Positions 1-64,000 of a DNA stretch of 64,000 bases are shown here, piece by piece. The translations under genes and the position numbers were made by a program. The notes beneath the pieces are model-generated. The model did not search any database. It had not been told where the DNA came from and worked only from the letters and a program-made list of their open reading frames with translations. Numbering within the stretch: the first letter of the stretch is position 1; each line of letters starts with the position of its first letter. The stretch is from Acidobacteriota bacterium. GTDB taxonomy: Bacteria > Acidobacteriota > Blastocatellia > Pyrinomonadales > Pyrinomonadaceae. The stretch spans positions 1 to 64,000 of the forward strand of contig JAOAPY010000014.1 in NCBI GenBank assembly GCA_025463135.1, in the 5' to 3' direction.

Positions 1-144
1 CTGCTCCCGAACAAGATCGCTGGGCAACAGATCCTCTCGGCGTTATTGCTGCTCCAACGACAACCCACCCGCTACCGCAGGTGGTACTGACCTCATTGCC
101 TTCGAACCGTCCCCTTTTTGGGCAACACCTTAATGGAGCACTAC
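1..144. repeat. Palindromic element family A, copy 1 (cut by window start)
   Basis: This is the right half of the 227-bp element seen complete at 24134-24360: about 62 bases of loop followed by one full arm that ends GGAGCACTAC. The loop is in the opposite orientation to the loop of the other copy, so the element occurs in both directions. It ends 66 bases before the BlaI-family start codon and may therefore carry or border that promoter. Confidence 0.85.
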
Positions 145-209
145 CAGCCGGCAACCAGCCGGCCAATCTTGTTGACAGGTCGGGCGTTCATGCTCAACAA
201 TGCCTGCCA

Positions 210-653
210 ATGAAATCACCAAGGTTTCTTTTGCGTGGCTTTCGCAGGCCAAGCGAAGTGGCATCACTCGCGCTCGGTAAACTCGAACAACAGGTTTTGC
301 ATGAAGCCTGGCGTCGCGGGGAACTTAGCGTGCGCGAAGTTTTTGTGAGCTTTGACGAAAAGGTCGCTTATACGACGCTGATGACTACGCTCGACCGTTT
401 GTACAAAAAGAAGCTGCTCAACCGCCGCAAAGATGGTCGCGCCTTCCTGTACAGTCCGGCGGTTTCCGAGCAGGAGTTTGAACACGGAATTCGCGAGGAC
501 GTAATCGATGGTCTGCTGGGCCACGGCGCGGAAGGTATCGAACCGGTGCTCGCCTGTATTGTCGATACGGTAAGCGAACGGGACCGCGAATGGCTCGATG
601 AGCTTGATCGTTTAGTGAAAGAAAAGAAGCGCCAGTTGCGGCGCCAGGATTGA
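210..653 (+). CDS. BlaI/MecI/CopY-family transcriptional repressor
   Basis: This is a winged-helix repressor of the BlaI/MecI family, which dimerises on operator DNA and is inactivated when a partner M56 membrane protease signals. The chosen ATG gives 147 residues, normal for the family; the frame is open further upstream, but that part lies in a repeat element. Visible features are LGKLEQQVLHEAW (first helix), the helix-turn-helix segment around VAYTTLMTTLDRLYKKKLL and the wing KDGRAFLYSP. The C-terminal half is the helical dimerisation domain. The gene is directly followed by an M56 peptidase gene with no gap, the usual BlaI-BlaR1 pairing. The inducing signal cannot be read from the sequence. 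Confidence 0.93.
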   Translation: MKSPRFLLRGFRRPSEVASLALGKLEQQVLHEAWRRGELSVREVFVSFDEKVAYTTLMTTLDRLYKKKLLNRRKDGRAFLYSPAVSEQEFEHGIREDVIDGLLGHGAEGIEPVLACIVDTVSERDREWLDELDRLVKEKKRQLRRQD

Positions 654-1658
654 TTGGGCATGTACGAACTACTGGGCATCAGTCTGGTCCTGGCGGCGTT
701 GCTGAGCATCAATGCTTTGGCTTCGCTGCTGGCGGCAAGTCTCTGGCGTCTGCTGGCCAGACCCGCGCTCCGCTGGTCCGCGCGTACACGCGCTCGGATT
801 ATTTTTGCGATGCGCATTGGCCCACCGTCCGTCGCTCTGCTGGCAATTGCAGCATTGCTGATTCCTGCGTATCTACTCAACGAACCCTATTCAACCACAG
901 AAGTCGTAGGCGGAAAGCTCGGGATGCTGGCCCTGGTTTCCGCGCTCGGTGTCTCATTGGCAATGTGGCGCGGGCTGAAATCATGGTTAGCCACACGTGC
1001 GCTGCTGGGACAGTGGCTCGATGGCGCGGAACCGATTCGGATCTCAGAAGTCAGTATTCCTGCTTTTCGAATCGAACACCCATTCCCGGTAATCGCCGTT
1101 GTTGGTTCGTTCCGACCGCGTCTGTTCGTAGCCGGCCGCGTGTTGGAATCATTAAGTGACGAAGAGATGTTGGCAGCCATTGCGCACGAGTCTGGCCACC
1201 TCGCAGCGCGCGACAATCTCAAACGGATATTCATAAGAGCTTGCCGGGACATGCTGACGATTGTGCCTTGTGGTCGATCTCTCGATCGCGCCTGGGCAGA
1301 AAACGCAGAGGCAGCAGCGGATGAGTCAGCGGCGCGACAGGGATCGGCGGTGGCGCTCAACCTCGCGTCCGCCCTGATCGTAATCGCGCGCATGATCCCC
1401 GCCGGTTCCCGTCCCACGATGCCGGTTGGGGCCTTTCTGCTGGGTAATGAAGCCGAGGGCGTCAAAGGTCGCGTCCGCCGTCTGCTCGTCCTGGCCGGTG
1501 CCGCACCCGACAATCGGCCGCGTTCAGCTCTCAGGGTGTGGGCGCCAAGGTTGGTTGTCCTGACCTCAATGCTGCTGCTGGCCCTGGCGTTAATTCATTC
1601 GTCGGCACTCACCGAGATGCATGCTGCAATCGAGCAGGCAGTCCGCATCTTGAGCTGA
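654..1658 (+). CDS. M56 family (BlaR1-like) membrane metallopeptidase
   Basis: This is the predicted sensor-protease partner of the upstream repressor. The protein has about 330 residues with hydrophobic segments at roughly 5-30, 60-80 and 90-105, a zinc-protease motif HESGH near residue 178 in AAIAHESGHLAARDN, a downstream ENAEAAADESA segment typical of M56 enzymes, and one last membrane helix at about 300-322. It stops there, so the external penicillin-binding sensor domain of BlaR1 is absent; the stimulus is thus unlikely to be a beta-lactam bound in the classical way. Its TTG start (or ATG at 660) follows the repressor stop directly, indicating co-translation. Confidence 0.88.
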   Translation: MGMYELLGISLVLAALLSINALASLLAASLWRLLARPALRWSARTRARIIFAMRIGPPSVALLAIAALLIPAYLLNEPYSTTEVVGGKLGMLALVSALGVSLAMWRGLKSWLATRALLGQWLDGAEPIRISEVSIPAFRIEHPFPVIAVVGSFRPRLFVAGRVLESLSDEEMLAAIAHESGHLAARDNLKRIFIRACRDMLTIVPCGRSLDRAWAENAEAAADESAARQGSAVALNLASALIVIARMIPAGSRPTMPVGAFLLGNEAEGVKGRVRRLLVLAGAAPDNRPRSALRVWAPRLVVLTSMLLLALALIHSSALTEMHAAIEQAVRILS

Positions 1659-1696
1659 AAACATTCGATCCCAACCCTTCAGGTCAACCTCCAGGA

Positions 1697-1805
1697 TTCG
1701 TTTAGAGAGCGCACTTGTGCGCGGGACAGTCCAGAGATGAATCGGTAATAATTTGCGGGATCTAATTTTTGGACGTCAGGCACACAAGTGCGCTTTCTAA
1801 ACGAA
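1697..1805. repeat. Palindromic element family B (CGTTTAGAGAGCGCACTTGTGC)
   Basis: Two 26-base arms, at 1697-1722 and 1780-1805, are inverted copies with two mismatches, separated by about 57 bases. The arm motif GCGCACAAGTGCGCTCTCTAAACG recurs as a single arm at 8467-8490 and as a diverged pair in 52652-52750. The element lies between the M56 gene and the ABC transporter genes. Confidence 0.85.
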
Positions 1806-1893
1806 GCAGTTGGAGAGAAGCTGCACATGCGGTCTCGAACCAAAGAAAGCGCAAGGTCGCGTGAGTCTGGTTGAAACCAGTCAAGTGGAAACA

Positions 1894-2598
1894 ATGTCAC
1901 TGCTGACGGTTGAAAGCATAAGCAAGCGCTTCGGTGATCGTCTGGTATTGGACGATGTGAGTTTCTCCGTGCGACCGGGTGAAGTGCTGGGTCTGATTGG
2001 TCCGAACGGCGCCGGCAAAACCACTTTGTTCGAATGTCTTGCCGGCCTCATCCCGGTACAGGCGGGCACGTTGAAATTTGAAAGCGACGACCTGCCCGCC
2101 TCGCGTCGTAAAGAGAGAATGTTTTATCTGCCCGACGCAATCCTGCCCTGGGCGGAACAATCAGTGAAGTGGGTGCTGACCTTTTTCGAAAGGCTTTACC
2201 GTCGTACAGAGCCGAGCGTGAGCGATCTCTCCACGCCACTCAAGCTTCATGAACTGATGAGGGCGCGTATCTCTTCGCTGTCAAAAGGTGAACGCAAACG
2301 AGTGCTGTTGGCATTAGGCTTGTTGACATCGCATCCTTTGCTGCTGCTCGATGAGCCTTTTGATGGTCTGGACTTGCGGCAAACTCGGGACGTGATGAGC
2401 TTGCTGCGCACTCAGGCGGCCGGCGGCCGCACCCTGATGCTGTCGATACATCAGCTCATCGATGCGGGACGTGTTTGCGATCGCCTGGTGCTGTTGAGCG
2501 GGGGACGAGTGGTCGGCGAAGGCAGCATCCCGGAACTGCGAGAGCGCGCCAGACTGGCGGCTGGCGGCGTTGAGGAGATCTTTCTTGCGCTTACGTAA
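1894..2598 (+). CDS. ABC transporter ATP-binding protein
   Basis: This is the nucleotide-binding subunit of an ABC exporter; ATP hydrolysis drives the adjacent permease. It shows Walker A GPNGAGKTT (near residue 39), a signature-like LSKGERKR, Walker B LLLLDEPFDGLD and an H-loop SIHQ. The length of 234 residues is normal. The ATG at 1894 was chosen because MSLLTVESISKRFG is the standard beginning of this domain; the frame upstream has no homologous look. It overlaps the permease gene by about 14 bases. The substrate is unknown. Linkage to the BlaI/M56 pair suggests, but does not prove, stress- or antibiotic-responsive expression. Confidence 0.92.
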   Translation: MSLLTVESISKRFGDRLVLDDVSFSVRPGEVLGLIGPNGAGKTTLFECLAGLIPVQAGTLKFESDDLPASRRKERMFYLPDAILPWAEQSVKWVLTFFERLYRRTEPSVSDLSTPLKLHELMRARISSLSKGERKRVLLALGLLTSHPLLLLDEPFDGLDLRQTRDVMSLLRTQAAGGRTLMLSIHQLIDAGRVCDRLVLLSGGRVVGEGSIPELRERARLAAGGVEEIFLALT

Positions 2599-3901
2599 CT
2601 GGCTCGAGTTGCTGGCCAAGGAATGGCGTGAGTTGGTGGCGTCGCGCTCGTTCTGGCTCTTGCTGCTGATGATTGGGCCCCTGGTCGGTCACGGCTTCAT
2701 CACCGCGGTGAATCTATATGCGGAAGCGAGCGGCAGCGGCGGTGGACCGGCAGCTTTGGCTCAGGGCCTCACTCCGCTCGATGGCATTCTGGCTCCTACC
2801 TTTGGGGCTTATGATCTGGCCGCGATGTTTCTCTTTCCGTTCGTGGCGATTCGTCTGATTGCCACTGAGAAGCAAAGCGGAGCCTTGAAACTACTGCTAC
2901 AACTTCCGGGTAGTCTGAGCGGAAAGATGACGGCGAAGGGCGTGGTCTTCATCGCCGGTTGGTTCGTGACCTTGATTCCTGGTTTGGTGGCCCTACTGTT
3001 ATGGAAGTCTTACCGCGGTCATCTATATGGTCCGGAGACTATTACTCTGGGGTTGGGCCACTTGCTGCGCGCACTGTTAAGCGGCGGGATTGCCGTGGCC
3101 GCGGCCGCCATTGCCGAAAGCGCAGCCAGCGCCGCCATCGTTACTCTGGGCATTACCGTGGGCACGTGGGCTCTGGACTTTATGGCCGCGGCCAGGGGTG
3201 GTTGGCTGCAGGAAGTGGCCAGCTATACACCTACCGCTGCCCTGCGTTTTTTTGAACAGGGGTTGCTGCGGCTCAGCACTGTGATTGTTATGCTGGCGAT
3301 CAGCATCGCCGGCTTTGCCCTGGGCGTGATTTGGTTGCACACCGGACGCACGCTCAAGTTTCGCGCCGCGGCGACCGGTGCTGTGACAATCACGGTGGTG
3401 TTGATAATGATCGTCGCCTCCGGATTGAGGTCCAGTTGGGACTTTAGTGAGAACCGGCGCAACTCTTTCGCCCCCGTTGACGAAGCACTGTTGCGCCAGA
3501 TCAAGCAACCGCTGCGTATTACAGTATTCCTGTCCGCTGAAGATCCGCGACTGACTGATTTTGAACAGAATGTTCTGCGGAAGTTGCGACGAAATGTTTC
3601 CCAGCTTGAGGTCGACTATGCGGCCGGCGGTCGCACAGGATTGTTTGCCGGGGCCGACGATCATTATGGCGAGATTTGGTACGAGATGAACGGGCGGAAA
3701 TTAAGCGATCGTTCGACCATTGAAGAGGTCGTGCTGGAACAGATCTACCAACTCGCGGGCACGAACGCGCCGGCAAACCGGGATGGCAGTGAATTTTCAG
3801 GCTATCCGCTGGCGGCGCGGCCCAAACGTGCCGCGTTGATTTTTTACGGCTTATGGCCGTTGCTGACCCTGTTGGCGTGGTGGGTGTCGCGTCGCTCGTA
3901 G
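2585..3901 (+). CDS. ABC-2 type permease with GldG-like exported region
   Basis: This is the membrane subunit partner of the ATPase. The first ~290 residues contain about six hydrophobic segments of ABC-2 type (for example IRLIATEKQSGALKLLLQLP between helices). Residues ~290-410 form an exported region beginning SSWDFSENRRNSFAPVDEAL with LRITVFLSAEDPRLTDFEQ, which resembles the substrate-binding-like part of GldG/ABC-auxiliary proteins. A last membrane helix closes the protein (FYGLWPLLTLLAWWV). It thus looks like a compact GldF-GldG type fusion. TTG at 2585 is preferred because GAGGAG lies seven bases upstream; a TTG at 2570 is also possible. Function in gliding is not implied. Confidence 0.8.
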   Translation: MRLRNWLELLAKEWRELVASRSFWLLLLMIGPLVGHGFITAVNLYAEASGSGGGPAALAQGLTPLDGILAPTFGAYDLAAMFLFPFVAIRLIATEKQSGALKLLLQLPGSLSGKMTAKGVVFIAGWFVTLIPGLVALLLWKSYRGHLYGPETITLGLGHLLRALLSGGIAVAAAAIAESAASAAIVTLGITVGTWALDFMAAARGGWLQEVASYTPTAALRFFEQGLLRLSTVIVMLAISIAGFALGVIWLHTGRTLKFRAAATGAVTITVVLIMIVASGLRSSWDFSENRRNSFAPVDEALLRQIKQPLRITVFLSAEDPRLTDFEQNVLRKLRRNVSQLEVDYAAGGRTGLFAGADDHYGEIWYEMNGRKLSDRSTIEEVVLEQIYQLAGTNAPANRDGSEFSGYPLAARPKRAALIFYGLWPLLTLLAWWVSRRS

Positions 3902-4069
3902 GAGTTTTGAACTTGGAACTTATACTACTTAGTACTTGGAACCTGATACTTCGAAACTCATTGTCGTGGCTTGTGCCCTGGGCTCCGGAGGAGCTGAATG
4001 TTTATAGAAAATCACATACACGGATTTGCTGAGCCGCAAAGGGGCGATGGATTCCGCTCCTCCAGAGCA

Positions 4070-4102
4070 AGAACTAAGAACTAAGAACAAAGAACCAAGC
4101 CG
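4070..4102 (+). repeat. Short purine-rich degenerate tandem repeat
   Basis: The leader of the next gene contains repeated GAACTAA/GAACAAA/GAACCAA units just before the Shine-Dalgarno sequence GAGGAG. A related purine tract (CCAAAGAACAAAGACC) forms part of the arms of the element at 32695-33210. Confidence 0.5.
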
Positions 4103-4112
4103 AGGAGCAATT

Positions 4113-4850
4113 ATGAAAAACTACTTTCGCCTTATTAGCCTATTCTTATTAGCGGCAGTGACAGTTTCCGTCGTTGCCCAACGCGGCAGTAAGAATTCTG
4201 TGGCGTCCAAAGCGGTGCGCATCGATTTGTCGCAGGAAAAACCCGGCCGGGAATCGGTGAAATTTCTGTCAGTGGTTGGCAACTGGTCCATCGTTGATGA
4301 TGGGGGCCGGAAAGTGCTGGCCGTCGATGGACGTAAATGGTTGCGCGGCCAACCCGCGGGCGGGCTGGCGGAAAAAGCGCGCGCGATTTATGGGGCGCGC
4401 AACGAAGAGTTTATCGACAATGTAAAAGCCTGGGCTTACTTTCCTTACGCAGTGGCTAAAGACATTCCGGATTTTCAAAATGGCGAGATCAGTATCCGTT
4501 TCAAGATCGTTGCCGGACAACTGGACGAATGCGCGGGCATTCTTTTCAATCTCAAGCCGAACGGCGATTACCTGACAGTGCGCTTCAACGGTATGGAAGA
4601 CAACGTTGTGCTCTGGACTTTCAACAAGGGCACGCGCAAGTTCGTCAAGCGTGGCAGTCCCAATGTGCCGCTCGCTAAGAACCAATGGCATACGCTCCAG
4701 ATTTCAGTTCACGGGACGAATTTGGAGGCATTGCTGAACGGCCAGCACCTGCTCGATTTCACACTTTCAGAGCCCGTATCGGGACGCGTCGGGGTATGGT
4801 CAAAGACCGACAGCGTGAGTTATTTCGATGAGTTTACCGTAACCAGGTAG
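4113..4850 (+). CDS. Secreted concanavalin-fold (DUF1080-like) protein
   Basis: This is an exported 245-residue protein. It has a signal peptide (MKNYFRLISLFLLAAVTVSVVAQ) and a single beta-rich domain. Segments such as GDYLTVRFNGMEDNVVLWTF, NQWHTLQISVHGTNLEALLNG and SGRVGVWSKTDSVSYFDEF are characteristic of the laminin-G/3-keto-disaccharide hydrolase (DUF1080) fold, which binds or cleaves sugars. No catalytic assignment can be made. ATG 4113 has a good GAGGAG six bases upstream; the upstream open frame is discarded. The stop codon lies in the first arm of a palindromic element that fills the following gap. Confidence 0.75.
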   Translation: MKNYFRLISLFLLAAVTVSVVAQRGSKNSVASKAVRIDLSQEKPGRESVKFLSVVGNWSIVDDGGRKVLAVDGRKWLRGQPAGGLAEKARAIYGARNEEFIDNVKAWAYFPYAVAKDIPDFQNGEISIRFKIVAGQLDECAGILFNLKPNGDYLTVRFNGMEDNVVLWTFNKGTRKFVKRGSPNVPLAKNQWHTLQISVHGTNLEALLNGQHLLDFTLSEPVSGRVGVWSKTDSVSYFDEFTVTR

Positions 4851-5208
4851 CACAGACTTCAGTCTGTGTCCTGCCCCCTCGATCAATTGTGGATGGCGCT
4901 TTGGTTGTTTTCGAAGGCAGCTCTGGTCTGAAGCTTCGGCATTTGGGGCTCAGGAAGTGAGCAGTCAAGGCCGGGTAGAGCAGTCAGGAAGGGGACCCTG
5001 TCCCCGCTCAAGTTAGTAGGGGATTCATGAGGCAGTTAAACCTTGAATCCTACGCAAAGATAGATGCTGTTCTTGCCATTGTTCTCTGGGCCAGAGGAGC
5101 GGGGACAGGGTCCCCTTCCAAACTGCCCTGACCTTTCCTGACTGGCCCTATTACGGCTTGAAGTTTGTCGGACAGAATCAACCAAACTCAGACTGAAGTC
5201 TGGGCTAC
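4847..5208. repeat. Two-tier nested palindromic region
   Basis: The outer arms 4847-4866 and 5189-5208 are inverted copies of GTAGCNCAGACTTCAGTCTG with one mismatch. The inner arms 4987-5009 and 5097-5119 are a perfect 23-base inverted repeat (ggaaggggaccctgtccccg plus ctc). A family C half-site (GAAGTTTGTCGGAC) is at 5160-5173. This accounts for most of the 518-base gap before the TonB-dependent receptor gene; no gene was found in it. Confidence 0.85.
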
Positions 5209-5368
5209 TTACTACGAGCTCTGGTAGTAACTCTCTCCCGCCCGTACCATCCGTGGTTTCGAAGGTCCTCGCGATACTCTATCGTGCCAATCCAGGCTGA
5301 TTGGCCCTGCGCTGGAACCGTTGAGACCCATGGTGGAACCGCTAATTCAAAAACTACGAGGTGCTAAA

Positions 5369-8300
5369 GTGACAAACAGGAATTGCATCCGCTTGCCGCT
5401 GATCCTAATTGCTCTTTTTACCTTCATCGCAGTTCCGGTCGCCGCGCAATCTCCCAACACGGCGTCGATGATCGTGACGGTCATCGATCAAAACGGCGCC
5501 GTGGTAAAGGGCGCGCAGGTTTCGGTGGTGAACATCGCGACCGGGGCCGTGCGCGATGCGGTCTCCGGAGATGACGGCTCTGTGACGATGGCGGCGCTCT
5601 CCCTGACTGGAGAGTACAAGGTCACCGTCAACATGACCGGTTTTTCCGCTGAAGACGTCACTGGGCTCACGCTCCGTGCCGGCGAAACAGCTACGGTGAA
5701 GGTCAAACTCCTCGCGAGCGGCGGCAAGAGCGAAGTGACTGTCTTTGGCACCACCGAAGGCGTGCGTGCGGATCCGCAAATAGGCCTCGCGCTCAAGGGC
5801 GAGCGCCTCGACGAGACGCCGATCCTGGGCCGCAAGGCCACGACGATCCCGCTCCTGAATTCGGCGTTCCGGCAGGGGAAAGGGACAGGCGATCTGTTTG
5901 TCAATGCGACTTACTTTATCACCGGAGTAGGATCACGTCGCGCCACCACCTTCGTGCTTGACGGTGCCAGCAATGATGAAGGCTGGGGCCGCCAGACGTC
6001 GATCGCCACGATTCCAATCGGCGCCATCCAGGAAATAACTGTGCTCTCGAACGCGTTTTCTTCCGAATTCGGTTGGACCTCCGGGCCGGCCCTGAATATC
6101 GTCACCAAGACCGGCACTAACGCCCTGCATGGCGAGGGAATATTGATGGTCCGTCCCGGTGGTGGCTGGCAGGCAAAGAAATTCTCGACCAGGGGTTTCT
6201 GTCCATCATCAGTGCCGAGCTGCGTTACGCCAACGACGCTAGCGGCTATCAATCCGGTCGACATTCCGGATGCACTGAACCAGGTCTCCGGCTCGATTGG
6301 CGGACCGATCGTCAAGGACAAGACATTCTTCTTCGCCACCGCTGATTACACGCGTCAGAATCGAACGACTTTCCTTTCGACCTCGCTGCCCGCTTTTGTG
6401 TTGCCGGCGGATGGCCACCTCGATTACACCGGCCACTACCGCCAGTTGCTCTTCGACGGCCGGCTGGATCACAAGCTCACGTCGAAGCAGAACTTAATGT
6501 TTCGAATGAACGTCGATCGGTTTTTCGACGACAACCCTCAGGACGCAGTCGGTGGCAGCAGCGCACCAAGCGTCGCGCGCCGGTACTCGCGGCGGTCATG
6601 GACGGCTCAAGTCAATCACACGGCGGTCCTCAGCCCGCGGCTTCTCAATGAAGCGCGCTTTGCCTATTTGCATGGCGACCCGGTCACGCTCTGGGAAGCT
6701 CAGACCCTTTCAACCACCTACACACGCGCCGGCGCCGTGCCGTTCACTATTGGCCAGTCGCGTGCTTCCAACATCTACAGTCATCAGGTGCAGTTCTCTG
6801 ACACGCTGTCCTGGTCTCATGGCATGCACGACTTCCGCTTCGGCGGCAGTGTGATTCGTCACACCTCGGGCGGCACGGGCAGCGAACCGGGCACCGCGAT
6901 TCTCGGAACGTTTACCTTTAAGGCGGCGACGACAGCGCCGCTCGATCAGTTGACTTTGGCTGACGTGCAGAATTACACGCAGCCTATCAACTTCGGGATC
7001 AGCAGCTACAAGCTGTCACAGTGGCTGCTGACCGGGTTCGTGCAGGACAGTATTCACTTGCGCAGGGACCTCACCGTTGATCTCGGTCTGCGTTACGATC
7101 GTCAAACCTTGACTGACGCTACGAAGAACTTCGCACCACGTATCGGCTTCGGCTGGCATCCTTTGGGTGATTCGCGCACGTCGATTCGTGGCGGCTACGG
7201 TATGTATTACACTCAGATTCGATCCAATGCGGTCGCCGGTTTCCTGGTTAACGGGCTGGACGGACTGACGACCTACACCGCGACTAGTCCCACGCAAGCT
7301 GGTTTTCCCACCTGCCTGATTGGATCGTGCCTTCCGGTAAACGTCGATCCAAAAACGATCCCGGCCACTCAACTGCCCGCACGCGACATCACGATCAGGG
7401 CAGGCCGCAGAAGCTTTTACGAGGCTCAGTTTGCGAAGTATGGTCTGAACTTTAACCTGCTGCCGAACTATCCCGACAAGTTGGTAAATCCCCGCAGCCA
7501 GGTGATGTCCATCGGCCTGGAACGCGAAGTAGTAAAGGGATTATTTGTCGGCGGCGATTACGTACATCAGCACTTGAGCGGAATGGATCGGACGATCGAT
7601 TTGAACGCCCCGTCAGCCATCGATCGCCCGACTCCGGGATTCGTTAGAACCGTGGCCGCGGCCAATCTCACCCGTCCCATCTTCCCCAACAATGGCGGCG
7701 TGCGGCAGGTCAACGTAATAATGAACCTGGGCGTCGCAGATTACGACGGATTGCAGACGTTGATAAGCTATCGCGGGAACCGCCGCATATATGCCTCTCT
7801 CAGCTATACGCTGTCCAAAGCTACGAACACGAGTGAGCCGGACGGGAATGGTATTGGGCCGAATGAGAGCATCCTTTCACGCTTAGGCTATCAGGAGCTG
7901 GGACCGAGCGTGGTTGATCAGCATCATCGCGCGGTCATGACATTCAGCTATCGGTTTCCCCTCAACATCACTGCCGGCACGCTGACACAATTAGCCTCCG
8001 CGCGTCCCTTCAATGCGACGACAGGCGTTGATAATAACGGTGACGGCATAACCAATGATCGGCCCGTCATTAATGGCCGGGTCATCAGCAAGTCGGTGTT
8101 TCGTGGAACTCCTACTTCCGAAGTGGCAGTCTTCGTCGAGGGTCGCATCAAGACGTCAGAGCGCACGAAGATCCTGCTCAGGTTGGAGGGTTTCAATATC
8201 TTCAATCACGGGAACTTCCTCGGCCGCGGGGTCACAACCTACGGAGATCTTGCGGCACCGGCCCCGACGTTCGGTCAGCTCGTAGCAGTGCCTACAGGCA

Positions 8301-8374
8301 CGGTCGCAATCCCGGCGTTTGCCAACATCGACCCGCCGCGGATGTTCCAGCTGCAAGCGCGGTTTGTTTTCTGA
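5369..8374 (+). CDS. Oar-like TonB-dependent outer-membrane receptor
   Basis: This is a large outer-membrane protein of about 1000 residues. After a signal peptide (IRLPLILIALFTFIAVPVAAQ) comes a carboxypeptidase-regulatory-like beta domain (VTVIDQNGAVVKGAQVSVVN), then a plug domain (RRATTFVLDGASNDE; SSEFGWTSGPALNIVTKTGTN) and a long beta-barrel that ends in an aromatic residue (FQLQARFVF). This order is typical of the Oar/acidobacterial receptor family, proposed to import large substrates or support adhesion. The GTG at 5369 with GAGGTG five bases upstream gives the cleanest signal peptide; ATG 5330 and TTG 5321 are alternatives. It is a single gene, with no partner transporter beside it; the ligand is unknown. 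Confidence 0.88.
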   Translation: MTNRNCIRLPLILIALFTFIAVPVAAQSPNTASMIVTVIDQNGAVVKGAQVSVVNIATGAVRDAVSGDDGSVTMAALSLTGEYKVTVNMTGFSAEDVTGLTLRAGETATVKVKLLASGGKSEVTVFGTTEGVRADPQIGLALKGERLDETPILGRKATTIPLLNSAFRQGKGTGDLFVNATYFITGVGSRRATTFVLDGASNDEGWGRQTSIATIPIGAIQEITVLSNAFSSEFGWTSGPALNIVTKTGTNALHGEGILMVRPGGGWQAKKFSTRGFCPSSVPSCVTPTTLAAINPVDIPDALNQVSGSIGGPIVKDKTFFFATADYTRQNRTTFLSTSLPAFVLPADGHLDYTGHYRQLLFDGRLDHKLTSKQNLMFRMNVDRFFDDNPQDAVGGSSAPSVARRYSRRSWTAQVNHTAVLSPRLLNEARFAYLHGDPVTLWEAQTLSTTYTRAGAVPFTIGQSRASNIYSHQVQFSDTLSWSHGMHDFRFGGSVIRHTSGGTGSEPGTAILGTFTFKAATTAPLDQLTLADVQNYTQPINFGISSYKLSQWLLTGFVQDSIHLRRDLTVDLGLRYDRQTLTDATKNFAPRIGFGWHPLGDSRTSIRGGYGMYYTQIRSNAVAGFLVNGLDGLTTYTATSPTQAGFPTCLIGSCLPVNVDPKTIPATQLPARDITIRAGRRSFYEAQFAKYGLNFNLLPNYPDKLVNPRSQVMSIGLEREVVKGLFVGGDYVHQHLSGMDRTIDLNAPSAIDRPTPGFVRTVAAANLTRPIFPNNGGVRQVNVIMNLGVADYDGLQTLISYRGNRRIYASLSYTLSKATNTSEPDGNGIGPNESILSRLGYQELGPSVVDQHHRAVMTFSYRFPLNITAGTLTQLASARPFNATTGVDNNGDGITNDRPVINGRVISKSVFRGTPTSEVAVFVEGRIKTSERTKILLRLEGFNIFNHGNFLGRGVTTYGDLAAPAPTFGQLVAVPTGTVAIPAFANIDPPRMFQLQARFVF

Positions 8375-8466
8375 GTGAGAGCCGCCGGACTCGGCAGTGA
8401 AAGAGCGCTGAGAGTTCAGCGTGGAGGAAGCGGAATGAGAGATCCGTTTATTTCGCTCGTTGCTGG

Positions 8467-8490
8467 GCGCACAAGTGCACTCTCTAAACG
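8467..8490. repeat. Single arm of family B repeat
   Basis: GCGCACAAGTGCACTCTCTAAACG matches the right arm of the family B element at 1780-1803 with one or two differences. No clear opposite arm is present in the 157-base convergent gap. Confidence 0.7.
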
Positions 8491-8531
8491 TATCTTTGAA
8501 GGAGGACGCTCTGCCAATTAGAGAAGGTTGA

Positions 8532-9320
8532 TCAAACTGCAGGTGAGTCTTCGAAGGGTAGATCGGGCTGTAATCGGGCATCTCTGCTGACGATATACAA
8601 GCGCATTACAAGCCACAGCATTGCGAACGCAACAGCAATCCACAGAATGGTCCAGAAGATTGCCGGGATGCCGGTCGCCGTGGCCATGTTCATGGCGTCA
8701 GTTTGCGTGCTTGGCGCAAATGGTGAAGAAAGGAAGAAAACAGTTTTCAGATCAAGCAAGGCGTTAAGGATGCATTGAACCGCCAGGAAGCTGACGAAGA
8801 ACGATGCGACACGCGCGCCGGCGAATCGGGCAACCGCAAACAGGCCCACTGCCAGCAGGGTGCCGGCAACCAGAGTGAAGGGAATCCCGGACACAGCACC
8901 ACCCGCAATCAGCGGCTTAAACAATCCAAAGATCAGAGTCAGGCCAAAGACGAGCGCCGCAGAGCCGGCCAGGACCACGCGCGTGGCAATGCTCCTGCGA
9001 ATCAACACCAGCAACAGCGACCCAAAAGCCATCGAACCAAGATAGCCGGCGCTGGAAATAAACATTTGTGAGAACAGACCGCCCTTCGTAGTGTAGGTTT
9101 CACCGCTCGTATCCATCGCCACACTTAAACTCTGAACCGAGTTTCCGGTTAGCAGTGCGGCCAGCGCATGACCGCCTTCGTGAATAAAAGTTACAAAAAG
9201 ACGAAAGGGATAATTAAGGAGCTCTGCGAAGGGGATGAACCAAAGCGCAATCGAAATGCCTGCCGCAATCAGCAAAGTCGTGGCTTGCGGCCGCGCGTCT
9301 CTTGAAATACCTACTCTCAT
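8532..9320 (-). CDS. M50B-type membrane metalloprotease-like protein
   Basis: This integral membrane protein of 262 residues has about six to seven hydrophobic segments. The motif FIHEGGHALAALLTG (HExxH with a following small-residue helix, residues ~47-60) is the active-site signature of the M50B peptidase-like family, whose members sit in the membrane. A second conserved half-site seems weak, so catalysis is not certain. It reads opposite to the receptor gene and is transcribed alone. The ATG start follows a GGAGAA sequence on the minus strand. Confidence 0.72.
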   Translation of the reverse strand: MRVGISRDARPQATTLLIAAGISIALWFIPFAELLNYPFRLFVTFIHEGGHALAALLTGNSVQSLSVAMDTSGETYTTKGGLFSQMFISSAGYLGSMAFGSLLLVLIRRSIATRVVLAGSAALVFGLTLIFGLFKPLIAGGAVSGIPFTLVAGTLLAVGLFAVARFAGARVASFFVSFLAVQCILNALLDLKTVFFLSSPFAPSTQTDAMNMATATGIPAIFWTILWIAVAFAMLWLVMRLYIVSRDARLQPDLPFEDSPAV

Positions 9321-9459
9321 TTCTAATTCTCCTCGCTCGAATCTGTCCGCTATCTCTTCAGGCCCCGGCGCTTTTGCATTCTAAGGCTTTAGGCTCTGGG
9401 GAGGAAACTCTGACTGGTAAACGCCACCGGCGCCGTTGATGTTCCTGCTTTCTGAGCAA

Positions 9460-9566
9460 CCCTGGGACCGCGCGCTTCCAGCGTGCCGGCGTCAGGGAGA
9501 AGTAAGTTAGGAGTTAAAAGCTCTTGAAGGGCGATGCCGGCACGCAGGACGCGTGCGGTCCCAGGG
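9460..9566. repeat. Palindromic element family E (GCGTGCGGTCCCAGGG)
   Basis: The left arm CCCTGGGACCGCGCGC...AGCGTGCCGGC (9460-9493) and right arm GCCGGCACGC...GCGTGCGGTCCCAGGG (9533-9566) form a long imperfect hairpin in the moaC/M50B spacer. The core GCGTGCGGTCCCAGG recurs at 61716-61730 and 62412-62426, inside a coding sequence. Confidence 0.85.
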
Positions 9567-9573
9567 CTCCAAA

Positions 9574-10047
9574 TTAGGCCTTTCGCTGATAGTCTCCTGA
9601 CTTGCCGCCCGTTTTGCTCTCTAACCGAACATCAGTAATGGTGATGCTCTTTTCCAGCGCTTTGCACATGTCATAAACCGTCAATGCCGCTACCGAAACG
9701 GCGGTCAGGGCTTCCATCTCGACGCCAGTCTGCGCGTTGGTGCTCACTTCCGCTTCCAGATAGATACCACTATCCTGGATGCTGGCCTGCACATCAACAT
9801 GGGTAAGCGGCAATGGATGGCAGAGGGGAATGAGGTCGGCGGTGCGCTTGGCGGCCATGATGCCGGCCAGACGCGCTGCTTCCAGCGGATCACCTTTGGG
9901 TGTTCGATGGGCCTGAACCGCGGCGACTGTCTCAGGCGACATTAGCACGCGGGCTGAGGCCACGGCGCGGCGCGTGGTGATCGCTTTTTCAGACGTGTCG
10001 ACCATCCTTACTTTTCCTTGTTCGTCGATGTGGCTGAGTTCGCTCAT
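9574..10047 (-). CDS. moaC: Cyclic pyranopterin monophosphate synthase MoaC
   Basis: MoaC converts the MoaA product 3',8-cyclo-7,8-dihydro-GTP into cyclic pyranopterin monophosphate, the second step of molybdenum cofactor synthesis, in the cytoplasm. The 157-residue protein is full length and carries the family hallmarks: the N-terminal [16 protein letters not shown], the active-site [13 protein letters not shown] and the C-terminal [24 protein letters not shown] with K-S-GGKSG at the end. It is followed upstream on the same strand by a methyltransferase gene and moeA; moaA is not in the window. Confidence 0.97.
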
Positions 10048-10073
10048 AGGATCCAGACCTCACTTTTCGCTTA

Positions 10074-10100
10074 GGGCGGACACTCAGGTCCGCCCCCTAC
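10074..10100. repeat. Short hairpin repeat family F
   Basis: GGGCGGACACTCAGGTCCGCCC with flanking CTAC forms a compact hairpin. The same unit (GGGCGGAC..AGATCCGCCC) occurs at 12265-12351 and 40786-40857. The downstream edge supplies the TAG stop of the minus-strand methyltransferase gene. Confidence 0.75.
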
Positions 10101-10876
10101 AATTTCAAGGCGTGCACGATCAACGTGTTTCCCCCGAGGAGGATTTCATCGGATCCCAGGGCCCTGGTCCATCGATCTTCCTTCTTCCGTTCAGGTGTGA
10201 AAAACGCAACCGCTCGAATCGCGGCCACGATGGGCCAGTAGAGCCACTGATGTGCTTTCGGACGGTCGCGGTGCAGCTGCAAAATCTCAAAACCATACTC
10301 CTCTAGCGTGTAACGCAGTTCGGAATATCCAATTGCATTTACATGCAGGGCCACCTCGACTTTTTCGCCAAACTGTTTTCGTACCTGCGCTACCGCATCG
10401 CGTGTGATCGGTTTGAAGTGAGAAGTGTAGCCATAGATGAGCCATTTCAAACGCTCTTCAATATTAAGTATGTTGGGAACGCTCGCGATCAAGTGTCCGC
10501 CGGGTCGTAACAGACGCGCAAACTCGCGGATAGCCTGCTGCGGATTTTCGATATGTTCGAGGCCCTCGAGACAAGTGACGTAGTCAAACGACTGATCCGG
10601 ATAGGGAAGCGTACCGCCCAGATCGCCCTGCCGGATCTCAACTCCGGCCAACCGAAAGATCTCTGGATACAGATCGCAGCACTGCACGGCAAAACCGGCC
10701 GATTCAAGACGTGCGGCCAGCGCTCCTTCGCCTGCGGGAACATCAAGAAGCTTGCCTTTGGATAGCGCTTGTAAAATATTGACGACCGTATCATGGACGG
10801 CCTGATGGGCCAGCGGGGCCGGCGCGCTTTCCAATGCCGCCCCGGCAGTTGAGAAATCTACCTCGCGAATGTCCAT
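10097..10876 (-). CDS. Class I SAM-dependent methyltransferase
   Basis: This 259-residue Rossmann-fold methyltransferase has motif I LLDVPAGEGALAARL (~60-75), motif II region CCDLYPEIF, the DYVTCLEGLEHIENP segment typical of UbiE/COQ5-like type 11 enzymes, and ARLLRPGGHLIASVPNIL after it. The substrate is not evident. It lies between moeA and moaC on the same strand (spacers of about 50 and 100 bases), but nothing in the sequence links it to molybdopterin; methyltransferases of this look are common in lipid or glycan modification. No membrane anchor was seen. Confidence 0.85.
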   Translation of the reverse strand: MDIREVDFSTAGAALESAPAPLAHQAVHDTVVNILQALSKGKLLDVPAGEGALAARLESAGFAVQCCDLYPEIFRLAGVEIRQGDLGGTLPYPDQSFDYVTCLEGLEHIENPQQAIREFARLLRPGGHLIASVPNILNIEERLKWLIYGYTSHFKPITRDAVAQVRKQFGEKVEVALHVNAIGYSELRYTLEEYGFEILQLHRDRPKAHQWLYWPIVAAIRAVAFFTPERKKEDRWTRALGSDEILLGGNTLIVHALKL

Positions 10877-10978
10877 CAGTTCACCGCTGTGATGTAAAAA
10901 AGCTTTCCCATTCTTCGCATTCGAGCATAGCAGAATTGAGTCAGGCCGGATGTCCGTTTCGAAGATCTACAAAACTGC

Positions 10979-12190
10979 TCACCGCGGCAGTCTTACCACT
11001 TTCACGCGCGCTCCTTCTTCCAACGCTTTCACTCCTGCCGGCAAAATAATCAGGGCCGTGGCCTGGGCAAAGGCCACGAAGTCTGACGAGCCGCCCCACT
11101 TCAACGCTTCAGCCAATAAATGCCCCTGGTCGTTCGTCGTTAGTTTGGCCGGCAGATAACTTTCGCGGTCGGGCGATCCCTTTAATCCGCGTGCCAGGAC
11201 CGCCCACTCTTCCTTAAGTAAAGGTTCTGTCGCGCCCTGCATTAGCAGCAGTGAAGTCCGCGCGAATAGGTTGAACGTCACCGAGACTGAAACCGGATTG
11301 CCCGGTAGGCCGAAGATGAGCACGCCATTTGGCAGACGCGCGAAAACCGTCGGCTTGCCCGGACGCAGCGCGACGCGTTCAAATAATATTTCTGCTCCCA
11401 ATTCGCGTAACGCCGCTTTTGTAAAATCGTAGACTCCCATCGAAACTCCGCCCGACGTCACCAGCACGTCTGAGCGCTCGACTGCCGCCGCAATTTGATT
11501 CTTGAGTGAAGAGATTTCGTCGCCTGCCAGCGGAAATAATTCCACCCTGGCTCCGGCAAGCATTGCGTAGGCCCGGATGGAATAGTTGTTCGAATCCCGA
11601 ATCTGATCGCGCCCAGGCTTCTGATCAACTGCTACCAACTCGCTGCCGGTTGCCAGCACCGCGACGCGCGGCTGAGCGCCAACGCGCACGCTCGCGTAAC
11701 CGAAAGAGGCAAGTACCGCGATCATCGCGGCGTTGATTTGTTCGCCGGCGTGTAATACCGTTTCACCGGCTCGGATTTCGTTGCCGCGTCTGACGATTGA
11801 TCTTCCCAAGCTCACCGGCTCGAGGATCTCAACAACTTTTCCTTCATCAACTTCGCGTGTTAGTTCAACCTGCTGCACGCTGTCGGCGCCCAACGGAACA
11901 GGGGCGCCGGTCATGATGCGTACGGCATCACCCGCGTGCATCTCGTGATGCCAACCCTGGCCGGCTGCCGACTCGCCCGCGATGGCCAGACGCGCCGGTA
12001 CATTCTGAACGTCCGCAGCACGCACGGCGTAACCATCCATCTGCGAGCGGTCAAAGGGTGGCAGATCCGTATCGGCGATTATGTCTTCGGACAGCATGCG
12101 CCCCAGGGCGTCGGTTAAGGGAACCGACTCGGAATCGAGTTGAGAGGTTTTTTCGCGAACTATTTGAATCGCTTCGGCGACAGGAATCAT
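10979..12190 (-). CDS. moeA: Molybdopterin molybdenumtransferase MoeA
   Basis: MoeA inserts molybdate into adenylylated molybdopterin, the last step of basic molybdenum cofactor synthesis. The protein of about 403 residues has the full order: the N-terminal segment ending DTDLPPFDRSQMDGYAVRAAD, the domain with ATGSELV near its middle, DVLVTSGGVSMGVYDF, FGLPGNPVSVSVTFNLF and a C-terminal beta barrel. ATG 12190 begins MIPVAEAIQIV, the standard family start; a TTG 13 codons upstream is less likely. Together with moaC it shows that the organism makes molybdoenzymes. Confidence 0.96.
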   Translation of the reverse strand: MIPVAEAIQIVREKTSQLDSESVPLTDALGRMLSEDIIADTDLPPFDRSQMDGYAVRAADVQNVPARLAIAGESAAGQGWHHEMHAGDAVRIMTGAPVPLGADSVQQVELTREVDEGKVVEILEPVSLGRSIVRRGNEIRAGETVLHAGEQINAAMIAVLASFGYASVRVGAQPRVAVLATGSELVAVDQKPGRDQIRDSNNYSIRAYAMLAGARVELFPLAGDEISSLKNQIAAAVERSDVLVTSGGVSMGVYDFTKAALRELGAEILFERVALRPGKPTVFARLPNGVLIFGLPGNPVSVSVTFNLFARTSLLLMQGATEPLLKEEWAVLARGLKGSPDRESYLPAKLTTNDQGHLLAEALKWGGSSDFVAFAQATALIILPAGVKALEEGARVKVVRLPR

Positions 12191-12264
12191 CAGGTCTGCG
12201 ATTCTAGAGAGGGAAAGCGAGCTTGGCAATTAAGTTCATCGCGTCGTGACCTGATAATTCATTT

Positions 12265-12351
12265 GTAGAGCCGCACCTGAGTGTGCGCCCTGTTTAGCCA
12301 GAATAATGTTTCGAGCACACCAGGGCGGACCCACAGATCCGCCCCTGGTAC
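12265..12351. repeat. Palindromic element family F
   Basis: The left arm GTAGAGCCGCACCTGAGTGTGCGCCCTG and right arm CAGGGCGGACCCACAGATCCGCCC..GGTAC are imperfect inverted copies across the gap between moeA and the tRNA terminator. Confidence 0.75.
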
Positions 12352-12383
12352 ATGAGACTGGAGCTGGACCCTGCTTCAATCAA

Positions 12384-12428
12384 AATCAAAAAGCGGTTGC
12401 CTCTCATGAATGAAAAGCAACCGCTTTT
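12384..12428 (-). terminator. Rho-independent terminator after the tRNA genes
   Basis: On the minus strand, GCGGTTGC (12421-12428 region) pairs with GCAACCGC across an 18-base loop and is followed by TTTTTGATTTTG. It stands directly downstream of tRNA-Asp and would end the tRNA transcript. An A-run on the other side means it could also act in reverse. Confidence 0.8.
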
Positions 12429-12432
12429 AAAG

Positions 12433-12510
<78 letters not shown>

Positions 12511-12588
12511 GGTAAACTTAATTGTCAAAAGATCTGACTCGGTTCCACAGATTTCATAAAACAGGAAATCTGAAATCCGAGATCCATG

Positions 12589-12663
12589 TGGTGGGCGCGG
12601 AGGGACTCGAACCCCCAACCTCTTCCTTGTAAGGGAAGCCGTCTACCATTGACATACGTGCCC
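12589..12663 (-). tRNA. tRNA-Val (TAC)
   Basis: The 75-base gene includes an encoded CCA end. The acceptor GGGCACG pairs with CGCGCCC except for one A-C mismatch at pair 5. The D arm is short (TGTC..GACG around AATGGTA), the anticodon stem CTTCC/GGAAG encloses CTTACAA, giving anticodon TAC, and the T arm has GGGGGTTCGAGTCCCTC. It lies 80 bases upstream of tRNA-Asp on the same strand. The mismatch makes the isotype call slightly less secure. Confidence 0.85.
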
Positions 12664-12812
12664 GCAATAGTGGAACAGACGTTCGGTTATGTCGTTACTC
12701 AACCTTATTTGACACGTCCGCATCCAAAGAGCGTTGCCACAATAACATCGGTGGCGAGTGAATCGCCATGCTAAGAGAAGCGAGCGGCACTGTCAAGGAG
12801 GTGACCAATATG

Positions 12813-12912
12813 GTAGTGGGTCAGTTTGATGTCCGATGAGCTTTAGCTTGTCGTAACGCCGCGACAAGCTAAAGTTTGTCGGACATTTGCTGCGAAACTG
12901 ACCCACTGCCAC
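12813..12912. repeat. Composite palindrome: family H ends around family C core
   Basis: Outer arms TAGTGGGTCAGTTT (12814 onward) and AAACTGACCCACTG (to 12908) enclose inner arms GTCCGATGAGCTTTAGCTTGTCG and CGACAAGCTAAAGTTTGTCGGAC. The outer end matches that of the element at 52569-52651; the inner unit is family C. It fills most of the 314-base gap between tRNA-Val and the VWA gene. Confidence 0.85.
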
Positions 12913-12977
12913 TTTCGCAAGACTTCTTTTTCCGGCTATAGTTTCCGTTGTAATTTTTCAGCTCTAACTTATTTATT

Positions 12978-14201
12978 ATGCACCTGAGCATTCAAGGCAA
13001 TCAGTGGGAACCCAGTCGAACCATAGCACCAGCTGCGCTTCTATTGATTGCGCTGTGTTGCTTCAGCTTCTCCGCGCTGGGCCAAATCCAGACTCCAGAA
13101 AAACAACAGCGTCCCCGCCGGGTCACTGAGGGAGAGAACAAACAGCAACCCTCACCGACCCCGCAGGTGGACGAAGACGACGTCGTGCGCGTCGATACTC
13201 AATTGGTCTCAGTCCCCACGTTCGTGGTCAACAATCAGGGACGTCCGCTTTCGGGGTTGCGCCGGGACAACTTCATTGTTTATGAAGACGGGCAAAAACA
13301 AACCATCGCGAATTTCGGTACCACCGAAGCGCCGTTTGAAATTGCCTTATTGCTTGACACATCCGGATCTACACGAGCAGACGTGAGTCTCATCAGACAA
13401 GCGGCCAACGCTTTCATTAATGCGTTGCGGCCGGGCGACCGGGTCGGCATCGTCGCCTTTAAGGATCGGGCTAATGCGGGATCGACGATGGCCACGGTCG
13501 ACGTGCTGTCAAGATTGACCGACGATCGCAAAGTCTTGCAGGCAGCGATCGAAAACCTGGGTTCCAGCAACGGCACTCCTTATTACGATGCCCTGGAAAG
13601 AGTTGCCAGTGAGATTTTTCATGAGCCGCCCCGCAAGGACGTACGTGGGCGGCGGGCGGTGGTCGCTTTGACTGATGGAGTCGACTCGTCGAGCACGTCT
13701 TCCTATGAAGAAGCGCGCGAGCGACTCTTGCGTGCGGGAGTGGCCTGCTATTTCATTCAAGTTAATACCGAGGATTTTGTCGAAGATCGTTTGCTGAAAG
13801 ATTGTCAGGACGACGGTCGTCTCACGCTTTCCGCGCGCCAGATGGAAAGATACCGGCGCATTTTCGTGCCGAACGCCCGCAGCGAAGACTATGCCAACTT
13901 TTGCCAGTTGGGCCAATTTGAGCGGATGCAGATCAGCCGGGAACTCTATAATCTGGCGCGTCGCGAGATGAACGATCTGGCGCGCACGTCCGGGGCCCGG
14001 AATTTCGTTGCCGTCACTTTGCAGGATGCGCGCTCGGCCTTTGCACGGGTCGCCGCCGACATCGGCACGCAGTACAGTCTGGGTTACTATCCTACGAACA
14101 AAGCGCGCGACGGTAAGTACCGCGCGATTCGGGTTGAAGTGCTCGGCGTCAAAGAGAAGAGTGAAGTGCACGCGCGCGAGGGATATGTGGCGCCGAGATA
14201 G
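12978..14201 (+). CDS. Secreted VWA protein (VWFA-related acidobacterial type)
   Basis: This exported 407-residue protein has an N-terminal hydrophobic signal (IAPAALLLIALCCFSFSALG) and a short low-complexity linker. VRVDTQLVSVPTFVVNNQGRP follows, the beginning of the acidobacterial VWFA-related domain (TIGR03436 type). The VWA fold carries the metal-site motif DTSGST near residue 128 and ALTDGVDS later, and the protein ends with the family-typical YSLGYYPTNKARDGKYRAIRVEV. Such proteins bind ligands through a Mg/Mn ion, but no partner is known. It is a good taxonomic marker for Acidobacteriota. Confidence 0.9.
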   Translation: MHLSIQGNQWEPSRTIAPAALLLIALCCFSFSALGQIQTPEKQQRPRRVTEGENKQQPSPTPQVDEDDVVRVDTQLVSVPTFVVNNQGRPLSGLRRDNFIVYEDGQKQTIANFGTTEAPFEIALLLDTSGSTRADVSLIRQAANAFINALRPGDRVGIVAFKDRANAGSTMATVDVLSRLTDDRKVLQAAIENLGSSNGTPYYDALERVASEIFHEPPRKDVRGRRAVVALTDGVDSSSTSSYEEARERLLRAGVACYFIQVNTEDFVEDRLLKDCQDDGRLTLSARQMERYRRIFVPNARSEDYANFCQLGQFERMQISRELYNLARREMNDLARTSGARNFVAVTLQDARSAFARVAADIGTQYSLGYYPTNKARDGKYRAIRVEVLGVKEKSEVHAREGYVAPR

Positions 14202-14312
14202 AATAACGTAGGTGGAGGAATTGACTTGCTTGCGCGTTTCGGTGATGATCCAGTTTCTATTGTAGCTTCCAGGACATTTTGATATGTGCGCTAATGTCGG
14301 AAGGCGGGACAA

Positions 14313-14639
14313 ATGCAAGACATCAGAAATAAGTTCAGTTTGGATTGGCTGTCAGGTTCGTCTAATCGCTCCTCTCAGCAAACTTCCTCTCAAGGTCAAT
14401 CCGCCCTCGATGAGGCCGTAGTTTATTACAGCCAGCCTATGATCAAGCTTCTCGAAGCACAGAATGGACAGCCTATGGGTTTGCACGAGCTTGCCAGGAG
14501 TCTCAAAGACGACATCAAGGACTTTGATTTTAGCAACTTGTGGGAAGTCACTAAGCATCTGGCCAATCTTAAGATTGTCGAAATAGTGGATGCCTCGGAT
14601 GCTGCGGGAAACTATCTCATTAAGTTAGCCAGGAGGTAG
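14313..14639 (+). CDS. Small protein of unknown function, possible winged helix
   Basis: This gene was not recognised. The 108-residue protein has a Ser/Gln-rich N-terminus (SSNRSSQQTSSQGQS) and a C-terminal part that reads like a winged-helix domain: EAVVYYSQPMIKLLEAQNGQP, GLHELARSLKDD, NLWEVTKHLANLKIVEIVD, then a beta-like ending. This could be DNA or protein binding. It precedes the unknown membrane protein gene by 96 bases on the same strand, so the two may form one unit. The ATG follows GGCGGGAC, a weak ribosome site. Confidence 0.6.
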   Translation: MQDIRNKFSLDWLSGSSNRSSQQTSSQGQSALDEAVVYYSQPMIKLLEAQNGQPMGLHELARSLKDDIKDFDFSNLWEVTKHLANLKIVEIVDASDAAGNYLIKLARR

Positions 14640-14735
14640 GTATTGGGTTGTGAGTATGAGATTGACTCAATAGCAGACCTCCGATTCTTCGTCTCCTCTT
14701 AGCTATCACACCCGCCGTGGAAGGACGCGTCACTC

Positions 14736-15602
14736 ATGGCCTTACCATCGATTGAAGCCATTCAATCCTGGCTGAAAAGTTATGGGCTCCTACTGTTGTT
14801 GATTGCAGTGCTCGTTGCTTTGTGCCTGGGACTCGTCCCTGACCTAACGAAAAGGGAATTGAATGAATGGCGGGCATTAAGCGCCGCCTTTGTTTTTGGG
14901 GCACTCGTAGGTCTTGCGGAGATTGCTTCACGCTATCGAGACGAACCTATTGCAGCTGTAGGTAGCCCGTATGGCTTGGTCTATGTCTTTCTCAATGGTT
15001 ACATCTCGGCCATGGCGTATCTGTTTATTCAAAGATTTCCGACGACTTTTGGAACAGTTGCTTCGGACAAGTTTGTGGCCTCATTAGCGGCTGGTTTCGG
15101 GGCAATGGCGGTAATGCGATCTCGTATCGCAGTTATTAAGACTCCTGACGGTAAAGAAGAATCGATCGGACCAGACTATGTTCTCAGAATTATCCTGCGC
15201 ACTATAGATCTAAAAATCGATCGCGTGCGTGCGGGTCGCCGGCAAGAACTGCTCACCCAGAATCTCGATAAGATCAAGGCGCTGGGTAATTTTCAGACCG
15301 GGTCAAAATATTTACTCGCGTCCTTGCTCGCTTTTCAAAACCTCGACGAAACACAAAAGAAAACACTCGGCGACACCTATAACGACTATCAGGCGCAGGA
15401 AAATGTGCCGGAGGCCATCAAGCAACTCGCCCTGGGTTTTATTTTCCTGACGCTGGTAGGCGAGACTCATTTCGCTACCGTGTTAGAAAACGCCAAGAAT
15501 CTTACCGCCAAAAGCCAAGAGCCTTCGGTAGTAGCTGCGGTTGGCTCTATTTCCTCACCAGTGACTTTACCGACACCACAACCACCACCTGACTTGACCT
15601 GA
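14736..15602 (+). CDS. Membrane protein of unknown function
   Basis: This gene was not recognised. The 288-residue protein has hydrophobic segments at about 14-36, 46-64, 78-100 and 108-125, followed by a soluble half (~130-270) that begins RIAVIKTPDGKEESIGPDYVLRIILRTIDLKIDRVRAGRRQELL and is helix-rich, then a Pro/Thr-rich tail (PTPQPPPDLT). The layout, four helices and a cytosolic domain, would suit a membrane sensor or effector. The gene just before it may encode a winged-helix partner. No enzyme motif was found. Confidence 0.6.
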   Translation: MALPSIEAIQSWLKSYGLLLLLIAVLVALCLGLVPDLTKRELNEWRALSAAFVFGALVGLAEIASRYRDEPIAAVGSPYGLVYVFLNGYISAMAYLFIQRFPTTFGTVASDKFVASLAAGFGAMAVMRSRIAVIKTPDGKEESIGPDYVLRIILRTIDLKIDRVRAGRRQELLTQNLDKIKALGNFQTGSKYLLASLLAFQNLDETQKKTLGDTYNDYQAQENVPEAIKQLALGFIFLTLVGETHFATVLENAKNLTAKSQEPSVVAAVGSISSPVTLPTPQPPPDLT

Positions 15603-15765
15603 TCAAGTGGCTTCTACAACTTCGCTGAATGCGTGCGGTGCTCACCAATCGCGGCAGCGCTGGCCTAAAGATAATCAACCAGATGCGCGGGAAATGAACC
15701 CTTGCACTTGAGCCTGTGCGGTTCGCGTGTGACAATTCTCCAATCTCAAAAACACTGAGGTCTTA

Positions 15766-16956
15766 ATGAAAGATTCGTTCAATCGCATAGTACTGATTGT
15801 CCTCGACGGCGCGGGCATTGGCGCCATGCCTGATGCTCCCGAGTGGGGTGATGCCGGCTCGGATACTTTCGGGCATATTCTCGAATCGCGTGAAGTGCAT
15901 TTGCCGAAGCTCCAAAGTCTCGGCCTGGGCAATATACGTCCGCTTGACGGTGTGCCACCGGCCGCACAACCACGCGGCTCGTACGGCCGCTGCGCGCTGC
16001 GGTCGAACGGCAAGGACACCACCACCGGACATTGGGAGATGGCAGGAATAATTCTGGAGCAGGCCTTCCCCACTTATCCGCAAGGATTTCCCCAATCAGT
16101 GATCGATCGCTTTGTGCGCGAGACGGGTGTGCCGGGAATTCTGGGAAATGTTCCGGCATCGGGAACCGAGATCATCAAGCAATTGGGCGCGGAACACATC
16201 CGAACTCACAAGCCGATTGTCTACACCTCAGGCGATTCAGTTTTTCAAATTGCCGCGCATGAAGAGGTGATTCCGCTTGCGCGCTTGTATGAGATTTGTG
16301 AGATCGCCCGGGCGATGCTTGATGGTGAACACAAAGTTGGCCGCGTCATCGCGCGACCGTTTTTGGGTGAGCCGGGATCATTTTATCGCACCGAGAATCG
16401 TCATGATTATGCCGTGCCGCCACCGCGCGAGAATCTTTTACCTACTCTGGCGGATGAAGATCTCGACGTGGTTTGCATCGGCAAGATCGCTTCCATTTAC
16501 GATTCCATGGGCGTGACCCAGGACCTGACCGCCAAAAACAATGAACAATCGATCGATCAAACCATTAAGGCCTTGCAGGCAGAGACACGTGGATTGATCT
16601 TTTCTAATCTGGTTGACTTCGACATGCTTTACGGTCATCGACGCGATACCGAAGGTTACGCCCGCGCTCTCGAACATTTCGACGTGCGCCTTCCGGAGAT
16701 TGAAGCCGCCATGCAGCCCGATGATTTAATGATCATCACCGCCGATCACGGCAATGATCCGACCTTCCCCGGCAGCGATCATACGCGTGAATACGCGCCG
16801 CTGATTGTCTATGGCAAGAACACCACGCCCGGCGTGAATCTGGGAACGCGCGCGTCACTGGCGGATATTGGTCAAACCATCGCCGCGAACTTTCGATTGC
16901 AACTGGTCGCCGGCAACAGTTTCCTGGGCGAGGTTACATCCGGTTCGATTTCCTGA
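15766..16956 (+). CDS. deoB: Phosphopentomutase DeoB
   Basis: DeoB interconverts (deoxy)ribose 1-phosphate and 5-phosphate, linking nucleoside phosphorolysis to DeoC or the pentose phosphate pathway. The 396-residue cytosolic enzyme of the alkaline phosphatase superfamily is complete: metal site VLIVLDGAGIGAMPDA, GKDTTTGHWEMAG with the phosphorylated Thr, NLVDFDMLYGHRRD, and ITADHGNDPTFPGSDHTREYAPLIVYG near the end. It heads a region of nucleoside and deoxyribose metabolism that continues with hpt, 5'-nucleotidase parts, rpiB and deoC, though not as one operon. Confidence 0.97.
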   Translation: MKDSFNRIVLIVLDGAGIGAMPDAPEWGDAGSDTFGHILESREVHLPKLQSLGLGNIRPLDGVPPAAQPRGSYGRCALRSNGKDTTTGHWEMAGIILEQAFPTYPQGFPQSVIDRFVRETGVPGILGNVPASGTEIIKQLGAEHIRTHKPIVYTSGDSVFQIAAHEEVIPLARLYEICEIARAMLDGEHKVGRVIARPFLGEPGSFYRTENRHDYAVPPPRENLLPTLADEDLDVVCIGKIASIYDSMGVTQDLTAKNNEQSIDQTIKALQAETRGLIFSNLVDFDMLYGHRRDTEGYARALEHFDVRLPEIEAAMQPDDLMIITADHGNDPTFPGSDHTREYAPLIVYGKNTTPGVNLGTRASLADIGQTIAANFRLQLVAGNSFLGEVTSGSIS

Positions 16957-17043
16957 TATAAACAATTCCAATCAGGTCGCGTTTCTCCCCACACCACCTG
17001 TTTGACGTGCACACGTGTTACAGGCAGTCACTCCAGTAAACGA

Positions 17044-19212
17044 ATGATCCACCCTTTTCTGAAACCGTTATCTTACGGTCGAATGGCAGCCGTACTTGTC
17101 TGCCTTGCGTCCGGGCTTGGAGTTTGGACTGCCGGGCAAAAGCGCAATCCCCTCATCACTCCAACTGGTTTTGACGACGTCGTTTTCGCCATCTCTTTCT
17201 CGCCGGACGGCAGTACTCTGGCGATTGCCAGAGGGGCCGCGGAACCCTCGCAGCGGTTCGGACGCATCGAACTGTGGGACATGGAAAGCGGAAAATTGAG
17301 ACATGTCATCAAAGGCTTTGACGGTCCGGTGAAATCCATTTCGTTTTCTCCCGATGGACAAACGTTGGTAAGCGGCAGTGTTGAATTCCGCAGCGAGAAG
17401 ATTCAGGAGAAGGCGCGCTCGCGGGACGGCTCGGTGTTCGGTGAGCTTAAGTGGTGGGATGGACGCAGTGGCGAGCTGAAACAGAAAGTGACGCTGCCGG
17501 GAGAGGGGAACTCGAATTTGCGAGTCGCGTATTCTCCGGACGGAAAAGATCTGGCCGTCGCTGAATCCTTCAACACCTGGTCATTTCTTGCAAACGCTCC
17601 GTTTCAGCAGCCCGGCCTGGGCTTTCCCGGATCATCATTCCCTCAACCTTCGAGGCCCATGCTGTATTACAGCGCGGACATGAAACTGCTCGACGCCGAA
17701 ACCGGCGAGATAAAACAAAAACTGAGCACGAACCAAACCGGCGAGATTGTTTATTCCCCGTCCGGCTCGCAGTTCGCCGTGGCTGTCAATAACGAAGTTA
17801 AGCTGTTGAACTCGCAGACCGGAAAAGAAGAGCGCCGCTTGAAAGGTTTTAAGGGAAAGCCAAACGCACTCGCTTTTTCAGCCGACGGGCGCCTGCTGGC
17901 AGTGGCGAGCACCAAATACGAGCACGAGTCGGCCGGCCGCTTTATCAAGATTATCGGCAGAAGCGAAGTCAAAGTGTTCGACACTCGCGATTGGAAAGAG
18001 ATGCGCAGGGAGTCCGAAGTTGGGGCAGTCAACACACTGGCCTTTAGTCCGAACGGGAGAGTCCTGATGATTGGCGGCGTCGGGCGCAATAATGAGAAAG
18101 AGATTCCCGGCGTCATACTGCTGGATTTGCAAACCGGTAAGACCAGTTACCTGCCGACCGGCGAGGATTTCACTGAAGCTGTAGACTTTTTGGTGGTCGC
18201 TCGCAGTGGCGGTCTACTTGCTTTTCGTTCAGGTCCGGTAACCGTCAAGATCATGGATGCACGCAGCTGGACGGTGAAACAAACGCTGGATGCCAACAGC
18301 GTGGGCAGCATCATCGAAAGACCGGTGAGCCGCTTCCTCGTCTCTGTAAAACGGGTGCAGGCGATAGCATTTTCGCGTGATGGAAAAACTCTGGCGGCTG
18401 AGACCGATCAGGGCGAAATCAAATTGTGGGATTCGCGAACCGGCGAGGTAAAGAAGCAACTGCACAATAATCAAGACGACCCCTCACTGATTGCGGTGGC
18501 GACGGACGGAGATTCCTTTGTGGAAGTCAGTGGAGGTAAATTGCTTTTCTGGTCTTCCGGCAGTGACGCGAAAGAAAATATTCCCCTGCCCGCTAGTCCT
18601 CCAATCACTGCGATCGCGATATCCGCCGATGGCAAAAATTTTGCGCTCGGCAGCGGTAAAGACATCTTCCTGTTGACTTCCACCGGAACGGTTACGAAAA
18701 CATTAAGCAGCCAACAAGGATCTCTCAGCAGCCTCGCGTTTTCTGACGATGCCCACACGCTCGGCGGCGTGCTTGAAGACGGCAGAATCGAGATTTGGGA
18801 CGTGGCAAGCGCGCGGATTGAAAGGACCCTGGCGGCGGGCGCCGAGATTACCGCGCTCCGTTTCTCTTCCAATGGGCAAATGCTGGCAACCGCGGCGGAA
18901 GACCACAGCATTACACTCTGGAACCTGCAGACGGGCCAACCGCAAGCGAAACTCCAGAAGCATAACGCAGCGGTGAATGCCTTGTCCTTCTCTCCTGATG
19001 GACAACTGTTGGCGAGCGGCAGCGACGATCGCACCGTGGTTATTTGGGACGCTTCGTCAGGCAAATCAAAACGTACGCTGAAAGGCCACGATCAAACGGT
19101 CACCTCAGTTGTTTTTTCTCCAGATGGTCGAACCCTCGCTACCGGAAGCGGCAATGCTTCGGTAGTGTTGTGGGAAGTGCGTACCGGAAAATTTATCCGA
19201 GTTCTCAGGTAA
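17044..19212 (+). CDS. Secreted WD40-repeat protein
   Basis: This 722-residue protein has a hydrophobic N-terminus (MAAVLVCLASGLGVWTAG) suggesting export or anchoring, followed by many WD40-type beta-propeller blades. Recurrent units read FSPDGxxLAxxS....IxLWDxxTG, most clearly in the last three blades (SFSPDGQLLASGSDDRTVVIWD; VFSPDGRTLATGSGNASVVLWE, quoted in part). The length allows two propellers. These domains are scaffolds for protein contacts; no enzymatic part was seen. ATG 17044 was chosen because it begins just before the signal; an upstream start at 17002 is possible. Confidence 0.85.
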   Translation: MIHPFLKPLSYGRMAAVLVCLASGLGVWTAGQKRNPLITPTGFDDVVFAISFSPDGSTLAIARGAAEPSQRFGRIELWDMESGKLRHVIKGFDGPVKSISFSPDGQTLVSGSVEFRSEKIQEKARSRDGSVFGELKWWDGRSGELKQKVTLPGEGNSNLRVAYSPDGKDLAVAESFNTWSFLANAPFQQPGLGFPGSSFPQPSRPMLYYSADMKLLDAETGEIKQKLSTNQTGEIVYSPSGSQFAVAVNNEVKLLNSQTGKEERRLKGFKGKPNALAFSADGRLLAVASTKYEHESAGRFIKIIGRSEVKVFDTRDWKEMRRESEVGAVNTLAFSPNGRVLMIGGVGRNNEKEIPGVILLDLQTGKTSYLPTGEDFTEAVDFLVVARSGGLLAFRSGPVTVKIMDARSWTVKQTLDANSVGSIIERPVSRFLVSVKRVQAIAFSRDGKTLAAETDQGEIKLWDSRTGEVKKQLHNNQDDPSLIAVATDGDSFVEVSGGKLLFWSSGSDAKENIPLPASPPITAIAISADGKNFALGSGKDIFLLTSTGTVTKTLSSQQGSLSSLAFSDDAHTLGGVLEDGRIEIWDVASARIERTLAAGAEITALRFSSNGQMLATAAEDHSITLWNLQTGQPQAKLQKHNAAVNALSFSPDGQLLASGSDDRTVVIWDASSGKSKRTLKGHDQTVTSVVFSPDGRTLATGSGNASVVLWEVRTGKFIRVLR

Positions 19213-19447
19213 TAGTCAGCATCGCGGAACGTTGTTCACCGGGTACACATCGGCAATCGCGCGCGCAGGAATAACACCATCTTCACTTATTAGGGAATCA
19301 CTTTCCAGCGAGGCTTTGCCTCAGACCGACAAGATTCCTTTTGCGTGCTTTTCGCGGGAGGATCCCTCAAGGAAGACAAAGAATTTCCCGCAAGACGCAT
19401 AGCTCACAAAAGAAAGTTCGAATCAACACGCAAACCAATAGTTTGCG

Positions 19448-20050
19448 TTACGAGGAAGGCGTACTGATTGGCAGGCCCAACTGCGCGGTCTCTGGATTTT
19501 TTAGCACGGCGATAAAGGGAAGGTTGCGATACCGCTCAGCGAAATCCAGTCCGTAGCCAACTACGAAAGCGTCCGGAATCTTGAATCCGAGGTAGTCGAT
19601 CTCTACTTCGCGTTCGCGCCGCTCCGACTTGTCGAGCAGCGCCACGAGCTTTACACTCGCGGCGCCGCGCGACTTTAAATTGGCCAACAGATATGAAAGC
19701 GTCAATCCGGTATCGACGATATCTTCGACGACGATGATGTGCCGATTCTCAATAGGGACGTCCAGGTCTTTGAGAATGCGCACTTCGCCTGAGGTCCGCG
19801 TCGATGATCCATAACTCGAAATTGCCATGAATTCGATGTTCAGCGGAATATCGATGGCGCGCAACAGGTCGCTCAGAAAAAAGCAGGCGCCTTTAAGCAC
19901 TCCGATCAAGAGCGGATTCTTTCCCGCATATTCCCGCGCTATTTGAGATCCCAGATCCTTGATGCGACTACTAATTTCGACTTCGGAAAAGAGGACCTCA
20001 AGATTGGGATTGCTGAATTCAGATTGTAGCTGCGCGGTGGATGTGGCCAA
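19448..20050 (-). CDS. hpt: Hypoxanthine phosphoribosyltransferase
   Basis: This purine-salvage enzyme makes IMP or GMP from hypoxanthine or guanine and PRPP in the cytoplasm. The 200-residue protein shows LLIGVLKGACFFLSDLLR, the flexible-loop region FMAISSYGSSTRTSG, the PRPP-binding motif VVEDIVDTGLTL and VVGYGLDFAERYRNLPFIAVL near the C-terminus, all in family order. It has a slightly long N-terminus (about 15 residues extra). It is transcribed away from the 5'-nucleotidase pair, with a 149-base divergent spacer that could hold both promoters. Confidence 0.96.
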   Translation of the reverse strand: MATSTAQLQSEFSNPNLEVLFSEVEISSRIKDLGSQIAREYAGKNPLLIGVLKGACFFLSDLLRAIDIPLNIEFMAISSYGSSTRTSGEVRILKDLDVPIENRHIIVVEDIVDTGLTLSYLLANLKSRGAASVKLVALLDKSERREREVEIDYLGFKIPDAFVVGYGLDFAERYRNLPFIAVLKNPETAQLGLPISTPSS

Positions 20051-20199
20051 GATTTTTCTCCTGAGTCTTTGACCCGCGGCCCTCTATTACACTGAAGACC
20101 CCGGGTTATTTTGTGCGAAGTAATGATTCGTGTTAAGTACGACTGCTTGCGAGTGCACGTCTTGGTGCGACATACTATTTAAGCCGTTCGTTAAGGTCA

Positions 20200-21072
20200 A
20201 TGTCGAAAACAAATAAATTTCAATTTAGCGCGCATCTTACGCGACTGTGTCTGGTCGCCTGCCTACTCGCCATCTCTCTGTCCGCTGTTGTAGCGCAACA
20301 GAGTACCGGCGCCAAACCCGCGCAAGCGCCCGCTCACGCTGACGTCCGCGCCAGGACGAGCCAGACCGTTGTCGATTCCAGTTTGCCCGACGATCCCGCA
20401 ATTAACAAAATGCTTGGGCCCTATGCAGTAAAAGTACGTGCGCTGGATGTCGTCATCGGTAAGCTGGAAGGCGAATTGAAGAAAGGCGGATTGGGCGGCG
20501 GCACGCTGGGAAACTTTGTCACCGATGGTATGCGGGCGCAGGCCGGCAAGAAACTGGGCGCGCCGATTGACCTGGTTATCAGCAATAGCGGAGGTTTGCG
20601 TAAGAATGTGATCTCGCCTGGCGATTTGCATATTCGAGACATCTTTGAATTGCTGCCCTTTGAAAATGCGCTGGTTGAACTAGAGCTCACCGGCACGCAG
20701 TTGCGTCGAGTTCTGGAAATCGCCGTTGAGAATCGCGAACCGCAATCAGGCGCACGCGTTAAGTATCGGACCAACGCGGAGAAGAAACTTGAGCTTGCCA
20801 GCGTCGTCCTCGTGAGTGTCGATGGCAAAGAGCGACAGATCGATCCGCAGGCCGTCTATCGAGTTATCACGATTGACTACCTCCTGAACGTCGAGGGCGG
20901 CAAGTTTGCAATCCTCCATGAGGCAAGGGTGAAGAAACCCCTGGGAGTTACGATCCGCGACGCGTTGATCGAGTATGTAAAAGATGAAGCGGCTGCCGGG
21001 CGCTCGATAGTTGCGAAATTCGACGGGCGTTTTCGCCGTGAGGGAACCGGACCAGCGGAGGAACCACAATGA
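20200..21072 (+). CDS. Exported 5'-nucleotidase C-terminal-domain protein
   Basis: This is a stand-alone copy of the C-terminal substrate-binding domain of UshA-type 5'-nucleotidases (5_nucleotid_C), preceded by a Sec signal peptide (LTRLCLVACLLAISLSAVVAQ). Hallmarks are GGTLGNFVTDGMRAQAG, DLVISNSGGLRKNV, the segment IRDIFELLPFENALVELELTG and YRVITIDYLLNVEGG. The catalytic metallophosphatase half is missing here and is encoded by the next gene, which overlaps it by four bases (ATGA). The two products probably join outside the cytoplasm to hydrolyse nucleotides. Confidence 0.88.
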   Translation: MSKTNKFQFSAHLTRLCLVACLLAISLSAVVAQQSTGAKPAQAPAHADVRARTSQTVVDSSLPDDPAINKMLGPYAVKVRALDVVIGKLEGELKKGGLGGGTLGNFVTDGMRAQAGKKLGAPIDLVISNSGGLRKNVISPGDLHIRDIFELLPFENALVELELTGTQLRRVLEIAVENREPQSGARVKYRTNAEKKLELASVVLVSVDGKERQIDPQAVYRVITIDYLLNVEGGKFAILHEARVKKPLGVTIRDALIEYVKDEAAAGRSIVAKFDGRFRREGTGPAEEPQ

Positions 21073-22046
21073 TTACGCGAAGGCGATTCCTGGGCGGGTC
21101 AGCAGCATTCGGCGCGGCCTTGCTTACTCCGCTCTCACTGAGTGGTGTCCTCGAACCTCGCAAGAGTGGATCGCTGACTGCGCCTTTGCTTGATCCGGTG
21201 GCCGGCGAAAAGCTGATCACAATCATTCACACTAACGATACGCATTCGCAGATCGATCCCTTTCCCACGGACGACCGGCAATATCCAGGGCAGGGAGGAG
21301 CAGCGCGACGGGCCACGCTCGTGCGGAGAGTCCGGCAAGAGAATCCGAATACTCTGCTGATCGATGCCGGCGATGCCTTTCAGGGAACGCCTTACTTCAA
21401 CTTCTACAAAGGCGAAGTGGAATATCGAACGATGTCCGGAATTGGTTATGACGTCAGCACTTTGGGCAATCATGAGTTCGACAACGGCGTTGCGTCGCTG
21501 GCCGCGGCTATGAAGTTTGCCAGTTTTGATTTTGTTTCCTCGAATTACGATGTGCGCGGAACGCCATTGGAAAAGCGCGTCAAGAGTTATGTCGTACGCG
21601 AACTGGCGGGTGTGCGTATCGGATTGTTCGGCCTGGGAATCAGTCCCACGGGTTTGATTACTCCCGCGAACTTTCAGGGCATCACATATCAGGATCCGGT
21701 TGCGGTCTCGCGCTCTGTTGTTAAGGTCTTAAGAGAGACCGAACGCTGTCATCTGATCGTGTGCATGTCGCATCTTGGTTATTACAAGGTGCCCAAGGGC
21801 GATGAAATTGGGGACTCGCAAGTAGCGGCCCAGGTCGACGGCATTGATTTTATTGCCAGCGGCCACACGCATACTTTCATGAAGCAGCCGGTGGTTCAGA
21901 AACAGCCTTCGGGAAAAGAAACAATCATCTTTCAGGTAGGAAAGAGCGGCATCAACCTGGGCAGAGTGGATTTCACGATCCGGGGCGGACAAGTTACCGC
22001 GTGGGCCGGCCACTTGTTGGACTTGCGCGATCAGTCGTTGGCCTGA
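21069..22046 (+). CDS. Exported 5'-nucleotidase-type metallophosphatase (catalytic domain)
   Basis: This is the N-terminal catalytic half of a UshA-like 5'-nucleotidase. It has an RR signal (MITRRRFLGGSAAFGAALL) that suggests Tat export, then the metallophosphoesterase motifs IIHTNDTHSQ, DAGDAFQGTP, STLGNHEFDNG, CMSHLGYYK and ASGHTHTFM, giving a complete dinuclear metal site. The protein ends after this domain (325 residues). Its companion C-terminal domain is the preceding gene, co-translated through an ATGA overlap. The likely role is release of phosphate and nucleosides from external nucleotides, feeding the salvage genes around it. Confidence 0.92.
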   Translation: MITRRRFLGGSAAFGAALLTPLSLSGVLEPRKSGSLTAPLLDPVAGEKLITIIHTNDTHSQIDPFPTDDRQYPGQGGAARRATLVRRVRQENPNTLLIDAGDAFQGTPYFNFYKGEVEYRTMSGIGYDVSTLGNHEFDNGVASLAAAMKFASFDFVSSNYDVRGTPLEKRVKSYVVRELAGVRIGLFGLGISPTGLITPANFQGITYQDPVAVSRSVVKVLRETERCHLIVCMSHLGYYKVPKGDEIGDSQVAAQVDGIDFIASGHTHTFMKQPVVQKQPSGKETIIFQVGKSGINLGRVDFTIRGGQVTAWAGHLLDLRDQSLA

Positions 22047-22049
22047 ATC

Positions 22050-22135
22050 GTCCGACAAACTTCAGTTTGTCGTGAGTCTGGGCTCAATCTGCTTGAATGA
22101 AGTCGACACGATCGACAAACTGAAGTTCGTCGTAC
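22050..22135. repeat. Palindromic element family C (GTCCGACAAACTTCAGTTTGTCG)
   Basis: The left arm 22050-22072 and right arm 22113-22135 (CGACAAACTGAAGTTCGTCG) are inverted copies. The same unit occurs at 12831-12885, 44444-44525 and as a half-site at 5160-5173. It occupies the gap before rpiB. Confidence 0.85.
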
Positions 22136-22144
22136 ACAAAGTCA

Positions 22145-22939
22145 ATGCCCGAAGACAACACAAACCGCGATCGCATCAGGGCCCTGGTGCGGGATGTGCT
22201 CGATAAGATTCCCGCCGACAGTAACGAAGGCCCTGCCTCGGCCGGCGAGGCCGGCGCAACTCGCTTCATCGATGTTGCTCCGGTAAATACTAAAGCGGCT
22301 GAGTCGCCGGTAACGCGCGACGAATCCTCAAAAAAAGTTATCACGGAAGATGATGTACGCGGTCTGGAGTCGGGAGCTGTGCTGCGCATCGCGGAAGGAG
22401 CGCGCCTGACTCCCCTGGCTGCTGACATCGTACGTGAAAAGAATATCGAGATTGTGCGCCGCGCCTCGCGTCGCGGATCGACGGCCACAAAAATGGTGGC
22501 GGTCGGTTCCGATCATGGCGGGTTCAAAATGAAACAGGATCTGAAAACGTTTCTCACTGAATCGGGCCATCGCGTTCATGATTTCGGCACTGACTCTGAA
22601 GACGCAGTCGATTATCCCGATTTTGCGCATGCGGTTGCGCGTGCGGTGGCGGATGGAACCGCGGATGTCGGCATCGTCATCGACGGTGCGGGCATCGGCA
22701 GCGCGATGGCAGCCAACAAAGTGCCCGGAGTGCGGGCCGCTGCTTGCTACACTGTACAGCTGGCGCGCAATTCGCGGGAGCATAACGGCGCTAACGTGCT
22801 TACCCTGGGAAGCGGAACAGTCAATACCGCTCAGATGCGGGAAATTGTCGGTGCCTGGCTGGGCACGGAAATAAAGGAAGAGCGGCACAAGAAACGTGTC
22901 GCGAAGATTGAAGCTATCGGGCGACAGTATCAACGATAG
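22145..22939 (+). CDS. rpiB: RpiB-type sugar-phosphate isomerase with BMC-like N-terminal extension
   Basis: The C-terminal ~150 residues are a complete RpiB/LacAB isomerase (ribose 5-phosphate to ribulose 5-phosphate): [61 protein letters not shown] and [16 protein letters not shown]. The first ~110 residues are extra. They have an N-terminal amphipathic-like helix ([15 protein letters not shown]), a disordered linker and then [20 protein letters not shown] plus [19 protein letters not shown]. The last pattern is known to me from microcompartment-linked enzymes such as EutT. The gene is followed after 20 bases by deoC, so both are probably co-expressed. Confidence 0.88.
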
Positions 22940-22959
22940 CCGTAAAGGAAAGACTGGCT

Positions 22960-23949
22960 TTGCCAGGAACCTCTATCGCAGGTAATGTTTGTATTGAAGG
23001 AATGGGGAATGGTGAAGGAGTGGGCGAGGTTTCCCGCGCGCCGCAAAAGTTAATGCGTTACTCAAACAACGGAGATTTCGAACAACTAGTCGAACAGATA
23101 ACTGATGTTATCGTCGCGCGCTTGAATGGCGGCGGTGACCAGCAGGGATTGTGCGGTTGCACCTCTGAGTGTTTTAACCGTTGCCCGGAGCGCATGCATC
23201 GCGTCATCGACGCCGGCGCTGCGCGAATTGGGCTCTTGCTGGGACAGACCGGCTCTGCTCGAGACTGGGCCAGCCTGATCGATCACACGTTACTTAAGCC
23301 TGAGGCTACGGATGAAGACATCAAACAGCTCTGCGCCGAAGCCGCCAAATATCACTTCGCGTCAGTCTGTGTAAACCCAACCTGGGTGCGCGTGGCAGCC
23401 TGCGCCTTGCAGGGAAGTGGAGTCCCGGTGTGTACAGTGATCGGATTTCCACTCGGCGCCACTCTGCCCGATGTTAAAGCTTATGAAGCGCGTCGCGCGA
23501 TCCAGGACGGAGCACGCGAAGTAGATATGGTCATCAATGTCGGCGCTTTGAAAAGTGGCGATGATTGTCTCGTCGAACATGACATTCATTCCGTTGTTGA
23601 GGCGGCACATGAATACGCAATCACCACTAAAGTAATTATCGAAACCGCATTGCTCACTGATGATGAGAAAGTACGCGCTTGTCTGGCAGCGAAGCGCGCA
23701 GGGGCGGATTTCGTAAAAACCTCAACCGGCTTCTCCAAGGGCGGCGCCACGGTCGCAGATATTCACCTGATGCGCCAGACGGTTGGTCCCGATCTTGGCG
23801 TGAAAGCCTCCGGTGGAGTTAAGAATCTGGATGATGCTCGCAAGATGGTTGAAGCAGGCGCCACCCGCATCGGGGCCAGCGTCGGCGTTAAGATCGCCCA
23901 GGAAGCGGCGGGCAGCAAAACGAATGGCGGCCCGTCCACGGCCTACTGA
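22960..23949 (+). CDS. deoC: Deoxyribose-phosphate aldolase DeoC with Cys-rich N-terminal extension
   Basis: DeoC cleaves 2-deoxyribose 5-phosphate to glyceraldehyde 3-phosphate and acetaldehyde. The aldolase domain (from about residue 105) is complete: [57 protein letters not shown], the Schiff-base Lys in [11 protein letters not shown] and [11 protein letters not shown]. Ahead of it are about 100 residues with an amphipathic helix ([16 protein letters not shown]), a Cys-rich stretch ([13 protein letters not shown]) and [13 protein letters not shown]. Such helices serve as encapsulation peptides in microcompartment cargo. The start is uncertain: TTG 22960, ATG 23002 or ATG 23053. Confidence 0.9.
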
Positions 23950-24133
23950 ACCTCTCTCACTGAAATTCGCGAAGTCTGGACCGCACCCGGGACTATAAGG
24001 TTTCTCATCAGCGGTCGGCACTAAGACACTTCAAGGCATTTCTTAACCAAAACCGGTGAGAATGAGACGCGGACTGGTCGAACTACTTTCTCCGTCAAAG
24101 CGGGAACCAACAAAACTATCCCAGGGAATTGTC

Positions 24134-24360
24134 GTAGTGCTCCATTAAGGTGTTGCTAAGAAAGGGGACGGTTCGAAGGCAATGAGGTCGGTACCACCTG
24201 CGGTAGCGGGTGGGTTGTCGTTGGAGCAGCAATAACGCCGAGAGGATCTGGTTTGCCCAGCGATCTTGTTCGGGAGCAGACCCACCCGCTACCGCAGGTG
24301 GTACTGACCTCATGCGTTCGAACCGTCCCCTTTTTTAGCAACACCTTAATGGAGCACTAC
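24134..24360. repeat. Palindromic element family A, complete copy (227 bp)
   Basis: Near-perfect inverted arms of about 80 bases begin GTAGTGCTCCATTAAGGTGT at the left and end with its exact reverse complement at the right. The outer 26 bases match fully. The arms also carry ACCCACCCGCTACCGCAGGT. The loop of about 65 bases matches the loop at 1-62 in inverted orientation. It fills the middle of the 602-base gap between deoC and the subtilase gene. Short open frames inside it are repeat artefacts; no gene is called. Confidence 0.92.
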
Positions 24361-24551
24361 CCCGGGGGAACGCCGGGGGCTTACGGCTGTAACGAAATTA
24401 AGATTTAGTATATATTCCCTCTTCGCGTACGCCCGTTTGCGGAGGAATCAAACAGCCAGGCACCCTGGAAGACAATCTTCATCTCCCCGGCAGCATCGCC
24501 AAATAAGCCAGAGTTTAAGCTGTCCTTTAGTCGCAGGAGATTTATCTTTAA

Positions 24552-27500
24552 ATGTTGAGCAGTCGGCAAGAATTACGGAAGAAACGCACCCTCGTCGTGC
24601 TGAGCGTTGTTGTTTTATTGGGGCTCATTATTATTTCCATTGCTGTTTCACCCCCAGCCACGCGTGCTCGCACTTTGCTAAATCCCATTGCCGGCTCAGC
24701 CAACAAACAGCAAATCCCGGCATATGTTCCCGGTCAGATCCTGGTCCGCTATCAGAGCGATGCCGCGGCAAAGAGGCAACAGACCGTCACGACCACCCTC
24801 AGCACCGAGGGTCGAACCATTCCTGTTCAAGTCAAACGCTTTGGAGGATCTGATTTGATTCCCGGGCTACGTCTGGCATACGTGGCACCGGATGACACAT
24901 TGAAGGGTATCGAAGCTTTCCGGGTTCAGCCTGACGTGCTCTACGCCGAGCCTGACTATCTGACAAAAACGGACTTGACTCCGAACGATACGAACTTTGG
25001 CAGCTTGTATGGCCTAACTAAGATTGATGCTCCGACGGCCTGGAACACGACCACCGGCAGTAACAATATTGTGGTGGGAGTAGTCGACGAAGGTGTCGAC
25101 ATCGTTCATGAAGACCTGCAGGCCAACATCTACACCAATCCGGCCCCCGGATCAATTTCCGGAATCAGCGGCGACCTGCATGGCTATGACTTCGTGCATA
25201 ACTCGGGAACGATTCCGGCGGAGAATCACGGCACACATGTTTCCGGGATCATCGGCGCGGTCGGCAACAACGGCAAAGGTGTCGTCGGCGTGAACTGGCA
25301 GGTCAAACTCATGCCGCTCAAGGCCATCGGTCAGGGCGCGGGTCTTTCAGCAGTGATCGCTGCCTGCAGTTATGCAAAGCAGATGAAGGATCTTTTCGTG
25401 AGTTCCGGGGGCACACAGGGCGCGAACCTGCGAGTGCTGAATAACAGTTGGTCGCAGGTAGCTTCCGAGGGGTTTTCACAACCGCTCTTTGACTCTATCA
25501 CTGCGCTGAACCAGGCGGGGATTCTTTTTGTCGCAGCCGCCGGCAACTTTCCAGAGGATCCGGGGATCGACAATGATCTGAATCCTTTTTATCCGGCGGG
25601 CTATGCCGTTCCTAACGTCATTGCCGTGGCTTCGACCGACCAGACGGACACTTTGTATTCAGGTTCTCATTACGGGGGCAACACAGTTCATCTAGGAGCG
25701 CCGGGTGTGGGAATTCTGAGTACGACGCCGGGTGATCACTACGATCCGCAGACTGGTACTTCGATGGCTACGCCCCATGTTTCGGGCGCCGCTGCTCTGC
25801 TCCTCGCTGCGAACCAGAATCTAACGGTGCAGCAACTCAAGAACGCTCTGCTCTTAAATGGTGATGTTATAGCTTCACTGAGCGGCAAGACGATTACGGG
25901 CCGTCGCTTGAATGTGTCCCGAAGCCTGAACTCCCTTAGTGAAAACGATGTGACGGCGCCCGGGACTGTAACCAATTTTCAGGTGACCTCGCAGACAGGT
26001 CGCAACCTGACTCTCAGTTGGACCCCGTCGGGTGATGATGGCACCACCGGTCAGGCCTCGCTTTATCAAGTGAGCTTCACCGATCGCAACACCAACGTTG
26101 TAATTCCGTTGAAGAACGTCGTGCCATCGCTCTCCGGAACGCCCCAGTCGGTGAGTGTTAAGCTGCCTTATGCGCACACCAGGGGAACATTAACTCTCCG
26201 CGAATTCGACAACGTCGGCAATGAGGGCGTGCCGGCTACGACAAGCGTTTCTATTAGCTTTGCCGATGGCGATCCCTATGCGAAGACGCTCGGTCCCAAT
26301 GCTCTGCTGTCGACCGGCGGTACTCATTTGAATTTCAATTGTGATGATTGTTTTAAAACCGTTAACCTGCCGTTTTCGTTTTCCTTCTTTGGCCAGGCTT
26401 TCACCTCAGTGAAGATTTCCAGCAATGGCAACCTTTACTTTCCGCCACCGAATCCTCCGACCAGAGGTAATGGCGACGCGGATGATGCCACCCCGGCGGT
26501 CAAGGGGCCCATCAGTCTTGCGAGCTTCAGAATGATTTCCGGCCTTTGGGATGATCTTTATCTGGGAACCGATCAACGTGCTGATGCCGACGTATATATG
26601 GTGCAACCGGATGCGAACACGGTCATCTTTCGCTGGCAGGCAGTGCCCTTTAACATCGGCAACTTTGGAGCGCCGGTAAATTTCGAAGTCGAACTGCGCT
26701 CGAATGGACTCATCCAGTCGCGCTATGGTAGTGGCAATACCGGGTTGTTCCCCGTCGTGGGCATCTCTGTCGGCGAGGTCGATCCCTATGTTGTGACAAG
26801 TCACACTTCTGAGCACACGCCCAGGAATCTAACTAATGCCCAGACCGTGACCTACATACCGCGAGACGTTATTAACCCGATGGACAATGCGAACTTCTTT
26901 GTCAGTCAACACTATCGCGATTTTCTTTCTCGCGAACCGGATGCCGGAGGCTTGAATTTTTGGATTGAACAGATTACGGGGAACGCCAGCAACACGCCGG
27001 CGCCCTGTGCGCCGGGAGACTCTGCCTGCATAAACGCGAGACGCATCGGTGTTTCCGACGCATTCTTTGTCGAGCTTGAGTATCAACAGACCGGTTCGTA
27101 CGTCTATCGCGTCTATCGCGCCGCGTTCGGCAATAATCAGCCGTTCCCAAATCCGCATCCTGATGGCGCGTTTCCCGGCGAAGATCTAAAGATGCCCAAC
27201 TATCCCGTCTTCGCCGCGGACCGGGCTTTAGTAATAGGCGGTTCGAATCTGGCCCAGTTGCAGCTGAATTATGCAAATGCGTTCGTGCTGCGTCCGGAGT
27301 TTATCGCCAAATATCCGGCGAGTCTGGCGACTGCGGACCAATTCGTCGATGCCATGCTGACAACGATGCAAAACGATATTGGTGTGAATCTGACAGGAGA
27401 GCGAAGTAATCTGATCACTTTATATAATTCCGGTGGCCGAGGCGCGGTCGTGTACCGGTTAGCTGATGATAATGTTGGAACCAACCCTATCAATAACCGC

Positions 27501-27731
27501 GCCTTCATTGATGCCGAGTACAACCGGGCCTTTGTCTTCGGAGAATACAGCGGGTACCTGCGGCGCAATTCAGACATCCCTGGCTTCATGTTCTGGCTGG
27601 GACAGGTGAATGCCGGTCCATTGCGCGATATCGGGAAACAGCACGCAATGGTGTGCTCATTTATCACCTCGAGCGAGTATCAGCAACGATTCTCGGCCCT
27701 CGTTACTCACAACAATACTGAGTGCCAATAG
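24552..27731 (+). CDS. Exported S8 subtilase with DUF4214 C-terminal module
   Basis: This secreted serine protease has 1059 residues. A signal/anchor (LVVLSVVVLLGLIIISIAV) is followed by an inhibitor-like propeptide (YVPGQILVRYQSDA) and the subtilisin domain with Asp in VVDEGVDIVHED (~178), His in NHGTHVSGIIG (~226) and Ser in GTSMATPHVSGAAALL (~404). Next come an FN3-like domain (VTNFQVTSQTGRNLTLSW), a beta-rich region with two Cys (NFNCDDCF), and finally a DUF4214 module from about residue 780 (NFFVSQHYRDFLSREPDAGG) to the end (TECQ). AGGAGA precedes the ATG. The same C-terminal module occurs in two other exported proteins here. Confidence 0.93.
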   Translation: MLSSRQELRKKRTLVVLSVVVLLGLIIISIAVSPPATRARTLLNPIAGSANKQQIPAYVPGQILVRYQSDAAAKRQQTVTTTLSTEGRTIPVQVKRFGGSDLIPGLRLAYVAPDDTLKGIEAFRVQPDVLYAEPDYLTKTDLTPNDTNFGSLYGLTKIDAPTAWNTTTGSNNIVVGVVDEGVDIVHEDLQANIYTNPAPGSISGISGDLHGYDFVHNSGTIPAENHGTHVSGIIGAVGNNGKGVVGVNWQVKLMPLKAIGQGAGLSAVIAACSYAKQMKDLFVSSGGTQGANLRVLNNSWSQVASEGFSQPLFDSITALNQAGILFVAAAGNFPEDPGIDNDLNPFYPAGYAVPNVIAVASTDQTDTLYSGSHYGGNTVHLGAPGVGILSTTPGDHYDPQTGTSMATPHVSGAAALLLAANQNLTVQQLKNALLLNGDVIASLSGKTITGRRLNVSRSLNSLSENDVTAPGTVTNFQVTSQTGRNLTLSWTPSGDDGTTGQASLYQVSFTDRNTNVVIPLKNVVPSLSGTPQSVSVKLPYAHTRGTLTLREFDNVGNEGVPATTSVSISFADGDPYAKTLGPNALLSTGGTHLNFNCDDCFKTVNLPFSFSFFGQAFTSVKISSNGNLYFPPPNPPTRGNGDADDATPAVKGPISLASFRMISGLWDDLYLGTDQRADADVYMVQPDANTVIFRWQAVPFNIGNFGAPVNFEVELRSNGLIQSRYGSGNTGLFPVVGISVGEVDPYVVTSHTSEHTPRNLTNAQTVTYIPRDVINPMDNANFFVSQHYRDFLSREPDAGGLNFWIEQITGNASNTPAPCAPGDSACINARRIGVSDAFFVELEYQQTGSYVYRVYRAAFGNNQPFPNPHPDGAFPGEDLKMPNYPVFAADRALVIGGSNLAQLQLNYANAFVLRPEFIAKYPASLATADQFVDAMLTTMQNDIGVNLTGERSNLITLYNSGGRGAVVYRLADDNVGTNPINNRAFIDAEYNRAFVFGEYSGYLRRNSDIPGFMFWLGQVNAGPLRDIGKQHAMVCSFITSSEYQQRFSALVTHNNTECQ

Positions 27732-27755
27732 GAAATCAAGGCGCTTTCGCGGCTG

Positions 27756-27802
27756 TAGCACGCGCATCGTGCGCGTGATTCACAGGCGGGACGCCCGTGT
27801 CA
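27756..27802. repeat. Short double hairpin repeat
   Basis: GTAGCACGCGCATCGTGCGCGTG is followed by CAGGCGGGACGCCCGTGTCAC: two short hairpins whose outer ends GTAGCAC/GTGTCAC are also loosely inverted. The GCACGCGCAT..GCGCGTG unit recurs at 61589-61609. Confidence 0.65.
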
Positions 27803-27964
27803 CATTAAGGCCAGCTTGCGGTTGCGCGCAGCTTCCGCGTAAAATGTCCGTTCTTTAATCGCCGGGTAGCAATAATACTTTCCCTGCGTCGGGCTACTGC
27901 TCAGGCTCCCATGGGCATCTAAATCTGCTCGTATCCGCGTCGCTATTTTCGGAGGCCTTTTCCT

Positions 27965-30625
27965 GTGAAGCAAGTTTTTCGTACTTGGTGCGCTATTTCC
28001 GCGCTTTTACTCGTCGTTGGTGCTGGTCAGTCGGTTTCCGCCCAGATCGCCAGCTCGACACCTGATCCTTTCGTGGCTCAGCTTACATCGTCTCCGAGCA
28101 GTGGTTCGTTCTTCCAATTTACTTCTTTCGCGAGCGACATGAGCGCCAACGGACGGTTCGTTGTATTCGAATCGAACGGTGATGTGGCCACTGAAAAAAT
28201 TCCTTCGAAGAATTCGGACGGCACGCTGAATCCGAATGCGCGAAACAACGAAGACGGCAATCGGGAAGTATTTCTGATCGATTACGCGCAACGTCGCATT
28301 TATCAGATCACCAATACCAATAACGTTCTCAACCCCACGCCTACTCCCAGCCCAACACCTAGCCCGAGTCCCAGTCCGTCGCCGAGTCCGAGCCCTTCGC
28401 CGAGCCCGGGAGCAAGCCCAACGCCGACTCCAACTCCGTCACCGACTCCACTACCAACGCCTGCTGATCCCCAACTGGTGAAGATCGAGATCAGCAACAA
28501 TCGGCCGATGATTAGCCTGGAGCCGCAACTCATAGGTGGCGTGCGGGTCTACGTCATTGTGTTCAGTTCTAATGCGCCAAACCCGGGTAATTTTGACGGC
28601 GTCGAGACCGCGGCACTCACTTCCGATCCCAATAACGGATGGAACACCGAGATCTGGACCTACACAGTTCCGGCAGTTGCGGACGTCGATCTTACCAGGG
28701 GGATTGAGGTATCGGTTAACCTGAATGGTGGCGCTTTTACTCAAATAACAAATACGCCGGCCAGTCGACTGCCTTCCCCAGGTGCTCCAAGTGTGTTGCC
28801 CTTCGTCGCCGACGACAATCGCGACGCAATCATCAGTGACAACGGAACAAGAATCGCCTTCACGTCCACGCGTAATCTGGTGGGCAGCGGCAACACCGAT
28901 GGAAGTCCCGAAATCTTCGTTACTCGCGGGGCAGGATTTGCACAACTCACAAAGACCCAGGACATTTTTGACAGTGGCGGGCGGCTTGTCTTTTCGTCTT
29001 TTAATGGGAACCCGTCGATATCGTCGGATGGATCCGTGGTGTCATTTATCTCAAATGGGAATCTAACGCTCGATACCACGGGCACGGCTGTTGACGTGGG
29101 AGCGGGGCAGAATAACGACAACGGAAACGGGCGTGGGAATGAAGAGATTTATATCGCAAATTACGATGGCTCTACCCTCAGCAATTTTAAGCAGATCACC
29201 AAAACGAAGACCAACACAACCCAAGTAACGGTTAACATTTACAGTCCCGGGCGCCGCTTGAGTCGCGACGGCACCATGCTGATTTTTGATTCGCTGGCGA
29301 CGGATCCAAAAGCAAACGGCGAGATTAATGATTTCTACGCCGTCTTTGCCTACACCGTGGCTACCGATACCTTCAGCCAGGTCGCCGTACGTGCTGTTTC
29401 GCCGTCATTGGATTTTGGTGTCATTCACTTTCCGACTTTTACCGATTACGACGCTTCATTACACCCGGCCTCAATCATTTATTCATCGTCCTTGAATTAC
29501 AAAGCCGATGGTACTTTCCCGACAACAGCCAGTGACGGCTTGAACGTCAATAATATTATTCAGATCTGGGCAGTTAATCTCCCGTTGGTCACGGCAAACC
29601 CGATCACGAGATTGACCAATACCAATCTGGGCGGATCATTCGCCCTTCGCCCGTTGGCTAGTAACAGCCGCAAGCGTCTTGCGTATACATTGGCCGGCAC
29701 CGAACTGGGCGGTGGAAATCCCGACTTTGGAACCGAAGTGTTCTACCAGATCTCCCCAGTTGCGTTAACTGATTCAGCAACTGCGCTCCTGATCTTGACG
29801 GGCGCCAGTGCCTTTCCCATACCAATGCCTAGTGCCGTTCCCAGTGGCAGTCCCACACCGTCGCCCAGTCCCTCGCCTAGTCCGAGTCCCAGTGCCAGTC
29901 CTACGCCGGCGACGATGGGGCTTGGCCTGGCGCCTGGAGAGTTGGCCCTGATTCGTTCCACGGTAGATCTCGCGCCATCCAATGCGAGTTCGGCGGGTGG
30001 CGCTGAAGGAAAACGTACCCCTGTCCTGCCGGTCGAGCTGAACGGTGTTTCGGTGGCGATTGAGGGCGCGGCGGCCGGGCTTTACTTCGTCGGCAACTCG
30101 CCGCAACAAATAAATTTTGTACTGCCGATTGGCTTTGTAGCCAGCGCTGCTCCTTCGCATTTAGTTGTTAATAACAACGGCACAGTGTTTCGAGGACTAT
30201 TTCAGGTAGTCGTTGCGCAGCCGGACATCTTTACCTCGACGATGGATGCGGGTGGTCGGGCCTCAGTCTGCAACATCACCAATCAAATGTCCTTCCCCTG
30301 CCTGACAGAGCCGTTCAAAGTAATGTCGGCGGATCAAACCGGAACACAGGTGGCGACGAGACTCCTGATGAACTTGACGGGCGTGCGCAACATTACCGAT
30401 GCCAGTCAGGTGAAGATCACCTTCGTGGCGACAACGTCTGTAGACATTATTGCCAGTGCGGTGCGTCCGAATCTGAACATGCCCGGGTGGGATGAGGTCG
30501 AATTCATTCTGCCATCGACTTTGATGCCGGGTGATTATCCGATCGTGGTGACTGTAACAACAGGCGGTGCGGCATACGTGAGCCGCCCGGCTGAGACAGC
30601 CCCGCACATTACCATCATTCCCTAA
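27965..30625 (+). CDS. Large exported PD40-like protein with Solibacter-type C-terminal domain
   Basis: This 886-residue secreted protein has a signal peptide (CAISALLLVVGAGQSVSAQ). Repeated TolB/PD40-like beta-propeller blades follow (MSANGRFVVFESNGD; DNGTRIAFTSTRNLVGSGN; SSDGSVVSFISNGNL; RLSRDGTMLIFDSLA). Two Pro/Ser/Thr-rich linkers lie at ~123-165 and ~625-648. The C-terminal domain (VEGAAAGLYFVGNSPQQINF-like, here AIEGAAAGLYFVGNSPQQIN) matches the Solibacter uncharacterised C-terminal family (TIGR03437). GTG start with GGAGG upstream. The role is unknown; probably a surface or secreted binding protein. Confidence 0.82.
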   Translation: MKQVFRTWCAISALLLVVGAGQSVSAQIASSTPDPFVAQLTSSPSSGSFFQFTSFASDMSANGRFVVFESNGDVATEKIPSKNSDGTLNPNARNNEDGNREVFLIDYAQRRIYQITNTNNVLNPTPTPSPTPSPSPSPSPSPSPSPSPGASPTPTPTPSPTPLPTPADPQLVKIEISNNRPMISLEPQLIGGVRVYVIVFSSNAPNPGNFDGVETAALTSDPNNGWNTEIWTYTVPAVADVDLTRGIEVSVNLNGGAFTQITNTPASRLPSPGAPSVLPFVADDNRDAIISDNGTRIAFTSTRNLVGSGNTDGSPEIFVTRGAGFAQLTKTQDIFDSGGRLVFSSFNGNPSISSDGSVVSFISNGNLTLDTTGTAVDVGAGQNNDNGNGRGNEEIYIANYDGSTLSNFKQITKTKTNTTQVTVNIYSPGRRLSRDGTMLIFDSLATDPKANGEINDFYAVFAYTVATDTFSQVAVRAVSPSLDFGVIHFPTFTDYDASLHPASIIYSSSLNYKADGTFPTTASDGLNVNNIIQIWAVNLPLVTANPITRLTNTNLGGSFALRPLASNSRKRLAYTLAGTELGGGNPDFGTEVFYQISPVALTDSATALLILTGASAFPIPMPSAVPSGSPTPSPSPSPSPSPSASPTPATMGLGLAPGELALIRSTVDLAPSNASSAGGAEGKRTPVLPVELNGVSVAIEGAAAGLYFVGNSPQQINFVLPIGFVASAAPSHLVVNNNGTVFRGLFQVVVAQPDIFTSTMDAGGRASVCNITNQMSFPCLTEPFKVMSADQTGTQVATRLLMNLTGVRNITDASQVKITFVATTSVDIIASAVRPNLNMPGWDEVEFILPSTLMPGDYPIVVTVTTGGAAYVSRPAETAPHITIIP
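28333..28464 (+). repeat. In-frame Pro-Ser/Pro-Thr codon microsatellite
   Basis: A run of alternating CC(N)-AG(Y)/AC(N) codons encodes about 40 residues of PTPSPSPSP type. It forms a flexible spacer between propeller parts. A second, shorter run is at 29835-29908 in the same gene. Codon-level variation suggests selection for the peptide rather than recent slippage. Confidence 0.8.
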
Positions 30626-30645
30626 CCCGGCGGCGAAACCTGGTG

Positions 30646-30687
30646 GCCCGCATAAATGCTTTGACGCATTGTGCGGGCTTTCTTTTT
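30646..30687 (+). terminator. Rho-independent terminator
   Basis: GCCCGCA (30646-30652) pairs with TGCGGGC (30672-30678), with further pairing of AATGC/GCATT in the loop, followed by TTTCTTTTT. It lies 20 bases after the stop of the PD40-like gene. Confidence 0.88.
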
Positions 30688-30782
30688 GTCCCTCCTGAGG
30701 TTTGAGGACAGAACTCCCGCGATAGAACTCCCAAGGTGCTTGACACCTGTCTGGTTTACTTCGTAGCCTCGGACGCTAACTT

Positions 30783-32687
30783 GTGAAAGAGCCCGCCACA
30801 ATTTCGAACCCGGAGTATTCCGTTGACCGGATTGTCGCGCGGATGAAAGAGGCAGCCGCTCATAAGGGACCTCTTTCTGACGGCGCTTCGCTCGACGTGG
30901 TCACCTCCGCCGATCTGCGGCCCGCGCGGCGCAACGAGGGCACTCTGACAGAGATCAATACTCACCCCGTGCGCTTGCAACCGCTTTTTCACCCGCACAG
31001 TGATGGACGTTATCACGTCAACGATCTTCTGAAATATCACGATCGAACTTTCATTCAGAATGCCTATCGAGCGATCCTGAAGCGTGGTCCGGACGCCACC
31101 GGCTATCAATCCTTTATTGATAGTCTGCGGAGCGCTCGGCTGAACAAGATCGACATCCTGGCGCGGTTGCGATATTCGGCCGAGGGACGGGCCAAGCAGG
31201 TTGAGATTGAAGGACTGCGCCTGCCTGCGCTAATCAGGAAAGCTTATCGCGTGCCGATCCTGGGTTATTTGCTCAACCTGACTGTGGCGCTTGGCCGGCT
31301 GCCGTTGTTGATTCGCAGCCAGCAACAATTTGAAGCACACGTGTTGGCTCAACAGGAAATGATTGTTGAGCACTTAAATCATCTCGACCGTACGTTGCGC
31401 ACTCACGCCGGAGAAGTGTCGCAGGCGTTTGATAAAGACTCAGAGTCGAGCAAGGCGTTGGGCCTTCAAGTGCAGCAGCAGATCGAGCAGTCCCGCCAAC
31501 ACCTCGATCAAAAGATTGATCAGACCGAAGTCAGGCTGGAGCAGGCATTAAGGCAGAGCGAGCTGGAGCTGGCCGCGCGAGTGGCAAAAGATCTCGCGGA
31601 GTTGACTAGTCATATTGAACTCTCCAGCAACGAGCTCAAGCTTCAGGTAACAGCTCGCCTGGATGACGAAAATGCCCAGCGCGGGCAAGAGGTCGCCAGG
31701 CTGGGACAGCAAATCACCGAAGCCACCACCCGCTGGCAGCAAAACCTCGAGGCATTTGAAACTCGCTTGCAGCAATGGGGCCTGGCGTTGCGGTTAAAGG
31801 AAGCGCAGCTCACCCAGGCGGACTCCAACCGGCGCGAACAGATTGAACTGACGGCAAAAGATCTAAAGCGCGAGATGCAACTCGTCGTAGAGAAGCAACA
31901 ACAGGTCAGCACGGAACTGGTTTTACAGGGCGAGCGTCTGGTCACCCTGCTCGCCGAAGCGCGTAAACGTTTGCCCGCGCCTTTTGACGAGACCCAATTA
32001 AGCGCGATTGCAGGGGAAGAGGACCACAAGCTTGATGCTTTTTATGCGTCTTTTGATGAGCAGTTTCGTGGCAGTCGTGAGGAGATCAAGCAACGCCTTA
32101 AAGTTTATCTGCCAATCATTAACGAGCAGGGAATCGGCACCGAGCTCATGCCGCTGCTCGACGTGGGCTGTGGGCGCGGCGAGTGGCTCGAGCTGTTAAA
32201 AGAGAAAAGTCTTAGCGCCAGGGGCGTGGATGCAAATCGCATCCTGGTTGAGTGGTGCAGCGATCGCGGACTGGAAGTGACAGAGGATGATTTGCTTAGC
32301 GCTATGCATGAGCTGCCGGATGAAAGTCTCGGCGCGGTCACCGGCTTTCACATCATTGAACACCTGGCCATTGAAGAGCTGGTAGAGTTCTTGAATCAGG
32401 CGGTGCGCGTGTTGAAGCCGGGCGGTGTCGTAATCTTTGAAACTCCCAATCCGCAAAACGTGCTGGTGGGCAGCTGCAATTTTTATTTTGATCCAACTCA
32501 CCGCAACCCGCTACCAAGTCAGGTAACGAAATTTCTTCTGGAGTCCCGCGGCTTCGTTCGCGTCGAGGTAATTGATCTTAATCCATCCGACGATACGCCC
32601 GTTGACGAGAATTCCGAGGTGGCCCGTCGGTTCAATAAGTATTTTTATGGACCGATGGATTATGCGGTCGTAGGAATCAGACCATAA
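30783..32687 (+). CDS. DUF4214-coiled-coil-methyltransferase fusion
   Basis: The 634-residue protein has three parts. Residues ~78-140 resemble DUF4214 (HDRTFIQNAYRAILKRGPDA), then a short hydrophobic stretch (VPILGYLLNLTVALGRLPLL). Residues ~180-400 form a long coiled coil rich in Gln, Glu and Leu heptads. Residues ~455-634 are a class I SAM methyltransferase with motif LLDVGCGRGEWLELLKE, FHIIEHLAIEELVEFL and LKPGGVVIFETPNPQN. Similar enzymes lie in polysaccharide loci; by analogy with WbdD the coil could act as a chain-length ruler and the methyl group as a cap (inference). It is the first gene of the glycan region. Start GTG 30783. Confidence 0.85.
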   Translation: MKEPATISNPEYSVDRIVARMKEAAAHKGPLSDGASLDVVTSADLRPARRNEGTLTEINTHPVRLQPLFHPHSDGRYHVNDLLKYHDRTFIQNAYRAILKRGPDATGYQSFIDSLRSARLNKIDILARLRYSAEGRAKQVEIEGLRLPALIRKAYRVPILGYLLNLTVALGRLPLLIRSQQQFEAHVLAQQEMIVEHLNHLDRTLRTHAGEVSQAFDKDSESSKALGLQVQQQIEQSRQHLDQKIDQTEVRLEQALRQSELELAARVAKDLAELTSHIELSSNELKLQVTARLDDENAQRGQEVARLGQQITEATTRWQQNLEAFETRLQQWGLALRLKEAQLTQADSNRREQIELTAKDLKREMQLVVEKQQQVSTELVLQGERLVTLLAEARKRLPAPFDETQLSAIAGEEDHKLDAFYASFDEQFRGSREEIKQRLKVYLPIINEQGIGTELMPLLDVGCGRGEWLELLKEKSLSARGVDANRILVEWCSDRGLEVTEDDLLSAMHELPDESLGAVTGFHIIEHLAIEELVEFLNQAVRVLKPGGVVIFETPNPQNVLVGSCNFYFDPTHRNPLPSQVTKFLLESRGFVRVEVIDLNPSDDTPVDENSEVARRFNKYFYGPMDYAVVGIRP

Positions 32688-32694
32688 ATGATTG

Positions 32695-33210
32695 GGTCTT
32701 TGGTCTTTGGTTTTTGTTCTTTGGTTTTGTCTCATTCTCACCCGGTTTCAACCGGGTGGTACACATGGGCCATTTTTAGATCTAAACCGTTTTAACGGGA
32801 ATAATATACTTGGCTAACCTTCGCAACCGCGCTGTTGATTAAGAAGAGCCGTATTTTTCTTTGAGCTTGTGCAAATCTTCTGGTGCGTCAATCCATTCTT
32901 CACTGAAGCCACAGGAGCCACACAGGTATCGGGTGACTTTAACTGTTCTGAAGCTGAATCCGCCCGCAGGAATATCGTTACCGCCTGAATAACCACCAAT
33001 TCGCCCTTCGATGCGCATAATGTCCTGTGAATTGCATTTAGGACAGGTCTGTGTGTTTTTCATAGCTCTCAATTTACCTTTATTTGGAGTTGCGAAGTAT
33101 ATTATTGCCATTCAAACGGTTCAGGATTACAACGTATGACCCTCGTCACCCGGTTGAAACCGGGTGAGAATGAGACAAAACCAAAGAACAAAGACCAAAG
33201 ACCAAAGGCC
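32695..33210. mobile_element. Family D palindromic element enclosing a zinc-ribbon gene
   Basis: Two 64-base arms (32695-32758 and 33147-33210) are inverted copies with only two mismatches. The inner part of each is the family D motif CACCCGGTTGAAACCGGGTG with GAGAATGAGAC, and the outer part a purine tract CCAAAGAACAAAGACCAAAG. Between them, about 390 bases hold one small gene (32839-33063). The family D motif without cargo is present at 42980-43143 and 47461-47620. It looks like a gene-carrying non-autonomous element; no transposase is present. Confidence 0.7.
32839..33063 (-). CDS. Small zinc-ribbon protein
   Basis: This 74-residue protein (MKNTQTCPKCNSQDIMRIEG at the start) has two Cys pairs, CPKC near residues 7-10 and CGSC near 49-52, the usual four-Cys zinc ribbon, and a charged C-terminus (EDLHKLKEKYGSS). 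Small zinc ribbons of this type are often uncharacterised. ATG 33063 has GAGAGCT upstream; the longer frame above it runs into repeat sequence. It is the only gene inside a 64-bp inverted repeat pair, interrupts a series of plus-strand glycan genes and is on the opposite strand, consistent with insertion. Confidence 0.8.
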   Translation of the reverse strand: MKNTQTCPKCNSQDIMRIEGRIGGYSGGNDIPAGGFSFRTVKVTRYLCGSCGFSEEWIDAPEDLHKLKEKYGSS

Positions 33211-33245
33211 AAAGACCCAGGACCAAATTCCTTCATCGTCCATTT

Positions 33246-34292
33246 ATGCGCATTCTAATCGCCACCGTCCATGTGCCGTTTATACGCGGCGGCGCCGAGG
33301 TCCATGCCGAGGGGTTGCGCGATGCCCTGCGCGAGGCGGGGCACGAAGTTGAAATCATCGCCGTTCCTTTCAAGTGGTATCCACCCGAGCGGATAGTCGA
33401 TCACATGCTGGCATGCCGGCTCCTGGATGTTACAGAGGTCATGGGAACGCCGGTTGACTTGCTCATCGGTTTGCGCTTTCCCGCCTATTTGATACCGCAC
33501 CCAAACAAAGTTCTCTGGATCCTGCACCAGTTTCGCACCGCTTATGAGCTTTGGGACCATCAACTGGGCGACTTGATCTATTCGCCCAATGGCGCTGAAG
33601 TGCGCGACGCTATTCGGCAAGCCGACCGTCACTTCATCAGTCAGGCAAAAGCGATTTATGCAAACTCAGCCAACGTGGCGGCGCGATTAAAGTATTTTTG
33701 CGAGATCGAAGCGGCCCCCCTTTATCATCCGCCACTGCACGCCGAAAAGTTTTTTGTCGCGGAAGCCGAAGACTACTTCTTTTTTCCCAGCCGGCTTTGT
33801 TTGCCAAAGCGCCAGTCGCTGGTTCTCGAAGCGTTGGCCCATACGAAACAGCCCGTGCGCGTTCGCTTTGCCGGTGCGGCCGACCAGCCGGCATATCAAA
33901 GTGAGTTGAAGTCGCTGGCCCGCAAACTCCGCGTGCACAATCGCGTCGACTGGCTGGGTTCAATAGATGAGATGCAAAAGCGCGACCTGTATGCGCGGTC
34001 CCTGGGTGTGATTTATCCTCCGATCGATGAGGACTATGGTTATGTAACGCTGGAGGCGATGTTGGCTTCGAAGCCTTTGATTGTCTGTACTGATTCCGGT
34101 GGACCTTTGGAGTTTGTCCAGCATGAGAAAACTGGATTGATTGCAGAACCTGAAGCGGGGAGTATGGCCAAAGCGTTCGATCGACTTTGGCAGGATCGCA
34201 GCGCGGCAAGGAAATGGGGCGAGGCCGGCAATTCTCTCTACCGGGAAATGAATATTACGTGGGCGAATGTCGTGCGCAAGTTGTTGGCTTGA
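33246..34292 (+). CDS. Glycosyltransferase family 4-like
   Basis: This cytosolic GT-B glycosyltransferase has 348 residues. It starts MRILIATVHVPFIRGGAEVH, typical of GT4 enzymes, has a hinge and acceptor region in the middle (FFFPSRLCLPKRQSLVLEAL), and carries the nucleotide-sugar binding E-x7-E like segment DEDYGYVTLEAMLASKPLIV followed by TDSGGPLEFVQHEKTGLIAE. The sugar and acceptor cannot be told. It is first in a run of three GT4-like genes, all plus strand, after the coiled-coil methyltransferase; the run most likely assembles a surface polysaccharide. Confidence 0.92.
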   Translation: MRILIATVHVPFIRGGAEVHAEGLRDALREAGHEVEIIAVPFKWYPPERIVDHMLACRLLDVTEVMGTPVDLLIGLRFPAYLIPHPNKVLWILHQFRTAYELWDHQLGDLIYSPNGAEVRDAIRQADRHFISQAKAIYANSANVAARLKYFCEIEAAPLYHPPLHAEKFFVAEAEDYFFFPSRLCLPKRQSLVLEALAHTKQPVRVRFAGAADQPAYQSELKSLARKLRVHNRVDWLGSIDEMQKRDLYARSLGVIYPPIDEDYGYVTLEAMLASKPLIVCTDSGGPLEFVQHEKTGLIAEPEAGSMAKAFDRLWQDRSAARKWGEAGNSLYREMNITWANVVRKLLA

Positions 34293-34386
34293 GAATGACG
34301 ACGGACGAGCCTTAGACAAGGGACCACGGACAATAGACGATGTACTGCTGGTCGCGGCTCAGGAGTTGGGTGTCAGCAAAACGTAA

Positions 34387-35721
34387 ATGAAGATCAATTG
34401 GTTTTCGCCATTGCCGCCGGCCCGGACGGATATCGCGCATTACACAACGCGGGTCATGCCGGCTCTTTCCTCGCTGGCCGAAGTAACGCTCTGGACCGAT
34501 CAACGTGAGTGGGATCAGAGTCTGAAAAAGCAAATGGAAGTCCGGACTTTTCGCCTTGGCCGCATGCCATGGGTGGAGCTGAATCGTGCTGACGCGAATA
34601 TCTATCACATAGGAAACAATCCATTGTTTCACAGCTCGATCTGGCAGATCTCGCGGCAGCACGCGGGTATCGTGGCACTGCATGATTTTCGTTTGCATCA
34701 TTTTTTCGACGATATCTTTCGCGTGAAGTGGCGCGATCTTCATTCGTATTGTGCGGTGATGGAAAACTATTATGGCGAGCAAGGGCGACGCGATGCCACT
34801 GAATCCTTCAACAGCAATGCCCGGAACATTACCTATATGGCCGAGCAGTATCCACTGACCGAACTGGCTGTCAAAAACCAACTGGGCGTTGTCGTGCACA
34901 CGCAGGAAGCATACAACGCGTTATCGCCGGAAGCGCAGTGTCCAATCATGATGGCGCCGCTGCCATTTGCCGCCGGCCCAGCGGCACCACGCACTCAAGG
35001 TGCTTCAGGCGAACAGAATGGACCACCGTACCGCTTGATTGTTTTTGGTTATATCGGACGCAGTCGCAGGCTGTCGTCTGTGCTCAAGGCAATGGCCGCA
35101 TTACCCGATCCCGCGCAATTTCATCTGGATGTTTACGGCGATGTCCTTGACGGCGAGGACCAGTTGCGGGCGCAGATTCGCGCGCTCAATTTGAAAGAGC
35201 GAGTGACGGTCCATGGCTTTGCCCCCGAGCCAAAACTGGATGAAGCGTTGTCCCGTGCCCATCTGGCGATCAATCTGCGCCATCCCACGATGGGTGAAGC
35301 CTCAGGAAGCCAGCTGCGAATTTGGAAACATGCGCTGCCGGCAATGGTCTCGCAGGTTGGCTGGTACGCCTCGCTGCCACCCGAGGCGGTGGTGTTTGTG
35401 CGCGCGGACGACAACGAAGTAGCGGACATTACAAGCCATCTGCGTGCACTGCTGAGCGATCCGCCTTCCTTCGTCGCTATGGGCCGGCGGGGCCGCGTGG
35501 AGCTGGAACAGAAGCATGCTCCGGAGCGTTACGCGAGTTCGCTGGTTGCAATGGCCGGGCTTGTTCAGGATTTTCGCGCGCGCGTGGCCGCCAACAGATT
35601 GGCCGAACGCGCGGGAACACTGTTGGGTGAGTGGCTGGGCGCCGCGGTCATTGGCGAAGCAGGCGCAAACATCGCGAAAGAGATTTTTGAGTTGGGGATA
35701 ATAGAAAACCGAGTGCAGTAA
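34387..35721 (+). CDS. Glycosyltransferase, GT4-like (diverged)
   Basis: This 444-residue protein starts MKINWFSPLPPARTDIAHYT, the usual GT4 opening with a Gly-poor acceptor loop. The C-terminal Rossmann half begins YRLIVFGYIGRSRRLSSVL and contains VTVHGFAPEPKLDEALSRAH. The donor-binding segment is GEASGSQLRIWKHALPAMVS instead of the usual EGFGLxxxEA, so the enzyme is diverged though probably active. There is a helical C-terminal extension of about 60 residues. No clear Shine-Dalgarno before ATG 34387. It lies 94 bases after the previous glycosyltransferase. Confidence 0.82.
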   Translation: MKINWFSPLPPARTDIAHYTTRVMPALSSLAEVTLWTDQREWDQSLKKQMEVRTFRLGRMPWVELNRADANIYHIGNNPLFHSSIWQISRQHAGIVALHDFRLHHFFDDIFRVKWRDLHSYCAVMENYYGEQGRRDATESFNSNARNITYMAEQYPLTELAVKNQLGVVVHTQEAYNALSPEAQCPIMMAPLPFAAGPAAPRTQGASGEQNGPPYRLIVFGYIGRSRRLSSVLKAMAALPDPAQFHLDVYGDVLDGEDQLRAQIRALNLKERVTVHGFAPEPKLDEALSRAHLAINLRHPTMGEASGSQLRIWKHALPAMVSQVGWYASLPPEAVVFVRADDNEVADITSHLRALLSDPPSFVAMGRRGRVELEQKHAPERYASSLVAMAGLVQDFRARVAANRLAERAGTLLGEWLGAAVIGEAGANIAKEIFELGIIENRVQ

Positions 35722-35732
35722 CAACTGATATC

Positions 35733-35806
35733 GTACAACAGGCTACCAGCCTGTTCTCCTCTTGAATCCTGTGTAACGGCGTCTGCAGGCTGGCAGCCCG
35801 CAGTAC
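35733..35806. repeat. Intergenic palindrome between glycosyltransferase genes
   Basis: The left arm GTACAACAGGCTACCAGCCTG and right arm CAGGCTGGCAGCCCGCAGTAC are imperfect inverted copies around a 32-base loop. It leaves only about seven bases before the next start codon, so it may form the leader of that mRNA. Confidence 0.75.
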
Positions 35807-35813
35807 AAATCTT

Positions 35814-36953
35814 ATGCGCATTGGAATCGATGGTCTGCCGCTAACCGAAGTTCTCACCGGGATTGGCCACTACACGAATGAACTTGCCCGGCATCTCGCC
35901 TTGGAGAGCGGCACGGATGAAGTTGAAGTTGTTTCACCGCGGACTTTTATTACTGCCTTAAATGCAGAGATCAAACCACCCGACAATCTTCGTTTTGTTC
36001 GTTCGCGCGTAAGTCTATGGAACCGGCATTGGTGGTCCATCGGGTTGCCGCGCTATCTTCGCCGCCATTCGCTCGACTTGTTTCACGGAACGAATTTCGA
36101 GGTTCCGCTGCGAAGAGTTTGTCCCACAGTGCTCACTGTGCACGACCTCTCAATGTTATTGCACGCGACTACGCAGGAGAAAAAGCTGGTCCAGCGCGCC
36201 CAGTCGCGACTGCCACTGATGGCCCGAGCAGCCACGATGATCATTACGCCGACCGAGAGCGTGCGTCAGGAAGTGCACGAACATCTGCAAATTCCCCTGG
36301 AAACAATTGTCGCCGTGCCGGAAGCCGCGCGCGAGTGTTTCCATCCGCTCGAGGATGCCGCCACCCTGGAAATCAGAAGACGATTCGGCATCGGCCAGGA
36401 TTTTCTGCTCTTTGTCGGCACGGTGGAACCACGAAAGAACCTCGCCACCCTGCTGGTAGCTTATGAAGAGGTCGTTCGCGTAAGGCGGCAGCCTTTGCAA
36501 CTAGTTCTCGCGGGCAGGAAGGGCTGGTTGGTGGAGGATCTATTGGACGCCTTGAAGCAGTCGCCCGCAGCCGACCAGATTATTTTGACGGGTTATCTTA
36601 GCGACCATGAACTTGCGGCCCTCTATTCTTCCTGCTCGGCGTTTATCTATCCTTCAATTTATGAAGGGTTCGGGTTGCCACCGCTGGAAGCGATGGCCTG
36701 TGGCGCGCCGGTAATCTCCAGCCGCATTCCCGCCATCCGCGAAGTCCTCGGCCCGGCTGCGAGGCTTTTTGATCCGGGGAACGCCGCAGAGCTAACCGCA
36801 CTCGTCAGCGAGTTGTTGTCATCTGACGCGGCGAGAAAAACGCTATCGGCAGCCGGTACCAAAAGAGCGGCTGAGTTTTCCTGGTCCCGAACGGCGCGCG
36901 CGACGCGCGAGGTTTATCAGGAAGCAATCAAGCGCTTCGCTAAATCCCCATAA
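35814..36953 (+). CDS. Glycosyltransferase family 4
   Basis: This is a typical GT4 (mannosyltransferase-like) enzyme of 379 residues. It starts MRIGIDGLPLTEVLTGIGHYT, has LFHGTNFEVPLRRVCPTVLTVHDLS in the first half, FLLFVGTVEPRKNLATLL at the start of the donor domain and YEGFGLPPLEAMACGAPVISS as donor-binding motif. It is more canonical than its two neighbours. The donor is perhaps GDP-mannose or a similar nucleotide sugar (inference). It ends before a strong bidirectional hairpin shared with the convergent DUF4214 gene. Confidence 0.94.
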   Translation: MRIGIDGLPLTEVLTGIGHYTNELARHLALESGTDEVEVVSPRTFITALNAEIKPPDNLRFVRSRVSLWNRHWWSIGLPRYLRRHSLDLFHGTNFEVPLRRVCPTVLTVHDLSMLLHATTQEKKLVQRAQSRLPLMARAATMIITPTESVRQEVHEHLQIPLETIVAVPEAARECFHPLEDAATLEIRRRFGIGQDFLLFVGTVEPRKNLATLLVAYEEVVRVRRQPLQLVLAGRKGWLVEDLLDALKQSPAADQIILTGYLSDHELAALYSSCSAFIYPSIYEGFGLPPLEAMACGAPVISSRIPAIREVLGPAARLFDPGNAAELTALVSELLSSDAARKTLSAAGTKRAAEFSWSRTARATREVYQEAIKRFAKSP

Positions 36954-36978
36954 GAAAGTTTGCATTAGAAATGCAAAA

Positions 36979-37002
36979 GGCCGGCTTCATTTGAAGCCGG
37001 CC
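36979..37002. terminator. Bidirectional hairpin terminator
   Basis: GGCCGGCTTCA pairs perfectly with TGAAGCCGGCC around a two-base loop, between convergent genes ending at 36953 and 37037. An A-run on the left (AAAA) gives a T-tract for the minus strand; the plus side has only CTTAACTG, so it may work better for the minus-strand gene. Confidence 0.75.
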
Positions 37003-37036
37003 CTTAACTGTCATTAGTGAACACTCGCAGTCGGTA

Positions 37037-38044
37037 CTACTGGCATTCCGCATTCGTATGCGTCGCTGTTGAACCAAAGCGGAGTTGATATTCCTGTGAC
37101 GTGATGAACGAACAAACCATTGCGTGCTGTTTCGAGACATCGCGCAAGGCACCGCCATTGACCTGGCCCAGCCAGAACAGGAATCCCGGGATGTCTGAGT
37201 TACGTCGGAGATATCCGGAATACTGTGTGTAGACAAACGCGCGGTTGTACTCCGCATCAATGAAGGGACGGTTGTTGATCGGATTGCTTCCGGCGTTGTC
37301 GTCAGCTAACCGATACATCACCGCGCCCCGGTTGCCGCCTGAATTGTACAAGGCAATGAGTGTGTTGCGCTCTGATGAAAGGTTCACACCAAGATCGTTT
37401 TGCATCGTCGCCAGCACCGCATCGACGAATTGATCCGCGGTAGCCAGACTGGCGGGATACTTTGCCTGAAACTGAGGTTTCAGGATGAAGGCATTCGCCA
37501 GGTCCAACTGCTTCTGCGCCAGATTTGCTCCGCCCACCACCTGTTGTCGATCCTGTTTGAAGGCATCGTAGCTAGGCATCTTCAGTTCTTCGCCCGGATG
37601 ACCGGCATCTGGATGTGGATTCGGAAAGGGCTGGTTGTTCCCAAACGATTCACGGTACAGACGATAAACGTAGGCGCCCGTCTGTTGGAATTCCAGTTCG
37701 AAGAAAAATGCGTTTGAGACATCGATGCGCTTGCTGTTGATGCAAGCCTGGTTTCCATTGCAACCCGCAAACTGGCTGACCCAGTAATTGAATCCGCTGG
37801 TGTCAGGAAAGCGATTCAGGAAATCGACGTAGTGCTGATTGACAAAGAAATCCGAGTCGTCAATCGTGATTAGCGTGTTCGTCCCCGGGCGCAAACGCAA
37901 CGGTTTCACCTTTACGTTGCCGTAGTAAAGGTCCGCAGGCAGGTTTGGGCCGTCAGGGGTGCGAATTTCCAGCGTGGGCGCCTGGCCCAGCGCCACGAAT
38001 GCGGCCAATACGATAGTTACTACAAAAACAGTCAGCTTAAACAT
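37037..38044 (-). CDS. Exported DUF4214 protein
   Basis: This 335-residue protein has a signal peptide (MFKLTVFVVTIVLAAFVALG) and a DUF4214 region that covers nearly all the rest: DDSDFFVNQHYVDFLNRFPD at ~65, then VSNAFFFELEFQQTGAYVYRLYR, a Pro-rich loop (NNQPFPNPHPDAGHPGEE) and the end AMVCSFITSQEYQLRFG..THTNAECQ. It is very close in sequence to the C-terminal module of the subtilase at 24552-27731, as if that module existed as a free protein. GAGGAGCC precedes ATG 38044. It may be a surface-bound or glycan-binding factor; function unknown. Confidence 0.85.
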   Translation of the reverse strand: MFKLTVFVVTIVLAAFVALGQAPTLEIRTPDGPNLPADLYYGNVKVKPLRLRPGTNTLITIDDSDFFVNQHYVDFLNRFPDTSGFNYWVSQFAGCNGNQACINSKRIDVSNAFFFELEFQQTGAYVYRLYRESFGNNQPFPNPHPDAGHPGEELKMPSYDAFKQDRQQVVGGANLAQKQLDLANAFILKPQFQAKYPASLATADQFVDAVLATMQNDLGVNLSSERNTLIALYNSGGNRGAVMYRLADDNAGSNPINNRPFIDAEYNRAFVYTQYSGYLRRNSDIPGFLFWLGQVNGGALRDVSKQHAMVCSFITSQEYQLRFGSTATHTNAECQ

Positions 38045-38628
38045 CAGAAGGCTCCTCAATTCGTTGGCGAAACCGCGATTGTCATTAGTAATCTCTAAGG
38101 CGAGGTAGGTTGCTTTTAAATCTAAAGAAAAGCGCGGGGCCGCGTCCGTAACGACGCAACTCAGTGTAGCTTTTGTAGAACTGTCCTGTCAACGGAATCA
38201 TCAGGAAAATCAACGTTACGACAGCCCTGGGGGGCATTCAAACTGACTGAAGATGCGAAGGAATCCGCAACTTCCCTACTCGCGATGCAGTGTGCCCACA
38301 AATGACGCGGCGGAATTGGAAAGTGGCGGGCACAACGCCCTCGTGCCGGCAATACGAAAATAAATATGACAGGGCATCCTGCCCGTATGACTGTCGCGAT
38401 GCTGCGAATCACAACATTTTCTTAGACGCGCGGGGCTGACGTCTGGCTGACCTTTTCCGCGCTGGGTTCCATCGACAGAGAATTCAGCGCAACCGTAGAA
38501 GCGTGCGGTCCCCGGCTGGGCGAATCTGAAAAACCGGGCTTCCCGGTGGAAAACCATGCTAACATGGCCGCCTCGGTGGGAACGCTCCCATTCCCCCGCC
38601 ATTTTCGATCGATCTTCCTCGATTTCCA
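38045..38628. other. Gap of 584 bases without a convincing gene
   Basis: It holds the leader of the minus-strand DUF4214 gene, a small hairpin near 38390 (GGGCATCCTGCCC) and a GCGTGCGGTCCCCGG fragment near 38500 that resembles family E. A minus-strand open frame at 38276-38629 shows no protein-like features. Divergent promoters for both neighbours should be here, but I could not place -35/-10 boxes with confidence. Confidence 0.55.
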
Positions 38629-40770
38629 ATGCGACGTTTTGCTGCCATTGCCGCCGTCCTCTCGATCATGCTGGGCTCCACCGTCAGCGTACGACCGTAT
38701 ACCGTGCAGTTGGCAGACCCGTCCGGCGAGCTTCAGATTAGGTGGGCCAAACGACGAATTCCCATTGCTTTGTCTCCCTCGCTGACCACACCCGGTCCTG
38801 AAATCAAGGCGGGCAGCGATGTCATTGGGGCACTACATCGCGCTCTATCTCGCTGGTCCGGCGTGGCCCAAATTCAGTTTGTCGAGGTGCCATCCAGGGC
38901 GCAATCAATCAGTCCCGCTACCGCCGGCGATGGGGTCAGCTTAATTACCATTGCCGACACTCCTGAAAATAATGCTCTGTTCTCCGGCGCGAATAATACT
39001 GGTCGCACGCGAGTGTTTTATGATCCGGTGACCGGCTCGATCAAAGAGGCTGATGTGGTCATCAATCCTCATCCGGTTTCCGTGGACGGTTCCCCGGTCC
39101 AGTTTTCTACCGATGGATCGCCTGGCACCTACGATTTGGAGTCGGCCTTCACACATGAAATCGGGCACCTGCTGGGATTAGAGCATTCAGGCATCATCGC
39201 CGCGACGATGCAGGCGCGCCAGCGCTTGAATGGATCAGACGGTCTTACATCCGCGACCAATCGCACCCTGTCCGAAGACGACCGTGCCGCGGTGCGTGGA
39301 ATTTATGGACCGCACGAAGGGCTGGGTGCAATTGAAGGCAAGATTCAGGACAGCTCAAACGGCAGCGCCCTGGCCGTCTTTGGCGCGCATGTCTGGGCCG
39401 AAAACGCCGTGAGTGGTCGCGTTATGGCGAGCAGCATTACGCTTGCCGACGGGCACTATCGCATTGAGAGTCTTCCACCCGGACAATACCGTGTGGTCGC
39501 TTCTTATCTTGATGGCGCTGTAATGGCCGACGACATAGCTTCTTCCGGTGGAGCTTATGCCGGAATGGCCAAACAGTCAGCCTTTCGCACCGCCGAGTTG
39601 GGGACTCAGATCAACGTCATGGCGGGCGCGCCTACGATCCTGAACTGGACCATTGTGCCGCCGCAAAATAGTGCTCCCGCTCTGAAGCCAAGACTGTTGG
39701 GCCTCAGCGCGCAGCTTTCCAGCGTTGCCATAGCAGTTGAGCCCGGCAAGACCTACACGCTTTATGTTGGTGGTGATGGGGTGGACCTGGTTCCCGGCAA
39801 TGCCATTAGTGTTAGCTCGCCATTCATGACGGTCAGTCCCGCCAGCTTAACTCTCCAGCCCTTTGGCTCGTCGTTTCCCGTGATTAGCTTTGAAGTAACC
39901 GTTGCCTCCAACGCGCCGTTTGGTGATTACAGCATTCGCTTGCAGGCCAACTCTGGTGAAGTTGCCTACCTCGCCGGAGGTTTGACAGTTGATCCGGGAG
40001 TGAATACTGCTACTCAAAATCCCGTCGACGACGCTTCGTTTTTTGTGCGTCAGGAGTATCGTGATTTTCTGGGTCGGAACGCCGATCAAAACGGCTTCGA
40101 CTATTGGACCACCCAGATTGCACAGTGCGGCGCCGACAGCGAGTGCATTCGGGCGCGGCGCATAGACATCTCGGCAGCCTTCTTTGCGGAGACTGAGTTC
40201 CAGGAGACAGGATCGTTTGTGTACCGACTCTATAAGGCCGCGTTGGGCAGGAGACCGGCGTTTGGAGAGTTCATTAGCGGACGCGGCCAGGTCGTAGCGA
40301 ACGCAAATCTGCAGGCGAATAAGAACGCGTTTGCGCAGGAGTTTGTGGACCGCGCAGAGTTCATCAGGAAATATCCCAACTCAATGAACGCGGCCCAGTT
40401 TGTCGATGCGTTACTAGCGGTGGCCTCAAAGAGTTCCGGCACGGGACTGTCCTCTCAGCGCGCGGAGTTGCTGGGGCTTTATAACGGCAACGATTCTGGT
40501 CGCGTGTCCATCATTCGCCGCCTGGCTGAGAGTGAAGCTTTCGGTCGAGCCGAGTACAACCGCGCGTTTGTGCTGATGCAATACTTTGGCTTTCTGAGGC
40601 GCGATCCCGACCAACGAGGATTTGAATTCTGGCTCAACGTTCTGCAAAACCAGTCCGCCACTGATACCTCCGCTTACCGTGCAATGGTTTGCTCGTTCTT
40701 AAGTTCCACTGAGTATCAATCGCGCTTTGGCATGACGCTGACGCACACCAATGACGAGTGTGGGCGATAA
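38629..40770 (+). CDS. Exported matrixin-like metalloprotease with DUF4214 module
   Basis: This 713-residue secreted protein has a signal peptide (AAIAAVLSIMLGSTVSV) and a metzincin protease domain with the zinc motif HEIGHLLGLEHS near residue 182 (HExxHxxGxxH) and a plausible Met-turn (ATM) just after it. A carboxypeptidase-regulatory-like beta domain follows (ADGHYRIESLPPGQYRVVAS), then an Ig-like beta region and a C-terminal DUF4214 module from about 465 (ASFFVRQEYRDFLGRNADQN) to THTNDEC. Together with the subtilase it suggests extracellular proteolysis by proteins sharing a common C-terminal anchor. No Shine-Dalgarno was seen before the ATG. Confidence 0.88.
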   Translation: MRRFAAIAAVLSIMLGSTVSVRPYTVQLADPSGELQIRWAKRRIPIALSPSLTTPGPEIKAGSDVIGALHRALSRWSGVAQIQFVEVPSRAQSISPATAGDGVSLITIADTPENNALFSGANNTGRTRVFYDPVTGSIKEADVVINPHPVSVDGSPVQFSTDGSPGTYDLESAFTHEIGHLLGLEHSGIIAATMQARQRLNGSDGLTSATNRTLSEDDRAAVRGIYGPHEGLGAIEGKIQDSSNGSALAVFGAHVWAENAVSGRVMASSITLADGHYRIESLPPGQYRVVASYLDGAVMADDIASSGGAYAGMAKQSAFRTAELGTQINVMAGAPTILNWTIVPPQNSAPALKPRLLGLSAQLSSVAIAVEPGKTYTLYVGGDGVDLVPGNAISVSSPFMTVSPASLTLQPFGSSFPVISFEVTVASNAPFGDYSIRLQANSGEVAYLAGGLTVDPGVNTATQNPVDDASFFVRQEYRDFLGRNADQNGFDYWTTQIAQCGADSECIRARRIDISAAFFAETEFQETGSFVYRLYKAALGRRPAFGEFISGRGQVVANANLQANKNAFAQEFVDRAEFIRKYPNSMNAAQFVDALLAVASKSSGTGLSSQRAELLGLYNGNDSGRVSIIRRLAESEAFGRAEYNRAFVLMQYFGFLRRDPDQRGFEFWLNVLQNQSATDTSAYRAMVCSFLSSTEYQSRFGMTLTHTNDECGR

Positions 40771-40785
40771 CGTCATCTGCTGCCG

Positions 40786-40857
40786 GTACGGGGACCTACG
40801 TGTCCGCCGGGCGGTTGAGTGTTTTGTACCAGGGCGGACACACAGATCCGCCCGTAC
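40786..40857. repeat. Palindromic element family F
   Basis: GTACGGGGACCTACGTGTCCGCC and GGGCGGACACACAGATCCGC plus CCGTAC are inverted arms around a short loop. It stands between convergent genes and is related to 10074-10100 and 12265-12351. Confidence 0.75.
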
Positions 40858-40907
40858 TTTGCTTGCGCAGGCTACTTACCTCTGAAGACTTCTCGGATGT
40901 TTATTTT

Positions 40908-41432
40908 CTAAAGTTCGAGAATCACCCGCTCGACTGCCTGACGAAATGATGGTCCGTCGAGGGAAGGGTAACGATAAAGCTGACCCTCTATCGCTTCGAA
41001 GAATTCCATGAGCCGCACCGGTTCAATCAATTTGCGTCCCGCCATCTCACGAACGTCCTTCATGTCGAACGCGTGACCTCGCTCAATTTTCGCGAGCGCC
41101 TGCGAGTAAAAATCATAATGAAAGAACGCAAGCTTTCCTTCCTGTTGGATGAACATGCTTCGTTCCTGCCACCCTGGTAATTCAGGAATAAAGTGGTCGG
41201 GAGAGGCAAGCTCGATGTTTATGTGGAGTCTTTCCTTGAGGGCCGGCAATGTTCTGAAGATTTCGTCTGTCTCGGGAATGATCTTCAAGTCTATGTCGAT
41301 GGTTGAATTCCTCCAGCCTAAGAGGACCGCTGACGCGCCTCCCACCAGATAAACGCGCCCCTCGGATCGCACTGCATCGGACAGTGTGCTGATGAAATTC
41401 CATAACAGTTTAGAATCTATCGGTTGACGCAT
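40908..41432 (-). CDS. Nucleotidyltransferase-like protein (DUF6036/AbiEii-type)
   Basis: This 174-residue protein has the nucleotidyltransferase core VYLVGGASAVLLGWRNSTID followed by IDLK: a G-[GS]-x(n)-S/T-x-D-x-D type site near residues 31-50. The remainder is helical. This is the architecture of DUF6036 and AbiEii-like toxins, which transfer nucleotides to RNA or proteins. It overlaps the preceding small gene by 16 bases, so both are translated together, as in toxin-antitoxin operons. Toxicity is inference; housekeeping DUF6036 proteins also exist. Confidence 0.78.
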   Translation of the reverse strand: MRQPIDSKLLWNFISTLSDAVRSEGRVYLVGGASAVLLGWRNSTIDIDLKIIPETDEIFRTLPALKERLHINIELASPDHFIPELPGWQERSMFIQQEGKLAFFHYDFYSQALAKIERGHAFDMKDVREMAGRKLIEPVRLMEFFEAIEGQLYRYPSLDGPSFRQAVERVILEL

Positions 41433-41722
41433 GCGGCGGCCCGTTCGAAGCTGACCAATCTGCGGATCAATGCGTTATAGCGACTATGGGCTGAGTCTGA
41501 TTCGCTCGCAGCCAACAGTGCATAAAGTCGATGCTCGGGATTCTCCGGCAGCAGGTTCGGCAGTTCCAGACCCAAATGACGAAGTCGCGGCGCGCCAATC
41601 GCGACCAGCAGGGATTCTATGGTTTCACGCCCTGATTGCAGATCTTGCAAGCCGGTCGTGATCAGATCGTTCCCCGGCAAGGCTTCGTTAAGGATCCTGG
41701 AGTTGGAAAAGGAGTCAGGCAT
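41417..41722 (-). CDS. Small partner protein of the nucleotidyltransferase
   Basis: This gene was not recognised as a known family. The protein has 101 residues, is mostly helical (GLQDLQSGRETIESLLVAIG; EHRLYALLAASESDSAHSRY) and lacks Cys clusters or membrane segments. ATG 41722 overlaps the stop of the methyltransferase gene (ATGCCTGA) and its own end overlaps the nucleotidyltransferase start, which gives a tightly coupled three-gene chain. Its position and size suit an antitoxin or adaptor for the nucleotidyltransferase (inference). Confidence 0.65.
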   Translation of the reverse strand: MPDSFSNSRILNEALPGNDLITTGLQDLQSGRETIESLLVAIGAPRLRHLGLELPNLLPENPEHRLYALLAASESDSAHSRYNALIRRLVSFERAAACVNR

Positions 41723-42950
41723 AGTTGGATCTCGCCGGCGGGTCCGATTCATGCACTACAAATTCAAGCAACAGCGGACTTGAGCCGTGTTGCTCGAACC
41801 AGCAAACGTCCTGGCAAACCAGATCAATCTTTAATCTGTAACGACCGGCTGTCGCGGGTGCGGGTCGCGTAACTCGCAAGTTAATGATTTCGCCGGGCGC
41901 AATCGCATGAGGTAAAGGCGGAGAACCGTGAGCCTCGTCAACAACTTTATTGTTCTCATCGAGAATCTTCACTCCCAGTCGGACAGTGCCCCTGGGAGCG
42001 ACGCGGCTTACCACCCATACGGTATCACCGGTGTTTTCGATCTCTATGCGAAGATCCACGTGTTGACCCGACGTTATGTCGGAAACAAATTCATCCTGCA
42101 AAGAAATCCTGGCGTGCAGCACTCCCGGATTGCGACTATCTCGAACTTCCGCTCCGGTCGTTGAAACTTTCCGGCAGAGCAAATAATTGAATGCCGGTGT
42201 TTCCAATAGCGTCAAACGATTCTCCTCGAGAGTTTCGCGCTCAAAGAGCCCGTTGACGCTGAGGTAGTCTCCGACAACCGCGAATCCGTTTTCTCGCAGC
42301 AGGGTCAACAGATAGTCGCGCGCGAAAGGCGACTCGAGCGTTTCGTACCGTTCCATCACCCCGCGCAATTCTTCTCCGGTTGTCGATCCTTCTTGCGGGC
42401 GCTCGCCCTCCATCACGAAAAGCTGTCCGCCATATTCGAGCATGGCGGACAGATGCTTAAAGACGGCCTGCTCATCGCCAAAGTGATGCAAGGCGTCGTA
42501 GCAGACGATCGCGTCAAACGTCTCATCAAGCGCGGCCGCCTCAATGTCATGGACCAGGAAACGGTAAGTGGTACCGGTTTCATGATCGGAGCCGAAAGGC
42601 AAATTGCGCAGACGCTCGCTCGCCAGTTCAATCAGTTCGGGACTGATGTCGATCCCCGTGACGTCATAGCCAAAACGCGCGAAGTATTCACAAAGCCATC
42701 CCGAGCCGCAGCCCACGTCCAGTATGCGCGCACCCGGAGGCAGAGCCAGTGCCACGGCGAGGTTGGCAAAGTCGCAGAAGTGACGGTGCGTGTCTTCATC
42801 CAAACCATTACCCTGCCAGCGCGAATGTTTATGAGCGAGGTTGTAGAAAGGCTTGGTGAGCAGGTGATGCCGATCGCTGGCTGTGAGTTTGCGCGGGTAC
42901 TCAATCGCCCCGCGCTTGTAATCTATGCCTTCTACTTTCTTAAAACGCAT
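41715..42950 (-). CDS. Methyltransferase with Wzt-like C-terminal domain
   Basis: This 411-residue protein starts MRFKKVEGIDYKRGAIEYPR. The SAM-binding domain contains ARILDVGCGSGWLCEYFARF and DAIVCYDALHHFGDEQAVF. The C-terminal ~130 residues are beta-rich (HVDLRIEIENTGDTVWVVSR; RYRLKIDLVCQDVCWFEQHG) and resemble the carbohydrate-binding domain of Wzt, which recognises the capped end of O-antigen chains. A glycan-directed methyltransferase is the natural reading (inference). The upstream in-frame extension lies in repeat sequence and was rejected. Architecture is shared with the gene at 60377-61585. Confidence 0.88.
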   Translation of the reverse strand: MRFKKVEGIDYKRGAIEYPRKLTASDRHHLLTKPFYNLAHKHSRWQGNGLDEDTHRHFCDFANLAVALALPPGARILDVGCGSGWLCEYFARFGYDVTGIDISPELIELASERLRNLPFGSDHETGTTYRFLVHDIEAAALDETFDAIVCYDALHHFGDEQAVFKHLSAMLEYGGQLFVMEGERPQEGSTTGEELRGVMERYETLESPFARDYLLTLLRENGFAVVGDYLSVNGLFERETLEENRLTLLETPAFNYLLCRKVSTTGAEVRDSRNPGVLHARISLQDEFVSDITSGQHVDLRIEIENTGDTVWVVSRVAPRGTVRLGVKILDENNKVVDEAHGSPPLPHAIAPGEIINLRVTRPAPATAGRYRLKIDLVCQDVCWFEQHGSSPLLLEFVVHESDPPARSNYA

Positions 42951-42979
42951 AAGTGAGGCGGTAGTATAGCAAAGGAACC

Positions 42980-43143
42980 TCATTCTCATTCTCACCCGGT
43001 TTCAACCGCGTGATCAGCCTCGTCATTTTTTCCTATAACCGTTTCAACGGTTCCAGCCGTTCAGGAGATTAGAACCCGTTAAGACGGTTCGGACATTAAC
43101 GGCAACCTGAGTCACCCGGTTGAAAATCGGGTGAGAATGAGAT
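42980..43143. repeat. Palindromic element family D, empty copy
   Basis: The left arm CTCATTCTCACCCGGTTTCA plus ACCGCGTG and right arm CACCCGGTTGAAAATCGGGT plus GAGAATGAG flank about 100 bases with inner hairpins (ACCGTTTCAACGGTT; ACCCGTTAAGACGGTT). It lies in the divergent gap between the methyltransferase and the PIG-V-like gene and must contain or flank both promoters. Confidence 0.85.
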
Positions 43144-43198
43144 GCATGGCGCGCTTCAGGCACCTTTGATGTTATCTTGTCGCTCGTTAGATCCTTTA

Positions 43199-44437
43199 AT
43201 GATGCCGGCTTCCAACCAAACTGCAGCTCGGTCCCGACGAGTCATACCAGATTTTCTGGCAGACCCATCGACTCGCTCGGCCTTGTTCGCCTTTACGCTA
43301 ACTCGGTTGCTGATTCTATTGGTGATTTTGTTGAGCGCAAATATGACCTTCGACCCTCCCGTGCGTGATCAATTCGGAGACATTCACGAGTCGGAAATTT
43401 CACTGCGCAATAACCGCCCGCTTGATGTGATCAGGCGAGTAACGTTGGGAGCCGATAGTTTGTGGATCATCAACATCGCGCGGGATGGTTATGAAAAAGA
43501 ACCCTTCAATACGAATATCCAACACACCTGGGCCTACTTTCCGCTTTATCCGATTTTGCTGCGAGCCTTGGCGACCTTGACCGGCGATCTGCCGCTGACC
43601 GGTATTTGTTTGTCGAGCACGTTTTTTCTTTTCGCCCTGATCCTGTTGTACCGGACGGTAATCGCGTTCAACTATGATCCCTCTGTAGCCGATCGCACGG
43701 TGTTTTACGTCGCTGCCTTTCCGGTCAGCTATTTCTTTTCTCTCGCTCAGACCGAATCGCTATTCCTGCTGTTGACCGTCGCTTGTTTTTATGCGGCCAG
43801 GCGCCGCCGTTGGTGGCTGGCCGGCCTCTGTGGCGCGCTGGCCTCAGGAACGCGCTTCGCTGGTGTGTTCCTTGTAATTCCACTCGCGATTCTTTATTGG
43901 CAACAATGTTGTAGCGACCCGCAGATTCGCGGCGTGCGCGCGATCAAAGCAAACGTGGCCGCCCTGCTGTTGGTGCCGCTGGGCTTGATTGCTTTTATGG
44001 TCTATCTAAAAAGCATCACGGGCAATGCCTTCGCATTCGCAGATATTCAGGTGGCCTGGGGACACACTGCGGGAGTGTTTTGGCGCGCGCTTGCAGGCTA
44101 TCTCAGAAACCCAGCGCGCGTCAGCTGGCGCTGGGATTTTCGATTGTTGAATTTTTCGGCGGCGATATTGGGTTTGATTGGCGGACTCGTACTGCTCAAG
44201 AAGCGTGAGTGGGCGTTGGCCTTTTATGCGCTTATCTCGATCATTGTGCCGCTCTCATATCAGGATTCAACCCAGTCAATAGCGCGTTACGTGATGGTAA
44301 TCTTTCCGGTTTTTCTCGTCATCGCCTGGGCGGGACGTTCTGCTCGGACGGACCAGATCGTGCGGGTACTATTTATCGCGTTGTTGGCTTTGATGAGTGC
44401 GATGCTGGCCGCGCGAGTGACGCTCGCGCTGTCGTAG
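43199..44437 (+). CDS. PIG-V-like GT-C mannosyltransferase-type membrane protein
   Basis: This 412-residue protein has about nine to ten membrane helices. The first external loop contains DPPVRDQFGDIHESEIS and is followed by RVTLGADSLWIINIARDGYE, a W-x-Y/RDGY pattern found in PIG-V-like (PF04188) transferases, then NTNIQHTWAYFPLYPILLRA and SGTRFAGVFLVIPLAIL, both typical of the family. Such enzymes use polyprenyl-phosphate sugars outside the membrane. ATG 43199 was chosen; the upstream ATG at 43142 lies in a repeat. The product would act on the glycan made by the neighbouring enzymes. Confidence 0.82.
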   Translation: MMPASNQTAARSRRVIPDFLADPSTRSALFAFTLTRLLILLVILLSANMTFDPPVRDQFGDIHESEISLRNNRPLDVIRRVTLGADSLWIINIARDGYEKEPFNTNIQHTWAYFPLYPILLRALATLTGDLPLTGICLSSTFFLFALILLYRTVIAFNYDPSVADRTVFYVAAFPVSYFFSLAQTESLFLLLTVACFYAARRRRWWLAGLCGALASGTRFAGVFLVIPLAILYWQQCCSDPQIRGVRAIKANVAALLLVPLGLIAFMVYLKSITGNAFAFADIQVAWGHTAGVFWRALAGYLRNPARVSWRWDFRLLNFSAAILGLIGGLVLLKKREWALAFYALISIIVPLSYQDSTQSIARYVMVIFPVFLVIAWAGRSARTDQIVRVLFIALLALMSAMLAARVTLALS

Positions 44438-44440
44438 TCT

Positions 44441-44527
44441 AAATGTCCGATAAGCTTCAGCTTGTCGTTGACCTTCCGTAATTATGCCCGGCGAGGCGGC
44501 GACAAACTGAAGTTTGTCGGACATTTT
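44441..44527. repeat. Palindromic element family C
   Basis: AAATGTCCGATAAGCTTCAG plus CTTGTCG and GCGACAAACTGAAGTTTGTC plus GGACATTTTT are inverted arms around a 33-base loop, filling the gap between the PIG-V-like gene and the YfhO-like gene. The T-run at the right edge may let it act as a terminator. Confidence 0.85.
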
Positions 44528-44544
44528 TCCGCGCAGATCCAACA

Positions 44545-47490
44545 ATGAACAGATCATTGTGGCAAAAGCGAATCAGCACCAGACGTGCCGACCTGGGTGC
44601 GATTCTTGTGATCCTCACGGTCTTTCTTGTCTTCTTCGCACCCGTGCTGTTCGGCGGCAAGATCTTCGTCACCAACGATTCCTTTGTCTACTCCTATCCG
44701 TTGCGGGCGCATGCCTGGGCCCAGATAAGAAATGGCTCGCTGCCGCTTTGGACTCCGCTGCTGATGTCCGGGTATCCGTTGTTGTCGATGGCCCAACTCG
44801 GAATCGGCTACCCGCTGACCTGGGGGTATTTGTTCCTGCCGAATTATCTGGCGGAAGAGATCTATGTAATGGCGCCGTTTCTGCTTGGGCCGATCTTCAT
44901 GTATGCGTGGATCAGGGTCAGCGGTCGCAGCCGTTTGGCGGCGCTGTTTGCGGCGCTGGCTTTCGGCTATGGCGGGATGATGTTCAGTCCCATAGCGCAC
45001 AATGGGATGCTGACCAACACTTTCATGTGGACACCGCTGATACTGATTGCTATTGAGCGGGCCCGAAGCAAACCTTTCGCCCGCTGTTTTTTCTGGGCCA
45101 CCGCTGCCTATGCTATGTGCGCGCTGACCGGAATTGGCCAGGGAGTGGTGACGGTAACGATTCTCACCCTCGTCTATGCCGCGTTCGTTGGGCTGGCGGC
45201 CAATCATCTCGCCTCTAACGAGAGTCTGGGTTGGCTTACCTGGGCACGCTGGCGTCCGCTCGCCGTCGCGCTTGGCGCAGTGGCTCTTGGATCGGGCATC
45301 GCGGCATTTCAAATACTCGAGACAGTGTCGGCGCAGCGGCTCAGCATTAGGAGGGTGCTTTCTTATGAGACGTTTAGCGAGGGGGCCTTTTCGCCGTTGA
45401 AGGGCTTGAAGTCGATGCTGGCCCCGCTCTATTACCAATCCGACGTAACCACCTACATGGTCCCGCTGGCGCTGATATTGGCGCTGCCGGCGCTCGCCGA
45501 TTTTGTGTTCGGGCGATCGCCGCGTGATCTCAGAATTATTTTCTGGTTGGTTGTGGCAGTACTTGCCTGGATATTCATCCTGGGACCAAACACGCCTCTT
45601 TATCGATATATCTACCTGATTCCAATTCTGAATAAATTTCGAGTCCCTTCGCGGCATGCATTCGAATGGACCTTTGCCGTCGCCGTTCTGTCGGCCTATG
45701 GCTGGGACATAATCAGTGATTACTGGGCGGCACGAGCAAAGAATTCCGCCGCGCATCTTCAGAAGATCAGGCTGCTCGGCGGTTGGTTGGCACTCGCGCT
45801 CGCGGTTGTGGTGGCACTTGTGTGGTGGCTGAGCAATCATGAAATCACGGGCAATGTAACGGAGTCGCAGCTCCTGAATCAGTACCTTCGTTGGAAGACA
45901 CTGTTCGCGCTCCTCGCGTTGATCGGCATCTGGCAGGCGTGGCGACTGGTCTCCGTAACCCGTCGCACAGTTCTGTTGGCTGCCGCGATTGCACTCGTTT
46001 GTTTCTTTGAACCGGCGCTCGCTGCCTCTTACTGGTGGTGGCCAAAGGCAAAGACGGCCGATCGTTTTCAAGCCGAAGCAATCGCCACACGCTTTCTGAA
46101 AGAAAAAAATCCTCAACACGATCGGATCTATACGCATACCAGCATCTGGGCGGAAGAATACATGCGGGCTCCGCGAATCGATCCGCCGAATCTGTCAGCC
46201 GTACAGGGATTGCGCGACGTCGGAGGCTATGAACCCTTGTTCCCTGAACGGTACAGTCGCGCCCTTGGTAACGTTACTAATGATGGAGTCTACCCGCGAC
46301 CGGGTTACGCTTTCGACGACACCATTTTTGCCGCTAGCTCGCACGTGCTTGATCTCTTAAACACTCGCTTCGCCATTGCGTATGCAAACCTCTCAACTAT
46401 TCCCGACAATCTGCACGAGAAAGACGGCGTCAGGTTTTTCAGGTATGACTCTTACTTTGTCGTGAAGCCCGGGGAGCGCAAAAGGCTGAACGCCGCCAAC
46501 AGGGAATGCGATGCGGTGGCGTTGGTGACGGCATTGGGACATTCAGCTGCTACGCAACAGGGAACGGTAGTCGCGAAACTGCATTTCCGGGCGGCTGATG
46601 GACGCGTGATTGAACGCGAGTTGCGCGCCGGCGTCGACAGCTCTGAATGGTCAATCGAGCGTCCCGAAATTGCCGCCACTATGCAGCACGAGAAGGCCAC
46701 TGTTTTTGATAGTCACCCCGCGGACGACGGTAACTTTCCGTCCTATCGCTTCTGGTCGTTATCACGCCTGAACCAACGCGTGCGACTCGACGCAGTGGAG
46801 ATCGAGAACGTCTCTTCCATTGTGGAGGTACAGGTTTGGAAAACAAGCCTCTATGATTCGGCCTCGCAGCGCTCCTATCCTTTACCCCATTACGACGAGG
46901 ACAAATGGCGCACGGTCTATGATGCGAACAACGTGCTGATAATTGAGAACCAAAGGCCGATGCCGCGAGCCTGGCTGGTGGCCGAGGCCGAGGCGGTAAG
47001 CGGCGAAGAGAGCTTGCGGCGCATACGCGGCGAAAGCGAAAAGCCATTCGACCCGCGGCGAACGGCACTCCTGGAAGTTTTGCCGGAGCAACTCCCACAG
47101 TTACCTGGTGGGCCCATTGCCGCAAATGCGCGCGCGCAACTTGTTGCTGAAACGCCCCGTCACCTCAGCATCGATACGACCACGGATAAGCAGTCATTGT
47201 TGGTCGTAAGTGAGAGCAACTACCCGGGATGGGAAGCGACTGTGGACGGCGCCCGCGTGCCAATATACACGACGGACTTTCTCTTGCGCGGGGTAGCGGT
47301 GCCGCCAGGGACTCATCGTGTGGAGATGCTCTATGCGGCGCCTGCCGCACGCAACGGCGCAGTGATTTCGGTCGTGGCTCTCGGCGCTGCGCTTGCGCTA
47401 GGTCTTTATTCTCGACGACGGCAGGCTAAGGAAAATTCCGCCGTTGAAGCAGTGAATTCGTCTCATTCAAAGCCGGTTTCAACCGGGTGA
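44545..47490 (+). CDS. YfhO-family GT-C-like membrane protein (paralog 1)
   Basis: This 981-residue protein has about 12 membrane helices in the first ~480 residues (ADLGAILVILTVFLVFF; LPLWTPLLMSGYPLLSMAQL; FRVPSRHAFEWTFAVAVLSA), a large external beta-rich region (~490-930) and a final helix (NGAVISVVALGAALALGLY). YfhO-type proteins are linked to glycosylation of surface polymers. Near the end NYPGWEATVDGARVPIYTTD is a typical family motif. The last ten codons and the stop lie within a family D repeat, so the cytosolic tail is repeat-derived. A second paralog starts at 61582. Confidence 0.88.
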   Translation: MNRSLWQKRISTRRADLGAILVILTVFLVFFAPVLFGGKIFVTNDSFVYSYPLRAHAWAQIRNGSLPLWTPLLMSGYPLLSMAQLGIGYPLTWGYLFLPNYLAEEIYVMAPFLLGPIFMYAWIRVSGRSRLAALFAALAFGYGGMMFSPIAHNGMLTNTFMWTPLILIAIERARSKPFARCFFWATAAYAMCALTGIGQGVVTVTILTLVYAAFVGLAANHLASNESLGWLTWARWRPLAVALGAVALGSGIAAFQILETVSAQRLSIRRVLSYETFSEGAFSPLKGLKSMLAPLYYQSDVTTYMVPLALILALPALADFVFGRSPRDLRIIFWLVVAVLAWIFILGPNTPLYRYIYLIPILNKFRVPSRHAFEWTFAVAVLSAYGWDIISDYWAARAKNSAAHLQKIRLLGGWLALALAVVVALVWWLSNHEITGNVTESQLLNQYLRWKTLFALLALIGIWQAWRLVSVTRRTVLLAAAIALVCFFEPALAASYWWWPKAKTADRFQAEAIATRFLKEKNPQHDRIYTHTSIWAEEYMRAPRIDPPNLSAVQGLRDVGGYEPLFPERYSRALGNVTNDGVYPRPGYAFDDTIFAASSHVLDLLNTRFAIAYANLSTIPDNLHEKDGVRFFRYDSYFVVKPGERKRLNAANRECDAVALVTALGHSAATQQGTVVAKLHFRAADGRVIERELRAGVDSSEWSIERPEIAATMQHEKATVFDSHPADDGNFPSYRFWSLSRLNQRVRLDAVEIENVSSIVEVQVWKTSLYDSASQRSYPLPHYDEDKWRTVYDANNVLIIENQRPMPRAWLVAEAEAVSGEESLRRIRGESEKPFDPRRTALLEVLPEQLPQLPGGPIAANARAQLVAETPRHLSIDTTTDKQSLLVVSESNYPGWEATVDGARVPIYTTDFLLRGVAVPPGTHRVEMLYAAPAARNGAVISVVALGAALALGLYSRRRQAKENSAVEAVNSSHSKPVSTG

Positions 47491-47620
47491 CTTTGGGCAA
47501 CAAAAACTCTGCCTAACCGTTTCAACGGTTTCGGATTGGCGGCCGCAGGGTAAATCGTTGAAACGATTTTGGGAGCCAGGAACAAGTTCACCCGGTTGAA
47601 CGCGGGGTGTGAATGAGATG
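47461..47620. repeat. Palindromic element family D overlapping a gene end
   Basis: The left arm TCTCATTCAAAGCCGGTTTC plus AACCGGGTGA contains the last codons and TGA of the YfhO-like gene. The right arm CACCCGGTTGAACGCGGGGT plus GTGAATGAG ends at 47620, with inner hairpins around CCGTTTCAACGGTTT and ATCGTTGAAACGATT. It also fills the convergent gap before the gene ending at 47696. Confidence 0.85.
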
Positions 47621-47695
47621 AAAAACTTGACGGGAATGCGTGCGGTTTTCACACTGTACCTTCTTCTCTCGCGGTCTCTATGATATTTACCTACC

Positions 47696-49690
47696 TCACT
47701 CACTCACTGCATTCGGCTCCGTTTTGGTGACCGCGTAAAGATCGTCCCGCGCTCCCGGGCTTTCAGTCGGAGAGGCCGGGAAACTCTTGATCAGACGCAA
47801 GCGTCCCTTCGCCACGCCCCGCTCGAGAAAACTCTGGATCCCCTCGCGCTCTTCGGGTTGAAGCAACCCCTGATGGACAGTTATGTACGAAACGGGCATC
47901 GCTTCCAGAATATCCAGCAGCCGATCGGAAATTGGTAGGTTGGCAACTAACTGCTCGATTTCTTTTTGTGAAGGCGGCACAAAGCTGTACCTGCCGTTCA
48001 CCAGCGGATGCCCATGATCGGCCGCGCGTAACATGTACCGGTGATCGCGATCGCCGATGGGCAGCTCAATAATGCCGCCGCTCATTTTGCGGGACTTGAG
48101 ATCCAATGTCAGGGCATCTGGATCTGCTTCACCGCGTATCATCTGCAAAGGCACTGCGTGCAGGTCGACCAGAATCGCAGCGACGATTAGGGCGTAAGCC
48201 AGTGGTTTGCCAAACCGCGGCCACCAGCGACCGGCAAGCTCTGCGAATCTCTGCGCGCCCAGGCCCGCCAATAGCGCCAGACCCACATAACAAATCATGC
48301 CCCAGCGCGTCGCCACCCTCATGCCGCGAAAAAGAGCGACATGGTCGTACAGGAATTTATGAAAGAAGAAGTTGAGACCGAAAGATCCCGCGAAGCCGAT
48401 CAGGATCCAGATCACCGCGTGCCCAAACAGTTCAGAACGCTGCACTGAATTGAAGCTTTCAGAAAGGTTCCGGTCTCCGCTCATCACGTTGCGCAGCACG
48501 CGCGGATAAGCAAGCAAACAGCGAACGAAAACGGCTGCGGTAAGAAAAGCCAGAGCACGAGTTGGGCCGGTGGCGATCAGCAGCAGATGTCCAAACAGCT
48601 TTAGCTTCAACACGTCGAAGCCCAACGTCAGGAACGCAATAATCGCGGCGCTGATTGCTGTGGCATCGAGCAGGCCCAACAGAATTCTCTTTAGAGTCGT
48701 CTGCTTCTCGTCGTCAGCGCGCTTCCGTTCTTCCCGTGGTGTCAGGAGCAGAGCTGCCAAGGCGAGCAATGGAGCCATTAGCCCTGGGAAAAGCACCATC
48801 TCCGTATCGACACCCGCCGTCCCAAACCCGCGCCAGGCTCGGCTGCGTTCGTCGGGCGCCAACCAGTTGATTAAGTGGGCCGAATACTTACTCACCTCCT
48901 CGGGCGTTCGCATGAATCCGTGCTCGGCTGCGACCCTTCGCAGCGGAAGCAGAAATGGAAGCAACAACAGCGATGCCAGGCAAAGCGTCGCTCCCGCTCG
49001 CAACCAGAACCTGTGATCGCGCCAGGCATTGTTTCGACTCAGCAGCAACAATGCGGAAAGACACAGCGGAATAATTGTCAGGATCAACCAGGTGGTGCAG
49101 GTTAACGCATTCATGAAAAACGCTAATCCCAGCCACGCCGCCAAAGCCCAACTGCGCCGCCGCGCAAATAGCACCAGTGCTTCAAACAGCAAAGGAACCC
49201 AGCCCACGAAGATCAGATGTAAATGCGCGAGGTGATGAAACCGAAAGGGAAGGAATGCGATGATGATACCCGCGACCCAGGCAATTGCGATCGAACCCGA
49301 CAATGTGCGAGCTAAACGAAAAGTGGCATAGCCTGTAAATGGAAAGCTTAGGAAAGCTGCCACGCTGTAGACCGTCAACGGCCGCAACCCAATGGCGAAT
49401 AGCGGGAAAAAGAGCAGACTCACGCCGTAGTCGAATTCCCCGAAAGCCAGAGTGTAATGGTAAGGGTAAAAGAACGTGGCTTGAAAAAGGTTCAGCGGAT
49501 CGTGAAATGTCTGGTAGTAATCCCACCAAAGCAGATAAGAAATCGCGTAAGGATCCCCCGTGTCAGGAACGGCATTGCGCAGGTGTAAGACCCACGGCCA
49601 GGTCATGATTGCCGTGAGAAGCAGGAAAGCTGCGAAGATAAGGAGTTCGCGAAGCAACGGCCGGCGAATATTCAATGAAGGGAGTCTCAT
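47696..49690 (-). CDS. Multi-membrane GT-C-like protein
   Basis: This 664-residue protein has about 11-13 hydrophobic segments and a C-terminal external domain of ~150 residues. The first external loop, TWPWVLHLRNAVPDTGDPYA followed by ISYLLWWDYY, contains the acidic residues expected of GT-C enzymes that use lipid-linked sugars, and the FHHLAHLHLIFVGWVPLLFE region is typical of related uncharacterised acidobacterial transferases. Donor and acceptor are unknown. It is the only minus-strand member of this part of the glycan locus and is divergent from the ArnT-like gene. Confidence 0.75.
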   Translation of the reverse strand: MRLPSLNIRRPLLRELLIFAAFLLLTAIMTWPWVLHLRNAVPDTGDPYAISYLLWWDYYQTFHDPLNLFQATFFYPYHYTLAFGEFDYGVSLLFFPLFAIGLRPLTVYSVAAFLSFPFTGYATFRLARTLSGSIAIAWVAGIIIAFLPFRFHHLAHLHLIFVGWVPLLFEALVLFARRRSWALAAWLGLAFFMNALTCTTWLILTIIPLCLSALLLLSRNNAWRDHRFWLRAGATLCLASLLLLPFLLPLRRVAAEHGFMRTPEEVSKYSAHLINWLAPDERSRAWRGFGTAGVDTEMVLFPGLMAPLLALAALLLTPREERKRADDEKQTTLKRILLGLLDATAISAAIIAFLTLGFDVLKLKLFGHLLLIATGPTRALAFLTAAVFVRCLLAYPRVLRNVMSGDRNLSESFNSVQRSELFGHAVIWILIGFAGSFGLNFFFHKFLYDHVALFRGMRVATRWGMICYVGLALLAGLGAQRFAELAGRWWPRFGKPLAYALIVAAILVDLHAVPLQMIRGEADPDALTLDLKSRKMSGGIIELPIGDRDHRYMLRAADHGHPLVNGRYSFVPPSQKEIEQLVANLPISDRLLDILEAMPVSYITVHQGLLQPEEREGIQSFLERGVAKGRLRLIKSFPASPTESPGARDDLYAVTKTEPNAVSE

Positions 49691-49842
49691 CTGTTCAAGT
49701 GGGCCATCGAAGCATAGAGTAATCCGAAGGCAGGCGGCAAGGCATCTGGTCTATAATCCTTCGCCATATCAAGATCGGTTCTGGTAAGCCTGAAAGAGGA
49801 ACGAACAAAATCGCAAACGAATCTCAGACTAAGTTTGGAGGA

Positions 49843-51570
49843 GTGCGACGACTTGTCTCACGCTCTTGGGCAGAGATCCTGTGCTGCTGTCTGCTGTTGG
49901 TTATGGGCGCGAATCTTTTTTCGAGCGCCTGGCGCGCAGCTCCGACCAACGATGAACTCGTCCACATCCCCGCGGGCTATTATTCCCTGGTGCGGCCGGA
50001 TTTTCGTCTCAATCCCGAGCATCCGCCGCTCGTCAAGATGTGGGCCTGTTTGCCGCTGCTCGTCATCAGGCCAAAGATTTTTTCACCACCAGATGGAGTG
50101 GACGAGGAGTCTGCAAGATTTACCGTCGTGGCCGCGCTCGAGTTCTGGCAGGCGAACCAGGATCGCTTCAAAGCAATTACGTTTTGGGCGCGCGCGCCCA
50201 TGGTTTTGCTTACGCTTGGCCTGGGCGTGCTGATCTTTATTTATGGACGCCAACTCCTGGGCGCGCGCGCGGCCGTTCTCTCGGTTGCATTGTTTAGTTT
50301 GGAGCCAACGATGCTGGCGCACGGGTGGATCGTGCACACCGATGTGGCGGCCGCGTTCGGCTACCTGCTCTTCCTTGCTGCGTTGCAGGCTTACTATCGG
50401 GCTCCTACATTGTCTCGCGCCCTCGGCTTTGGTTGCGCGACCGGGTTGGCACTGCTGACAAAGTTTTCGCTGGCCATACTTTTCCCAATCTTTTTCTTCG
50501 CAGTTGTCTATTTGGTGATCAGAGCGCATCGGTTCGGAGCTGCGCGCCGCCACATTTTTGTGCAAGCCTGTCTGGCAAGCGCGGTTGTGCTTACTCTGAT
50601 CAACGCCGCCTATTACTTCCAACACGCGGCGGTGGCGCGGCCTGAGGCCAAGTGGCTCGTGCAAACCGCCGGCACACAGCTCGCTGCCGATCGGGTGATT
50701 ACGCTTTTCAACTTACTCTCAAGAGTATTGCCCCCCTATTACATTTTGGGGCTCTACACCATCTTTGCCCATAACCATGCGGGGCATCCGGCGTCGTTGC
50801 TGGGCCAGTACAGTTCTTTTGGCTGGTGGTATTACTTTCCGGTAACTTTCGCGCTGAAGACTTCACTGCCTTTCCTGCTGCTTTCCGTCGGCGCTGTTTG
50901 TTGGGCGTTATGGACCGCGGTCATCCGGCGAGAAAAGAAATTGGTTCCACTACTCCTGGGGCTGGCGATTTACCTGGCATTGTCGATGACCAGCAGTATC
51001 AACATCGGCATTCGCCACCTCGCCCCTGTGTTCCCGTTTCTCTTTTTGCTGGGCGGAGCGTGTCTCGATCGTTTACTAAAGGCAACTCGGGGCCGGGCGG
51101 CAGCGATAGCAGTCGTGTGCCTGCTTGGTGCGATGGTTGTCGACGTAGTTCGCGTCTATCCGAATTACTTGTCGTTCACGAACTCGCTGACTTTCGGCAA
51201 GCCGGCGTGGGCGCTGCTCTCGGATTCCAATGTGGAGTGGGGCCAGGACGTGGGCGAGTTGGCGCGCTATCTGCACGAGCACGGCGAGAAGGACCTGGTT
51301 GGATCGCTGTCTGGGGCCTGGGCCTCGGCGCCGATGTATGGCATCAGGGTCCTCGATTTTGCGCCGCCGGATTTGCGGTCTTCGAGCACTCCCTATGTGG
51401 CCATAGGCGCTGCGTTCCTCAACGGCTCGACCGTGCCGGCGGACTTGAGCGACGCAAGTGGAGTTGAACTCAGTGAAGAGCAAAGGCGGAACTACTTTGC
51501 GAAATATCGAGCTTTGACGCCCGAGAAAGTCTTTGGGAATTCAATCTATCTTTATCGTAAGCGTGAGTGA
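49843..51570 (+). CDS. ArnT/PMT-like glycosyltransferase (GT39-type)
   Basis: This 575-residue membrane protein has about 11 helices. The first external loop, PTNDELVHIPAGYYSLVRPD followed by FRLNPEHPPLVKMW, is the hallmark of protein-mannosyltransferase/ArnT enzymes, with the acidic catalytic pair in NDE and the NPEHPPL motif. A later HLAPVFPFLFLLGGACLDRL is also typical. It would transfer a sugar from polyprenyl phosphate to a protein, lipid or glycan on the outer face. The GTG start sits directly after GGAGGA, an unusually tight spacing; no other in-frame start is better. Confidence 0.85.
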   Translation: MRRLVSRSWAEILCCCLLLVMGANLFSSAWRAAPTNDELVHIPAGYYSLVRPDFRLNPEHPPLVKMWACLPLLVIRPKIFSPPDGVDEESARFTVVAALEFWQANQDRFKAITFWARAPMVLLTLGLGVLIFIYGRQLLGARAAVLSVALFSLEPTMLAHGWIVHTDVAAAFGYLLFLAALQAYYRAPTLSRALGFGCATGLALLTKFSLAILFPIFFFAVVYLVIRAHRFGAARRHIFVQACLASAVVLTLINAAYYFQHAAVARPEAKWLVQTAGTQLAADRVITLFNLLSRVLPPYYILGLYTIFAHNHAGHPASLLGQYSSFGWWYYFPVTFALKTSLPFLLLSVGAVCWALWTAVIRREKKLVPLLLGLAIYLALSMTSSINIGIRHLAPVFPFLFLLGGACLDRLLKATRGRAAAIAVVCLLGAMVVDVVRVYPNYLSFTNSLTFGKPAWALLSDSNVEWGQDVGELARYLHEHGEKDLVGSLSGAWASAPMYGIRVLDFAPPDLRSSSTPYVAIGAAFLNGSTVPADLSDASGVELSEEQRRNYFAKYRALTPEKVFGNSIYLYRKRE

Positions 51571-51590
51571 CTTGCGCCTTCGCCGCTCGC

Positions 51591-51681
51591 CAGTGCGGTA
51601 AGGCTCTTTCCGGGTAAGAGTCTTTAGATTCTTGAGCCTGCCCCTCCCTCCAGCCGGCGAGGCACAGCCTTACCGTACTGG
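51591..51681. repeat. Intergenic palindrome (CAGTGCGGTAAGGCT)
   Basis: CAGTGCGGTAAGGCT (51591-51605) and AGCCTTACCGTACTGG (51666-51681) are inverted arms around about 60 bases, in the convergent gap between the ArnT-like and ankyrin genes. Confidence 0.8.
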
Positions 51682-51717
51682 ATGGCGGCGAAGCCGCAGT
51701 GCCTGCGAGCAGCAAAC

Positions 51718-52440
51718 TTACTTCGCGGCTGGTGTTCCTTTGGTCGCAGGCCGCGCCGCACCCTTTCCTTGTTTGGCGATTGCTTCGTTCAGCAGCTTAA
51801 CGATGTCAGCATGCTTCTGCCCATTCGCGAGACTCAGCGGTGTCTCGCCATCGGACTTCTTAATGGTCGGGTCGGCGCCTTTTTCCAGCAGGAGCCTGAC
51901 AACTTCAAGCTGTCCCCCGTAGCTGGCTTCGGTCAAAGCAGAATGCCCAAATTTGTCCAGACCATTAAGGGAGGTGCCTTTATCTATCAACTCTTTCAAC
52001 TCCTGGATATTGCCTCTGCTCGCTGCATCCACCAGGGTTGAAACGTTCTTAATTAGTTCAATGACGTCTTTGCCGTGGGCCAGGCCACGTGCATCCGCGC
52101 CGTCGTTCTTCTTTGCGCTTAAGTCGGCTCCATGATCGAGCAGCAGCTTCACAGTCTCGAAGTGGCCGCCATACGCCGCTTCCATAATCGGAGTGTTGCG
52201 ATCGTTGCCGCGCATATTCACATCGACACCTTTGTCGAGCAACTCCTTAACCCGAGCGGTTTCGCCCTTTGCCGCAACTTGCAACATCTCTACTTCCTGC
52301 AGCGAGAGTTGGACTGGGGCTGCCGGCGCGGGCGGTTTACGGGTTTCAATGCCGTCGTTGCTACATCCCGCAAGAACACTCAGCAGCAGGAAGGCTAAAG
52401 CCAGCTTCCAAAAGTTCGACTTATTCTTTTCCGTCTTCAT
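51718..52440 (-). CDS. Ankyrin-repeat lipoprotein
   Basis: This 240-residue protein has a lipoprotein signal with lipobox LAGC (Cys ~25), followed by five or so ankyrin repeats, for example NTPIMEAAYGGHFETVKLLL plus DHGAD, and SALTEASYGGQLEVVRLLLE plus KGADP. The tail is Ala/Lys-rich. Ankyrin repeats bind other proteins; in the periplasm it may shield or scaffold. It is not obviously part of glycan synthesis, being on the opposite strand with its own promoter region. Confidence 0.92.
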   Translation of the reverse strand: MKTEKNKSNFWKLALAFLLLSVLAGCSNDGIETRKPPAPAAPVQLSLQEVEMLQVAAKGETARVKELLDKGVDVNMRGNDRNTPIMEAAYGGHFETVKLLLDHGADLSAKKNDGADARGLAHGKDVIELIKNVSTLVDAASRGNIQELKELIDKGTSLNGLDKFGHSALTEASYGGQLEVVRLLLEKGADPTIKKSDGETPLSLANGQKHADIVKLLNEAIAKQGKGAARPATKGTPAAK

Positions 52441-52552
52441 AGGTCTTATGTTTTAGCTCCTGTATCTGATTCCGGGCGAGAGCCATGATCTTAATCGCGA
52501 AGGGCAGCACAGTGTCGCACAGCACAAATCGACGCGTCAAAATCGATCCACG

Positions 52553-52750
52553 CTCGTTTAGACGGTACTAGTGCAGTTTGATGGAAAGTGAAAATGCAAT
52601 AATGATGGCCACAATGGGAAATGCGTCTTACTAAATCAAACTGCACCACTACTCGTTTAGACCTCGCGGTTGTGGGCTCGCCTGAAAGTAACGCAAGCTG
52701 TTAACTGCGCGTGGCTCACGGCAGGCGCACAAGCGCGCTCTTTAAACGAG
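52553..52750. repeat. Nested palindromes: family H element inside a family B element
   Basis: An inner element (about 52564-52651) has inverted ends TAGTGCAGTTTGAT and ATCAAACTGCACCACTA. It is bracketed by an 11-base direct repeat CTCGTTTAGAC at 52553-52563 and 52652-52662. The second copy begins the left arm of a family B palindrome whose right arm GCGCACAAGCGCGCTCTTTA plus AACGAG ends near 52750. This explains most of the 403-base gap before the next gene. Confidence 0.8.
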
Positions 52751-52843
52751 CGTGCGGTAGGAGTGCCCAAACCAGAAAAGCCTGGGGAGACTTGCGCTAT
52801 ACTTCGCGGACTAAATTCCGGGTGAGGTATAAGGTTTAGAGCG

Positions 52844-54508
52844 GTGAGATTAGTCGGACGCTTACTCGAGTTCACCTGGTTCTGCGCCCTCGGCGCGGCG
52901 CTGGTGATCTCTGCGTTGACGACTGATCGCCGCGCCCGCGAGGTCGAAGAGAATCCAAGCTTCTGCGATCCGTTCGGCTATCTGCAGATGGCGCAGAACA
53001 TTAGCCAGGCAGCCGCCGCTGGAAAGGCGCCACGGTTTACTCTGGAATCGCCCCACACCAGGTTGCTCATCGACTTGATGAAGAAGCAGGAAGTGCCACT
53101 GCCGGTTTGGGACGAGATGGTCGCCCCGCTCGCCTATCACTATTTTCCCGCGGCTGATCATGTGGGCGTGCAATATCTGCCGGGCGCCGGCCTGCTGCTG
53201 GCGCTCTTTCCCGAGGGACGGGCACTGCATGGATTGAACCGCTTGGTGATCGCGATTTTTTTGGTGGCTGGTTTGATCATGCTGGTGGCGGCCGCGGTTA
53301 AGCGCCTTCCCGTCTCAGCCGGGTTCTTTAGTCTTGCGTTGATCCTCGGCCTGGAAATCCTGGCCCGAATCGACAATGCGAGTTTCTCGATTAATGCACT
53401 GTTGGCGCCCTTGCTGTTATCGGCTCTCTGCCTGAGTGGCGCTTGGGCTGTACAAAGCAAGAATCCCAGCGACTTACGCTGGCCCTGGCTTCTCACTTTT
53501 CTCGCGGGGTTGTTGTTCGGTTTCGCGATGCTCGCGCGGTTGCCGGTAATCCTGTTATTGCCAGGTGTGTTGTTGCTTCTTTGGCCGGCGAACTTGCGCT
53601 CTGTGCTCAAGAGTGCCTGGCTACCTTTTGCCCTCGGCGTTATTCTGACTGGACTGATTCCCATGATGGTCCATCAGAGTCGTGTCGCCGGTGCCTGGTA
53701 CTTGCCGACTTACGGACATGAAAATACAGAGGCTCATTCGCTGGCGCGGGTCGGACCAAACCTCTCCTATTACCTCACGGGCAAAGCCTCCACTGAGCAT
53801 TGGGTGCTGCCGGTAATATTCCTCGGATGTTTGGGTTTGTTCTTTTGGTCATCTCGGCCGCCTTCGACTGAATGGCCGGCTACTTTCCTGCGCAGATTGA
53901 GTTGGAGTCGATTAGTAGCGGCAGCTTTGCTCATGCTGGGGTCGTCCACGGCTTTTTTCCTCACCCATTTTGCGACGGCTAGTTACTATCTGGTTCCGGC
54001 GACGTTTGGCACAGTACTAATGTTGGCGCTTGGCTCGTTCGCACTCGAGAGGCACGACTTAGCATCTATCCGTGGACGCGGGTGGTTCCGCACGGCGTTG
54101 CCGCTGACTGCCATAGCGCTCTCATTGGCGCCGGGATTGATCGTAATGGGGCGCGTCTGGTCAAATTACGTTCCGGCTTCGGTGGAATTCCAGCCGAAGC
54201 AGTTTTCGCTACCTGCAGAACTGGCTGATGAATCGGCATGGGTGTGGGCGTGCAGCCTCAGCGGGACGCTTTGGTACTATGCGAGGAAGCCGGCGCATAA
54301 GCTCAGCTCTACCAATGCAGATACGCGCGAGCTCGTATACAGGTTTGTGCGACAGCGCGGCGAGCCGCAGTATATTGTTACTGACGACGAGGGCATGCAG
54401 GCGGTGGCGAAAGAGATTGTTGAACTGGGCGCTACGCTTGAACGCCGCGGCGAGGTCGATGGCTATCCATACTTTCTGATTCACTGGCCGGCATATGGGT
54501 CCAGGTGA
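52844..54508 (+). CDS. Multi-membrane GT-C-like protein
   Basis: This 554-residue protein has about 10-12 hydrophobic segments, a long first external loop (residues ~28-120) that contains CDPFGYLQMAQNISQAAAAG and DHVGVQYLPGAGLLLALFPE, and a C-terminal soluble part of ~110 residues. The layout agrees with GT-C glycosyltransferases, but I do not recognise the subfamily. It is followed after 86 bases by another membrane protein gene on the same strand. The role in the glycan locus is inferred from context only. Confidence 0.7.
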   Translation: MRLVGRLLEFTWFCALGAALVISALTTDRRAREVEENPSFCDPFGYLQMAQNISQAAAAGKAPRFTLESPHTRLLIDLMKKQEVPLPVWDEMVAPLAYHYFPAADHVGVQYLPGAGLLLALFPEGRALHGLNRLVIAIFLVAGLIMLVAAAVKRLPVSAGFFSLALILGLEILARIDNASFSINALLAPLLLSALCLSGAWAVQSKNPSDLRWPWLLTFLAGLLFGFAMLARLPVILLLPGVLLLLWPANLRSVLKSAWLPFALGVILTGLIPMMVHQSRVAGAWYLPTYGHENTEAHSLARVGPNLSYYLTGKASTEHWVLPVIFLGCLGLFFWSSRPPSTEWPATFLRRLSWSRLVAAALLMLGSSTAFFLTHFATASYYLVPATFGTVLMLALGSFALERHDLASIRGRGWFRTALPLTAIALSLAPGLIVMGRVWSNYVPASVEFQPKQFSLPAELADESAWVWACSLSGTLWYYARKPAHKLSSTNADTRELVYRFVRQRGEPQYIVTDDEGMQAVAKEIVELGATLERRGEVDGYPYFLIHWPAYGSR

Positions 54509-54594
54509 AGACAACTGATTAGCCCGGACGGACACAGGTTTTACACCGAGTAGAAGGATCAGAACCGGGAGCACTAGCGACTGACCTGAGCAGG

Positions 54595-55728
54595 ATGAAT
54601 AACCTATCCCAACATTACAGCTCGCCTGTCGCTGATAGCGCTGTGCCCGTCGCGTCAAACGAAGAAGCACGCAGACGCTGGTTCACTCTGGCGCTGCTCG
54701 TTAGCACCTGGGTGCCGCTGGCGTTGTTCATTGCGCTGGGACAATCAACATCACTTGGTGTTGGAAATTTAAGCATTCGCGGTATCTTTCTTTTCCTCAG
54801 CACGGCCCACGTTCCCGCCACACTTTTTTTCTACACCGACAAGGAGTTCGCCTCGATCGTACGCAGCAAGCCGGCGCGCTACATTTATTTTCCGATCATC
54901 CTGACAGTTGGCACTGGTCTGGTGTTGGCCTTTTCTAATCCTACCACGCAGGCCTTCGTGTTCCTGACTTTCTGGGGTTGGCAGGCATTTCACTACGGGC
55001 GACAAAACACAGGCGTCTATGCTTTTGTCAGCATCGCTGAAAAGCGAAGGCCGGCGAGCAAGCTCGAGAAGTTGGCGATCGATGCGGGAACAATTTGCGG
55101 CATCCTCGGCACTTTCAAGATTCTCGGCTTCAATGTCTCGCCTGTTTACCTGCAGGGACTTTTGGAGTTCCTATATCAGGTCGGGAAATTCGGCTTGCTG
55201 GGTGTGGCAGTCTTCAGCCTGTTTGTTTACTTCAGGAATTTCAAAGAAACAACCTTGCTCAAGTCGATCTTTTTTTTCACACTCGTATTTTTCTTTCTGC
55301 CCATCTGGTTGTCGGAAAACATCAATGTCACGTTCCTCAGTTACGCCATTGCGCATGGACTTCAGTACATCACTTTCATGAGCGTGGTTTCGCTCAACTC
55401 CAAACCTGACGACCCGGCAAGCGTGTTTCCGTATCGCAGCGTGGGTAAGTTCCTCCTGTTTCTGTTGGTGGTTGGGTTCATTTTTTTTCGAGCCGGGGAT
55501 TTGAAATCTCTCCAAACGATACAGAGCAGTGCGGTGTTGCTGCGATTGGTGGACTTCCTGATCGGCGCAATCCTGGGCGCGACGATGGCGCATTTTGTGA
55601 TCGACGCGGGCGCATGGCGTTTGAGCAAAGTGGCGCAGCGGGCGTACATGAGCAAGCGATTTGGCTTCCTGTTGAATTCCCGAAAGCTACCGGAGCAAAT
55701 CACTCAACCCGGCCCGTCCATTAGCTAG
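54595..55728 (+). CDS. Membrane protein of unknown function
   Basis: This gene was not recognised. The 377-residue protein has a short polar N-terminus and about eight to nine helices, with TAHVPATLFFYTDKEFASIV, FVFLTFWGWQAFHYGRQNTG and SYAIAHGLQYITFMSVVSLN as the most conserved-looking segments; the His residues in HVPAT, FHYGRQ and AHGLQY near membrane borders could bind a metal or a lipid head group. It starts with ATG 54595 and ends nine bases before the next gene, so the two are probably co-transcribed. Confidence 0.65.
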   Translation: MNNLSQHYSSPVADSAVPVASNEEARRRWFTLALLVSTWVPLALFIALGQSTSLGVGNLSIRGIFLFLSTAHVPATLFFYTDKEFASIVRSKPARYIYFPIILTVGTGLVLAFSNPTTQAFVFLTFWGWQAFHYGRQNTGVYAFVSIAEKRRPASKLEKLAIDAGTICGILGTFKILGFNVSPVYLQGLLEFLYQVGKFGLLGVAVFSLFVYFRNFKETTLLKSIFFFTLVFFFLPIWLSENINVTFLSYAIAHGLQYITFMSVVSLNSKPDDPASVFPYRSVGKFLLFLLVVGFIFFRAGDLKSLQTIQSSAVLLRLVDFLIGAILGATMAHFVIDAGAWRLSKVAQRAYMSKRFGFLLNSRKLPEQITQPGPSIS

Positions 55729-55737
55729 ACATTTGGA

Positions 55738-57564
55738 GTGCGTGAGCACACTTCGAAGATGCCAGGATTCAAACAGAGCCTTCTGAATTCCGATCTGCCG
55801 ATCGCCGCGGCGATCTTTGTGTTGAGTTTTTTGATCTACTGGTTCTCGCCGGTCACGCAGGTAACTGACTCGAACTATGCGATGTTATTGAGCCAGGATC
55901 TGCTTGAGCATCGCAGCTTTTTACTCGACCAGTACGCGATTCCGCGCCTCACGCCGGAATTCCATTACAACACGATCATGAATGGCGAGATTCACCAGAT
56001 CGAAGTTCGCGACGGTCACCTCTATTATTATTTCCCGCCCGGCACTTCCGTGCTTTCCGTTCCTTTTGTCGGTGTGATGAAAGTCTTCGGCATTTCCGCG
56101 GCGAATCCCGATGGGACGCATAACCTCGAAAACGAGATTGCGATCCAGGCTGCGCTGGCGGCCTTGTTGATGGCGGTATTGGCTGCAATCTTTTTTTATA
56201 CAGCGCGAGTGGCGTTGCCCGTTGGCTGGAGCGTGATCATCGCATTGGGCAGCGCTTTCGGAACGCAGATGTGGAGCACCGCATCGCGAGCGATGTGGAC
56301 CGAGACCTGGGGCATTCTGCTGTTGGGTATCGTTGTGTGGCTGCTTTATCGAGCGAAAATGATCGGGGGACGCTTGAATCCCGTCGTGCTGGCAACACTG
56401 CTGGCATGGACTTACTTCATCAGGCCGACAAATGCAGTGGCGATTCTCGGTGTCAGTGTGTGGATGTTTATTTTTCAACGGCGGTTGTTCGTTCGCTATG
56501 CACTCACGGGAGCAGTTTGGCTGGCGCTGTTTGTGATCTGGTCGTGGTATCACTTTCATCAGTTGCTGCCACAATACTATTTGGCGAATCGACTGGCGTT
56601 CAAGGAAGCGTGGGTGGCGTTGCCCGGTAACCTCATCAGTCCGTCGCGAGGATTGCTGGTCTTTGTGCCCGTGCTGTTTTTTGTGGCGCTGCTGCTGGTG
56701 AGATATTGGCGAGAGATTGCGCAGCGCTGTTTGCTTTGGCTGTCGCTCGGGATCATCGTCTTGCATCTGATCGTGATTGCCGGTTTCGATCCCTGGCACG
56801 GCGGCTTTTCTTATGGGCCAAGGTTTTCGACTGGCTTGGTGCCGTGGCTTACGCTGCTGAGTATTTTAGGTGTCAGGGCCATGCTTGACTGGCGACGACA
56901 ACACCCGGCCAAGAATAATTTGTCCACGAATAATTTATCATGGCGACTGCAATTGGGTTGCGGTGCGTTGCTGCTCGGCTTGAGCATTTTGATCAATGCC
57001 CGCGGCGCGTTGGCGCGGGAGACCTGGGTGTGGAATGTTCGGCCCACAAACGTAGATGACTTTCCCGCGAAGATTTGGGACTGGCGGCAAGCGCAGTTTC
57101 TCGCGGGTTGGGTGCGGCCGCCGCGACCCATGACGATTCCCCTGCTCGCTTTCGAGAAGATTGACTTCCCGACGTCCCGAGCGGATCCCTATCTTTGGTT
57201 TGGCTGGAGTGCGCCCGATCCGGGATCGCGTTGGACGGAAGCGAACGAGGCGGGAATTATTTTCCGACTCGACAACGTTCCGCCTCGAGGATTGTCGTTG
57301 AAGACTCGGCTGTCGGGCTTTATTGTTGCCGGCAAACATCCGCGGCAAAGAGTCGGCATTTTTCTGAATGGCACCCTCGTCGAAAGCTTTGTGATTGAAA
57401 GCAGTGAAGCGAGCGAACGAACTATCGCGTTGCCGGCGAAACTGCTCGGAAGGGAAAACGAATTGATATTCAAGTTGCCCGATGCCGCATCACCAGCCTC
57501 GTTAGGGCTGAGTAAAGATCCGCGACCGCTGGGAATCGCGGTCTACTGGATGCAGTTGCAGTAA
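55738..57564 (+). CDS. GT-C-like membrane glycosyltransferase
   Basis: This 608-residue protein has about 10-12 helices. The first external loop contains SPVTQVTDSNYAMLLSQDLL followed by EHRSFLLDQYAIPR; Asp residues here fit the GT-C catalytic pattern. A small external C-terminal beta domain (residues ~480-605) has GIFLNGTLVESFVIESSEAS and may bind sugar. The start may be GTG 55738 (TTGGAG upstream) or ATG 55759. It follows the unknown membrane protein gene by nine bases and precedes the DprE1-like gene, suggesting use of the lipid-linked pentose made there (inference). Confidence 0.75.
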   Translation: MREHTSKMPGFKQSLLNSDLPIAAAIFVLSFLIYWFSPVTQVTDSNYAMLLSQDLLEHRSFLLDQYAIPRLTPEFHYNTIMNGEIHQIEVRDGHLYYYFPPGTSVLSVPFVGVMKVFGISAANPDGTHNLENEIAIQAALAALLMAVLAAIFFYTARVALPVGWSVIIALGSAFGTQMWSTASRAMWTETWGILLLGIVVWLLYRAKMIGGRLNPVVLATLLAWTYFIRPTNAVAILGVSVWMFIFQRRLFVRYALTGAVWLALFVIWSWYHFHQLLPQYYLANRLAFKEAWVALPGNLISPSRGLLVFVPVLFFVALLLVRYWREIAQRCLLWLSLGIIVLHLIVIAGFDPWHGGFSYGPRFSTGLVPWLTLLSILGVRAMLDWRRQHPAKNNLSTNNLSWRLQLGCGALLLGLSILINARGALARETWVWNVRPTNVDDFPAKIWDWRQAQFLAGWVRPPRPMTIPLLAFEKIDFPTSRADPYLWFGWSAPDPGSRWTEANEAGIIFRLDNVPPRGLSLKTRLSGFIVAGKHPRQRVGIFLNGTLVESFVIESSEASERTIALPAKLLGRENELIFKLPDAASPASLGLSKDPRPLGIAVYWMQLQ

Positions 57565-57575
57565 GCGAGAGAAAT

Positions 57576-57692
57576 ATCCACCGATTACGCAGATTACCCT
57601 GATAAGAATCCACACCAGGAAGACGCCGATGTAGGGAGCCGAGCCGCCGCGTTGTTCTTACAAAATCAGTGTAATCTGCGTAATCTGCGGAT
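57576..57692. repeat. Intergenic palindrome (ATTACGCAGATTAC)
   Basis: ATCCACCGATTACGCAGATTAC plus CCTG and GTAATCTGCGTAATCTGCGG plus AT are inverted arms around about 75 bases, between the GT-C-like gene and the DprE1-like gene. Similar TAATCTGCGTAATCTGCGG strings are common in unrelated bacterial genomes. Confidence 0.75.
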
Positions 57693-57731
57693 TATTCTTT
57701 GGGTCGTCTGTTGCGTTCCAGGCGTTGAACT

Positions 57732-59090
57732 ATGGAAACGAAGAGCATCGAGCTATCGGGTTGGGGGCGGTATCCACGACGTGTGGAGACCGTAATTTGT
57801 CCTGAACAGATCGCCGATGCAGTTCCTCCGCCCGTTGGTCGCATGATCGCGCGAGGCCAGGGTCGCAGCTATGGTGATGCTGCCATGCTGGCGGACGGGC
57901 TCGTGATGCTTACCGAACAACTCGCTGAAGTCAGCGAGCTTAACGAGGCCACGGGAATCCTGACGGCCCAGGCAGGCGCGACTTTGGCCGAAGTGATCGA
58001 CACGTTTCTCCCGCGCGGCTGGTTTCCGGCCGTTGTGCCCGGAACCAGATTTGTTTCTCTGGGCGGTTGTGTGGCCGCGGACATTCACGGCAAGAACCAC
58101 CATCGCGATAGCGGGTTTGGCGCGCATGTTGACGAAATCGAAATTGTGCTCGCGGATGGTTCGCGCCGTCGCTGTTCTCCGCGTCAGAACTCAGATCTCT
58201 TCTGGGCCACCGTCGGCGGCATGGGCCTGACCGGGATCATCACTGAAGTTTCTTTTCAATTGATTCCCGTCGAGACCTCTTATCTGATGGTGCAACACGA
58301 TCAAGCCAAAGATCTGGACCAGTCGTTTAAGGTCCTGTCCGACAAAGCCTGGGACGATCATTACACGGTGGCCTGGATAGATTGCCTGGCAAAAAAAGGA
58401 AACGTCGGGCGCGGAGTGCTGATGCGTGGTCACCACGCCAGGCGAAACGATTTGCCTGATAGTTTGCGCGGACAACCGTTTGCAAAAGCGCGGCGGCAAC
58501 GAAACCTCGGCTTTGATTTTCCGTCATGGACGTTGAACTCGGTAGGAATGCGGGCCTTCAACGAGCTCTATTATCGTCTGCAGGGACGACGCCAGCGGCC
58601 CTTCATCGCGGATTACGAAGGCTTCTTTTTTCCGCTCGATCGGATTGGGAACTGGAATCGGATTTATGGCAAACGCGGCTTTATTCAGTATCAGTGCGTG
58701 TTGCCGGCGGCGAACGCCTTTGACGGCATGCGAGCTTTGCTGGAAGCGCAGGCCGCGGCCGGCCGTTCCAGTTTTCTTTCGGTGCTGAAACGCTTTGGAC
58801 CACAGGGTCAGGGACTGTTGTCGTTTCCGTTTGAAGGTTACACTCTTACGCTCGATCTGCCGGTAGACGATGATCAGTTGCTGCCGTTTCTCGATCGGCT
58901 GGACGATATTGTTTTGCAGCACGGAGGGCGGGTCTATCTGGCCAAAGACGCGCGGCTCGCGGCCCCGGCATTTCGCGCCATGTACCCGCGATTGGCTGAG
59001 TGGTTGCGAGTTAAGTCCGCCGTCGATCCCGAGAATTGCTTTGATTCCGATCTGGCCCGACGATTGGAAATCGTGACGGCAGCGAGTTGA
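57732..59090 (+). CDS. dprE1: DprE1-like FAD oxidase (polyprenyl-phosphoribose 2-oxidase)
   Basis: In actinobacteria DprE1 oxidises decaprenylphosphoryl-ribose at C2, the first half of epimerisation to the arabinofuranose donor. This 452-residue protein has a VAO-type FAD domain: PVGRMIARGQGRSYGDAAML, then VVPGTRFVSLGGCVAADIHG plus KNHHRDSGFGAHV, DLFWATVGGMGLTGIITEVS, and the C-terminal substrate domain ending DPENCFDSDLARRLEIV. The His in HGKNHH would carry the flavin link in related oxidases. The next enzyme gene (59391) encodes the matching phosphoribosyltransferase. The reductase partner DprE2 is not in the window. Confidence 0.85.
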   Translation: METKSIELSGWGRYPRRVETVICPEQIADAVPPPVGRMIARGQGRSYGDAAMLADGLVMLTEQLAEVSELNEATGILTAQAGATLAEVIDTFLPRGWFPAVVPGTRFVSLGGCVAADIHGKNHHRDSGFGAHVDEIEIVLADGSRRRCSPRQNSDLFWATVGGMGLTGIITEVSFQLIPVETSYLMVQHDQAKDLDQSFKVLSDKAWDDHYTVAWIDCLAKKGNVGRGVLMRGHHARRNDLPDSLRGQPFAKARRQRNLGFDFPSWTLNSVGMRAFNELYYRLQGRRQRPFIADYEGFFFPLDRIGNWNRIYGKRGFIQYQCVLPAANAFDGMRALLEAQAAAGRSSFLSVLKRFGPQGQGLLSFPFEGYTLTLDLPVDDDQLLPFLDRLDDIVLQHGGRVYLAKDARLAAPAFRAMYPRLAEWLRVKSAVDPENCFDSDLARRLEIVTAAS

Positions 59091-59130
59091 ACTCGACATT
59101 CGAGCAATGAAGATGTTGTGTGCTAATGCG

Positions 59131-59310
59131 GTCCGTAGGAGCGAAATGTTTATAGAATCGCGGCCTCCTCTCTTGCCAGATCCCATAGGAGCGAAGATGT
59201 AACAGTTGTTGGCACTTCGTCATTGCGAGCAAGCACACTTCGCTCCTTACGGAGCTGAAGTCTTTGTCATCTGGATCATCTATAAACATTCTGCTCCTAC
59301 GGAGCGAGAC
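59131..59310. repeat. Two-tier intergenic palindrome (CGTAGGAGCGAAATGTTTATAGA)
   Basis: Outer arms 59131-59160 (CCGTAGGAGCGAAATGTTTA plus TAGA) and 59278-59310 (TCTATAAACATTCTGCTCCT plus ACGGAGCG) are imperfect inverted copies; an inner pair (ATAGGAGCGAAG; CTTCGCTCCTTA) nests within. It fills most of the 300-base gap before the UbiA-type gene. Confidence 0.8.
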
Positions 59311-59352
59311 AGCTTGCATCCCTTGATAATTGGTTGTTGATTTGGAGCGTTT

Positions 59353-59383
59353 GAACCCACCCGCTTAGGCAGGTGGTACTGAC
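59353..59383. repeat. Fragment of family A repeat upstream of a start codon
   Basis: ACCCACCCGCTTAGGCAGGT followed by GGTACTGAC matches the central part of the family A arm (ACCCACCCGCTACCGCAGGT..GGTACTGAC). It ends eight bases before ATG 59391 and so occupies the ribosome-binding region; no Shine-Dalgarno is visible. Confidence 0.7.
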
Positions 59384-59390
59384 AATTCAC

Positions 59391-60263
59391 ATGAACCAGC
59401 TAACAAATCTCTGGCGGTTGATGCGCCCGCGACAGTGGGTCAAGAGTTCTTTCGTGTTCACGGGGATATTGTTTGCCGGCGCCTGGCGCCAATCACAAAT
59501 GGTGCAACGCGTGCTCCTGGCAGCGGTGGCCTTTTCCCTGGCGGCCAGTGGCGTTTACATCATCAATGACCTGATCGACAGGTCACAGGATCTGCATCAT
59601 CCGCGCAAGAAGCTGCGGCCGCTGGCTGCGGGCAAGGTCTCCGTAAGCGCGGCCATAGCGGTCTTGATCGTGTTGTTGCTGGCAGCGTTTGCGCTGGGCT
59701 TTTTGGTTTCGACCAGGGTCGTGGCGATCCTCTCAATTTATGTGCTGGTTAATATCGCTTACTCGGTGCATCTCAAACACGTGGTCATTCTTGATGTGTT
59801 CATCATAGCCTCGGGGTTTATGTTACGTATTCTGGCAGGGACTATGGGCGTCGGCATTGCCCCTTCACAATGGCTTTTGCTCTGCGGTTGGATGATGGCG
59901 CTGTTTCTCGGCTTTGCTAAGCGGCGTGCGGAAATTTACGCGCTTAGCGACGATGGTCCAACACACCGCCGAGTGTTGACGCACTATCAGCCGGTGTTAT
60001 TGGACCACATGATTATTGTCACCGCGACGTGCGTGATTCTCAGTTACAGTTTGTATACGATGAGTCCGGCGACTATTCAGACTCATCACACAGAGTCCTT
60101 GATCTACACCGTGCCTTTTGTAATCTATGGCATCTTTCGCTACATCTATTCGCTGCATCGACAAAGCGCCGGTGGCGATCCGGCATTACAGATTTTCAGC
60201 GATCCGCATCTGCTGTTGGCGATCGTCGGCTGGCTGTTGGTGACGTTGTGGCTGATCACCTGA
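59391..60263 (+). CDS. UbiA-type polyprenyl-phosphate phosphoribosyltransferase
   Basis: This integral membrane prenyltransferase has 290 residues and about nine helices. It starts NLWRLMRPRQWVKSSFVFTG, and the Mg-diphosphate motif is NDLIDRSQDLHHPRKKLRPL, the version found in decaprenyl-phosphate phosphoribosyltransferase (Rv3806c-like), which joins PRPP to a polyprenyl phosphate. LGFAKRRAEIYAL also belongs to that subfamily. Together with the DprE1-like gene just upstream it makes the ribose/arabinofuranose lipid donor pathway the best explanation; quinone synthesis is less likely. No ribosome site was seen; a family A repeat fragment lies directly before the ATG. Confidence 0.87.
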   Translation: MNQLTNLWRLMRPRQWVKSSFVFTGILFAGAWRQSQMVQRVLLAAVAFSLAASGVYIINDLIDRSQDLHHPRKKLRPLAAGKVSVSAAIAVLIVLLLAAFALGFLVSTRVVAILSIYVLVNIAYSVHLKHVVILDVFIIASGFMLRILAGTMGVGIAPSQWLLLCGWMMALFLGFAKRRAEIYALSDDGPTHRRVLTHYQPVLLDHMIIVTATCVILSYSLYTMSPATIQTHHTESLIYTVPFVIYGIFRYIYSLHRQSAGGDPALQIFSDPHLLLAIVGWLLVTLWLIT

Positions 60264-60279
60264 AGAAATTGGTCGGCAA

Positions 60280-60360
60280 CAGGCGTTCAGAGTACTGACT
60301 TCCAGTCGGACTTTTTTCATAGACCAAAAACCCGACTGAAGTCGGTACTCTAAACACCTG
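60280..60360. repeat. Intergenic palindrome (GTACTGACTTCCAGTCGG)
   Basis: CAGGCGTTCAGAGTACTGAC plus TTCCAGTCGG and CCGACTGAAGTCGGTACTCT plus AAACACCTG are inverted arms around a 22-base loop, between the UbiA-type gene and the next methyltransferase. The GACTGAAGTC core resembles the outer arms at 4847-5208. Confidence 0.8.
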
Positions 60361-60376
60361 TTGGTGACGTTGAGTC

Positions 60377-61585
60377 ATGCCTCGAGACGAAGCCCTCATT
60401 GACGTTCAGAGTTTGCTGTCTGCCAAATCGGTGGAAGACCACTGCCGCGTGGCGGAAGAATATTTTGCGCACCTAAACGATTGGACTCACCATCTCTCCA
60501 AACCTTTCGGCAGTTTTGACGAGACCCCACAACTACTCATCAATTTCGCCGTCGTGCTCCAGGGGTTGCAACTCTGTCCGGGGATGACCGTGCTCGAGTT
60601 TGGCGCCGGTACCTGCTGGGCGGCGCGAATGCTCACGCAACTCGGCTGCAAAGTCATCGCCGTCGACGTATCACCTACCGCGTTGCGTATTGGTCAGGAG
60701 TTATATGCTCGTCATCCGCCGCTCGGCGATCGTCCCGCGCCGCGGTTCCTTCTCTTCGATGGCCGCCGCCTTGAGCTTCCCGACCAAAGCGTCGAGCGCA
60801 TCATTTGTCTGGACGCATTCCATCATGTGCCGAATCCCGAACAGGTGTTGGCGGAATTGGGACGCGTGCTGGAAACAGGTGGGCTCGCTGCGTTTGCTGA
60901 GCCCGGGCCGGAGCATTCAAGGACCGCGCAATCGCAATACGAGATGAAAACGTACGGCGTGGTCGAGAATGACATTGACATGCGCGCCATCTGGCGCTCG
61001 GCGCAAAGCGCGGGCTTTACCGATCTCCAGCTCGCGATTTTCCCGGTCAAGCCTCTCTATGCGAATCTAACTGACTTTGAAGATTTCCTGCAGGGCGGTA
61101 AGACTGGTAAGACATATGTCGCAGCCGTGCGCGACTCCCTCGCCAATCAAAGGAGCTTCTTTCTGTTTAAGGGAGAGGTGAAGCGAAGAGATAGTCGCTA
61201 TCGCCAGGGCTTGAGTGCAGAGATCAACATCTCGCCGGCGAGCGTCATTGCAGGCGCAGGAGAAAACATCCTGCTCAATGCGGTGGTCAGAAACAATAGC
61301 GAATCCATTTGGCTGCCACGCAACGCCGGACTGGGCGCGGTCATGCTTGGCTGTCACGTCTATCATGCCGACGGGACGGTTTTTCGCGAAAGCTATCACT
61401 GGGAACCGTTGACCGCCGCCGCTGACCATCCGCTTCAGCCGAATGAGACGGTGCAGTTTAGTTTCCATCTACCGGCGCTGCCACGCGGTCGCTATCGGCT
61501 GGACTTTGACATGGTCAGCAACGACGTCTGCTGGTTTGCTATTAATGGTTCACAGATAGCACAGGTTGAACTGGAGGTCGCTTGA
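60377..61585 (+). CDS. Methyltransferase with Wzt-like C-terminal domain
   Basis: This 402-residue protein combines a SAM-binding domain (MTVLEFGAGTCWAARMLTQL; RIICLDAFHHVPNPEQVLAE) with a C-terminal beta domain of ~120 residues (NILLNAVVRNNSESIWLPRN; RYRLDFDMVSNDVCWFAING). The beta domain has the same pattern, including DVCWF, as the protein at 41715-42950 and resembles the Wzt carbohydrate-binding domain. It may methylate a polysaccharide end that this domain recognises (inference). Its TGA overlaps the TTG proposed as start of the next gene by two bases. Confidence 0.87.
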   Translation: MPRDEALIDVQSLLSAKSVEDHCRVAEEYFAHLNDWTHHLSKPFGSFDETPQLLINFAVVLQGLQLCPGMTVLEFGAGTCWAARMLTQLGCKVIAVDVSPTALRIGQELYARHPPLGDRPAPRFLLFDGRRLELPDQSVERIICLDAFHHVPNPEQVLAELGRVLETGGLAAFAEPGPEHSRTAQSQYEMKTYGVVENDIDMRAIWRSAQSAGFTDLQLAIFPVKPLYANLTDFEDFLQGGKTGKTYVAAVRDSLANQRSFFLFKGEVKRRDSRYRQGLSAEINISPASVIAGAGENILLNAVVRNNSESIWLPRNAGLGAVMLGCHVYHADGTVFRESYHWEPLTAAADHPLQPNETVQFSFHLPALPRGRYRLDFDMVSNDVCWFAINGSQIAQVELEVA

Positions 61586-64000
61586 AGTGGCACGCGCATC
61601 TTGCGCGTGTCTCCGCGGCGGCCGGCCTCTTGCGGAGGTCCACGGGCGAGTCGAGCACCCCAGCGGGGCTGCCCCGCCGGGGACCCCACCCGCCCGTGCC
61701 ACCGGCACGCTGGCAGCGTGCGGTCCCAGGCCATGACCTGGGCGCGCTGGTGGTAATCGTGTTTTTCTTTCTCGCCTTTTTTCATCGGGTCATCTTCAGC
61801 GACAAGTTCCTCGTCACCAGCGATGCTTTCAACTACCTGTATCCCTTGCGCACTATTGTTTGGCAGGAAGTGCGTCACGGCAGACTGCCGCTATGGACTC
61901 CGCAGATCATGTCGGGTTACCCGTTGTTATCGATGGCCCAGATCGGTATCGGCTATCCGTTGACCTGGTCCTATCTATTCCTGCCTGGCCGCTGGGCTGA
62001 GCAGATTTATTTCCTTGCTCCCTATCTGCTGGCTCCCGCTTTTACTTACGCCTACCTGCGAGAAATTAATCGCACCCGTCTGGCTGCGCTGTTGGGCGCG
62101 CTCGCGTTTGGCTATGGCGGTTTCATGATTAGCCCGCTGGCGTCGTATAGCGGACTTGCGGCGAATGCAACGATGTGGCTGCCGCTCATGCTGTTGGTTA
62201 TTGAACGCGCACGGAGTCGCCGTTTTGTTAGTTCGGCGCTGGCGGCGACAGGTGTGTATGCAATGTCAGTGTTGAGTGGCTGGGGGCAGGGATTTGCGTA
62301 TGTGGGGTTGCTGGCGGTGAGTTATGCGGTGGTTGTTGCTGTTGTGGGGAAGTCGGAGCAGAGTGAGGAAGTAGAAAGGTCGAGGAAGGGTGAGGAAGAA
62401 GCACGCAAGATGCGTGCGGTCCCAGGGGCGGTCGCAGAATCGGTCGCAGGATCGGTCGCAGGATCGGTCAGAGGGTGGCGGCGTTGGCGGCCGTTGGGGG
62501 TGGTGCTTGTCGCCATGGTTCTGGCTGCGGGTGTCGATGCCTTTCAGATCCTCGAGACGATGCAGGTGCAAAGGTTGAGTATTCGCAGGGAACTCACTTA
62601 CCAGCTGTTCGCGATGGGTTCCTACAAGCTCAATGCCGCAGCCAAAAGTTTTCTCCTGCCCTTGCATACCGTGTTCGAAGCGTCCACCTACGTGGCCACC
62701 CTGGCGCTGGTGCCGGCCTTGATTGCGGTCATTGCGAGTGCGCGTGTATCAGTACATCACTTTCGTCGCAACCGGTCCGCGTGGCAGGGGCGTTCCGCCC
62801 GTGAGTGTGGGCGAATAATTTTTTGGTCGGCCGTAGCGATGTTGGGATTTACGTTGATGCTGGGTGAGAACACTCCCGTCGCAAGCGTGCTTTATCACAT
62901 TCCCCCGTTCAATCTCTTTCGCGGCGCCGCGCGACATGCATTCGAATTTACTTTTTCAGTGAGCATTCTCTCGGCCTATGGCTGGGACAAGGTTGACGAG
63001 TGGAGCATAGCGCGCGAACATCGAACTTCTCGCCGATCGCCCTGGCTCTACTGGGGAGTGGCCTTTCTTATTCTTGCGCTGGCGGCAGGATTACTGTGGG
63101 TGAGAGACATCAGCCAGGTTCCAGTGGGGTATATGGAGATCTTTTATTACCCTCCCCAGTTCTCTGAGTCTCGCTATTTATTTTGGAAGCTGAGCTTTTC
63201 TTTCCTGACAATAGTCGCCGCCTGGTGTTTACTAAAAGCACCCGGTTCACGCCGGCGCGGCGGGTTGTTACTCTCAACCATTGCAGTCGCCTGTTTTTTT
63301 GAGCCGGCGATCATGGCCTCGCGTTGGTGGTGGCCCACACTGAAACCGGCCAGTCGCTTTACCGCGGTATCCCAACCGACTAACTTGCTGCGAAACTATC
63401 CGCCCGCGGAAAATCGCATCTACACACACGTCTACCCCATGGTCGAAGAGTACGCCGATCCGCCGCGGCTTGAACCCGCGAACCTGACCATGCTTTATGG
63501 CTTACAGAACGTCGCCGGAAATGAACCACTGATTCTGGATCGCTACAGCCGCGCGTTAGGTGATGTCTATATTGATGCGGTAAAGACACGCCCGGGTTAT
63601 CCATCGGATCCGACGCTATTGACTTCAACCTCGCACGTGTTGGATTTGCTGAACACGCGTTTTCTGGTTTCCTATGCCAATCTGGCGACGGAACCATGGA
63701 CGCTTATAGAGCGCGATGGCATCAGAATCGATCCGCGCGATCTGGGCATCACAGTCGAGCCGGGCAAAACCATCACGCTCAAAGGCGTTGCCGCCGCCGC
63801 CGACACGCTGGCACTTATCACAGCAACGGCATGGTCGGCAGAAGCAGTCGATGGCACTGAAGTCGCTCGCGTACGTTTGATATCGCCGCACGGGCGGGTG
63901 ATCGAGCGATTGCTGCGTGTGGGCATTGATACGGCCGAATGGGCACACGATCGTCGTAATGTCCGGCCGCTTATGCGTCACTCCCTGGCGACGGTCCTGA
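61582..64000 (+). CDS. YfhO-family GT-C-like membrane protein (paralog 2, runs past window end)
   Basis: The frame is open from 61582 to the end, at least 806 codons, so the 3' end is missing. It follows paralog 1 (44545-47490) closely: DLGALVVIVFFFLAFFHRVI, LPLWTPQIMSGYPLLSMAQI, FQILETMQVQRLSIRRELTY, RHAFEFTFSVSILSAYGWDK and SHVLDLLNTRFLVSYANLAT each have a counterpart. Two stretches are different: the region before DLGAL (61582-61735) and a loop at 62350-62480, both of which contain family E repeat sequence translated in frame. The true start is uncertain: TTG 61582 (coupled to the previous gene) or GTG 61696. Confidence 0.85.
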   Translation, partial: MKWHAHLARVSAAAGLLRRSTGESSTPAGLPRRGPHPPVPPARWQRAVPGHDLGALVVIVFFFLAFFHRVIFSDKFLVTSDAFNYLYPLRTIVWQEVRHGRLPLWTPQIMSGYPLLSMAQIGIGYPLTWSYLFLPGRWAEQIYFLAPYLLAPAFTYAYLREINRTRLAALLGALAFGYGGFMISPLASYSGLAANATMWLPLMLLVIERARSRRFVSSALAATGVYAMSVLSGWGQGFAYVGLLAVSYAVVVAVVGKSEQSEEVERSRKGEEEARKMRAVPGAVAESVAGSVAGSVRGWRRWRPLGVVLVAMVLAAGVDAFQILETMQVQRLSIRRELTYQLFAMGSYKLNAAAKSFLLPLHTVFEASTYVATLALVPALIAVIASARVSVHHFRRNRSAWQGRSARECGRIIFWSAVAMLGFTLMLGENTPVASVLYHIPPFNLFRGAARHAFEFTFSVSILSAYGWDKVDEWSIAREHRTSRRSPWLYWGVAFLILALAAGLLWVRDISQVPVGYMEIFYYPPQFSESRYLFWKLSFSFLTIVAAWCLLKAPGSRRRGGLLLSTIAVACFFEPAIMASRWWWPTLKPASRFTAVSQPTNLLRNYPPAENRIYTHVYPMVEEYADPPRLEPANLTMLYGLQNVAGNEPLILDRYSRALGDVYIDAVKTRPGYPSDPTLLTSTSHVLDLLNTRFLVSYANLATEPWTLIERDGIRIDPRDLGITVEPGKTITLKGVAAAADTLALITATAWSAEAVDGTEVARVRLISPHGRVIERLLRVGIDTAEWAHDRRNVRPLMRHSLATVL
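61587..61731. repeat. Palindromic repeat at the 5' end of a coding sequence (family E)
   Basis: GGCACGCGCATCTTGCGCGTG at the left and GGCACGCTGGCAGCGTGCGG plus TCCCAGG at the right, with inner GC-rich inverted repeats (GGACCCCACCCGCCCGTGCC; GGTCCACGGGCGAG). The whole region is open in the YfhO frame. Confidence 0.75.
62401..62473 (+). repeat. In-frame family E hairpin plus 12-bp tandem repeat
   Basis: GCACGCAAGATGCGTGCGGTCCCAGGG (62401-62427 in parts) is followed by about four copies of a 12-base unit GGTCGCAGGATC. Translated in the YfhO frame it gives EARKMRAVPGAVAESVAGSV and so on, an insertion relative to paralog 1 between two membrane helices. Confidence 0.8.

Follow-up and report, generated by a model that had tools for sequence, protein, structure and literature searches.

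The window, a 64,000-nucleotide stretch of contig JAOAPY010000014.1 (assembly GCA_025463135.1) from an Acidobacteriota bacterium of the family Pyrinomonadaceae, contains at 32.7-33.2 kb a nested palindromic feature, flanked on the left by a plus-strand gene encoding DUF4214 and methyltransferase domains (30783-32687) and on the right by a plus-strand gene encoding a GT4 glycosyltransferase (33246-34292). An inverted-repeat search placed the arms at 32692-32758 and 33147-33213 (67 nt, 96% complementarity, 388 nt between); no longer inverted repeat was detected in the window with the settings used, and the next two measure 48 nt. A second pair (32782-32814 / 33092-33124, 85%) is nested within the arms, and the middle of the nested repeats is occupied by a single minus-strand ORF (32839-33111), in agreement with the first-pass annotation, which had described a small gene on the strand opposite to its neighbours. 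The region folds far better than its shuffles by DNA energy (z -9.1, 0/100 shuffles), and the single-stranded DNA fold of the whole feature has the arms paired. Rfam detected two tRNAs in the window and no other RNA, and none in L078, L175 or L122, so that a known RNA was rejected as the identity of the feature. An integron attC origin of the palindrome was likewise rejected, since by eye the GTT/AAC motifs at the gene flanks, read against what we take to be the attC core motifs (here and for the metagenome-assembled genome (MAG) discussed below), lie in the opposite sense to those of a cassette. No integron integrase in the genome reached the cut-off of TIGR02249, a profile that rings below cut-off in 14/14 control genomes.

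Read from left to right, the feature starts with a minus-strand tract of CTTTGGT repeats (32691-32724), which is the left half of an independent CCAAAGA palindrome family and the inverted partner of the CCAAAGA repeats on the plus strand at the far right (33181-33221). Between these tracts lie the parts of the element proper, described here on the plus strand. The left element end (32730-32758) consists of the tip TCTCATTC and the outer hairpin CACCCGGTTTCAACCGGGTG (32739-32758), followed by the left inner hairpin AACCGTTTTAACGG (32785-32800; family consensus AACCGTTTCAACGGTT) and by the left copy (32800-32827) of an innermost inverted repeat, AATAATATACTT...TTCGCAAC, which encloses the gene. 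On the other side of the gene are the right copy of this repeat (GTTGCGAAGTATATTATT, 33089-33106), a degenerate right inner hairpin (CATTCAAACGGTT, 33107-33124) scoring under the match threshold of the copy scan, and the right element end (33147-33175), with the outer hairpin CACCCGGTTGAAACCGGGTG (33147-33166) and the tip GAATGAGA. The innermost repeat was seen in none of the other element copies in the sampled stretches of the same genome. When the inner 388 bp were compared with the whole genome, the only matches were to their own arms and to a 22-nt stretch attributable to chance.

The inverted repeat of the first-pass annotation is thus real, and its description as 64-base arms of a single kind was ruled out, because each arm is a composite of two separate families: the outer ~35 nt are a CTTTGG/CCAAAG heptad tract, and only the inner ~30 nt are an element end. 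A 20-mer of the heptad, allowing ≤3 mismatches, has 389 matches in the genome, compared with 10 for a reversed control, and the sampled stretches contain 267 heptad blocks forming 53 inverted pairs. Five of these pairs, the window locus included, enclose a copy or part-copy of the hairpin element, and several others enclose other palindromes. Nested palindromes of this kind therefore occur at many places in the genome, the window copy being one of them.

The element part of the arm is dispersed through the own genome, in which 65 exact half-ends were counted and the outer hairpin pattern has 72 exact matches. Among 35 other genomes, the pattern has one exact match (in G002, inside a full copy) and none in the other 34, all exact-pattern counts being lower bounds. 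A scan of 1.63 Mb of the own genome (the window and 80 further stretches, making 81 sources with a single overlap, of 6 kb, on contig C32) yielded 45 two-ended copies, comprising 36 of 144-165 bp, eight of 178-199 bp and one of 671 bp; the stretches were chosen mostly around hairpins, tracts or Y1 genes, contig C15 alone being nearly whole, and densities in them are not genome averages. One inner hairpin falls under the match threshold in 13 of the 45. Most two-ended copies seen are empty and ~160 bp long. Two of them lie in the window, at 42984-43142 (159 bp) and 47461-47618 (158 bp), and have the tip, outer hairpin and inner hairpin in common with the locus at 32.7-33.2 kb, bearing out the first-pass annotation, which had placed empty elements at 42980-43143 and 47461-47620. 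The copy at 42984-43142, as single-stranded DNA, also folds with its arms paired (z -7.2).

In the consensus of 36 aligned standard copies, the tip TCTCATTC is followed by the outer hairpin CACCCGGTTTCAACCGGGTG, a spacer, the inner hairpin AACCGTTTCAACGGTT, a loop and the inverted image of the whole, the outer and inner hairpins of each half mostly having a TTCA apex. Simple shuffles of 40 stretches contained no half-element. Among the 36 copies, the four hairpins have a pairwise identity of 85-91%, the three spacers one of 31-34% and the flanks one of 25-26%. Because the search for copies relied on the tip and the inner hairpin, and most of the stretches searched surround exact outer hairpins, the hairpin identity, and not that of the spacers, is partly a product of selection of the copies. 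Spacers this close to random are not predicted by recent copy-and-paste of the whole unit for most copies, and would fit old copies with maintained hairpins. The best sequence sign of recent spread is a subfamily of five copies on five contigs (L107:10973, L114:5530, L120:11936, L164:10102 and L182:9947), whose best pairwise alignments span 290-304 bp with 79-92% identity. Their likeness extends about 40-58 nt past each tip, indicating that the repeated unit in this subfamily is larger than the tip-to-tip element. Solo outer hairpins with a tip at either end occur at three places (L115:2943, L122:7498 and L127:11891), resembling what would remain of an element after loss of its interior.

The first-pass annotation had described a family with empty and gene-loaded forms, which holds, and with no transposase, which does not. 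A Pfam Y1_Tnp search of the genome found six places, and the Y1 gene at C27:169414-169758, outside the window, lies inside a complete 671-bp element copy (C27:169258-169928). It fills the space between two inner hairpins of consensus sequence, which is the slot of the zinc-ribbon gene at the window locus; the outer hairpins of this copy have diverged stems. The encoded protein matches PF01797 (Y1_Tnp) with 76 bits and the IS200 profile NF033573 with 59.6 bits (cut-off 55), the latter also matching relatives with 62.2 bits (L198) or just under the cut-off (54.7 bits for L200 and 52.6 for L201). The profile for the REP-associated tyrosine transposase, NF047646 (cut-off 80), has no match in the own enzyme or in L201 and gives 24.3 and 19.6 bits for L198 and L200, and by profile the C27 enzyme is IS200-like rather than REP-associated. 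Its predicted fold has a mean pLDDT of 74.5, and 29 of the 30 PDB matches in a fold search at E≤0.001 are IS200/IS605-type transposases (IS608, ISDra2 and others), the thirtieth being TnpA_REP; by sequence, no solved relative was found at E≤0.001.

Some Y1 relative is present at E≤1e-8 in 90/119 genomes of the family, own genome included. The association of the transposase gene with the element hairpins is conserved: the nine closest transposases among the matches listed, with 65-89% identity to the own enzyme, all keep element hairpins, with both ends present in six (G125, G029, G128, G121, G033 and G137) and a surviving single end in three incomplete genes (G120, G129 and G002). Stops were flagged in the G029 and G033 transposase genes, and that of G137 is divided between two frames. 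As a control, the inner hairpin occurs in the flanks of 0/20 more distant listed Y1 loci, and it is also missing from the flanks of the own genome's second Y1 gene, on C29; this flank comparison comprises 30 loci, with short flanks at contig ends in L203, L210, L216, L220 and L221. Across genomes the outer stem varies (CACCCGGT, CCCCAACC, CCCCGACC, CACCGGGC), each form having a matching partner, and CCCCAACC is the stem of the G128 type. In a covariation test, five of eight pairs were changed on both sides, with four distinct rows; the covariation score was reached by 0/500 shuffles, and two other measures were reached by 37/500 and 174/500; the set consisted of eight hairpins picked by a script demanding a stem, so its 100% pairing is partly due to selection, and bulged outer hairpins were left out (L197, L198 right, L199 right, L202 and L222). 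A scan of five relatives, which catches only pairs with both inner hairpins exact, found four such pairs >100 nt apart, all holding tnpA. The earlier question of whether loaded copies always hold the same gene is thereby answered in the negative, as the other gene-bearing copies seen hold the transposase. In L201 (G121, 553-1154), the gene of a tnpA copy is both preceded and followed by a pair of hairpins of the inner type.

The gene at the window locus (32839-33111, minus strand) encodes 90 aa from its first ATG and 74 aa from the start common to its homologs (MKNT, at 33063), making 33061-33063 the likely start codon. The protein contains CPKC and CGSC, and 12 aligned sequences, its own included, share PKC, N, RY, C and CGFSEEW. 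All Pfam and NCBIfam zinc-ribbon matches of the protein are under cut-off. Its predicted model has a mean pLDDT of 85.7, and a fold search found no significant match, the best (E 0.26 and up) including zinc-ribbon subunits of RNA polymerases and TFIIS; solved relatives by sequence appear only at E≥0.7. The gene is single copy in its genome. In a search of 162 genomes of the class (own included), a relative at E≤1e-6 was seen in only one besides the own, with 35% identity, and a close relative in none; a separate search returned a 32% match in one of 59 other genomes. Members of the family were found in unrelated bacteria, including Clostridia, Bradyrhizobium and Chloroflexi. Plasmids returned two matches at ≤51% and viral contigs one at 48%, and searches of PHROGs and PADLOC gave one weak family of unknown function and one chance-level match, respectively.

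A gene in an Abditibacteriaceae MAG (phylum Abditibacteriota) has 91.4% DNA identity to it over 62 aligned codons; upstream the homology extends barely beyond the start, and downstream a few bases past the stop. A gene on the same MAG contig, presumably rpiB judging by its sequence, reaches no more than 42-44% identity with the two rpiB-like places in the sampled stretches of the own genome, which makes vertical descent an unlikely explanation of the 91% likeness, and also supports placing the own genome in another phylum than the MAG. The zinc-ribbon gene has 46% G+C in a window of 55%, and dN/dS between the two zinc-ribbon genes is 0.49, resting on 16 changes. Judged by these sequence comparisons, the gene is of foreign origin and a recent arrival by horizontal transfer. 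In the MAG (L078:150-610), the zinc-ribbon gene lies, by eye, between two attC-like ends, with similar 3' ends at 220 and 577, suggesting a possible integron cassette; the 37-nt inverted repeats there match at only 70%, and the MAG gene has a frameshift near its end.

The site between the methyltransferase and GT4 genes was followed in seven relatives with a methyltransferase match, with 1.5-kb flanks, and GT4 is within reach in two of them (G015 and G022), both of which keep the methyltransferase-GT4-GT4b order. Their syntenic gaps, where the first-pass annotation had asked for a clean empty site, lack both the zinc-ribbon gene and the element. The gap is 3 bases in G022 and 123 bases in G015, where it holds a different heptad palindrome, of ACTGAAA repeats (L145). 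Period-7 palindromes thus recur at this position in a different genus. Identity to the own proteins is 45-53% for the methyltransferase and 64-71% for GT4, making this an old comparison that gives no exact insertion point. The two outcomes named beforehand as contrary to a mobile element, relatives keeping the gene at this place without the arms and arms occurring nowhere else in the genome, were not seen, the former in the two relatives followed at the site.

These observations are best explained by a transposase-associated family of short palindromic elements, whose Y1-bearing copy would act in trans and one copy of which carries a transferred passenger gene, a reading to which we assign a probability of about 0.75. 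The feature in the window is one copy of this dispersed family. Each half of an element is built of two hairpins, an inner one and an outer one bearing the tip TCTCATTC, and the right half is the inverted image of the left. The full 671-bp copy carries the gene for the IS200/IS605-like Y1 (HUH) transposase, and, by analogy with TnpA and TnpA_REP acting on IS200/IS605 ends and REPs, the empty ~160-bp derivatives would be acted on in trans through their single-stranded hairpins. At 32.7-33.2 kb, the slot between the inner hairpins holds the horizontally acquired zinc-ribbon gene, which is enclosed by the further short inverted repeat. The assignment to a REPIN-like, Y1-transposase-associated family is well supported, and the zinc-ribbon gene in one of its copies is a passenger. 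A gene other than tnpA in the slot is so far a single case: neither a second copy loaded with the zinc-ribbon gene nor any other passenger gene was found in the copies seen. Of the earlier proposal of a non-autonomous mobile unit that had picked up cargo, the dispersed family and the foreign gene stand; the family has a transposase, and movement of the cargo was not seen, the gene being single copy and the inner 388 bp unmatched in the genome.

The gene may have entered the loop of an empty copy or taken the place of the transposase gene; the two routes appear equally possible, and the order of events is a matter of inference. The identity of the slot with that of tnpA suggests replacement, and no DNA trace of a transposase gene was found in the window copy. 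Insertion into the loop is suggested by two copies (L120:10828 and L125:14881) with both outer ends and an unrelated palindrome in the loop, and by L095:8110, with both outer ends around another palindrome and inner hairpins that are unrecognisable.

The same copies lend weight to the most serious competing explanation, which we rate at somewhat less than even odds, that some unrelated event brought the gene into the tolerant loop of an immobile, decayed empty copy, and that the gene has no functional tie to the element. This explanation is compatible with the element family, denying only that the element matters for the gene. Another palindrome adjoins the single half at L185:16271, and a gene other than tnpA is present in just one copy, the four exact inner-hairpin pairs of the relatives all holding tnpA. 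However, the gene is bordered symmetrically by AATAATATACTT...TTCGCAAC, whereas after a simple insertion one of the two sides should still have the old loop whole, and the zinc-ribbon slot coincides with the tnpA slot.

That the palindromes act at the RNA or chromosome level, as terminators or mRNA ends, with hairpins kept by selection and not by transposition, is improbable. None of the 45 copies lies within an ORF of 150 aa or more, which also counts in favour of the preferred family, and the conservation of the hairpins and not of the spacers would suit such a role, but it does not account for the four-hairpin layout around a Y1 gene in ten loci versus 0/20 distant listed Y1 loci, the likeness of the five-copy subfamily over about 300 bp, or copy numbers that differ as widely as 72 exact matches here, one in G002 and none in 34 other genomes. 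The gene lies inside the element, and nucleic acids are among the ligands of zinc ribbons, but the suggestion of the first-pass annotation that the protein recognises the element, as well as a role in regulating its transposase, is very improbable and was rejected, since the protein family is present in unrelated bacteria, relatives that have element ends lack a close copy of the gene, and no fold match was significant (best E 0.26).

The preferred transposase-associated family is similar to the REPIN/REPtron systems, in which the gene for a Y1 HUH enzyme (RAYT, equivalent to TnpA_REP) is flanked by dispersed palindromes in inverted pairs, generally with one full-length enzyme gene per REP type, in the parts of the source considered (PMC6006769). 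REP pairs have been described as a mobile unit (PMC3116915), and the spacers of some REP dimers are described as differing in sequence and keeping their length (PMC3733652). Here too the palindromes are conserved (85-91% in the hairpins) and the spacers variable (31-34%), among 36 selected copies. By contrast, the elements here have two palindromes per half instead of one, lack the GT[AG]G foot (by eye, the consensus is TCTCATTCT at the outer hairpin and variable before the inner), are associated with an enzyme that scores as IS200 and not as a REP-associated transposase, and in one copy hold a foreign gene in the slot. IS200/IS605 elements share the transposase family, by profile and predicted fold, and the hairpins near the ends. 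They differ in that the elements here have two hairpins per end, with ends that are inverted images of each other, and comprise one full element and many short derivatives, the 671 bp leaving no room for tnpB. In the broad sense, the short copies resemble MITEs, being without a transposase and having ends common to a transposase-bearing copy in the genome. They also resemble the PATEs of Haloquadratum, described as short derivatives of an IS605-type transposon with near-terminal palindromes and as frequent targets of other elements (PMC3119063). PATEs are described there as lacking terminal inverted repeats, unlike the elements here with their inverted tips (TCTCATTC/GAATGAGA), and the passenger case in the relevant passages of that paper is an ORF in an ISH2-type MITE and not in a PATE (PMC3119063).

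By motif only, the own enzyme resembles subclass 1.2 of the TnpA_Y1 classification of Quentin et al. 2018 (PMC6006769), with which it shares a low copy number and a Y motif of the type YIxxQxEHH (YIAQQEEHH in L197), its W motif being WG in place of the WQ of the published table. In the sections of that classification considered, subclass 1.2 is assigned no REP and generally no IS200-type terminal structures, and is found mainly in Cyanobacteria and Bacteroidetes (PMC6006769). Class 3, which contains TnpA of Acidobacteria, was rejected, as its Y motif is given in the table as YV..EQ, compared with YI..QEEHH here (PMC6006769).

The family described here pairs a Y1 enzyme of 1.2-type motif with REPIN-like hairpins, which that part of the classification does not list for subclass 1.2 (PMC6006769). 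A limited literature search found no passenger or cargo gene in IS605 MITEs or REPINs. To our knowledge, REPINs and miniatures derived from IS200 are generally regarded as carrying no genes. The copy whose transposase slot is occupied by a recently transferred gene offers a way to test whether hairpin ends of this kind can move genes, and recognition can be studied by pairing the stem variants of different genomes with the variants of the enzyme. A bolder proposal, which we consider doubtful, is that hairpin-ended elements with a 1.2-type Y1 transposase may be minimal single-strand gene carriers, with an exchangeable slot and a foreign gene mobilised in trans; if true, this would constitute a gene-capture route needing only four hairpins and no cargo-linked enzyme.

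Other palindromes were observed in the window. At 24134-24360, two are nested, 48 nt at 96% around 34 nt at 97%, and the inner one is of the CCACCTGCG(G)TA(A)GCGGGTGG type, as in the loops of the element copies in L120 and L125. Those at 4962-5144, 1697-1805 and 59129-59306 belong to other families (the GGGGACCCTGTCCCC, GCGCACTTGTGCGC and AATGTTTATAG types), which also fill some of the CCAAAG tract pairs elsewhere in the genome.
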